This document shows positions 1 to 36,207 of a stretch of DNA of 36,207 nucleotides, in pieces. Source of the DNA: Myxococcales bacterium. GTDB taxonomy: Bacteria > Myxococcota_A > Polyangia > Polyangiales > Houyiibacteriaceae. A model generated the notes under the pieces. It saw only the letters and a list, made by a program, of their open reading frames with translations, did no database searches and had not been told where the DNA came from. Within the stretch, counting starts at the first letter, position 1; each line of letters begins with the position of its first letter. The stretch covers positions 1 to 36,207 of the forward strand of contig JAHELW010000009.1 of NCBI GenBank assembly GCA_024643985.1, read 5' to 3'. The position numbers were made by a program, and so were the translations under genes.

Positions 1-429
1 GTTGCCACCCGGCAGGCACACCCAGATCTCGTCGTCGAAGCTGCCGCCTACGCCCCCGAGTCCGCCCGTACCGCCGAAGCCGGCCGAGCCGCCGTCACCG
101 CCCGCGCCACCGGTGCCGGCGGTGCCGCCCGCTCCACCCGAGCCGCCGTCACCAGCCATACCGCCGGCGCCACCGACACCGCCCTCACCCCCGGCGCCGC
201 CGAAGCCGATGTCGGACGACCGCAGGCAGGACTCGCCGTTCGTGCAGCGAACGTCGTCTGCGCTGCACTGCTTCATGCAGAACTTCCCGTAGACCGTCTG
301 GGCGCAGACCGAGCTGCTGTTGCACTCGCTGGTTTGAAAACACGCGTTTCCGTCGTTGACCGGCTTGGCGCAAGCAATGACGGTGACGACGGTCGACGCG
401 AAGACGAAAAGCGGGATTCGGGCGCTCAT
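1..429 (-). CDS. Gly-rich secreted lipoprotein, 5' part only
   Basis: This gene is missing from the ORF track because it has no stop inside the window. Read on the minus strand from the ATG at 429 it stays open for 143 codons to the window edge. It begins MSARIPLFVF and has a hydrophobic segment ending in a lipobox (VTVIAC), so it should be a lipoprotein cut before Cys20. A Cys-rich stretch follows (CFQTSEC, CAQT, FCMKQC, VRCTNGESC), then a long spacer of GGxGG units, then DDEIWVCLPGGN at the edge. The Cys spacing resembles small disulfide modules common in myxobacterial lipoproteins, but I cannot name the family. It follows the fusion gene on the same strand after a 54-bp gap. The Pro-rich ORF on the plus strand here is its antisense shadow. 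Function unknown. Confidence 0.75.
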   Translation of the reverse strand, partial: MSARIPLFVFASTVVTVIACAKPVNDGNACFQTSECNSSSVCAQTVYGKFCMKQCSADDVRCTNGESCLRSSDIGFGGAGGEGGVGGAGGMAGDGGSGGAGGTAGTGGAGGDGGSAGFGGTGGLGGVGGSFDDEIWVCLPGGN

Positions 430-483
430 CGAGTCCGTATGTAGCAAGACAGCCCGGTCTGGGCGATTTTTGTACACCCGGAG

Positions 484-3462
484 CTAGGCGCGTGCCGCTG
501 GGCCGGGGCGAGCCGACGCTTCGTAGCGTTCTTTCGCGTCGTCATAGGTGAGAAGCTCGGCCGCGGCGTCGAGGGGCTGGCGCTCGAGGGCGGACTTGTC
601 CGGCCGAAAGCCGTCGGTCATCGGAATCTGCTCGACCCGCTTCACCCAAAGCGGACGCTCTGCCGGGTCCAGCTCCGAGGCGAACCGATTCCACGCCTGC
701 AAATCGATGGCTCGATTCTCGCGCGTCGCCACCACCGCGACCGGCCGGTCACGGCCGTCTTGCTCGACGCCGTAGACGACCGTGTGCCGCAAGGGAGGGA
801 AGCCGTAGAGCGCATCCTCGATCGATCGCGTCGCCACCCACCCGTGAGCCGTTCGAAGCATGCGGCTCACTCGATCGACGAACCAGAAGTCGCCATCGTC
901 GTCGCGACGAAGCACGTCCCACGTGACGAACCAATGGTCATCGGGCTCGCGCACACCCTGGACGAGCCGGTTCCCCGCCTCCGCACCTCCGGTGAAGCTC
1001 GCCATCGGATGCTGCGCGTCGAGCTTCGCCAGGAGCACGCCGTCATCGCCGGGCTCGCAGCGTTGCAAGAGACCTCGGTCGTCCCGCGAGAACTCGCGAC
1101 GATCGAAATCGTATCGCACGAGCTCGACCTCGGCGCTGCCCGGCAGCGGACGGCCGAGCGCGCCCACCTTTTCTCCGGACGCGTTCGCCAAGACCGCGTT
1201 GCCTTCGGTCGAAGCATAGAACTCGAGAATGCCCACGGGACCAAACCGCTCGACGATGCGCTGCCACACGTCGGCGCGAAGGCCGCTGCCCGCAAAGAGT
1301 CGAATCGGGTTCTGGTTGTCGATCGACGAAGGCGGCGCGCAAAGGAGCTCGCGGAGCATCTCGCCCGCGTAGAAGACGACGGTCGCGCCGTAGCGGCGGA
1401 CGTCTTCCCAGAACATCTCGGGGTCGAGCTTGTCTGCGAGCGCCAAGCGGGAGCCCCCGACGAGCCCTCCTCCGACCGTCACCAGCATGCCCGCGGGATG
1501 GTGGAGCGGGAGGCAGCAATACACCGTGTCCCTCGGCGACAGCGTGCACGCGGCTGCCGTGCCGTAAGCGGAAAACGCCCACCGCTGATTGGTGATCTTG
1601 GCGGCGCGCGGCTTTCGGCCGCGGCCCGCCGTGAGCATGATGAGCGCGAGATCGCGAGCGCAGCCAGGGTTCTCCTCGTACCAACCCGGGAGCTCCACCG
1701 AGTCGGGGTCGATCTGCTCCATGTCGACGACGCCGGTGGGCAGGCTTCGCGCCTCGTTGGCTCCACCGAGAACGAGCACCTCGCCCGAGAGGTCTTTGCC
1801 GAGCGCCGCGTTTTCCGGATCGGTCACGAGGAAGCGTGGCGCCGACGCGTGAATCGCATCTTCGAGCGTCTCCCGCGACCGCGCCGGGCTCAGCAGGATC
1901 GGAACCGCGCCGAGCCGGCTCAACGCCGCGGTGACGGAGAGGTAGCTCGGGCGCGGCCCCATCAGGACGGCAACGGAGTCGCCACGCCGGACACCGCAGC
2001 GAATCAGCCCGCGAACGACGTTGTCGACGCGCCGATCGGCCTCGGCGTAGGAAAACGCCCGGCCCTCCCAAAGAAAGAACGTCCCTTCGGGATGCGAGGT
2101 CGCTTGCTCCGACAGCGCGAGCCCGAGACTGATGCGGGTGTCGGGGGTCATTTGTTGAAGCACGCTCAGACGCGGCACCTGCCACCGGAAGCTGTCGAGC
2201 TGCTCACCGAGATCGGTCGCCGCGCGTCCGAGACGCTGCCACCAGGCGCCCACGGTCCCCGTGACCGTCTCGTAGAAGAGCCGCACGTCGAAATCGACGT
2301 CGTCGAATCGCGCTTCTTCAGGTTCTTCGAGCGGCGGCGGCCTATGAAGCGCGGCCGGCTCCGGCCCCGCTCTTTCTCGCCAGCGCACCCAGCCCGCGAC
2401 GGTCGGCCAGGTAAACGACATCGCTTGCTTACCGACCACCAAACCGAAGTGCCCGGCCCGCATGGCGACCTCGAAAAGCTCGGCTTGGGGAGCTGCGCCG
2501 CGGATCGCGCGGATCGCCGACTCGTTTGCGATCGTGTCCCGCTCGCCGACGAAGAAAAGGACCGGGCAGCGAATGTCCGTCAACGTCACGGTGCGCCCAT
2601 CGATGACGAAGCCGCCGGAAAGCATCCGGTTGTGCACGACGAACTCGTCGATGAAGGTCTTGAGCGCAGGCCCCGGCCACGCGACGAAGCCCTCACCGCC
2701 GAGAAAACGCCGTCGCGCCTCACGCTTTTCGAGCGCCTGCCGGTCGTGGAGCTTGCGGACGAAGTCGATGAGCTGGCCGACCTCTTTGTGGACCGCGAGG
2801 AGCTTGAAACCGGTGCTCGTCAGAAAACCCGGCAACCCCTCGAGCCTGTCGATCGGCGCATCGATCGCGCCCTGGGCGAGCTCGAAGACGCGGCCTGCGA
2901 TGGTGTCGTCGATCATCGGAAGGTTTCGATGAATGTCGACGGGGCTTCCGAACGTGACGAGCGAGGCAATGCCCTCGGACTCCCGATACGCGGCGGTCTG
3001 ATAGGCGAACATGCCTCCCTGGGAGTACCCCATCAGATGCACATCGCGGCCGGTCGCCTCGCGTACCAGGTCGACCGCGCCGCTCACCGCTTTGACGTGA
3101 TCGTCGAAGGTGCGCTTCATGCCGCCCTCTTCCTGCTCGGGCGAGCCAAAGTCGATGACCCATACGTCGAGCCCGAGCCCGACGAGAGCCCCCACCCCAC
3201 TGATGTCCGGTGAGACGTCGTAGATCTCCGCGGTCACCATGAGTGGAGGGATCAGGAGCACCGGCGCATCGACCGTCGGACGATGGTTTTCTCCGCCGTA
3301 GCGGCGCAGCCGCGCGAACGAGACATCACGGACGACCTTGTAGGGAGCGTGCTCCGGATCGGTGAAGTGTCCTAGACGCGCCAGCTCGAGCGCGTTTTCC
3401 GTCGCCATGGCGACACGCCGAAACGGCGCCCGCCAGTCGAATTTTCGGCCGGTTCCTGCCAT
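484..3462 (-). CDS. PhaC/lipase-like alpha/beta hydrolase fused to acyl-CoA synthetase (Rv1683-like)
   Basis: A 992-residue two-domain protein. Residues about 40-365 form an alpha/beta hydrolase of the polyhydroxyalkanoate-synthase type: the elbow is GYSQGG (Ser147), with a candidate acid in GERDT (Asp309) and His in AGHFG (His338). PhaC enzymes carry Cys at the elbow, so Ser points to lipase or thioesterase chemistry. Residues about 440-975 are an AMP-binding (ANL) domain, with YASTEGN for motif A5, GDFWFVDR for A7, a DRVSRML hinge and a C-terminal PMTDGFRPDKS lysine motif. The A3 phosphate loop is degenerate (LTAGRGRKPRAAK instead of a TSGTTGxPK form). Length and domain order match, from memory, mycobacterial Rv1683, a lipid-droplet-associated enzyme of triacylglycerol turnover. 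Role here by analogy: storage-lipid metabolism. The start at 3462 lies only 10 bp from the divergent start; Met19 (3408) is an alternative. Confidence 0.85.
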   Translation of the reverse strand: MAGTGRKFDWRAPFRRVAMATENALELARLGHFTDPEHAPYKVVRDVSFARLRRYGGENHRPTVDAPVLLIPPLMVTAEIYDVSPDISGVGALVGLGLDVWVIDFGSPEQEEGGMKRTFDDHVKAVSGAVDLVREATGRDVHLMGYSQGGMFAYQTAAYRESEGIASLVTFGSPVDIHRNLPMIDDTIAGRVFELAQGAIDAPIDRLEGLPGFLTSTGFKLLAVHKEVGQLIDFVRKLHDRQALEKREARRRFLGGEGFVAWPGPALKTFIDEFVVHNRMLSGGFVIDGRTVTLTDIRCPVLFFVGERDTIANESAIRAIRGAAPQAELFEVAMRAGHFGLVVGKQAMSFTWPTVAGWVRWRERAGPEPAALHRPPPLEEPEEARFDDVDFDVRLFYETVTGTVGAWWQRLGRAATDLGEQLDSFRWQVPRLSVLQQMTPDTRISLGLALSEQATSHPEGTFFLWEGRAFSYAEADRRVDNVVRGLIRCGVRRGDSVAVLMGPRPSYLSVTAALSRLGAVPILLSPARSRETLEDAIHASAPRFLVTDPENAALGKDLSGEVLVLGGANEARSLPTGVVDMEQIDPDSVELPGWYEENPGCARDLALIMLTAGRGRKPRAAKITNQRWAFSAYGTAAACTLSPRDTVYCCLPLHHPAGMLVTVGGGLVGGSRLALADKLDPEMFWEDVRRYGATVVFYAGEMLRELLCAPPSSIDNQNPIRLFAGSGLRADVWQRIVERFGPVGILEFYASTEGNAVLANASGEKVGALGRPLPGSAEVELVRYDFDRREFSRDDRGLLQRCEPGDDGVLLAKLDAQHPMASFTGGAEAGNRLVQGVREPDDHWFVTWDVLRRDDDGDFWFVDRVSRMLRTAHGWVATRSIEDALYGFPPLRHTVVYGVEQDGRDRPVAVVATRENRAIDLQAWNRFASELDPAERPLWVKRVEQIPMTDGFRPDKSALERQPLDAAAELLTYDDAKERYEASARPGPAARA

Positions 3463-3472
3463 CGCTCGGACG

Positions 3473-5392
3473 ATGACCCTAGCACCAACCTTCGAAGAGT
3501 TGGAGCGCCAGCTCGAGCCGTGTCACAACCCCCTTCGTTTCATGACCTCAGTGGACGCAATCTCAACGCTTCGCTTTCAAGAGGATGAGGTCGCAGTCTT
3601 GCGACGCATCGATCACGTCCTTCGGCGTCATCCGTACCTGCGCGCCGATCTCCGAGCCAGCTGCGCCGCGAGCCGCGCGCTCGAAGAAGTGCTGAGCGCG
3701 AGACTCGGCCTGCTGCACACCGAGGGCGTGCCTGCCGTCGACAGCGTGGAGGCAGGCGTCCTCGAAAAGCTTCGCCGAGTCGAGGCGAAGCTCGCCGAGC
3801 GAACGGGCCCAGGCCCGATCCGAATGCGATACGAGACCGCGCTTCTCCTCCATCCCGAGCCAAACGCTTCATGGCCCCTCGATGCGGCCGGCCTTCGAGC
3901 AGGCGTGACGACGCAGTGGGAGGCTTGGCGAAAGCAACGGTCCAGGCGAGAAGTCGTCATCGAGAAGCTCGAGCAGAACCGGGACTTCTTTCGACACGGC
4001 GCGATGCTTCCTCTTTACTGGGCGCGACGCCGGCGGATTCGAAAGCTGATTCCGCGCTCGGTGCTCGATCATTCCGCGCTTCGCGAGACGTATTTCGCCA
4101 TCGAGCAGATCGGCCCGCTGGTCGACAACTTCGCGTTCAAGGGCGCCGCGGGGCTGCCGCTGTCCTCCGACGTGGGGCTCGCCGACATCGCCTTTCTGTA
4201 CATGCAGCTCGCCGACGAGCTGTTGGACGAGCTCGCTGCGGCCGCTGGAGGGCACGACGTAGTCGGCAGAGTCGTTCGGTCGGTGTACCGCGATGACACG
4301 TCGGAGCGCCCGCTTCGCGGCCTCACGCTGGACCACATTGCCACCGCGGGCGTGCTCCCGGACGCTCATGTCACGAAGTTTGGAATCACCCTGGCCGCGC
4401 TCTTCTCGGTGCTCGACGATCTAGCCGCCTCGATGGACCGGCTGCTCGCCGGAGCGAGCAAAGACATCTCGCGCGCGACGCACCTCTTCCTTCATCACTG
4501 CTTTCAAACGTATCTCGACGAGGTCGAGCTTTGCCAAGGCGCACCCGAACGAAGAGCCGACCGGCTGCGGTTCGAGGAAGCTTCGTGGCACTTCTATCGC
4601 AAGAACAACATGGTGATGATGCTCTGGCTCGATCTTCGGGCGCGCCTGCTGCGGCTCTCACCGGAAAGCCAGGCCGACGTCATTCGGCGATGGGGTTACC
4701 TCTTGGCTTCGTTTCAGATCTTCGACGACCTCAAGGACATCGCGCTCGACCTCGGAAAGCAGCCGAGCTACCCGCTGCAGATCGCGGCAAACGACTTCCC
4801 GGCCGAGTTCGCGTGGATCGAGAGTCGGTTTCGCGCTCGGCGGGCGCCGATGACGCGGGACGAGGTCGCCGAGGTGAGCCTTCGAGCGAGCAAGACCGTG
4901 CAGCGATGTATGCAGCGGAGCCGGCTCATCGCGCTCGCGCACTTCGATAACGCCCTTCTCTATGCGTGGGATCAGCGCTGGAGGAAGAGCTGGATGCGCC
5001 GGCGAGCATCCTTCAATCCCCGCGGCGCCTCTTCCCGGAGCGCTTCGGGACGTACCGTCGACCGGTTTTTGCAAGCGCTGGCGGCGACGCGACGCGGTGA
5101 CACCTCGTCGGCGCTGCGCGATGAAGACCTCGCCTACGCGCTCGACGCCAGCGCGTACGACGGATCGTGGGAAATCTACCTCGCGCTGTTTCCGAACGTT
5201 CGGGCGATGTATCGATACGCGACGCTTCGCATGTGGATGACCGCAGGCGAAAAGGCCAAAGCCGCGAGGCGGCTCGTACGTCGTCATCGGCGTAAACGCG
5301 CAGGCGCGCTACTCGAGCTCGCCGATGGTGATGTCGACCATCAGGTCGCTGGCGATCGCCTCGAGGCTCGTTCGGAGCTGCTCGAGGTCTAG
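3473..5392 (+). CDS. Class 1 isoprenoid-synthase-like protein
   Basis: About 639 residues from the ATG at 3473. The longer ORF start at 3362 would run deep into the divergent gene and has unnatural N-terminal residues. The all-helical protein carries two acidic motifs placed as in trans-prenyltransferases and terpene synthases: ADELLDEL near residue 248 and FQIFDDLKD near 414-422, followed by LDLGKQPSYPLQIA. The second closely resembles the second Asp-rich motif plus GK(x)TxPL of polyprenyl synthases. It is about twice the length of a normal prenyl synthase, with extra N- and C-terminal helices, so substrate and product cannot be predicted. The family call is from motifs; activity is inferred. 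The last 84 bp overlap the 3' end of the convergent ACT-domain gene. Neither possible start (3473 or 3542) has a convincing Shine-Dalgarno sequence. Confidence 0.6.
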   Translation: MTLAPTFEELERQLEPCHNPLRFMTSVDAISTLRFQEDEVAVLRRIDHVLRRHPYLRADLRASCAASRALEEVLSARLGLLHTEGVPAVDSVEAGVLEKLRRVEAKLAERTGPGPIRMRYETALLLHPEPNASWPLDAAGLRAGVTTQWEAWRKQRSRREVVIEKLEQNRDFFRHGAMLPLYWARRRRIRKLIPRSVLDHSALRETYFAIEQIGPLVDNFAFKGAAGLPLSSDVGLADIAFLYMQLADELLDELAAAAGGHDVVGRVVRSVYRDDTSERPLRGLTLDHIATAGVLPDAHVTKFGITLAALFSVLDDLAASMDRLLAGASKDISRATHLFLHHCFQTYLDEVELCQGAPERRADRLRFEEASWHFYRKNNMVMMLWLDLRARLLRLSPESQADVIRRWGYLLASFQIFDDLKDIALDLGKQPSYPLQIAANDFPAEFAWIESRFRARRAPMTRDEVAEVSLRASKTVQRCMQRSRLIALAHFDNALLYAWDQRWRKSWMRRRASFNPRGASSRSASGRTVDRFLQALAATRRGDTSSALRDEDLAYALDASAYDGSWEIYLALFPNVRAMYRYATLRMWMTAGEKAKAARRLVRRHRRKRAGALLELADGDVDHQVAGDRLEARSELLEV

Positions 5393-5827
5393 GGTCTTTG
5401 GCGCTCTCAGGCGTGCGGTCGCTTTGAAGAGGGTGTCTCCCGACCACGGGGCGCCATCGCACTCGGTGTTGAGCTCGTCCACGTTCACGTCGCGCGCTGC
5501 AAGCGCTTCCGAAATCGCGTGAACGATGCCCGGCCGGTCGCTGCCGATCAGCTCGAGCAGGATCACGTGCCCCCCGTCGTCGGCCTCCTCGAAGCCCCGT
5601 TCGACCACGACCCGAAGTCCCGTCGACTCCAACGACTCGAGCCCCTCGGACAGGGCTGCGGCGCTCGCGGCGGGCACGCTCACGCGAAGGATGCCCGCAA
5701 ACTCGCCTGCGAGCCGACTCATCCGGCTCTCCACCCAGCTACCGCCGTGCTCCTCGACGACGGCGGAGACGGACTCGACGAGGCCGGGCCGATCCTTTCC
5801 AATCACCGTGACGACGAGCGACTCCAT
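5309..5827 (-). CDS. Two-ACT-domain protein, GcvR-like
   Basis: 172 residues containing two ACT domains and little else. The first starts at the N-terminus (VVTVIGKDRPGLVESVSAVVEEHGGSW); the second covers about residues 88-170 (ILLELIGSDRPGIVHAISEALAARDVNVDEL). The repeated G-x-DRPG turn is the ligand-contacting loop of the family. Length and layout match the glycine cleavage repressor GcvR and related formyltetrahydrofolate-type ACT pairs, which act through protein partners and bind amino acids such as glycine. No DNA-binding domain is present, so any gene control would be indirect. It is divergent from the aminotransferase across 152 bp, which may hint at a shared amino-acid theme, and it overlaps the isoprenoid-synthase-like gene tail to tail. 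The exact ligand is unknown. Confidence 0.8.
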   Translation of the reverse strand: MESLVVTVIGKDRPGLVESVSAVVEEHGGSWVESRMSRLAGEFAGILRVSVPAASAAALSEGLESLESTGLRVVVERGFEEADDGGHVILLELIGSDRPGIVHAISEALAARDVNVDELNTECDGAPWSGDTLFKATARLRAPKTLDLEQLRTSLEAIASDLMVDITIGELE

Positions 5828-5979
5828 GCGCGGACAGGCTCCATAGCCTTAAGCACCCGACATTCAAAGGCTTTTGAGGGAACGGTTCGGCGGCGGAGCC
5901 GTGCCGCTCGGGGCGGCGCCGTCCTTTTCGAGGAGAAGCGGCTAGATCTCGCGTAGTTAGGAGCTTAGAGCCTGTCCCG

Positions 5980-7122
5980 ATGTTCGCGAAGCGCACGCAA
6001 GAGGTCGAGCCCTTCCTCGCGATGGAGGTCATGGAACGCGGGATGGCGATGGCGCGCGAAGGCACGTCGATCGTGCAGCTTGGGGTCGGGGAGCCGAATT
6101 TCGATGCGCCGCCGGCTGCGGTTCAGGCGGCAATCGACTCGCTGCGCTCCGGAGAGACGCACTACACGGACAGTCGGGGTCTGTTCAACCTGCGCGAGGC
6201 GATTGCCAACGAGTGCGAAGCGCGGCGCGGCGTGGCGGTCGACCCGGATCAAATCGTGGTCACGAGCGGAACCTCGCCCGCGATCCTGCTTTGCCTGAAC
6301 CTCTTGGTCGACCCTGGAGACGAGGTCGTTCTCGCAACGCCGCATTACCCGTGTTACCCGAACATGATTGCGGTTTGCGGTGGCACGCCGGTGCTCGTCC
6401 CGACCGGTCCGGAAGACGGCTTCGTCATGGACGTCGCAAAGGTGCGCGCGGCGATCACACCACGGACACGGGCAATCTTTCTCGCCTCTCCGGCCAATCC
6501 CACCGGCGCCGTGCAGCCGAGGGAAGTGGTCGAAGAGCTCAGCTCGCTCGGCATCCCGATTCTTTCGGACGAGATCTACGATGGGCTCACCTACGACGAC
6601 GCCGAGGTGACGTCTCCACTCGGCTTCACCGAAGACACCTACGTCCTCGACGGGTTTTCGAAGCGCTACGCGATGACCGGCTTTCGACTCGGGTATCTCA
6701 TCGCGCCGAAGAAGGCGATGCGTTCCCTTCAAAGCCTGATGCAGAGTTTCTTCATTTCGACCTCGCAGTTCGTGCAGCAGGCGGGCTTCGCGGCGCTCGC
6801 CGAGGGCGCGGATCACGTCGAGCACATGCGTCGAGAGTATGCGATTCGGCGGCGAATCCTCCTCGACGGGCTACGGGGCATGGGGCTCTCGATTCCCATC
6901 GACCCTCCGGGCGCCTTCTACGTCTTGGTCGACATGCGGCACTTCGGGAGAGACTCGCTCACGCTCTGCTTCGACATTCTGGAGCGAGCGCGCGTCGCCC
7001 TCGGACCCGGCCGCGACTTCGGCGAGGTGGCCGAGGGTTTCGTCCGATTCAGCTTTGCAACCGCGCGACCCGAGATCGAGGAAGCGCTGCGCAGGCTCGA
7101 GCGGGCGTTTCCGGAGCTGTGA
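5980..7122 (+). CDS. PLP-dependent aminotransferase, class I/II
   Basis: 380 residues, the usual length for a fold-type I aminotransferase. Visible landmarks are the N-terminal LGVGEPNFDAP, the HYTDSRGLFNLREAI segment, SPANPTG (about 170-176), the SDEIYDGLTY stretch whose Asp contacts the pyridine nitrogen, the Schiff-base lysine Lys228 in GFSKRYAMTGFRLGY, and the carboxylate-binding Arg in GFVRFSFATA. It transfers an amino group between an amino acid and a 2-oxo acid via pyridoxal phosphate in the cytosol. Substrate cannot be assigned; aspartate, alanine or aromatic specificity are all possible in this subgroup. An AGGAG lies about 16 bp before the ATG, further than ideal. It ends 6 bp from the convergent ligA stop. 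Confidence 0.92.
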   Translation: MFAKRTQEVEPFLAMEVMERGMAMAREGTSIVQLGVGEPNFDAPPAAVQAAIDSLRSGETHYTDSRGLFNLREAIANECEARRGVAVDPDQIVVTSGTSPAILLCLNLLVDPGDEVVLATPHYPCYPNMIAVCGGTPVLVPTGPEDGFVMDVAKVRAAITPRTRAIFLASPANPTGAVQPREVVEELSSLGIPILSDEIYDGLTYDDAEVTSPLGFTEDTYVLDGFSKRYAMTGFRLGYLIAPKKAMRSLQSLMQSFFISTSQFVQQAGFAALAEGADHVEHMRREYAIRRRILLDGLRGMGLSIPIDPPGAFYVLVDMRHFGRDSLTLCFDILERARVALGPGRDFGEVAEGFVRFSFATARPEIEEALRRLERAFPEL

Positions 7123-7128
7123 CCCGGC

Positions 7129-9275
<2,147 letters not shown>

Positions 9276-9340
9276 TCGTCGTCTTTTGGGGTGATGCTGT
9301 GACAAGGCACGGCCGCTGAGGCACTTTGTTTGTTGGGGGG

Positions 9341-11908
9341 ATGGACAGACGACGCGAGCAGAAGCGCAAGCGCGACGGACAGACGCGCCTTCGATCCCTG
9401 AAGGCGCTGTCTCACATGCTCCCCGTGCTGGCCTTCATCTATGCGATGGCCGCCGTCTTGTTCCTCGTTTCACCGCCTTTCATCCCATATCAGCCCCACG
9501 TCTTGATCTGCGGCACCGCCTCCGCGCTCTGCCTGCTGACCTGGGCAAGCATGCAGACCGACGACCCGCGGTTCGACACTCCAGTCTCCCTCATCACGAT
9601 CTCCATCGCCGCGGGCATGGGGCTCACGATGTTCGCCGTGAGCGGCGCGATCAGCAATACGACCACGCTCGCGATCGCCACGGTTGCCGCCGGCGCTCTT
9701 CTCTACCGCTTCGCGATGTTCGGGATGATGGTGGCGGTGGTCTTCATCGGTTGGATCCCGCTCGCCTGGGGCCATACCCAGAGCGAAGTGAGCCTCGGCA
9801 TGTTTCACCTGTGGGCGGCAACCGTCGTCGGCGGCCTCGTGCTCTGGTCACGCCAGCACCTCATGTTCAAGCTCTACGAAGAGGCCGAGGAAGCCCAGTC
9901 CATGCGCCGCCTCGCGACGGCGCAGGCCCGAACGCTCGAACGCGCCCGCGACGCCGCCCTCGCTTCCGCGCAGGCCAAAGGCCAGTTCCTCGCCAACGTG
10001 AGTCACGAGGTGCGCACGCCGCTCAACGGCATTCTGGGGCTCCTCCAGCTGATCGAACCCAAGGCGCTGCCACCGCGTCAGACGGAGTATTTGCACGAAG
10101 TGCACAAGTCCGCCCAGTCTCTCTTGGCGATCGTCAACGACCTGCTCGACCTCTCGAAGATCGAAGCCGGCGAGATGCGCCTCGAATCGGTGCCTTTCGA
10201 CGTCGCCGCGATGATGGAGGAAATCACGATCAACTACGCCTCTGCGGCAGACGCGAAAGGCATCGAGCTCCTCACCGAGGTCGACCCGAAAGTCCCGGCA
10301 GAGGTGTGCGGCGATCCTCTGCGCTTGCGCCAGGTCGTCTCCAACCTGGTCAACAACGCGATCAAGTTCACGAAAGAAGGTGAGGTCGTGGTGGGCGTCC
10401 GATTGGTGGACCTCGGCGCTGCGCATGCCACGCTCGAGATCCGGGTGTCGGACACGGGCGTCGGTATCTCGCAAGACCACGCGGAAAGCATCTTCCGGCC
10501 GTTCTCCCAGGGCGATGCTTCGACCACCCGCGAGTATGGCGGGACCGGGCTCGGGCTTCCGATCTGCCGCCAGCTCGTCGAGCTGATGGGCGGCCGGCTT
10601 CGTTTGGACAGCACACCGGGCGAAGGCAGTATTTTCTACTTCGACGCGCGCTTCGAGCTCGAGGAGCGCTTGAGCAGGGAATTCGAAGCCGTGACGGAAG
10701 CGCTCTCGGGCATGCGCGTGCTCGTCCTCGACCGCAACAGCAAGGCGCGCGAAACGCTCGTGGCACAGCTCGAAGCGTGGGACATGAGCGCGACGACCAT
10801 GCCGAACTTCGATGCAGCTCTGCGCGCTTTTCGAGCTCCACCTTTTCCCAACGTCGCCCTCGTCGACCTCCGAAGCCTCGGTAGCGAATGGCGGCCGCGG
10901 CTCGCGGAGCTAGCCAAAGCCGCGACCCTGCGAAGAAGTGCCCTCATCGCGGTCTGCTCACACAAGCACGAAATCAGCGAGCTTCGGGACGCCGGTGTTC
11001 GTGTGCACGTGGAAAAGCCGATTCGTCGCGCCAAGATCATCGCCGCTCTGTTGGAGGCCAGCAATCGCGACCCCGCGCTCGGTGAGCGACTCGAGGAAGC
11101 CGAGCGCCAGTCGCTTCCCGCGCCACCCCCGAAGACCCGCAAGTCCAACGGAATGCGGGTGTTGGTCGCGGAGGACAACGCGGTCAACCAAAAGGTCGTG
11201 CAAGCCCATCTGCACGCCCTCGGCTACGAGGTGGACATCGTCGGCGACGGCGTCGCGGCCATCGATGCACTGAACGAGAACCCCGACTACGCGGCGGTCA
11301 TCATGGATGGTCAGATGCCCCGCATGGACGGCTACGAAGCGACCCGCGCGCAGCGCCTGCGCGAGGCCGAAACCGGCCAGCCACGCGTGCCGATCATCGC
11401 ACTCACCGCGCACGCGATGACCGGAGATAGGAGCACGGCGTTTGCCGCAGGGATGGACGACTACCTCTCGAAGCCTTTTACGCAGAAGCAACTCGAAAAA
11501 GCGCTCGTTCGCTGGGCTGCTCGTCGCTCCTTGGGTCCCTCCGCGCTTCCTCGTGAGGTGCTCGACACGACGGTGACCTCCCAGCTGTTGGAGCTCGAAG
11601 AGGAAGAGCCCGGTTTTCTTTGCGAGGTGATCGCCAGCTTTTTCGCGACCGCCGAAAAGAGCATCGCCAAAATGAAGGATGCCGTCGCAAATGACGACTT
11701 GAAGTCACTGCGCGCGGCGGCCCACATGGTGCGAGGCAGCAGCCAGCAGCTGGGCGCACGACGCTTCGGGGCGACGTGCGCCAAGCTCGAGAACGCAGAC
11801 GTCGCGTGTGAGGCCGCGCCGATCGTACGAGACCTCGAGCACGATCTCGAAGGTGCTCGAGAGGCCCTGACGGCTCTCGCCGACCGAGCTCTCGACGCCG
11901 CATCTTAG
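9341..11908 (+). CDS. Membrane hybrid sensor histidine kinase (HisKA-HATPase-REC-REC-Hpt)
   Basis: 855 residues from the ATG at 9341, preceded by GGGGGG; the track start at 9326 is a TTG five codons earlier. A short basic N-terminus precedes about six membrane helices (residues 25-175), then a helical linker. The HisKA H-box is NVSHEVRTPLNG (His222). The ATPase has N-box NLVNNAIKF, G1 DTGVGI, F-box FRPFSQGD and G2 GGTGLGLPIC. Receiver 1 (about 450-560) is degenerate, with a single Asp in LVLDRN instead of an acidic pair, though VDLRS and EKPI remain. Receiver 2 is canonical (VAEDNAVN, IMDGQMPRMDGYE, LSKPF). A C-terminal Hpt has AAHMVRGSS. It should autophosphorylate and relay to an unlinked response regulator. 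The membrane part lacks a large periplasmic domain, so the signal may be membrane-borne. No regulator gene is adjacent. Confidence 0.93.
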   Translation: MDRRREQKRKRDGQTRLRSLKALSHMLPVLAFIYAMAAVLFLVSPPFIPYQPHVLICGTASALCLLTWASMQTDDPRFDTPVSLITISIAAGMGLTMFAVSGAISNTTTLAIATVAAGALLYRFAMFGMMVAVVFIGWIPLAWGHTQSEVSLGMFHLWAATVVGGLVLWSRQHLMFKLYEEAEEAQSMRRLATAQARTLERARDAALASAQAKGQFLANVSHEVRTPLNGILGLLQLIEPKALPPRQTEYLHEVHKSAQSLLAIVNDLLDLSKIEAGEMRLESVPFDVAAMMEEITINYASAADAKGIELLTEVDPKVPAEVCGDPLRLRQVVSNLVNNAIKFTKEGEVVVGVRLVDLGAAHATLEIRVSDTGVGISQDHAESIFRPFSQGDASTTREYGGTGLGLPICRQLVELMGGRLRLDSTPGEGSIFYFDARFELEERLSREFEAVTEALSGMRVLVLDRNSKARETLVAQLEAWDMSATTMPNFDAALRAFRAPPFPNVALVDLRSLGSEWRPRLAELAKAATLRRSALIAVCSHKHEISELRDAGVRVHVEKPIRRAKIIAALLEASNRDPALGERLEEAERQSLPAPPPKTRKSNGMRVLVAEDNAVNQKVVQAHLHALGYEVDIVGDGVAAIDALNENPDYAAVIMDGQMPRMDGYEATRAQRLREAETGQPRVPIIALTAHAMTGDRSTAFAAGMDDYLSKPFTQKQLEKALVRWAARRSLGPSALPREVLDTTVTSQLLELEEEEPGFLCEVIASFFATAEKSIAKMKDAVANDDLKSLRAAAHMVRGSSQQLGARRFGATCAKLENADVACEAAPIVRDLEHDLEGAREALTALADRALDAAS

Positions 11909-11921
11909 CGAGGCGTTCGGC

Positions 11922-12731
11922 CTAGTTGCCCTGCGGCGCGCCGGAAAGTCTCATCGCATCGGCGATCCAGCTATCGCGGATCGTGTGCTCCGGAACGCCT
12001 TCGATGTGGTCGACGAGCCATTCCACGTCGGACGGCTCGAATCGCGCGATCTGATGGAAATGATAGATGCCCAAACGGTTGAGTGTGCGCTCCAGCATGG
12101 GATCGACGCCCTGAAGCCGCTGGAGGTCGTCGCGCGGACCGTAGGGTTGCACCATGAGCCACGCGGGAGGTCTCGACTCGCCGCTCGTCTTGAGCTCGAG
12201 CTCGGCCTCGCGGAGCCGTGCTTTGAGCTGTTCGATGTCGTCGAGCATTCGCTCGTGAATGCCGTGGAGCACCTCGAGCTCGGTTTGCAGCCGCTGCCCG
12301 CGCGCCTCCGCCTGACGGAGAGTGCTCTGGGCCTCGTCCCGCTCTTCGACGGCGAGCTTGAGCTCGCGCCTCAGGTCCTCTGCGGACTCGCGGGAGGTCG
12401 GCTGCTCCTGCGCGTCGATCGTGGAGAGCCGCTCGTTGGCGACGTTCAAAGCACGATTGCGCGAATCGAGGGTGGCCGTCAGTTGGCGCTTCGCGCGCTG
12501 GAGTGCGTCGGTCTTCTCACGGAACGCCGCGAGGTCTCTTTCGAGAGCCTGACTGCGCTGCTCCTGCGCGATCAGGTCCGAGCGTGCTTCGTCGAGCTCG
12601 AGCTCGAGCGTTCTCGCCCGCATCGGTGCGATGAGCTTCCCCCAGAGCACCTGGAGGAGCCACAGCAGCGCCGCACCTGCTACGGCCGCGATCAGCAGCA
12701 CGCCGATCATCTGCAGCATCAAATAGATCAC
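11922..12731 (-). CDS. Membrane-anchored coiled-coil protein with C-terminal HhH-like domain
   Basis: 269 residues starting with GTG at 12731, which overlaps the TGA of the upstream BON gene as GTGA, indicating translational coupling. One N-terminal membrane helix (about 5-30, MIGVLLIAAVAGAALLWLL) leads into a long charged coiled coil (about 38-175, heptads rich in E, R, L and A). The C-terminus has DDLQRLQGVDPMLERTLNRLGI then FHQIARFEPSDVEWL, which looks like the helix-hairpin-helix module of COG3743-type proteins (first helix DLxxIxGVxPxxExxL). That module often binds DNA or a protein partner; which one here is unknown. Topology puts the coiled coil in either cytoplasm or periplasm, and the sequence does not decide. 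It ends 13 bp from the convergent kinase gene. Confidence 0.75.
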   Translation of the reverse strand: MIYLMLQMIGVLLIAAVAGAALLWLLQVLWGKLIAPMRARTLELELDEARSDLIAQEQRSQALERDLAAFREKTDALQRAKRQLTATLDSRNRALNVANERLSTIDAQEQPTSRESAEDLRRELKLAVEERDEAQSTLRQAEARGQRLQTELEVLHGIHERMLDDIEQLKARLREAELELKTSGESRPPAWLMVQPYGPRDDLQRLQGVDPMLERTLNRLGIYHFHQIARFEPSDVEWLVDHIEGVPEHTIRDSWIADAMRLSGAPQGN

Positions 12732-13045
12732 GAGTCACCTCCCCCGCCGCCGCTCTCTTCGGCGACTCGCAGGCTCGCGCGCACAATACGGACCCCCCGG
12801 ACCATGCTCACGATTCGCTCCGCACGCCTCGCCTCCGACGCGCTGCCCACCTGCCCGCGAAGCTCGACGTCGCGGCCGTCGACCACTGGAACCACCTCGG
12901 TCAGGCCGGCCCGGTCGAGGTTTTGCGTCACCCTCGTAGCCACATCCCACTCGATTTGGTGAGGGGCGCTGCTGAGACACGAAAACCACACGACATAGCC
13001 AAGGAAGCCTGCCGAAGCCGTGCCAAAGACTGCCTTCTTCCACAT
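12728..13045 (-). CDS. Small BON-domain protein with N-terminal membrane anchor
   Basis: 105 residues. The N-terminus MWKKAVFGTASAGFLGYVVWF is a signal anchor or uncleaved signal, so the rest should lie outside the inner membrane. Residues about 33-95 fit a BON fold: a helix (EWDVATRVTQNLDRAGL), strands (VVPVVDGRDVELRGQV) and a second helix (SEARRAERIVSMVRGV) followed by strand VRIVRASLRV. BON domains occur in OsmY and in OmpA-family periplasmic proteins and are thought to contact membranes or envelope partners. The C-terminus ends in a Gly run. Coupling to the downstream coiled-coil gene (GTGA overlap) suggests the two form one envelope complex. Family call from motif pattern; role inferred. 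Confidence 0.7.
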   Translation of the reverse strand: MWKKAVFGTASAGFLGYVVWFSCLSSAPHQIEWDVATRVTQNLDRAGLTEVVPVVDGRDVELRGQVGSASEARRAERIVSMVRGVRIVRASLRVAEESGGGGGDS

Positions 13046-13158
13046 TGCGAGGGTTGCCTACGAGCCGCATTGAACCCGATTCGCCGGGAAAATGCCATGT
13101 TCCGACAGGGCGGGATCGGCTCGAAGGGCGAGGGAGCACACAAAAGGGGCCGGGCCGC

Positions 13159-13172
13159 CACCCGAACGGGTG
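13159..13172 (-). terminator. Possible hairpin terminator downstream of thpR
   Basis: An inverted repeat CACCCG-AA-CGGGTG lies about 15 bp after the thpR stop on the minus strand. On that strand it is followed by GC-rich sequence and a short CCCCTTTT stretch. The stem is short and the T-run is weak and displaced, so termination is only a possibility. It could instead be a regulator site upstream of the BON gene. Confidence 0.25.
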
Positions 13173-13186
13173 CCTGCGAGGGCTGC

Positions 13187-13735
13187 TCACGCCGAAAGAG
13201 GATGCCGCTCGACGATCTCGAAAAGCCGTCGCTCCCGATCGCTCGACCAGGTGTAGAGGGCGACGGAACGCACCGTGAACGAGGCCCTGCCCACGTCGAG
13301 CGCCTCGGCCCACCGGAGCGCCTCCCGCCGCTCGCCCCCCTTTGCGCGGCGCTGGATGCGCGCGATGGTCATGTGCGGAAGCGGCGGACGATCGTCAGGA
13401 GGCGCGTCCGCCGCCGTCAGCAGCGGTGCGCGCGCTTCGAGTATCATCTCGCTCAGCGCCTCGCGGCCGTCCGCGATCATGGCCGAGAGCGCCGAAGGCT
13501 TGCGTGGGTTTCCAAGCGGCTTCACCCCACTGAAGGTGCCCTGCACTTGCGCCAGTGACTGAAACGTTTCGATCAGCGTCCACGCTTTTCGAGCGTCCAG
13601 CTCTTGCACGGCGCCCAGAAAGCCCAATGTGACGTGAAAGTCGTGAGCGCCGAACACGCGAACCCGGGGCGGCGCTTGCGGAAGCTCGAAGCCCTCGACT
13701 TGCATCGGAAAGGCGATGAACCAATTAGGGGCCAC
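13187..13735 (-). CDS. thpR: RNA 2',3'-cyclic phosphodiesterase (2H family)
   Basis: 182 residues with the two catalytic HxT motifs of the 2H phosphoesterase superfamily: HVTLGFLG near residue 33 and HMTIAR near residue 125. Length and the start WFIAFPM fit LigT/ThpR, which opens RNA 2',3'-cyclic phosphates to 2'-phosphates and can ligate tRNA half-molecules in vitro. It should act in the cytosol. The gene is followed on the same strand by the BON gene after 141 bp and lies 40 bp from the divergent steroid-reductase-like gene. No RNA-repair partner (RtcB, Pnkp) is seen in the window. Confidence 0.88.
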   Translation of the reverse strand: MAPNWFIAFPMQVEGFELPQAPPRVRVFGAHDFHVTLGFLGAVQELDARKAWTLIETFQSLAQVQGTFSGVKPLGNPRKPSALSAMIADGREALSEMILEARAPLLTAADAPPDDRPPLPHMTIARIQRRAKGGERREALRWAEALDVGRASFTVRSVALYTWSSDRERRLFEIVERHPLSA

Positions 13736-13775
13736 GCCGCGAGTCTAGGCCCATCCAAGATCGCTTGCGAGACTC

Positions 13776-14570
13776 ATGCCGATTACTGAAGCCTTCAGCG
13801 ACTCCTTACGAGCGCATCCTCTATACACTTGGGCAGTCCTCGGCATCATCATGCTCGGAGTCGTGAGCTTCGTGCTCCTTTTGTTCATCTCGGCGCCGTA
13901 CGGACGGCACCTTCGCCCGGGCTGGGGCCCTACGATCAACGCAACGGCGCTTTGGGTCATCATGGAGGCGCCGTCTCCCATCTCGTTCGCGTTCGTCTAC
14001 TTCATGTCCGACAGGGCGTTCGAGACGGTGCCGCTGATTCTGTTCGGCATGTTCATGCTGCACTACGTGTACCGCTCGTTCATCTATCCGTTCCGGATGC
14101 GCGGGGGTCACAAGCGAAAGCCGCTCGTCACGGGTGGGCTGGCGTTTGCCTTCAACGTCGCGAACGGCTCCACCAATGCATTCGCGATCACCGAGCTCGC
14201 CCCTCACCTCTGGAGCACGGCGTGGCTGAACGATCCCCGTTTCATCCTCGGCGTCGCCGTCTTTTTCACGGGTTTCGCGATCAACCAGCACTCGGATGCA
14301 GTGCTCCGAAACCTCCGAAAGCCTGGCGAAAGCGGCTACAAGATCCCCTACGGCGGGCTCTATCGGTGGCTCTCGAGCCCGAACTACTTCGGCGAGATCG
14401 TCGAGTGGATCGGTTTCGCCGTCGCCGCGTGGACGGTCCCAGCCTGGGTTTTCGCCTGGTTCACGGCAACCAACCTCATTCCACGCGCGTTTTCGAACCA
14501 TCGCTGGTATCTCGAGCACTTCAGCGACTACCCGAAAAACCGGCGCGCGATCATTCCTTTTCTGCTTTAG
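13776..14570 (+). CDS. Steroid 5-alpha-reductase family membrane protein
   Basis: 264 residues with several hydrophobic helices and the C-terminal signature of 3-oxo-5-alpha-steroid 4-dehydrogenases: LHYVYRSFIYPFRMRGG, then INQHSDAVLRNLRKPGESG, YKIPYGGLYRWLSSPNYFG, EIVEWIGFA and a final YPKNRRAIIPFLL. These segments resemble human SRD5A1/2 strongly, including the NADPH-binding His/Asn/Arg-rich part and the total length, rather than the looser bacterial DUF1295 proteins. The family reduces the C4-C5 double bond of 3-oxo-4-ene steroids with NADPH in a membrane. Substrate here could be a sterol intermediate or an enone lipid. Similarity is seen directly; the substrate is inferred. Shine-Dalgarno is weak. 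It lies divergent to thpR and 78 bp before the TPR gene. Confidence 0.88.
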   Translation: MPITEAFSDSLRAHPLYTWAVLGIIMLGVVSFVLLLFISAPYGRHLRPGWGPTINATALWVIMEAPSPISFAFVYFMSDRAFETVPLILFGMFMLHYVYRSFIYPFRMRGGHKRKPLVTGGLAFAFNVANGSTNAFAITELAPHLWSTAWLNDPRFILGVAVFFTGFAINQHSDAVLRNLRKPGESGYKIPYGGLYRWLSSPNYFGEIVEWIGFAVAAWTVPAWVFAWFTATNLIPRAFSNHRWYLEHFSDYPKNRRAIIPFLL

Positions 14571-14648
14571 CCCGCAGACTTGCGTCCCTGCCCCGATTGA
14601 CGCGACAATGTGCGGCCAGGGGCGCACGTCGTCGGGGAGGGATGCACG

Positions 14649-17087
14649 GTGGCCGACAAGGACTCGAGCTCGCGAAAAGAACCGTCTGATCTGTTCAAGG
14701 TCGACCAGCCGACACCATCGCTTGCGCCGGTCGACAAGATCGTCCTGCCGCCCGCAGAGGCTCTGAAGCGGCGCATTCGACGTTTCATCGCCGCCGGCAT
14801 CGCTGCCGTCATCTTCTTCCTGATCGCGCATTTCGTGCTCGGGCTGATCCGTGATGCCCGTCTCGCCTCCGCGCTAGACGAGGTGATCGACGACGCGAGC
14901 CCGGAAACCATCGAAAACGCGCTCAGCCTGCTCCGAAGTGAGCCCGACCCCAGCGTTCGCGCTCGGCTTCTCGCAACTGCGGCCCTCGGAGGTGATGGCG
15001 GGAAGCTCAAAGAGGCCGAGGCAGCCCTCGAAGAAAATGCCGCTCCGGACGATCCGGATCAGCGTGTGGCCCGTATCTACGTGTTGCTCGCGAAAGGCGA
15101 CGCGCGCGCCGCACACGCCGAAGCCGAACGGACGGCCAAGTACACGGATCAGGCGGACGCCTTCCTTCGCGGGCGCGCGATGACGGCCGTGGCGCGCGGA
15201 CAGTGGGGCCAGGCGCTCGAAGACGCGGAAGCGGTGGTCGCGGCGCGTCCCGGAGCACCGGAGCCTGCCGCCCTTCTCGCCCGGGTCAAGGCCGAGACGG
15301 AAGGTCCGGAGGCTGCGCTTGCGGCGCTCGATGAGCTGAGCCGTGACACGTCAGCGACGAAGATCGCGCGCGCGCGCGTCCTCGCGTCGACGCAGACGCA
15401 GGCCGAAGAAGCCCTCTCGCTCGCAGACGACGTGCTCGGCGACGACGGTGCAGCGGTCGTGCACGAAGCGTGGGCGCACTACGTCAAGGGGCTGGTCGCA
15501 TTCCGCAAAGGGGCAATCGGGGACGCGTACGCGCATGCGCGAGCTGCAGGCGAGCCGGACCTTCGCGTCGACGAGCCGCTCCTCGTGCAAACCGCGCAGC
15601 TCTTGCTGGCGCTCGGAAGAACGAGCGAAGCCAAACGCCTGCTCACGCGCCTCACGAGCGGTCCGTCGGCAGACCTCTTCACGCGAACGCACGTGATCGC
15701 GTGGTGGTACGCGCAAAGCGGCGACATGCGCGCGGGGCTCGCCACCCTCACCGGCGCCGGTTTTGGCCCGGATAAGGAGGCAAAACCGGCGCTTCGAGCG
15801 CTGGTGATCGCCGAGCTCCTGAAGGGTTCCCCGCGAAGCTCCGAGCAGGCGCGCGCGGCATCTCTCTATCGAGAGGCCGCCTCGGATCCCGATTGGGGCG
15901 TCGTCGCGTCGAATGCGCTCGCGAACGACCTTCTCGAACGAGGCGAGACCGAAGAGGCGCTGGAGGTGATCGAAGCCGGTCTTGCAGCGAATCCCAATCA
16001 CCTCATGCTGGTCGACACGGCAGCGCGCGCACACATCGATGCGGAACAGGTGAGCGAAGCACACCGCATCACGAAGTCGGCGCTCGAAGCGTTCGCGAAC
16101 GAGGGGTGGGCGCACGGCAGCCACGCCCGCATGCTGCTCGCGAAGGGCGAGTTCGCTGACGCTCTGGCTGCTCTCGACACCGCGGTGGAGCTCAGCCCAC
16201 ACGATGCTCAGCTCTTCGCTCTTCGCGGCGACGCGGCGCGCAACGAGGGTGCGACCGAGCGAGCCAAGGAGAGCTACGAGAAGGCCCTTCAGCTCGACGC
16301 GAGCGAGCCCCGGGCGCTATCGGGCTTCGTCGCGCTGCTGATCGACATGGGCCTCTTCCCGCGTGCAGCCGAGATCATCAAACAGATGGACGAAGCGAAA
16401 GTGCGCGACCTTCGCGCCGACGAGCAGCGCATTCGCTATCTCGTGAGGACGGGCGCGGGGCAGAGCGGGATGAGCACGGTGAGAAGCGCCGTATCGCGCC
16501 ACAGCAAGAACGTTCCGCTGAGGCTCGCCGCGGCGCGCGCGTGCCTGCAGGCCGAAGACTACACGCGCGCGGGCGTGTACTTTCAGCAAGCGAAACGCAA
16601 CGGCGCCGATGCGCGTATGGCAGAAACCGGCCTCGCGCTTGCCCAGGTGTTGGGACGGCGGAAGCTCGGCGCTGAAAACAGCCTCGAGCGCGCCCTCGAA
16701 GCCGTCGATGAGGAGGGGAAGCGCCTCGAGGCGGGGCCCGAGGTGCAGGTCTGGGAGCTGATCGTCAAAGCGCGGCTCGCGCTCGCCGACGAGAAACGGG
16801 GCTTGGCCGTTCGCTACGCCAAGCAGGCCGCCGCGATTCGCCCGGACGACGCGGACGTTCACATCCTGCAGGCGGACATCGAAGAGGACCGGGAGCGTTC
16901 CCCGGAGGAAGCGCTTCGCTCCGCCGTGGCCGCGCCGATTCCCATGCCGATTGCGGCCGGACGGCTTGCCGTGCTGCTCGGTCCGACCGACGAGGGCTGT
17001 GAGCTCGGGGCGGTTTACTTGAAGGCGAACCGAAACGGAAAGCAGGCGCGAAAAGCCCGCGATCTCCGCCGTGAATGCGCGAAGTGA
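14649..17087 (+). CDS. Membrane-anchored TPR-repeat protein
   Basis: 812 residues. The start is set to GTG at 14649, because GGGGAGGGA ends about 6 bp before it; the track start at 14610 adds 13 residues without such a site. A charged 36-residue N-terminus precedes one membrane helix (about 43-63, FIAAGIAAVIFFLIAHFVLGL); the remaining 740 residues are helical repeats of TPR type (for example EDAEAVVAARPGAPEPAALLARV and ALAALDTAVELSPHDAQLFALRGDAARNEG). Such proteins are usually assembly or scaffolding factors; no catalytic domain is visible. The repeat region is expected outside the cytoplasm by the positive-inside rule (RRIRRF precedes the helix). Its stop is 3 bp from the convergent flavoprotein gene. 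Partner unknown. Confidence 0.82.
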   Translation: MADKDSSSRKEPSDLFKVDQPTPSLAPVDKIVLPPAEALKRRIRRFIAAGIAAVIFFLIAHFVLGLIRDARLASALDEVIDDASPETIENALSLLRSEPDPSVRARLLATAALGGDGGKLKEAEAALEENAAPDDPDQRVARIYVLLAKGDARAAHAEAERTAKYTDQADAFLRGRAMTAVARGQWGQALEDAEAVVAARPGAPEPAALLARVKAETEGPEAALAALDELSRDTSATKIARARVLASTQTQAEEALSLADDVLGDDGAAVVHEAWAHYVKGLVAFRKGAIGDAYAHARAAGEPDLRVDEPLLVQTAQLLLALGRTSEAKRLLTRLTSGPSADLFTRTHVIAWWYAQSGDMRAGLATLTGAGFGPDKEAKPALRALVIAELLKGSPRSSEQARAASLYREAASDPDWGVVASNALANDLLERGETEEALEVIEAGLAANPNHLMLVDTAARAHIDAEQVSEAHRITKSALEAFANEGWAHGSHARMLLAKGEFADALAALDTAVELSPHDAQLFALRGDAARNEGATERAKESYEKALQLDASEPRALSGFVALLIDMGLFPRAAEIIKQMDEAKVRDLRADEQRIRYLVRTGAGQSGMSTVRSAVSRHSKNVPLRLAAARACLQAEDYTRAGVYFQQAKRNGADARMAETGLALAQVLGRRKLGAENSLERALEAVDEEGKRLEAGPEVQVWELIVKARLALADEKRGLAVRYAKQAAAIRPDDADVHILQADIEEDRERSPEEALRSAVAAPIPMPIAAGRLAVLLGPTDEGCELGAVYLKANRNGKQARKARDLRRECAK

Positions 17088-17090
17088 GCG

Positions 17091-18224
17091 TCAGTCGACG
17101 TCGGCGAGAAGACCGGACATGCGCTCGACCGCGTCGATGTACTCGCTGACCATCTCCTCGACGATCTGGCGCGCCGGCTTTCGCGTGTTCATTTGACCGA
17201 CGACCTGTCCGACAGGCGTGCCGAGCAGCGCAGCGGAGCCCTCGGTCCCGCCCTGCGCAAAGCGCGTGATGCGCTGGGTCGCCTCTGCGGTGGCCATGAA
17301 CTGAAGCGGCATCGGCAAGAAGCCCGGGCAATCTGGATCTTCCTCCCAGGCGCGCGTGTACTCGGTCTTGAGCTGGCGGGCAGGTTTGCCGCTGATGGCG
17401 CGCGAGCGGATCGTCTTCGTGGAATCAGCGACGAGCAGCTTGTCGACGAGCGCTGGAATCGAGTCGGACTCCTCGGTCGTGAGCCAAATCGAGCCGGTCC
17501 AGACTCCGGCTGCACCCATCGCCATGGCCGCGGCCATCTGCCTTCCGGAGCCGATGCCGCCCGCGGCAAGCACGGGCGTCGGCGCAACGGCGTCGACGAC
17601 CTGCGGGAGCAACACCATCGTGCCGATTTCGCCGGTGTGGCCGCCGGCTTCGTACCCTGACGCAATCACGATGTCGACGCCGGCGTTCTTCTGCTTGACC
17701 GCTTGCCTCACGGTGCCACACAGCGCAGCCACCATGACGCCTTTGTCGTGCGCCTGACTGATGATGTCTTCTGGAGGCGGACCGAGCGCGTTGGCGATCA
17801 GCGCGATCGGATGATTCATCGCGACCTCGAAATGCGCGCGGCCGCCGGCCGCGGACCAGCCGAGCAGGCCCTCGATTTGCTCGACGTCGTCGGGGAGCGG
17901 AGGAACGCCGAACTTGTCGAGCAGGTCGTTGATCCACTTGCGGTGCGCAGGCGTGATCATCTGCTCGAGCTGTTCTTTCGAGACGTCGCCCTGGTCCTTG
18001 CCGATGTACTTCGCCGGAATGACGGTATCGACGCCGTAAGGTTTCCCGTCGACGTGCTCGTCGATCCACTTCAGCTCGAGCTCGAGCTGCTCCGGGCTGT
18101 AGGCCACCGCGCCCAGCACTCCGAGCCCGCCGGCCCGGCTCACCGCTGCCACGACGTCGCGGCAATGACTGAAGGCAAAGATCGGAAACTCGATCCCAAG
18201 CCGCTCACAAATCTCGGTCTTCAT
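17091..18224 (-). CDS. Nitronate monooxygenase family FMN-dependent oxidoreductase
   Basis: 377 residues from the ATG at 18224 (MKTEICERLG); the track start at 18254 is a GTG that adds an unlikely N-terminus. The TIM-barrel flavoprotein shows the NMO/2-nitropropane dioxygenase landmarks: FAFSHCRDVVAAVSRAGGLGVLG at the N-terminus, ASGYEAGGHTGE in the middle and the FMN phosphate loop VLAAGGIGSGRQMAAAMAMGA. True nitronate oxidases use FMN and O2, but many relatives act as enoyl or enone reductases in lipid and steroid catabolism; mycobacterial IpdC and Rv1533-type proteins belong to this group. The upstream palindrome fits a KstR-type operator, favouring a lipid or steroid role over nitronate detoxification. 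That choice is inference. Confidence 0.85.
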   Translation of the reverse strand: MKTEICERLGIEFPIFAFSHCRDVVAAVSRAGGLGVLGAVAYSPEQLELELKWIDEHVDGKPYGVDTVIPAKYIGKDQGDVSKEQLEQMITPAHRKWINDLLDKFGVPPLPDDVEQIEGLLGWSAAGGRAHFEVAMNHPIALIANALGPPPEDIISQAHDKGVMVAALCGTVRQAVKQKNAGVDIVIASGYEAGGHTGEIGTMVLLPQVVDAVAPTPVLAAGGIGSGRQMAAAMAMGAAGVWTGSIWLTTEESDSIPALVDKLLVADSTKTIRSRAISGKPARQLKTEYTRAWEEDPDCPGFLPMPLQFMATAEATQRITRFAQGGTEGSAALLGTPVGQVVGQMNTRKPARQIVEEMVSEYIDAVERMSGLLADVD

Positions 18225-18260
18225 CCAAACACCCGTCCAACCCCACGAAAACACGGCCGG

Positions 18261-18293
18261 AAAACGGGGTCAGACCCCGTTTTCGAGGGGTTA
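18261..18293. repeat. Second copy of GGGGTC-type palindrome
   Basis: Arms AAAACGGGGTC and GACCCCGTTTT (18261-18271 and 18273-18283) flank a single A, followed by CGAGGGGTTAA. The core and this right flank match the palindrome near 9250, but the left AACCCCTCG arm is missing, so this is a shorter or decayed unit. It lies between the KstR-like palindrome and the start of the flavoprotein gene, within its probable leader. Confidence 0.8.
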
Positions 18294-18295
18294 AA

Positions 18296-18317
18296 AAAAT
18301 AGAACGTGTTCTATTTT
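18296..18317. promoter_or_regulatory. KstR-like operator palindrome upstream of flavoprotein gene
   Basis: Perfect 10-bp arms AAAATAGAAC and GTTCTATTTT flank GT. The central TAGAACGTGTTCTA matches the mycobacterial KstR consensus TNNAACNNGTTNNA at every fixed position. It lies 72 bp upstream of the flavoprotein ATG and 27 bp after the upstream lipoprotein stop, in an AT-rich island. On the minus strand it is followed by a run of T, so a weak intrinsic terminator for the upstream gene is the alternative. No TetR-family gene is in the window. Confidence 0.6.
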
Positions 18318-18343
18318 GACGGGTCGAGCGCCGCGAGTCAACC

Positions 18344-19576
18344 CTATTGCAGGCCGTCGTCGACCAGGTCGTCCCAGACCTGGGTGCCCTCGATGTGCGC
18401 GGTCACCCAATCGAGGACGGTGACCCCCGAGATCTCGACGTCGAGGCCCCCGCCGTCCGGCTCGGCCATCTCGGTGAGGAGGAAGGTGTGGGCGGTGCCC
18501 TCCGCGATGAACCGCTTGTAGCGGTCCTCGTAGAGCATCGTGGTCCGGCCGGTCTCCGCGAGAAGGGACTCGGTGAACTGGGCGGGAGGGATCATCAGGA
18601 AAAACGTCCCGATGACCGCGTCCGCGCTGAAGCTGAGGGCACTGATCGTGAAGTTGTCGTCGGCTTCGAGCTGCCACTCGATGAGCCGCGTCACGTGCCC
18701 GTTGCTCGTACAGTCCGTACAGGAGTCCGGCACGAGCGAAGTGGCGTTCCAGCCGGCGAGAAGCGTCTCGTCGACGAAGTCCGGATTGCCTTCTTTGGCC
18801 ACCCCCACCCCGGAGTCGTTGATCACGACGATTTCGGTCTCCGGATAATAGAAGCGTACCAACGGCAGCGCGACGATGGTGCCAAAGGCGCCGCCGCTGA
18901 TGCCGGTGAGCACGATGCGCCCGGGGTTCGGGAACTGCTCGAGGCCGATGTCGAGGGCCGCGGTGAGGTTTTGAAGGCCGCGCTGATAGGCCTGACTTTC
19001 CCCGGGCTCGCCTTCTCCAACGACACTGTTCGGAAGGACCCTATCGACGTCGCCCGCAAAGAGCGCGCCGTCGCAATAAGGCAGATAGAGAACGTCCCAG
19101 TCGGCGAGCGGATTGCCCTCGAAGGCCGGATTCAGAATGCCGGTCGGCGGCAGCGAGTTGGTCACCTCGAACGCGGAGCAGAAATCCTCCCAGCACGCCC
19201 CGCCGCCCTGAAGATAAATCACGAGGTCATCCGATGTGCCCTCCCGCGTGTCGACCGTGAACTCCGTCCCCCGCAGACAGAGCGGCCCGCGCGGTTCCTC
19301 GAGCGGCTCGGCCGGAACCGAGAACGTATGCGTGATGACGTCGCCTGCCTGCTTTGCCGCACCGCTGCTCTCCGGCGTGAACATCCCCACGTACTTCGTG
19401 AGCCCCTGGTCGTAGAGCTCTTCAAAGCTCGGTGCCGGCGCACCGCCGCCACCACCGGCTCCGCCTGCGCCACCGGAACCGCCGGTTCCAGCGGTTCCCG
19501 ACGTCCCGCTATCGCTGCCACAACCCACGAGCGCAACGACTGCGCTCAAACCCAAAGCCAAGACACCTGATCTCAT
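18344..19576 (-). CDS. Pectinacetylesterase-family lipoprotein
   Basis: 410 residues. A signal sequence ends in lipobox VALVGC, followed by a Ser/Gly spacer (GTAGTGGSGGAGGAGGGG) and then the catalytic region. Family landmarks are LVIYLQGGGACW, the Cys-bearing VLYLPYCDGALFAGD, the nucleophile elbow LTGISGGAFGT, and VVINDSGVGV with CTDCTSNGHVTR as the likely His region. These match the pectinacetylesterase/Notum-like hydrolase family (CE13), serine hydrolases that remove acyl groups from carbohydrates or, in Notum, from proteins. Substrate here cannot be told. The start is supported by GCGGAGGA five bases before the ATG. The GGAGGA, lipobox and Gly spacer indicate an exported, membrane-tethered enzyme. 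It is divergent from the outer-membrane-protein gene. Confidence 0.8.
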   Translation of the reverse strand: MRSGVLALGLSAVVALVGCGSDSGTSGTAGTGGSGGAGGAGGGGGAPAPSFEELYDQGLTKYVGMFTPESSGAAKQAGDVITHTFSVPAEPLEEPRGPLCLRGTEFTVDTREGTSDDLVIYLQGGGACWEDFCSAFEVTNSLPPTGILNPAFEGNPLADWDVLYLPYCDGALFAGDVDRVLPNSVVGEGEPGESQAYQRGLQNLTAALDIGLEQFPNPGRIVLTGISGGAFGTIVALPLVRFYYPETEIVVINDSGVGVAKEGNPDFVDETLLAGWNATSLVPDSCTDCTSNGHVTRLIEWQLEADDNFTISALSFSADAVIGTFFLMIPPAQFTESLLAETGRTTMLYEDRYKRFIAEGTAHTFLLTEMAEPDGGGLDVEISGVTVLDWVTAHIEGTQVWDDLVDDGLQ

Positions 19577-19665
19577 CGATTCCTCCGCGATTGCTCCATC
19601 GGTCAGTTGGCGGCGGTTCTACGCTGCTGCGTCCGGCCCGTCAACGATGCTAGCCTCCCGCTCGT

Positions 19666-20655
19666 ATGCGCGCGTCCAACCTGTTTGCTGCCGCGTTGGT
19701 CATCGCTTCCTCCGCCGTGTGGGCGCATGCGGAGGACGAATCCGCCGAGAACGCCGCGCCCGCCGAGCGCGAAGCGATCGTCGAAGCCACGAGCCGAGGG
19801 GACGCCGTCATCGAGACCGCCGCGCCGGGATGGCACTATCCCAAGGCCTATGCCGCGCGCCCGCTCGTGATGAACAAATACATGATTCGCGGCACATTCA
19901 TCGTGGACGTGAAACGCGCCGCGGTCGATCGGGCCGGCGTGCGAACGACCCGCCCGCTCGTCTCGATCGATCTCGGTGCGGCGTTCTCGCCGCTCGAAAA
20001 TCTCGAGGTCGGTGTCACCAACTACCGCGTCGGCTCGACCGGACCGGTCACGGGTCAAGCGATGTTCCCCATCGTGGTTTCGCCGATCGGAACCTTCGGC
20101 GACATGCCCGTCTACGTCCGCTACAGCTTCATGCGCAAGGACTACGTAGAGATGGCGGCCGACTTCGTGCTGTCGATTCCCTCGTGGACCAACCTCTCCG
20201 CCACGTTCGGCCTTCCGACGCGCATCCGCGTTCGCGACAAGGTCAGCATCGACACTGGCACCGAGCTCGTGGTTCTTTCGAACGGCGCGGGGCTCAACAT
20301 CGAGCTTCCGTTCAAATTCACCTACAGTCCGAAGCCGGCAGGTTTCATCACCCTGGACAGCGGTTTCTCGTTTCAAAACCTCGCGCGCCGGCTGACGGGC
20401 GGCAGCTACATCGACACGAATCTCGCGTTCCCGGTGGCACGCAATCAGGTGCTGGTACCCCTCGCGGTCGGCGGCGGCTACACGCTCGTCGTCAAGAACA
20501 TCGTCATGCTCGACTTCTTCGCGCGCGGCGGCTGGAACCCCTTCGTCTACGTCAATCCACCAAGCGGCGGCGGAATCAACGCCCTGCCCTTGCGCGATAG
20601 CTGGATCGTGTCGGCTGGCGTGGTCATTCACACGAGCCCGGTCCTGCAGGAGTGA
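19666..20655 (+). CDS. Probable outer-membrane beta-barrel protein
   Basis: 329 residues with a clear signal peptide (MRASNLFAAALVIASSAVWAHA, cleavage before EDES). The mature part shows alternating polar/hydrophobic strands throughout, such as VSIDLGAAFS, LEVGVTNYRVG, VYVRYSFMRKDYVEMAADFVLSI, GTELVVLSN and VGGGYTLVV, with short turns and few helices. This pattern is that of a barrel in the outer membrane. The last residue is Glu after a VVIHTSPVLQE end, not the usual terminal Phe. I do not recognise a family. It is divergent from the pectinacetylesterase gene and ends 3 bp before the convergent toxin stop. Function unknown. Confidence 0.65.
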   Translation: MRASNLFAAALVIASSAVWAHAEDESAENAAPAEREAIVEATSRGDAVIETAAPGWHYPKAYAARPLVMNKYMIRGTFIVDVKRAAVDRAGVRTTRPLVSIDLGAAFSPLENLEVGVTNYRVGSTGPVTGQAMFPIVVSPIGTFGDMPVYVRYSFMRKDYVEMAADFVLSIPSWTNLSATFGLPTRIRVRDKVSIDTGTELVVLSNGAGLNIELPFKFTYSPKPAGFITLDSGFSFQNLARRLTGGSYIDTNLAFPVARNQVLVPLAVGGGYTLVVKNIVMLDFFARGGWNPFVYVNPPSGGGINALPLRDSWIVSAGVVIHTSPVLQE

Positions 20656-20658
20656 CCT

Positions 20659-21426
20659 TCAGACGGTGGCGCCCGGCGCGGGAAGCACGCCATCGACTAC
20701 AAAAACCGCCCGCTCGAAGCTCGTGCGCGCACGCACGCTTGCCGGACCCGGCTGGAGCTCCACGCGCTCCCGGCTAGCGGTGCAGATCCACTGCTCGGGG
20801 TGGAGCGGCCTCTTGACGGTGAACACCGGCTCGAACAGCCCGAGGTTTGCGCCTGCCTCCGGATCCCGCGCCGACCGAAAACGGAACGCCGCCGTGCCGG
20901 CCTCTCGCATCGAGGCACCAAGCGGCTGCGAGGCGCGATAGCTGACCGGAGACGAGATCCGATCGGTGAAAGCGTCGAAAGGGGGCGCGACGAGGTCGAC
21001 CCCTTTCTTCGTCGACATGCGTACTTGAAACACCGTGAGGGGACGGGTCAGCGGCGAAAGATCGGCTTCGGTGCCCTCGAGAAAAAGCAACACGTAGTAC
21101 GACTTCTCCGCGAGGACGGTCGCGATCGTCTCGGCACAATAAAAGATGCCGCGCTCGCGCCGGGTACCGAAGCGCGAGCCGTATCGGAGCGGCGGATGCC
21201 GAAACGGTGTCGCGAGCAGGTAGTGAAGCCCGGCGAAGCGGCGTCCCGGCGGCCACGGCGGCTTTGCGGTGTCGATGAGCGATTCGAGCACCTGCTGCTC
21301 GTCGTCCGAATCGACGAGCTTCCGCGTCGAGGTCACGTGCTGCGATTCGACGGCACGCCACGCAACCCCTGCCAGACGAGCAGGCTCAAATCGTTCCGCG
21401 CATTGCGTCCAAATACTCGGCGACAT
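20659..21426 (-). CDS. RES-domain toxin of a type II toxin-antitoxin pair
   Basis: 255 residues with a RES fold: YGSRFGTRRERGIFYCAETIA supplies the conserved Arg (Arg85), VLAEKSYY the Glu, and RISSPVSYRAS the Ser that name the family. Characterised RES toxins (MbcT and relatives) degrade cellular NAD+ by phosphorolysis or hydrolysis and are neutralised by a Xre/MbcA/ParS antitoxin. The gene starts with ATG at 21426 inside the last codons of the antitoxin gene (41-bp overlap), so both should be translated from one message. The C-terminal 40 residues extend beyond the core. Activity is inferred from family membership. Confidence 0.85.
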   Translation of the reverse strand: MSPSIWTQCAERFEPARLAGVAWRAVESQHVTSTRKLVDSDDEQQVLESLIDTAKPPWPPGRRFAGLHYLLATPFRHPPLRYGSRFGTRRERGIFYCAETIATVLAEKSYYVLLFLEGTEADLSPLTRPLTVFQVRMSTKKGVDLVAPPFDAFTDRISSPVSYRASQPLGASMREAGTAAFRFRSARDPEAGANLGLFEPVFTVKRPLHPEQWICTASRERVELQPGPASVRARTSFERAVFVVDGVLPAPGATV

Positions 21427-21763
21427 CGACCAGGCCTTCGACCTTCTTCATGCGTTCGAGCGGAACGCCGCCCAGGTGACGATTGCCGGCCTCGAGCCAG
21501 GCACGAGCATGCGACTCGTTGCCCCCGACCAGCGCATCGAGGCTTCGAAAGACGCGCAGAAACAGCAGCGCCAGCTCCCCCTCCTTGCTGTCGAGCGGGA
21601 TCGGTCCGCGCTTCCCGTTGCGGATGCGCGAAAGCGTCGACTCGCTGGTGCCGACGATCTGCGCAAGCTCGGAGGAAGAGAGCCCGAGCGCTTCGCTCGC
21701 CCGCAGCAACGCCTTGCTGACCACGGCGGCTTCATCAGGCGCGATCGAGGCTGCAACCGACAT
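21386..21763 (-). CDS. Xre/MbcA/ParS-family antitoxin
   Basis: 125 residues from the ATG at 21763, which has AAAGGAG five bases upstream; the track start at 21784 falls inside the -10 box of the promoter and is rejected. The N-terminal half is a Xre helix-turn-helix (ALRASEALGLSSSELAQIVGTSESTLSRIRNG, with the track protein read from LLRASEALGL). The C-terminal half is the MbcA/ParS-type toxin-binding domain (FLRVFRSLDALVGGNESHARAWLEAGNRHLGG, ending near VAEYLDAM). It should bind its own promoter and block the toxin. It sits directly upstream of the RES gene with a 41-bp overlap, the standard order for this TA class. Confidence 0.88.
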   Translation of the reverse strand: MSVAASIAPDEAAVVSKALLRASEALGLSSSELAQIVGTSESTLSRIRNGKRGPIPLDSKEGELALLFLRVFRSLDALVGGNESHARAWLEAGNRHLGGVPLERMKKVEGLVDVAEYLDAMRGTI

Positions 21764-21767
21764 GGGG

Positions 21768-21782
21768 GCTCCTTTCAGGAGC
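21768..21782 (-). promoter_or_regulatory. Inverted repeat covering the antitoxin Shine-Dalgarno
   Basis: GCTCCT-TTC-AGGAGC forms a perfect 6-bp inverted repeat. On the minus strand one arm contains the AGGAG ribosome binding site used by the antitoxin ATG at 21763, so a hairpin here could limit translation. A DNA operator is the alternative reading. Confidence 0.45.
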
Positions 21783-21783
21783 A

Positions 21784-21812
21784 ACTATAGGACTCATTTC
21801 TTGCTAGTGCAA
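21784..21812 (-). promoter_or_regulatory. Sigma70-like promoter of the toxin-antitoxin operon
   Basis: On the minus strand TTGCAC (21812-21807) and TATAGT (21789-21784) are separated by exactly 17 bases, close to consensus, and the -10 lies 20 bases before the antitoxin start codon. An inverted repeat CTTGC-TAGT-GCAAG (21800-21813) overlaps the -35 box and is a good operator candidate for the Xre antitoxin. The -35 abuts the stop codon of the upstream metalloprotease gene. Confidence 0.65.
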
Positions 21813-23168
21813 GAGAGCCCAGGGCTTCGTCGCCCAAGAATCGTGCAATAACATGCAGTTGCCGACCGAGACGGCCCCCGCCATCGCAGGACCACCCTTT
21901 AGCACGATCGCGGCCGTCATCTCGTCGAGCGGCTGCTCCGCCCATGCGAGCAGCGTCTCGGGGCTCTCGGCCGCAAATATGAAGGCGTCGTCGCCAAACA
22001 CGACCGCAGACCGCCCAGGGTCCCCGCCCTCGACGTTCACGCCGTCGGCGAGCGTGCCCGCGCCGGTGGCGTCGTCAAACCGGACTCGCCACACGGCGAC
22101 GACCTCGGTTCCGTCGTCATAGATGGCCAGCTCGTCGCCAGCCCAGCTCAGCGCGGTCGCCCAGGCTTCTTCGTCGGCCACGCCCTGGCGGCGAAGAAAA
22201 CCGTACACGTACCAGGCCCCGTACCTGTTTCGCACCTCGGGCGACTGGCCGTCGAGAGGCGCGGGGTGCGCGACGTCGGGAATCGAGAGCACGGGCGCTC
22301 CGGCACCGTACCCTGCCATCACCTCGACCGCCGAGCCTGGCGGCGCCCCGAACGCATCGGCGCGGGCGCTCAACCCTTCGGCCAGCGTGGCGCGCGCCAT
22401 CAGCTCGAAACCGTACGAGTATGGGAAGCTCGATGCCGAATCGATGAGGGCGGCCTCCGGGTCCGCGACGAGCTCCCGCAGCCGCCCGGTGCTTTCGGCG
22501 TAAATCTCCTCCCAGTCCGGTGCAGAGGTGCCGATGCCGAGCACGTCGTAATACCACTGAAGCGAGCTGAAGACCGCATCGCCTTCAACGACGCTCCGCA
22601 CTCCCATGAAATCGTCTTCGGTTTCGGCGCCGGTGTTCACCGTGCTGAGGTTGAACTCGCTGTCTTGAATCGCGTGAATGAACTCGTGCGCGAGAATGAT
22701 CTGCGCGCTGCCGGGCTCGTAGTCTCTGTCGATGATCGTGATCGACCGACCGTTGCGGCGATAGTACGCGGCGATCTGCGTAATCCAATAGTCGGCCTGT
22801 GCCGCAGTGAGGCTGTCGCTCGCTTCGGGAATGAATCCGAGCATGCGAAGCCCCCGCGTCGCCGCGTCCTCTCCGGTGAGGTCTTCGAGGTCGAGACCGC
22901 TTCGCACTTCGTCTGCGTGCTGGTCGACCGAAATGGTTCGAATGCCGGGCATCGGAAACCCCTCTGCCTCGAGCATCTCCGCGACCGAGCTGTAGACGGC
23001 GGTCTGACACGCGCTCTGCGTGATGTCGCAGCGCGCGAGGTCTTGAATCGCAACCGGTGCCGGCGGCGCGTCCTCTCCGCAGCCGATCGAGACCCCCATC
23101 GTCAGAGCAAGGATCAACAGCGCCAAACGTCGCGTCGCTCCAGCACCAAGCAAGCTAGCGTTCCCCAT
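21804..23168 (-). CDS. Zinc metallopeptidase lipoprotein (HExxH, EGxA)
   Basis: 454 residues from the ATG at 23168; the track start at 23204 precedes the signal sequence. The N-terminus (RRLALLILALTMGVSIGC) ends in a lipobox with Cys30. The zinc motif is ILAHEFIHAIQD (His161, Glu162, His165) and a third ligand is likely Glu195 in SVVEGDAVFSS, so it looks like a gluzincin-type fold. The C-terminal half repeats acidic, alanine-rich segments typical of secreted proteins (WAGDELAIYDDGTEVVAVWRV). It should be anchored to a membrane facing the periplasm or outside. Substrate unknown. The stop codon lies inside the operator region of the downstream toxin-antitoxin operon. I cannot name a more precise family. 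Confidence 0.75.
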   Translation of the reverse strand: MGNASLLGAGATRRLALLILALTMGVSIGCGEDAPPAPVAIQDLARCDITQSACQTAVYSSVAEMLEAEGFPMPGIRTISVDQHADEVRSGLDLEDLTGEDAATRGLRMLGFIPEASDSLTAAQADYWITQIAAYYRRNGRSITIIDRDYEPGSAQIILAHEFIHAIQDSEFNLSTVNTGAETEDDFMGVRSVVEGDAVFSSLQWYYDVLGIGTSAPDWEEIYAESTGRLRELVADPEAALIDSASSFPYSYGFELMARATLAEGLSARADAFGAPPGSAVEVMAGYGAGAPVLSIPDVAHPAPLDGQSPEVRNRYGAWYVYGFLRRQGVADEEAWATALSWAGDELAIYDDGTEVVAVWRVRFDDATGAGTLADGVNVEGGDPGRSAVVFGDDAFIFAAESPETLLAWAEQPLDEMTAAIVLKGGPAMAGAVSVGNCMLLHDSWATKPWALLH

Positions 23169-23205
23169 CTCGACAGTATGTGGCCCGTCGGGCCGAACGG
23201 CCAAC

Positions 23206-24093
23206 TCACCGGGCCTTCACCAGCTCGGCGAGCTTCGGCAGGAGCGAAGAGTGCAGCGGATCGTGGCGGGGGTCGTTGCTGCTCATCGAGCGGAGGATCC
23301 CGTTCTGGTCGACGAGGTGGAACCCGGGAATCAGCCGGCGCGTCTCCGGGCCGATGAAACGCGCGTCGCCGACGAGGACGTACTCGTTCTCGCTCGTGCG
23401 AAGATCGAAGTGCCGGGCCCAATCACGGACGTCTTCTTTCTTCGGGGCCGTCTGCCCGTCCATTCCGTAGAGGACGAGCTGCACGAACACGACGTCGGGG
23501 CGCGAAAGCGACACGTTCGCGTACCCAACGGCATATCGCTCGATCGAAGGAAGGCCGGGCTGCGGCGTGATCCCTCGAAAGCGCGGCCTGCCGGGGTCGT
23601 TGCCGCCCGCGAACGCATGACACGCTTTGCACGTGAGCCCCACGACCTCGATGAGAACCACCTTCCCGCGAAAATCGCCGATCGCGGTGGCTCGTCCGTC
23701 TTGATCCTCGAGAACGAAGCTCGGGTAGAGCTGGCCGACCGACGGAGGCCAGCCGCGAAGCGACGCCTCGGGATCATACTTCGCAGTGCGCTCGCGTGGC
23801 GCACTCGTCGACGTGGGCGACGGTCGCGGAGGCGCGGCGCGCTTTGGTTGAAGCGCGCCCGGGTCCATTTGCTTCAGCGCGGCGATCGGGTCCTTTTCGA
23901 TTTCACGTGCCCAGTTCTTCTCCTCGGGCGGCGGCGGCGCTTGAAACTTGGTGGCGACCCATTCAGCGTCGATCACGGCCGGCGTGTCACCCTCGGCGGC
24001 AGCCGGTCGAGAAGCCTCGGAGCCATCAGCCGCAGGCGCACCCCGCTCGCACGAGGCGATCAGAACGGTCAATGCAATGCACGCCAGACGCAA
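23206..24093 (-). CDS. Thioredoxin-like (redoxin fold) lipoprotein
   Basis: 295 residues. Signal MRLACIALTVLIASC gives lipobox Cys15. A low-complexity Pro/Ala linker of about 100 residues follows, then a redoxin-type domain from about residue 118: VGQLYPSFVLEDQDGRATAIGDFRGKVVLIEVVG leads to an active-site CKAC (Cys155, Cys158). The CKAC is followed by His, so it is also a CXXCH. The rest (VGDARFIGPETRRLIPGFHLVDQNG) fits the end of a TlpA/peroxiredoxin-like fold. It may reduce disulfides or peroxides at the envelope. It lies 37 bp before the metallopeptidase start and 13 bp after the next gene upstream, so these genes may be co-transcribed. Confidence 0.72.
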   Translation of the reverse strand: MRLACIALTVLIASCERGAPAADGSEASRPAAAEGDTPAVIDAEWVATKFQAPPPPEEKNWAREIEKDPIAALKQMDPGALQPKRAAPPRPSPTSTSAPRERTAKYDPEASLRGWPPSVGQLYPSFVLEDQDGRATAIGDFRGKVVLIEVVGLTCKACHAFAGGNDPGRPRFRGITPQPGLPSIERYAVGYANVSLSRPDVVFVQLVLYGMDGQTAPKKEDVRDWARHFDLRTSENEYVLVGDARFIGPETRRLIPGFHLVDQNGILRSMSSNDPRHDPLHSSLLPKLAELVKAR

Positions 24094-24106
24094 GCGCTCA
24101 TCCTCA

Positions 24107-24598
24107 TCAGAACACGAATCGGGATGTGCGCGGATCCCATTGAACGGCGCGCTTCCTGTATTCGATCTGATTGTTGAGCCGGCGAATCTTGCCGCGCCGT
24201 ACGCCTAGCATGATGCCGCTGACCAAGACGCCGGTGATGCCGCCGACATAGAGCGGCATGCCAAATCCGACCAGCAAGCTGCCTGCGGTACTACAGCGGA
24301 GCTCCTCGACTCCGTTGACGACGACGGTGTAGCACTGGCGCGCAAGGCCCGGAAACACGAGCGCCGCGCCGACGACCGTCGCAGCCGACAGCCCGATGAG
24401 CGCGTTGCGCGAGCGCCGCGCCAGCACCTCGAGCTCGTCGCGCCGGAACTCGTCGTACGTTCTTCTCTCGGTCGGCTCCGCAAGCGGCGGAGGCGCATCG
24501 ACCATCGCCGGCTCTTGTGCAGACGCTGTGGTCTCCATACCGCCAACCGCCGAAACCGCAGTTCCAAAAGCCAGAAGTCCAAAGACAAGCCGGTTCAT
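24107..24598 (-). CDS. Small membrane protein with signal peptide, unknown function
   Basis: 163 residues from the ATG at 24598, chosen because GAGGGAGGGG lies just upstream; the track start at 24637 is 13 codons earlier. The N-terminus MNRLVFGLLAFGTAVSAVGG reads as a signal peptide ending near TTASAQE. After a Pro-rich and charged stretch (ERRTYDEFRRDELEVLARRSRN) come two hydrophobic helices (ALIGLSAATVVGAALVF and LVGFGMPLYVGGITGVLVSGIML), and a basic tail (RRGKIRRLNNQIEYRKR). A pair of Cys (QCYTVVVNGVEELRC) lies between the helices. No family recognised. It heads a minus-strand run with the redoxin-like and metallopeptidase genes. Confidence 0.65.
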   Translation of the reverse strand: MNRLVFGLLAFGTAVSAVGGMETTASAQEPAMVDAPPPLAEPTERRTYDEFRRDELEVLARRSRNALIGLSAATVVGAALVFPGLARQCYTVVVNGVEELRCSTAGSLLVGFGMPLYVGGITGVLVSGIMLGVRRGKIRRLNNQIEYRKRAVQWDPRTSRFVF

Positions 24599-24719
24599 CG
24601 TCCCCTCCCTCGTGGCGCCCTGTTGCGCCGCGGGCACGGTACCACGGTCGACCGACCGCGGCGCGTGCTGTGTTTTCGTTCATCGTGATTCTGCCAGGCT
24701 CAACCGCTATCTTGTAGAA

Positions 24720-25553
24720 ATGGGGTTGGGACGATTCTTGGCATGCTGCCTCAGCGCAGCATTGTTCGTGGGGTGTAGCGGCGACTCGGGCTCGGGCGGC
24801 GCGGCAGGCTCCGGCGGCAGCGGTGGCAGCGCCGGCTCTGGGGGCTCAGCGGCCTCCGGGGGCTTCGGAGGTGGGCTGCCGCCTTCGGCCGCGGAGCGAC
24901 CCGCCGACTACATTCGCAACACTGGATTTCACACACTCAAGATCGAGCTCGACGTACAAAGCGGGCTCGCCCCGCGCGCCGGTGCGGCCGACGAGCTCAT
25001 CGACGCGCTCTCCGGAGTGCTCGACAAGCCCGGCGGGATCGTCATCGTGGAGGACGAGAGCGATCTTCCGGCCGCGGACGACGGGGTCTGGACGTTCGGC
25101 GAGCTTCAAGCCCTTGCGGGCGAACGCGTCGGCATCGAGGAATCGGACGGCGAGATTTCACTCCACACCATGTGGCTCGGCGGCGAGTACGAGCAGTCGA
25201 ACGTCGTCGGCATTGCCTGGGGCAACCGGCACCTCGCGATGTTTGGCGAGCGCATCGACCGAGCGTGCAACGGGCTCCTGATCGGAGCGCTCACCTGCGG
25301 CCTCGCCGAGGCCACGATCTGGACGCACGAGGTGGGTCACGTCATCGGCCTGGTCGATCGAGGCACGCCCATGGTCAACGACCACAAGGACCCCGACCAC
25401 CCCGCCCACGACATCTCGCGCGAGTCGGTCATGTACTGGGCCTACGACGGTACCGACTTCACCGAGCTCGTCGCCGCGCTTACGGGCGACTCCGTGATCC
25501 CGTGGGGCGAGGAGTGCGAGCGGGATCTCGCAGCGGTTCGGAGCGGGAACTGA
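24720..25553 (+). CDS. Metzincin-type zinc protease lipoprotein
   Basis: 277 residues from the ATG at 24720; the 385-residue track ORF adds antisense sequence of the neighbouring gene. Signal MGLGRFLACCLSAALFVGC has lipobox Cys19, followed by a Gly/Ser spacer (GSGGAAGSGGSGGSAGSGGS). The catalytic motif is WTHEVGHVIGLVD (His203, Glu204, His207, Asp213 as third ligand in place of His), with the Met-turn in ESVMYW (Met238), the signature of metzincins such as matrixins and astacin relatives. The domain is compact, near 210 residues. It should act outside the cytoplasm on proteins or peptides. No Shine-Dalgarno is clear. It converges on the serpin gene across a 21-bp gap. Confidence 0.82.
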   Translation: MGLGRFLACCLSAALFVGCSGDSGSGGAAGSGGSGGSAGSGGSAASGGFGGGLPPSAAERPADYIRNTGFHTLKIELDVQSGLAPRAGAADELIDALSGVLDKPGGIVIVEDESDLPAADDGVWTFGELQALAGERVGIEESDGEISLHTMWLGGEYEQSNVVGIAWGNRHLAMFGERIDRACNGLLIGALTCGLAEATIWTHEVGHVIGLVDRGTPMVNDHKDPDHPAHDISRESVMYWAYDGTDFTELVAALTGDSVIPWGEECERDLAAVRSGN

Positions 25554-25574
25554 CCCGGCGCCGGGACGGCGCCC

Positions 25575-26855
25575 TCACGGCTCGAGCACGCGGCCGATGA
25601 ACAGCGTGGCGCCCGTCGGTCTATCGAGGATCGCGAAGATGAAGGGCCGATCGATCGTCAGCGTTGCGGGCGGCGGCGCGGACACCTCGCCGACGATCAC
25701 GGCGGTCGCGGCAGCGGCCTCGGTCCCGTTCTCGTCGACGGCGACGAACGCCTGGTGCACGACGTCCTGAATGAAGAGACCGCCAGTACCGTTCATGCCG
25801 GAAAGGTCGGCGCCGCCCCCAAACGCCTCGACCATGCCGAGCGCCCGAAGCGGCTCCTTGGCCGGAACGTTCGAGCGAAACGAGAACTTGGGCATCGCCA
25901 AGTCAATTTGATGTCGCTGAAGCGTCCCCCGAATCTCGGCAACTCGGCTCGAGGAGAGCTGCGCCTCGACCGCCTCGAACTGCCCCTCGTCAGGCACGAT
26001 CAGAAGCATCGCGAGCGCGCCCCCGTCGTACGCAAGCTCGGCCGCAGCAAAGCCCGCACCGTCCGCGTACGGACCCTCGAGGGTTTGACGCATCGTCGGA
26101 ACGTCGGCCGTGCTCCCATCGAGACGCTTGAAGAGAGCGTCGCTCGTGTTGGCTTCGTCAAACGGGCTCTGCCACGAGGCCGTGAAGAAGATCGCGTTCA
26201 CCAGGACCAAGCGCGTCGCGGCCGTGATGACGCCCTGAGGGATCAGCTCTTTGATGCGCTCGTTGGTCCGCTCGCTGACCCATCCGTTGATCGCGACGCG
26301 CGAGGCCTCGGTCTCCTCGATGAAGTCCATGAGGCGCAGGCCCGCGTCGTAGTGGACGGCCAGCGTGTCGAGGAAGGCGTCGAGAAACGCGAACCCGATC
26401 TGCCCAAAGAGCGCGTTGGTCACGTTCAGCACGAAAGGAAGCGGCGCGTTTTCCCCGGACGCCTCCGCGCGGCTCTCGAGCTCGAGGTCGAGACCGTTGA
26501 ACGCGGGATGGAGCCGCTCCTGCCCGAGCCGGAACCGAAGCGCCTCGGCCATCTCGGCTTCGGTGTTCCCGCGCGCGCCCGCCCAGGTCATCGCGAGAGC
26601 CACTGACAGGCTGTAGGGCGAGAAGAAGAGGTTCTTCCCCGGCTCGACGATCTCCCGGTAGAAGGCCCACGCAAAGTCGGCATTGTCGGCCGAGAGCTCC
26701 GCGACCTCCTCGGCGGTCACGTCGGGCGAGGTGTCCCGCGGCTTCGAGGACTTCACCACTTCCCCGGGCGCCTCGTCGACGGGCTCGTTCGAGCTCTTGG
26801 ACGTGCAGCCGAAAAGCAGGGACACGGCCATGGCCAGGATGAGCAGTCGTTGCAT
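25575..26855 (-). CDS. Serpin (serine protease inhibitor) lipoprotein
   Basis: 426 residues; lipobox VSLLFGC (Cys17) after a short signal, then a charged linker and a complete serpin domain (about 55-426), including FFSPYSLSVALAMTWAGARGNT, LVNAIFFTASWQSPF and the C-terminal RPFIFAILDRPTGATLFIGRV. The reactive-centre loop hinge is DENGTEAAAATAV (residues 374-386): Gly at P15, Thr at P14 and an Ala run at P12-P9, the features of inhibitory serpins. Counting 17 from Glu375 puts Val391 at P1 and Ser392 at P1', favouring elastase-like targets; two extra residues after P1' make the exact scissile bond uncertain. Inhibitory serpins trap a protease covalently. Neighbouring protease genes suggest defence against self or foreign proteases. 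It lies 48 bp after the copper monooxygenase gene on the same strand. Confidence 0.93.
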   Translation of the reverse strand: MQRLLILAMAVSLLFGCTSKSSNEPVDEAPGEVVKSSKPRDTSPDVTAEEVAELSADNADFAWAFYREIVEPGKNLFFSPYSLSVALAMTWAGARGNTEAEMAEALRFRLGQERLHPAFNGLDLELESRAEASGENAPLPFVLNVTNALFGQIGFAFLDAFLDTLAVHYDAGLRLMDFIEETEASRVAINGWVSERTNERIKELIPQGVITAATRLVLVNAIFFTASWQSPFDEANTSDALFKRLDGSTADVPTMRQTLEGPYADGAGFAAAELAYDGGALAMLLIVPDEGQFEAVEAQLSSSRVAEIRGTLQRHQIDLAMPKFSFRSNVPAKEPLRALGMVEAFGGGADLSGMNGTGGLFIQDVVHQAFVAVDENGTEAAAATAVIVGEVSAPPPATLTIDRPFIFAILDRPTGATLFIGRVLEP

Positions 26856-26903
26856 TGGGGATCCGTGCCGCGTCCGGGCGCGGTGGTCAACGCGAACCGG
26901 TCG

Positions 26904-28025
26904 CTACTGCCTCAGAGGAATCGCGATCGCACCATCGCAGCCCGAGAGGTCGTAGAGCCGCCGACCCGCTTCATCGACGCCCATCGGAACGAGTGCGTCC
27001 TGAGGCCCGGGAAGGCCCTGAAACGCGAGCTCCAGATCGATGTAGCCGAAGAACGCGCACATCTCGAGCGTCCCGATGCCCCAGGTCTTCGTCTCGTCGG
27101 TGTTGTTGTCGTACCCGCAGGTCAAACGCATGCCGACCGCGCCCTCGGACGGCATCGGAGGGTCGAGCTTCACGCCGAGCACGTCGCCAGGGCGGCTTTC
27201 GTATTCGACGATCGCTCGCTCGCTTCCATCGGGCTGGATGTAGCTCAGGTTCAGATAGTTGCCCCACGCGTGGTAGTGCCCGAGCACGTAGTAGATGCTG
27301 AAATCGGGCATCTCGTCGACCTGAAGGATGTTCGTGAACCGTTCGGCGAGGTCGCAGCTCATCGAAAAACGCGACTGCGCCTGCGGGTCGGCCGCGATTC
27401 GCGTGTTGAAAATCCCGATGGGCCGAAGCCTCACTTGGACATCCTCTTCGCGAAGAAGCCCGAGCTCCATGTTGAGTGAGTTCTCGATGGGCGCGGGCGT
27501 CACGTTGAGCAAATGAATGTTGCCGGTGATGCGGCTCCTCGGCGGGATGACGATCACCGCGCCTTCGGAAAAGCTCTGGGTTTCCTCGAAGGCCTGCGTC
27601 GACTGCGCAAACAGGACCCCGCCGGCTGCCACGGCGAATTGCAGCGAGTAGCCGCGCTCGCTGCAGTCCCACGTCCCGTCCGGCCCGTCGAACACCTCCT
27701 CGGGCGCGAAAGTCCAGTTGGAGTGGTGCCATCCGCCCTCGTTGGTCTGGCGAACGGCGTTCACGTAGAGCGGCTCGTCGTTATTGAGCGTCCAGCTCTG
27801 ACACACGTCTGCCACCTCGCCCCCGACGTCGACGAACACCGGGGGAAACTCGTGCAACAGCGAGTTGATGAAGAAATCCGGTTGCTGGATGTCACCGGGC
27901 GGGTCGTCCGTCCCCGACCCGCCAGCGCCACCGGCTCCGTCGGACGCGCCGGCGCCCGAAGCCGCTTCCGAGCCGCATCCGATCGAGAGCAGGGCCGCGG
28001 AGGCGACCAGAGCAAGAGTCCGCAT
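26904..28025 (-). CDS. PHM/DBH-like type II copper monooxygenase lipoprotein
   Basis: 373 residues from the ATG at 28025; the track start at 28424 precedes the signal sequence MRTLALVASAALLSIGC (lipobox Cys17). A Gly-rich spacer (GAGASDGAGGAGGSG) follows. Two copper-site patterns of the ascorbate-dependent monooxygenase family (PHM/DBH) are present: CuH ligands His100-His101 (GGWHHSNWTF) and His171 (GNIHLLN), CuM ligands His250 and His252 (LGHYHAWGN) and Met322 in LEMC. Spacing between the CuM histidine pair and the Met is 70 residues, the same as in PHM. These enzymes hydroxylate C-H bonds with O2 and an electron donor such as ascorbate. Substrate and donor are unknown here. It should face the periplasm or exterior. 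It stands upstream of the serpin gene and diverges from the 1198-residue lipoprotein gene across 151 bp. Confidence 0.8.
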   Translation of the reverse strand: MRTLALVASAALLSIGCGSEAASGAGASDGAGGAGGSGTDDPPGDIQQPDFFINSLLHEFPPVFVDVGGEVADVCQSWTLNNDEPLYVNAVRQTNEGGWHHSNWTFAPEEVFDGPDGTWDCSERGYSLQFAVAAGGVLFAQSTQAFEETQSFSEGAVIVIPPRSRITGNIHLLNVTPAPIENSLNMELGLLREEDVQVRLRPIGIFNTRIAADPQAQSRFSMSCDLAERFTNILQVDEMPDFSIYYVLGHYHAWGNYLNLSYIQPDGSERAIVEYESRPGDVLGVKLDPPMPSEGAVGMRLTCGYDNNTDETKTWGIGTLEMCAFFGYIDLELAFQGLPGPQDALVPMGVDEAGRRLYDLSGCDGAIAIPLRQ

Positions 28026-28176
28026 GCGCCGAGAGTGTCCCAATTGGCGGCGCGCCACAAGACAGGCCCCGCGTGCGCTGGAAGAACGGGCACATCGTTC
28101 GAACGTGATCTGCCTCACCGAGTCGTTTGGACTTGTGAAGCGCTCGCTCGCGATGGTAGCAACGGTGGCTATTGCG

Positions 28177-31100
28177 ATGAGGCTTCTTCGATTTGCTTGG
28201 CTGTCGAGCTTCGTTCTCCTGGGTGCGGCGTGCTCGAGCACACCCGATGACGGCGCGCCGGTCGCCTCCCTCGAGCTGGGCTTCGAGCTCGCCGACGGCA
28301 GTCCGGTCGACGAGGTCTCGTACGCGATCACCGGCAACGGCATCGACCCCATGGAAGGTGTCATCGACACGAGCGCGCCGGGTTCGACCGCGTCCGTCGA
28401 GGTGTTCGGGATTCCGCCCGGCACTCAGTATCTCGTCACCATGACGGCGACGACCATCGATGGTGAGCGGACGTGCGAAGGTGCGGTGCGCTTCGACGTC
28501 TCGGCCGGCATCGCCACCGAAGTGCACGTCATGCTCGGGTGTAAACGCGCCCCGCGGCTCGGCAGCGTGCGTGCAAACGGAAAGCTCAACGTCTGCACGG
28601 ATCTGACCAAGGTCGTCGCGTCGCCGCTGCAAACCTCGATCGCGAACGGTCTCGCGCTCAGCGCGGAAGGCAGTGACGTGGAGGGGGACCCAATCGCATA
28701 CCGGTGGAGGGCGACCGGCGGCTCGCTTTCCAATCCATCGTCCGCGGTGACGACGTACACCTGCGAGGTCGACGGTCCGCAGACCGTCGAAGTCGAGGTG
28801 TCCGATGACGGCTTCGACCAGTGCGTGGACGACTGGACCATCGACGTGACCTGCGTGGTCGACCCGAACGCCGTGGACCCGGCGCCCGCGCTCGAAGGCA
28901 GCAGCCCGACCGCCGGCTCGCGCGTGGTTTCGAGCGCCTGGTTGGATCTCCTGTTTGCCGAGGAGGTGTCGGCGGATGCGCTCCGCGGCTTCGCGCTGAG
29001 GTGCAACGACGGCGCCACTCCGATTTCGGTCCACCGAGTCGGCGGCGACGACCGGCGCCTCGTGATGAATCCGGAGGGCGACCTTCCGTACGACGCGACG
29101 TGCTCGCTTCGATGGACCGGCCCCGAGGGGCCGACCTCGCTCGACTTCTTCACCTTTCCGGACGGCGGCCTCGCCGACGTACCCTACGACCGCGAGGACC
29201 CCACCCGATTCGCACCCTTCCCCGACGACCTCTGGGTCGTGCCCGATGAATCTTCACCCACCGGCCGGCGATTGGACCTTCCGCTCGCCGGGCGCACCAT
29301 CGACGTCGTCAACCTGGTCTTTCAGCTCAAGACCGCGATCGGCGAGCTCGACGGGTTCAGCCCGCTCGGTGCGCTCGTCGTCGAGCTCTCCGATGCACCG
29401 GAGCCGACCTCGTTGCCGCGGACGCCCACCGATTCCCTCGATCCGCTAGCGACCGTTGGACTCTTCGACGTCGATCCGGGCAGTGCTTCGTACGGAACGC
29501 GGATTCCCTTCGAGCTCTACGTGCGTTCGGTCGCGCCCGTGAGCGACCCGAGTGTTGCCGAGCACGCGCTCATCTTGTTTCCATCGATCCCGCTGACGTC
29601 GACCGGCCAGTACGCGCTGGTGGTCACGAAGCGCGCCTTGGCCGAGGTCGACCGAGCGTTCCAGCCCTCGCCGTTCATGGAGTCGGTGCTCGACGCGCCG
29701 TCGGAGGGAGAGGGAGCGACCGTACCCCGGCTTCGCGACATCCTCGCGCCGGCCCTCGCGGGCCTCTCGTCGGCATCTCCGCCGGTCTTTGCCGACGACA
29801 TCGCGCTAGTGACGCGCTTTACGATTCGTTCGACGAATCGCTTCCCGCTCACGCCGATCACCATGCGCGAGCAGGTTCAGCAGCTTCCGCCGCCGGCGTT
29901 CACGATCGACCGCATCGACCGAAACTCGTTCGACGTAGAAGCCGTCGTCTATGGGACTTGGGAAGCGCCCGAGTGGCGTGACGGCGACAGCATCGCGCGC
30001 GACGCCGACGGGCTTCCGATGGTGGTCGAAACGCGTCCGGTTCCCTTCATCCTCGCGATCCCGCGCTCGGCACGAGACATCCCTGCCCCCGTGACCATGT
30101 ATCAGCACGGAAACCCGGGAAGCGCGGAGGCGGAGGTCCCGGGCCAGGCCAATCGATACCTGGCCGAGAAGGGCCATGCGGTCATCGGTTTCACCGACAA
30201 CCTCAACCGCGAGGTGGGGTCCGACGGGCAGCTTCAGCAGATCGCCATTCTGAGCCCGCTCGTGCTGTCGGGCGTGCTTCCCGACTTCGACCTGCAGACG
30301 ACCGGTGAGCAGCTCTCGTTTCTCCGATTCATTCGCGAGCTCGAGGACCTCGACGTGGTGCCGTTCGGCGCGCCCGACGGACAGCCCGACCTCGACCTCG
30401 GCCTTCCGCTCACCTACGACGGGATCAGCGAGGGCGCGAACAAGGGGCAAGGGTTCGTTCCGTACGCCCCGGAGATCGCGGCCGCTGCCCTCATCGTAGG
30501 CGGCGCGCGACGCGGCGAGATTCTTTTCTATCAGGACGAGATTCCACCCGACGGCATCGGGACTCCGCTTCTCAACGCGGTGTCCTTGTTTGCTCCCAAC
30601 ATCCGACCGCTCGACCTCTGGATCGGGCTCTCGCTCTACCAGCTCGCCATCGACCCCGCCGACCCGCAGAACCACGTCTCTTTCATGTACGCGAATCCGC
30701 TCGAGGTCGGCGGCACGCTCAAGAAGCCGAGCGTCTTGGTTCAAGAAGGGATTGCCGACCTGCTGGTGCCAAACAACGCGACCCGCAGCCTGGTGTATGC
30801 GCTCAGCGCGACGCCGCTCATTCAACCGGTCGCGCAGCCCGTTCCCTATCTCATGCGAGCCGAAGCGCCCTTGACCGGCAACGTCGACGCGCAGACGACG
30901 AGCGCCTACGCGCAGTACGTCCCGGGAAGCGTCGCGGGGCTCGCGGTGACGCCGGGCTGCGAGTTCCTGAACAACGGGCACTTTTGTCCGCAGATCGCGC
31001 CGGTCGCGCTCGATCAGCGGTACCGTTTCTTCGAAAGCGCGCTTTACGACGAGGCGCCGACCATCGACGTCGGCCAGGGTCCGATCGATCTCTGCAACCC

Positions 31101-31773
31101 GGGGCCCGACTGCGACGACGGAGACCCGTGCACGAGGGATTTCTGCGTGCCGGAGGACGGGAGCTGCGCCAACACCGCGACGACCGGCCCCGCGTGCCGC
31201 GTCGACGGGCAAGACGGCATTTGCGAGCGGGGAGCGTGCACCCCCATCGAGATGTGCAGCATGCTCGATCCGGCGCTCGAGAGCGCCTCGGCGATGCTCG
31301 ACTGCCGCTTTCTCGGGATTCCGATCGAGCTCACCGCCTCGGTCGCCGCGGAGGCGCTCGGACCGATTTCTCCAGGCCCGATCGACTACACCATTCAGAC
31401 TTCCATCGGTCTTCTGCCGCAGGCCGTCGAGCTCCTCTCGCTTCTGGAGCGCTTCGTGCCGGTGCAGCAGTTCAGCGGTGTCGTCGAGTCGACGCTCGGC
31501 AGCGTCGAGCCGAATCCGATCATGACGGAGCAGCCCGACGAGCTTTGCGTGTTGGCTCTCGTCGACGACGGCTCGAGCGTCGGCCTCGCATCCGAGCCGG
31601 TCGCGGCAACCTGGTCGCTTCAGGAGTCCGCCACCGAGCAAGGGCTCACCCTCCGCGACGTCGAGCTCGGGCTCACGGTGGGCCCCTTCGACGAGACCCT
31701 GACGACCGCCGGCCCCGACCCAACCTGCACGTGGAACCCCGCGCCGCCGACGCTGGTGTTCGCCCGGCAGTAG
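28177..31773 (+). CDS. Large Ig-like/alpha-beta hydrolase lipoprotein
   Basis: 1198 residues from the ATG at 28177 (MRLLRFAWLSSFVLLGAAC, lipobox), not the track start at 27865. After a Ser/Thr-rich start come beta-rich Ig-like or PKD-like regions (LSAEGSDVEGDPIAYRW; SPTAGSRVVSSAWLDLLFAEE). The middle holds an alpha/beta hydrolase: oxyanion segment MYQHGNPGS, nucleophile Ser751 in YDGISEGANKG, acid Asp861 in GIADLLVPNN and His935 in NNGHF. The layout resembles secreted lipases of the VolA/Pla-1-cef type with N-terminal Ig-like domains. A Cys-rich EGF-like insert (CDDGDPCTRDFCVPEDGSC) follows, then a beta-rich C-terminus. Likely an exported lipase or esterase; substrate unknown. Start choice by signal sequence; Shine-Dalgarno weak. 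Confidence 0.75.
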   Translation: MRLLRFAWLSSFVLLGAACSSTPDDGAPVASLELGFELADGSPVDEVSYAITGNGIDPMEGVIDTSAPGSTASVEVFGIPPGTQYLVTMTATTIDGERTCEGAVRFDVSAGIATEVHVMLGCKRAPRLGSVRANGKLNVCTDLTKVVASPLQTSIANGLALSAEGSDVEGDPIAYRWRATGGSLSNPSSAVTTYTCEVDGPQTVEVEVSDDGFDQCVDDWTIDVTCVVDPNAVDPAPALEGSSPTAGSRVVSSAWLDLLFAEEVSADALRGFALRCNDGATPISVHRVGGDDRRLVMNPEGDLPYDATCSLRWTGPEGPTSLDFFTFPDGGLADVPYDREDPTRFAPFPDDLWVVPDESSPTGRRLDLPLAGRTIDVVNLVFQLKTAIGELDGFSPLGALVVELSDAPEPTSLPRTPTDSLDPLATVGLFDVDPGSASYGTRIPFELYVRSVAPVSDPSVAEHALILFPSIPLTSTGQYALVVTKRALAEVDRAFQPSPFMESVLDAPSEGEGATVPRLRDILAPALAGLSSASPPVFADDIALVTRFTIRSTNRFPLTPITMREQVQQLPPPAFTIDRIDRNSFDVEAVVYGTWEAPEWRDGDSIARDADGLPMVVETRPVPFILAIPRSARDIPAPVTMYQHGNPGSAEAEVPGQANRYLAEKGHAVIGFTDNLNREVGSDGQLQQIAILSPLVLSGVLPDFDLQTTGEQLSFLRFIRELEDLDVVPFGAPDGQPDLDLGLPLTYDGISEGANKGQGFVPYAPEIAAAALIVGGARRGEILFYQDEIPPDGIGTPLLNAVSLFAPNIRPLDLWIGLSLYQLAIDPADPQNHVSFMYANPLEVGGTLKKPSVLVQEGIADLLVPNNATRSLVYALSATPLIQPVAQPVPYLMRAEAPLTGNVDAQTTSAYAQYVPGSVAGLAVTPGCEFLNNGHFCPQIAPVALDQRYRFFESALYDEAPTIDVGQGPIDLCNPGPDCDDGDPCTRDFCVPEDGSCANTATTGPACRVDGQDGICERGACTPIEMCSMLDPALESASAMLDCRFLGIPIELTASVAAEALGPISPGPIDYTIQTSIGLLPQAVELLSLLERFVPVQQFSGVVESTLGSVEPNPIMTEQPDELCVLALVDDGSSVGLASEPVAATWSLQESATEQGLTLRDVELGLTVGPFDETLTTAGPDPTCTWNPAPPTLVFARQ

Positions 31774-32066
31774 CGACTGCCTGCGGATCGCCAGCCTTGT
31801 AATCCGTCTGGGCCCGATCGGCACTCGCGGGATGCCGGTCGCCTATGTGACGAAATGCTCGCAGATACCCACGCCTGGCTCGTCGCGGAAGGCAGGCTCT
31901 GAACCGCACAAACTCACGAGCGGAATCAGCTTCGATACGCTCCTTCCTCTGAGAGGCGGCTGGTGCGCCAGATTCGATCCCAAAAAGCGCGTCGATGACG
32001 GTACTCTCGGCGTTCGGCTCGGAGGACGCAACTTTCGGCCGCACGCGTCGATAACTCATCATCGAC

Positions 32067-33545
32067 ATGTCTCGTTTGCTGCATCTCAGTCCGCGCCGGC
32101 TGCGGCGCTTCGCTGTCTTTGGCGCCCCGGCCTGGGCGGCTTTCGCGCTGCTGGTCGCTATGGCTGGCTGCGGGGCGGTCGGCTGTCCCGACGGTCTTCG
32201 TGACGTCGACGGGGTCTGCCAAGAGGTCGGTCGTTTCGTCGAGGGGCCGGCTGCGCCGCTCGTCGAGCAGTGCGACGGCGTCGACAACGACGGCGACGAC
32301 GACATCGACGAGGACTGGCCCGAGCTCGGAGAATCGTGCGGCGGGCTCGGCGGTGTGGGTGAGTGCGTGGAAGGCACGTTCGTCTGCGCCGAGCACGGCC
32401 GCGGGGTGGTGTGCGAAGGAGCCATCGGGCCGACGGCCGAGGTCTGCGACGGCAAAGACAACGACTGCGACGGCGTCGAGGACAACGGCCCCGACGAAGT
32501 GTGCGACGGTGAAGACAACGACTGTGACGGGCTCGTCGACGAAGGCGTCCTCGCCGTGAAGCAACAGAGCTTTTCGGACCACGCCACGGTGGCAGCGGTC
32601 GACGGCGGCTTCGTGCTGACGCAGCTTCTCGCCGATCAGCTCCGCGTGGAGACGTACGCAGCGGATGGGACGCGCACGGGCCACCACGACGACATCGCGA
32701 ACCCGGCGCTCGACAGTGCCTTTGTCACGTCGAGCGTCGCCGATGGGCGTCTCTTGATCGGCCTCGGCAAGCAGCGATTTTACGTCGTCGAGGCGCTCAT
32801 CGATTCGGAGCTGGTCCCGATCGTCACGGCGACGCAGCCGCTTCACGAAGCCTGGGATCAGGGCATCGACTGGGGCATCTACGAGCCGCCCTATCACCCG
32901 CGCGTCTCGGCGTCGCCGGCGCGCTTTTTCGGCCACCGCGACGTGGTCACGTTTGCGCTGAGCCCCTTTGGGCAGGGCGATCTGACGGCGCTTTCCGAGG
33001 TTCCCTTGCTCCCGGCCGGGTTTCCCTACCTCGCGTACTTCGACGCGGCCGGTGCGTTCGTCGCGTGGGAGCACGACGACAACGTGCGCATCGGGTGGCT
33101 GCTCGATGACGGGGAGCTCGTGCTCGACATCGACGTCGGGCGCGGCAGCAGGCCCTCGATTGCGTTTGGCGCGGACGGTCCGTCGGTCGCTTACTTGCGC
33201 GACGGGAGGCTCCTCTTGAGCGAGCTCGGCGGGCTGACGCTGCAGTGTACCGACACGGGGCTCTGCAACGCAGAGGTCGACCCTGGCCCGATCGACTCGA
33301 CGGTGATCACGCCCACGGGGCATGCATACGACCCGGAGACCGACTCCTGGGCCGTCGTCGTCGGTTCGCGGGTTTGGCTCGTCGCGCGCGGAGAGGCGGG
33401 GCCAGTCGTGACGCAGACGTTTGCGAGCGTCACGGGCGACGACCCTCCGACGCGCGTCGACGTCGCGTGGAGCGGGGGTACGGCGGCCGTCGTGCAGAGT
33501 CAGGAGAGGGGGGATTCGACGCTCACCTTCATGGGGTGCTTTTAG
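32067..33545 (+). CDS. MopE-type Cys/Asp-repeat lipoprotein
   Basis: 492 residues. A basic N-terminus then hydrophobic core ends in lipobox VAMAGC (Cys35). Between about residues 70 and 165 are three repeats of the putative metal-binding MopE motif: EQCDGVDNDGDDDIDE, EVCDGKDNDCDGVEDN and EVCDGEDNDCDGLVDE, the first lacking one Cys. The remaining 320 residues are beta-rich with recurring GR/RLLI and WLLDDGELVL segments, perhaps a propeller. Motifs of this kind bind calcium or copper in some proteins. Anchored in a membrane, role unknown. The 293 bp before it (31774-32066) shows nothing I can assign. Its stop codon TAG overlaps the AGGAG of the next gene, so translation is likely coupled. Confidence 0.8.
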   Translation: MSRLLHLSPRRLRRFAVFGAPAWAAFALLVAMAGCGAVGCPDGLRDVDGVCQEVGRFVEGPAAPLVEQCDGVDNDGDDDIDEDWPELGESCGGLGGVGECVEGTFVCAEHGRGVVCEGAIGPTAEVCDGKDNDCDGVEDNGPDEVCDGEDNDCDGLVDEGVLAVKQQSFSDHATVAAVDGGFVLTQLLADQLRVETYAADGTRTGHHDDIANPALDSAFVTSSVADGRLLIGLGKQRFYVVEALIDSELVPIVTATQPLHEAWDQGIDWGIYEPPYHPRVSASPARFFGHRDVVTFALSPFGQGDLTALSEVPLLPAGFPYLAYFDAAGAFVAWEHDDNVRIGWLLDDGELVLDIDVGRGSRPSIAFGADGPSVAYLRDGRLLLSELGGLTLQCTDTGLCNAEVDPGPIDSTVITPTGHAYDPETDSWAVVVGSRVWLVARGEAGPVVTQTFASVTGDDPPTRVDVAWSGGTAAVVQSQERGDSTLTFMGCF

Positions 33546-33552
33546 GAGCTTC

Positions 33553-35340
33553 ATGCGGTGGGTCGCTGGCGTCGTTCTTGGAGCGCTCCTGCTGTGCCCG
33601 TGGGGTTCGGCCCACTCACAGAATGATGCGCCCTCCTCCGAGGCCGCCGCGTCGAGTTGGCTCGTGATTCCCGCGCGGAATGGGGAAGTCGGGGGCGGCG
33701 CGAGCACGAGCGTCGAGTCCCTGCACCTCACGGCCGAGGCGCTCCGGCAGGAGCTTTCCGTTCGCGGCGAAGACGTCTGGCAGGCGGACCGGGCCTCCGA
33801 ACGCTTCGAGGTCGTGGGCTCTGCCCCTGCGCCCAAGGTGAGCCAAAGCGACATCGATCGGTGGGTCGAGCGCTCGCGTGCGGCGGTGCGCTATCTGGCG
33901 CGCGCCGATTACAAAGCCGCGCGGCGCGAGCTCAAGGCGGCGCAGCGGCTCGCGAACCGGGCCGCCGAGGAGCTCAACCGAGAGGCGGCGCGGGCACAGC
34001 AGGTCCTCGATACCTGCCTCTTCATGGTGCGGGCCTACGTCGAGACGAACAACGGCGCGGAGGCCCGGCGCCAGGCGCGCGAGTGCCGGCAGCTCGTTCC
34101 GCGCGTGGAGCCGAGCGCGTTTCGGCACACGCCGGAGGTGCGTGCCCTTCTTGCCGAGGTGGACGCGGAGATGGCCGCGGAGGCGCCGGGCACGCTCGAG
34201 GTGACGAGCACCGCGGCCGATTGTCTCGTCCGCATCAACGGCGTCGAGTTCGGGCGCGCGCCGCTTTCCGGCATCGAGCTTCCGGTGGGGACGTACCGGC
34301 TGCAGGTCGAGTGCGAAGAAGGCCGGCGGGGGCGGATTCATCGCGTGGCGGTGGTGAGCGGCGCCAACGCGTTTGCGTTCGATGCAGGGTTGGAGCGCGC
34401 GGTGCGCACGCGGCCGGTCCTGCACCTTCAATACGCGTCGGCGGAAGCGTGGGGGGAGCGGATGCAGCATTCGCAGCTCGTCGCGCGAACGCTCGGCGGC
34501 ACCGACGTCTTGGTGCTGAGCATCGTGCGCGAGGACGTCGTCCGGCTCGATCTCGGCGGGCCGCAGCGCGAGCCGGCGTCGACGTGGATCGCCGTTCACG
34601 ACGGCGCGCCCGAGTCGGAGGACCTGCGGCGTGCGTTCGATGCGATGTTCGACGGGCGGTCGGTCGATTTCACGGGAGCACACCCGATGGCGCGAGCGAG
34701 CTGGAAGGCCGAGGCTTTGCAGAAGACCGGGGCAGCGGTCGGTGCGCTCACGGCCGCGACGACGGCGGCCGAGTCTGAGGGGAGGCCGAGCTGGCGTGGG
34801 GTCCCCCGGCCGCGCAGCCAGCGGGTTGCGGGGTGGTCGCTCTTTGGGCTCGGCGTGGCAAGCGTGGGCGCGAGCGTTGGGCTTCACGTGTGGCGAGGCG
34901 AGCTCGGCGATCGTTTCGTCGGCTCGCCGGGGAACCTGAGCGCCGCGCAGCAGTGGAACGACGTGCGGATCGGCGTGTGGACGACCGCGGCCTTTGGCGG
35001 AGCGGCCACGGCCGCGGCAATGCCCCTTCTCCTTCCGGACTACGACCGGACGCCGTGGTGGGGTTGGACGCTTGGCGCCGTCGGGCTCGGGCTCACCGGC
35101 TACGCGATCTACGAGGGCGTCACGATGACGAGCTGTTCGGAGCCCTTCATCGGTGATGCCGGACGGGCGCAGGCGTGCGTCACTCGGGGGCAGGAGGCCG
35201 GGCGCTTGTCGCTGGCGCTCGCGGGGGCGGCGCCGCTTCTCACGGTCCCGCTCGTCTATTTGATTCGGCCGCTTCGCGCGGAGCCGACGGTTTCCGCGAG
35301 TCGCGCCGGCATCGTGGTACAGGTACGAAAGGCGTTTTGA
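33553..35340 (+). CDS. PEGA-domain membrane protein
   Basis: 595 residues from the ATG at 33553, set by AGGAG at 33544-33548 that overlaps the stop of the previous gene; the track start 132 bp earlier lies inside that gene. A signal peptide (MRWVAGVVLGALLLCPWGSA) leads to a helical, charged region (about 95-210, AAVRYLARADYKAARRELKAAQ) and a PEGA domain (about 213-275, GTLEVTSTAADCLVRINGVEFGRAPLSGIELPVGTYRL split here by family pattern). The C-terminal part has about four hydrophobic helices (VAGWSLFGLGVASVGASVGL; WWGWTLGAVGLGLTGYAIY and others). PEGA domains are surface-type beta modules common in myxobacteria. It belongs to an operon with the MopE-type lipoprotein and the following gene (TGATG overlap at 35338-35342). 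Confidence 0.78.
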   Translation: MRWVAGVVLGALLLCPWGSAHSQNDAPSSEAAASSWLVIPARNGEVGGGASTSVESLHLTAEALRQELSVRGEDVWQADRASERFEVVGSAPAPKVSQSDIDRWVERSRAAVRYLARADYKAARRELKAAQRLANRAAEELNREAARAQQVLDTCLFMVRAYVETNNGAEARRQARECRQLVPRVEPSAFRHTPEVRALLAEVDAEMAAEAPGTLEVTSTAADCLVRINGVEFGRAPLSGIELPVGTYRLQVECEEGRRGRIHRVAVVSGANAFAFDAGLERAVRTRPVLHLQYASAEAWGERMQHSQLVARTLGGTDVLVLSIVREDVVRLDLGGPQREPASTWIAVHDGAPESEDLRRAFDAMFDGRSVDFTGAHPMARASWKAEALQKTGAAVGALTAATTAAESEGRPSWRGVPRPRSQRVAGWSLFGLGVASVGASVGLHVWRGELGDRFVGSPGNLSAAQQWNDVRIGVWTTAAFGGAATAAAMPLLLPDYDRTPWWGWTLGAVGLGLTGYAIYEGVTMTSCSEPFIGDAGRAQACVTRGQEAGRLSLALAGAAPLLTVPLVYLIRPLRAEPTVSASRAGIVVQVRKAF

Positions 35341-36173
35341 TGACACCGGGGGGGCGCAGCCTGAGCTGGGTAGCGGGAGCGGTCGCGATGCTCGCGGCCT
35401 CGGCCGGAGCGCAGGAGGCGGAGCCAGGGGTCGTCGACGCTTCGCGTGCGGTGCTGGTGGCGCCGGTGCAGGGGAGTGAATCGATCGCGGACGAGCGCCG
35501 CGCGCGCGTCGCCAATGCGGTAGAGCGAGCGCTCGAGGCGAGGGGCTACGCGATCGTCGCCGGGAAGGCGCTGCTCGGGAGCGCCGTCGTCGCGTGCCGG
35601 ACTCCCGAGTGCATCGAGCAGAACCTCGATGCGGCCGAGGCCGAGCTGGCCATCGTGCCTGCGCTTTGGGCTCAGGAGAGCGGTGAGGAAGAGCTCACGC
35701 TCACGCTGCTCCGGCGGGCCGGGCGAAACCTGAACGTGAGCGGCAGCGTCGGCGAGGATCCGGCGGATGCCGCCGACGCGCTCGTCGACGTGCTGCTCGA
35801 AAAGCGTGCCGCTCTGGCGCCGCCAAGCGCGCCTGCCGCCGATGCGGGGCTCGCGGCAGAGCCGGACGCGGGGCGCGAGGCGGCGCCGAAGCACCCGCAC
35901 GCGTGGAAGGCAGGGCCGATCGTGCTGATCGCCGGCGGCGCGGCGGCCTTCGTCGCCATCGGCGTGAGCGCGGCCGTCAAGCGCGACGACCAGCAGCTCG
36001 ACACCTCGGCGGTCGCGGCCTGGTCGGCGGTCGGGGTCGCCTCGATTGCGGGCGGCGCGGCGTGGTGGGTCGTCGGCACGAAGCGTCGGCGGCCGGGCGC
36101 CGAGGGCGGGGCCCGTCGTGCGCCGGTTCTTGCGGTCCACCCTACCCGGATTGACTTGAGGCTCCGGTTTTGA
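35340..36173 (+). CDS. Exported protein with C-terminal membrane helices, unknown function
   Basis: 277 residues from the ATG at 35340, which overlaps the TGA of the PEGA gene by one base (TGATG), so it is translationally coupled. A signal peptide (SWVAGAVAMLAASAGAQ) precedes a soluble domain of about 150 residues (VLVAPVQGSESIADERRARVANAVERALEARGYAIV, with CRTPECIEQNL) resembling the small alpha/beta domain that often accompanies PEGA proteins in myxobacteria. Then an Ala/Pro linker and two hydrophobic helices (VLIAGGAAAFVAIGVSAAV and AVGVASIAGGAAWWVVG). It shares its general build with the PEGA protein, which suggests a common envelope complex. No family name can be given. Confidence 0.7.
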   Translation: MTPGGRSLSWVAGAVAMLAASAGAQEAEPGVVDASRAVLVAPVQGSESIADERRARVANAVERALEARGYAIVAGKALLGSAVVACRTPECIEQNLDAAEAELAIVPALWAQESGEEELTLTLLRRAGRNLNVSGSVGEDPADAADALVDVLLEKRAALAPPSAPAADAGLAAEPDAGREAAPKHPHAWKAGPIVLIAGGAAAFVAIGVSAAVKRDDQQLDTSAVAAWSAVGVASIAGGAAWWVVGTKRRRPGAEGGARRAPVLAVHPTRIDLRLRF

Positions 36174-36186
36174 ATAAGGGTACTTC

Positions 36187-36207
36187 ATGAGGTGCATCCT
36201 CATCTTG
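36187..36207 (+). CDS. Start of a further gene, cut by the window edge
   Basis: An ATG at 36187 follows AAGGG by six bases and opens with codons for MRCILIL, which looks like the beginning of a signal peptide. It is 13 bp after the previous stop and therefore probably the fourth gene of the MopE/PEGA operon. Only seven codons are visible. Confidence 0.5.

Follow-up and report, generated by a model that had tools for sequence, protein, structure and literature searches.

Sequence comparison lends strong support to a KstR-type operator and regulon in the phylum Myxococcota, where the mechanism would be ordinary and the location unusual. KstR is the actinobacterial repressor of cholesterol breakdown, and is tied to the growth of M. 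tuberculosis on host cholesterol. The window analysed here, a stretch of 36,207 nucleotides from a Myxococcales bacterium, holds a palindrome in front of a flavoprotein gene of the nitronate monooxygenase (NMO) family. We consider it highly probable that this palindrome is the putative operator of a KstR-type TetR repressor, and it is very probably one of about a dozen sites fronting steroid-degradation genes in the source genome. Because so many sites front steroid genes here, a KstR-type circuit appears to exist well outside the actinobacteria. The first-pass annotation of this DNA had suggested such a regulon, and the suggestion is now supported by the recurrent steroid-gene sites, a genus-wide motif and a TetR protein of the lineage that stands nearest to KstR. 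A search of the open-access literature, with subscription journals outside its range, turned up nothing about KstR or the breakdown of sterols in Myxococcota.

The palindrome is a 22-bp perfect inverted repeat, AAAATAGAAC-GT-GTTCTATTTT (that is, AAAATAGAACGTGTTCTATTTT), with 10-bp arms, exactly as first described. Its core, TAGAACGTGTTCTA, also agrees with the KstR consensus as had been claimed, being the sole match to TNNAACNNGTTNNA in the 36-kb window, where 0.06 are expected. One match was found in 6 of 100 shuffled windows. Taken alone, the single match is only mildly unusual; its genome-wide recurrence is not chance. The core is identical to the TAGAAC-N2-GTTCTA sequence of the M. tuberculosis kstR promoter, which is the operator of KstR itself and partly overlaps the -10 box (PMC1995591). 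Orthologues do not preserve the palindromic form of the outer A4/T4 arms: they retain the CAAAAT side, which belongs to the -10 box, but not the opposite side.

The operator lies in a conserved promoter, TTGACT-17-CAAAAT, overlapping its -10 box by one base, and a promoter scan gave one promoter-like site here against a mean of 0.0 in shuffles. Of 17 orthologous NMO promoters, 15 have a TTGAC -35 box with the spacing unchanged, and the -10 box runs into the operator. The operator itself is kept in all 17 scorable NMO orthologues of the window's genus and of a second genus of the family (g8), as well as in genome G019, where the site touches the ATG. One genome of a third genus (G007, g6) has the NMO gene and no operator upstream of it. 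The site had been placed 72 bp upstream of the gene; the upstream position stands, and the ATG supported by orthologues, at 18224, gives 75 bp. Table 1 lists the features of this region.

Table 1. Features around the putative operator (positions in the window).
Feature	Position	Strand	Remarks
NMO-family flavoprotein gene, 377 aa	17091..18224	-	Target of the putative operator; IpdC/FabK paralogue
Strong hairpin GAAAACGGGGTCAGACCCCGTTTT	18260..18283	none	Leader segment separating the operator from its gene; looks like an inserted repeat
Full 22-bp palindrome, 10-bp arms	18296..18317	none	Outer AAAA/TTTT partly -10 box
KstR-type operator core TAGAACGTGTTCTA	18300..18313	none	Sole match in the window; kept before all readable NMO orthologues of the genus
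-10-like hexamer CAAAAT	18313..18318	-	Ends on the operator's first base; conserved; promoter scan
-35-like hexamer TTGACT	18336..18341	-	17-bp spacer; just past the esterase stop codon
Pectinacetylesterase-family gene	18344..19576	-	Upstream, same strand; neighbour, not target

The leader hairpin has a predicted energy of -17 kcal/mol. Similar inserts stand at the same place in two related genomes (G016 and G020) and are absent from two others (G014 and G022). Its core recurs in three further loci (L009, L085 and L164), and the element looks like a small dispersed repeat.

The product of the gene behind the operator belongs to the NMO family (PF03060, E 3e-49), which also holds the IpdC, FabK and nitronate monooxygenase flavoproteins. 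Its orthologues are 70-95% identical and are confined to three genera of the family that bear sites, namely the window's genus, g6 and g8. The protein shares 29% identity, over part of its length, with what we take to be the M. tuberculosis IpdC sequence, whereas a separate gene of the lineage, beside ipdAB, is 55-58% identical to it. The window gene was thus rejected as IpdC, since the distinct gene of the ipd operon fits far better. Because the lineage has this separate IpdC-like gene in its ipd operon, the window gene is read as an IpdC paralogue, a second NMO-family gene outside that operon. The first-pass description, a flavoprotein with steroid-pathway relatives, is right as to the family and does not extend to IpdC, the known steroid enzyme in it. 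The steroid 5-alpha-reductase homologue noted in the same genome was borne out (13776-14570; PF02544, E 3e-48). The window also encodes, at 484-3462 on the minus strand, a 992-aa fusion of a PhaC-like alpha/beta hydrolase with an acyl-CoA synthetase, which exceeds the cut-off of NCBIfam PRK07868 (990.8 vs 925).

The source assembly comprises 3.52 Mb and is 80.6% complete. It was scanned as a whole with the reversed motif as control and with gene calls from a simple codon model, and the motif was found to recur in front of steroid genes. The strict form, TAGAACNNGTTCTA, occurs at 3 sites against 0 for the control, and TRRAACNNGTTYYA, which also allows the half-site TGAAAC, at 12 against 1. The half-site TGAAAC is likewise in use in M. 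tuberculosis, where AATGAAACGTGTTCTAGCCT is a verified KstR site (PMC1995591). It describes the real extra sites better than a one-mismatch search, which added two unconvincing sites in or beside unrelated genes. The two strict sites other than the window operator lie in front of a P450, which among solved proteins best matches the CYP125/CYP142 steroid C26-monooxygenases (E 7e-72), and a 3-ketosteroid delta-1-dehydrogenase (KstD; E 3e-148 to 3-oxosteroid 1-dehydrogenase). Further sites are followed by a KshA-like Rieske gene, a KshB-like reductase gene, an HsaB-like reductase (by best NCBIfam match), a DUF35-like gene with an Ltp-type thiolase, a thiolase and FadB-like pair, an acyl-CoA dehydrogenase pair, an Rv3520c-family oxidoreductase, and an operon of a CurA-like reductase, an SDR and an acyl-CoA dehydrogenase; the Ltp-type thiolase and the Rv3520c-family protein score over their cut-offs. 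Genes for the sterol side chain and for rings A and B are thereby represented downstream of sites. One of the 12 sites adjoins a PaaX-like gene without a clear steroid role. This regulator gene (L151 4154-5028, source contig C21), with a TAGAACGCGTTTCA site 45 bp upstream, could be a second-tier regulator of the regulon.

The same pattern extends to related genomes, which, within one genus, are related rather than independent samples. Strict TAGAACNNGTTCTA sites occur in all 19 genomes of the window's genus, at 2-6 each (79 sites vs 3 in the control). Genera g6 and g8 carry 5-13 strict sites, and the remaining genera of the family 0 or 1. The ipdA orthologue is confined to the same three genera as the NMO orthologue and the sites. 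Directly behind the relatives' sites lie genes for KstD, CYP125/142-like P450s, KshA-like and KshB-like proteins, HsaA, HsaB, HsaC and HsaD types, acyl-CoA dehydrogenases and GMC oxidoreductases, together with the NMO gene. Among 300 half-sites (150 distinct sites), only TAGAAC, TGAAAC and TGGAAC were seen; TAAAAC, though permitted by the pattern, was found in none of the 300. The central half-site base is a purine in 95% of them.

A candidate for the repressor is present in these relatives. With M. tuberculosis KstR as the query (sequence verified identical to PDB 5AQC), a TetR protein of about 192 aa, 30-33% identical to KstR, was found in 14 of the 19 genus genomes, including each of the 10 whose completeness reaches 90%; the five without it are all at most 81% complete. 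Its gene closes an operon of SCP2-, DUF35-, thiolase-, thiolase-, FadD- and KshA-like genes, which starts behind a TAGAACACGTTTCA or TAGAACGTGTTCTA site. Against PDB sequences, the TetR profile gave KstR 104 bits, the next match 76 and others up to 47. The NCBIfam KstR model (NF033703 equivalog) is the best of all models for it, at 125.5 bits, below the equivalog cut-off of 280 bits. The predicted structure (pLDDT 90) is a full-length TetR fold whose top 17 Foldseek matches are all KstR; DNA-bound KstR, on a 26-bp operator, matches it at 1.9-2.3 Å, and its helix-turn-helix closely resembles that of KstR (VALGTVYKRF against VAVGTLYRYF).

A profile scan of 85,462 named genomes gave 68 tetR loci. 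Nearly all belong to Myxococcota or 'Deltaproteobacteria'; they include cultured Nannocystis species and 'Myxococcales bacterium SG8_38', whose tetR lies at L117 10035-10613. Around the tetR genes of these loci (882 kb), TRRAACNNGTTYYA occurs 73 times against 1 in the control, and in 22 of 67 loci the tetR start is preceded by a site at no more than 250 bp (control 0). In the relatives, sites are thus found before tetR itself or at the start of its operon, and such clustering would be expected if an autoregulated repressor read the motif. In several genera that encode the TetR protein, the sites near tetR are imperfect or absent altogether. One- or two-mismatch sites precede the KshA-like Rieske gene near tetR at L140 720-733, L177 6422 and L176 8845, in genera without perfect sites; these may reflect a smaller regulon of few genes, and only some of the tetR-bearing family members without perfect sites have them. 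Two tandem KstR-type sites, 20 bp apart, precede the P450-kstR operon in Nannocystis pusilla (L205 6499-6532) and N. exedens DSM 71 (L213 6504-6537); the host makes sterols, and the arrangement perhaps links their making and breaking. Very similar kstR-like loci, with a site before a DUF35/thiolase-like operon, occur in the MAGs Proteobacteria NIOZ-UU50 (L189) and UBP10 UBA1149 (L201), so that the circuit may extend beyond Myxococcota.

The KstR-like TetR gene foreseen by the first-pass annotation is therefore present in relatives, usually in the same operons, and is missing from the source assembly. Among the 17 TetR genes of that 80.6%-complete assembly there is no kstR orthologue (best score 46 bits), and DNA of the 15-kb kstR/hsa region, taken from G016, gave only weak matches of paralogue type in the source genome. 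Since the whole surrounding 15-kb region is missing, and since no genus genome lacking kstR is more than 81% complete, we read the absence as a probable assembly gap, with loss less likely, and the gene is inferred from relatives.

Other explanations of the palindrome were weighed against a KstR-type operator. The palindrome lies shortly downstream of the esterase stop codon and could form an AT-rich hairpin with seven T in a row after it on the minus strand, which would suit an intrinsic terminator of that gene. This role was rejected and is very improbable: the hairpin is weak (-4.5 to -5.1 kcal/mol), a scan gave no terminator-like site, the T run is not conserved among orthologues, and G020 keeps the site though a divergent gene, not the esterase, stands upstream there. 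A chance palindrome without function, for which the matches in shuffled windows could be cited, has a probability close to nil; it is already refuted because the operator is conserved in orthologous promoters, 18 in all, nearly always at a fixed distance from the -35 box, and the genome-wide excess over the control also speaks against it.

The motif might instead belong to a different regulator (another TetR, or a LexA-like or FadR-like protein) that happens to govern lipid genes, and the lack of a KstR-like gene in the source assembly, as well as the PaaX-like gene and general beta-oxidation genes among the targets, would agree with this. We nevertheless judge it very improbable: across many species the motif gathers around the KstR-like tetR gene (73 sites against 1 in the control), frequently within the promoter of tetR itself, the targets are steroid-specific enzymes, and no other solved structure comes nearly as close to the TetR protein as KstR does. 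LexA boxes, moreover, have GAAC/GTTC halves spaced by 4, not 2. The operator of a KstR-type repressor remains the preferred reading: the motif occurs well beyond this promoter, is no terminator and precedes genes with a steroid theme.

The proposed mechanism starts from the operator's overlap with the -10 box of the conserved NMO-gene promoter. Without sterols, a repressor dimer would cover the -10 and start region and block RNA polymerase. By analogy with KstR, a sterol-derived CoA thioester may free the repressor, and its release would switch on both the pathway and the NMO-family enzyme. On balance, we favour a wider model, in which a single myxococcal KstR-type repressor runs the entire aerobic sterol pathway, including rings C and D, the NMO flavoenzyme is a new step, and the operator has stayed conserved across phyla despite divergence of the repressor to about 31% identity. 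An operator, a close functional counterpart of KstR and its target set in Myxococcota would make the circuit older or more mobile than thought, and would mark an uncultured lineage as probable sterol degraders. The motif could serve as a tool for finding unrecognised steroid genes in the lineage, the NMO gene among them, and cultured Nannocystis strains carry kstR-like loci with such sites.

Compared with KstR (Rv3574) of M. tuberculosis and M. smegmatis, the myxococcal system shares the operator sequence TAGAACNNGTTCTA / TGAAACNNGTTCTA, which overlaps or adjoins the -10 box; an autoregulatory arrangement is common to both, and the TetR protein has the same fold and KstR as its closest sequence. 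The target kinds are also shared: CYP125/142-type P450, KstD, KshAB, Hsa, Ltp, Rv3520c-type oxidoreductase and acyl-CoA dehydrogenases. The myxococcal system differs in belonging to another phylum, with a TetR protein about 31% identical to KstR and below the NCBIfam KstR cut-off. Its operons are dispersed over the genome and include the ipd operon and a second NMO-family gene, and in the window's genus kstR lies inside the KshA-like operon, not facing fadE34.

In M. tuberculosis, the ipd (ring C/D) operon is under KstR2 (PMC5380842). As in the KstR2 regulon (ring C/D, HIP genes; Rv3551-Rv3553, fadD3, kstR2), ipdA, ipdB and the IpdC-like gene are clustered in the myxococcal genomes, and the cluster likewise holds two acyl-CoA dehydrogenases, a thiolase and an EchA-like gene. 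Among the 16 genomes having DNA upstream of the ipd operon, AnCAAGnnCTTGnT, presumably the KstR2-type motif, occurs there in none, and a KstR-type site (TGAAACGCGTTTCA or TGAAACGNGTTCTA) in 15. Unlike that of actinobacteria, the myxococcal ring-C/D operon, with no KstR2-type motif, bears the KstR-type site.
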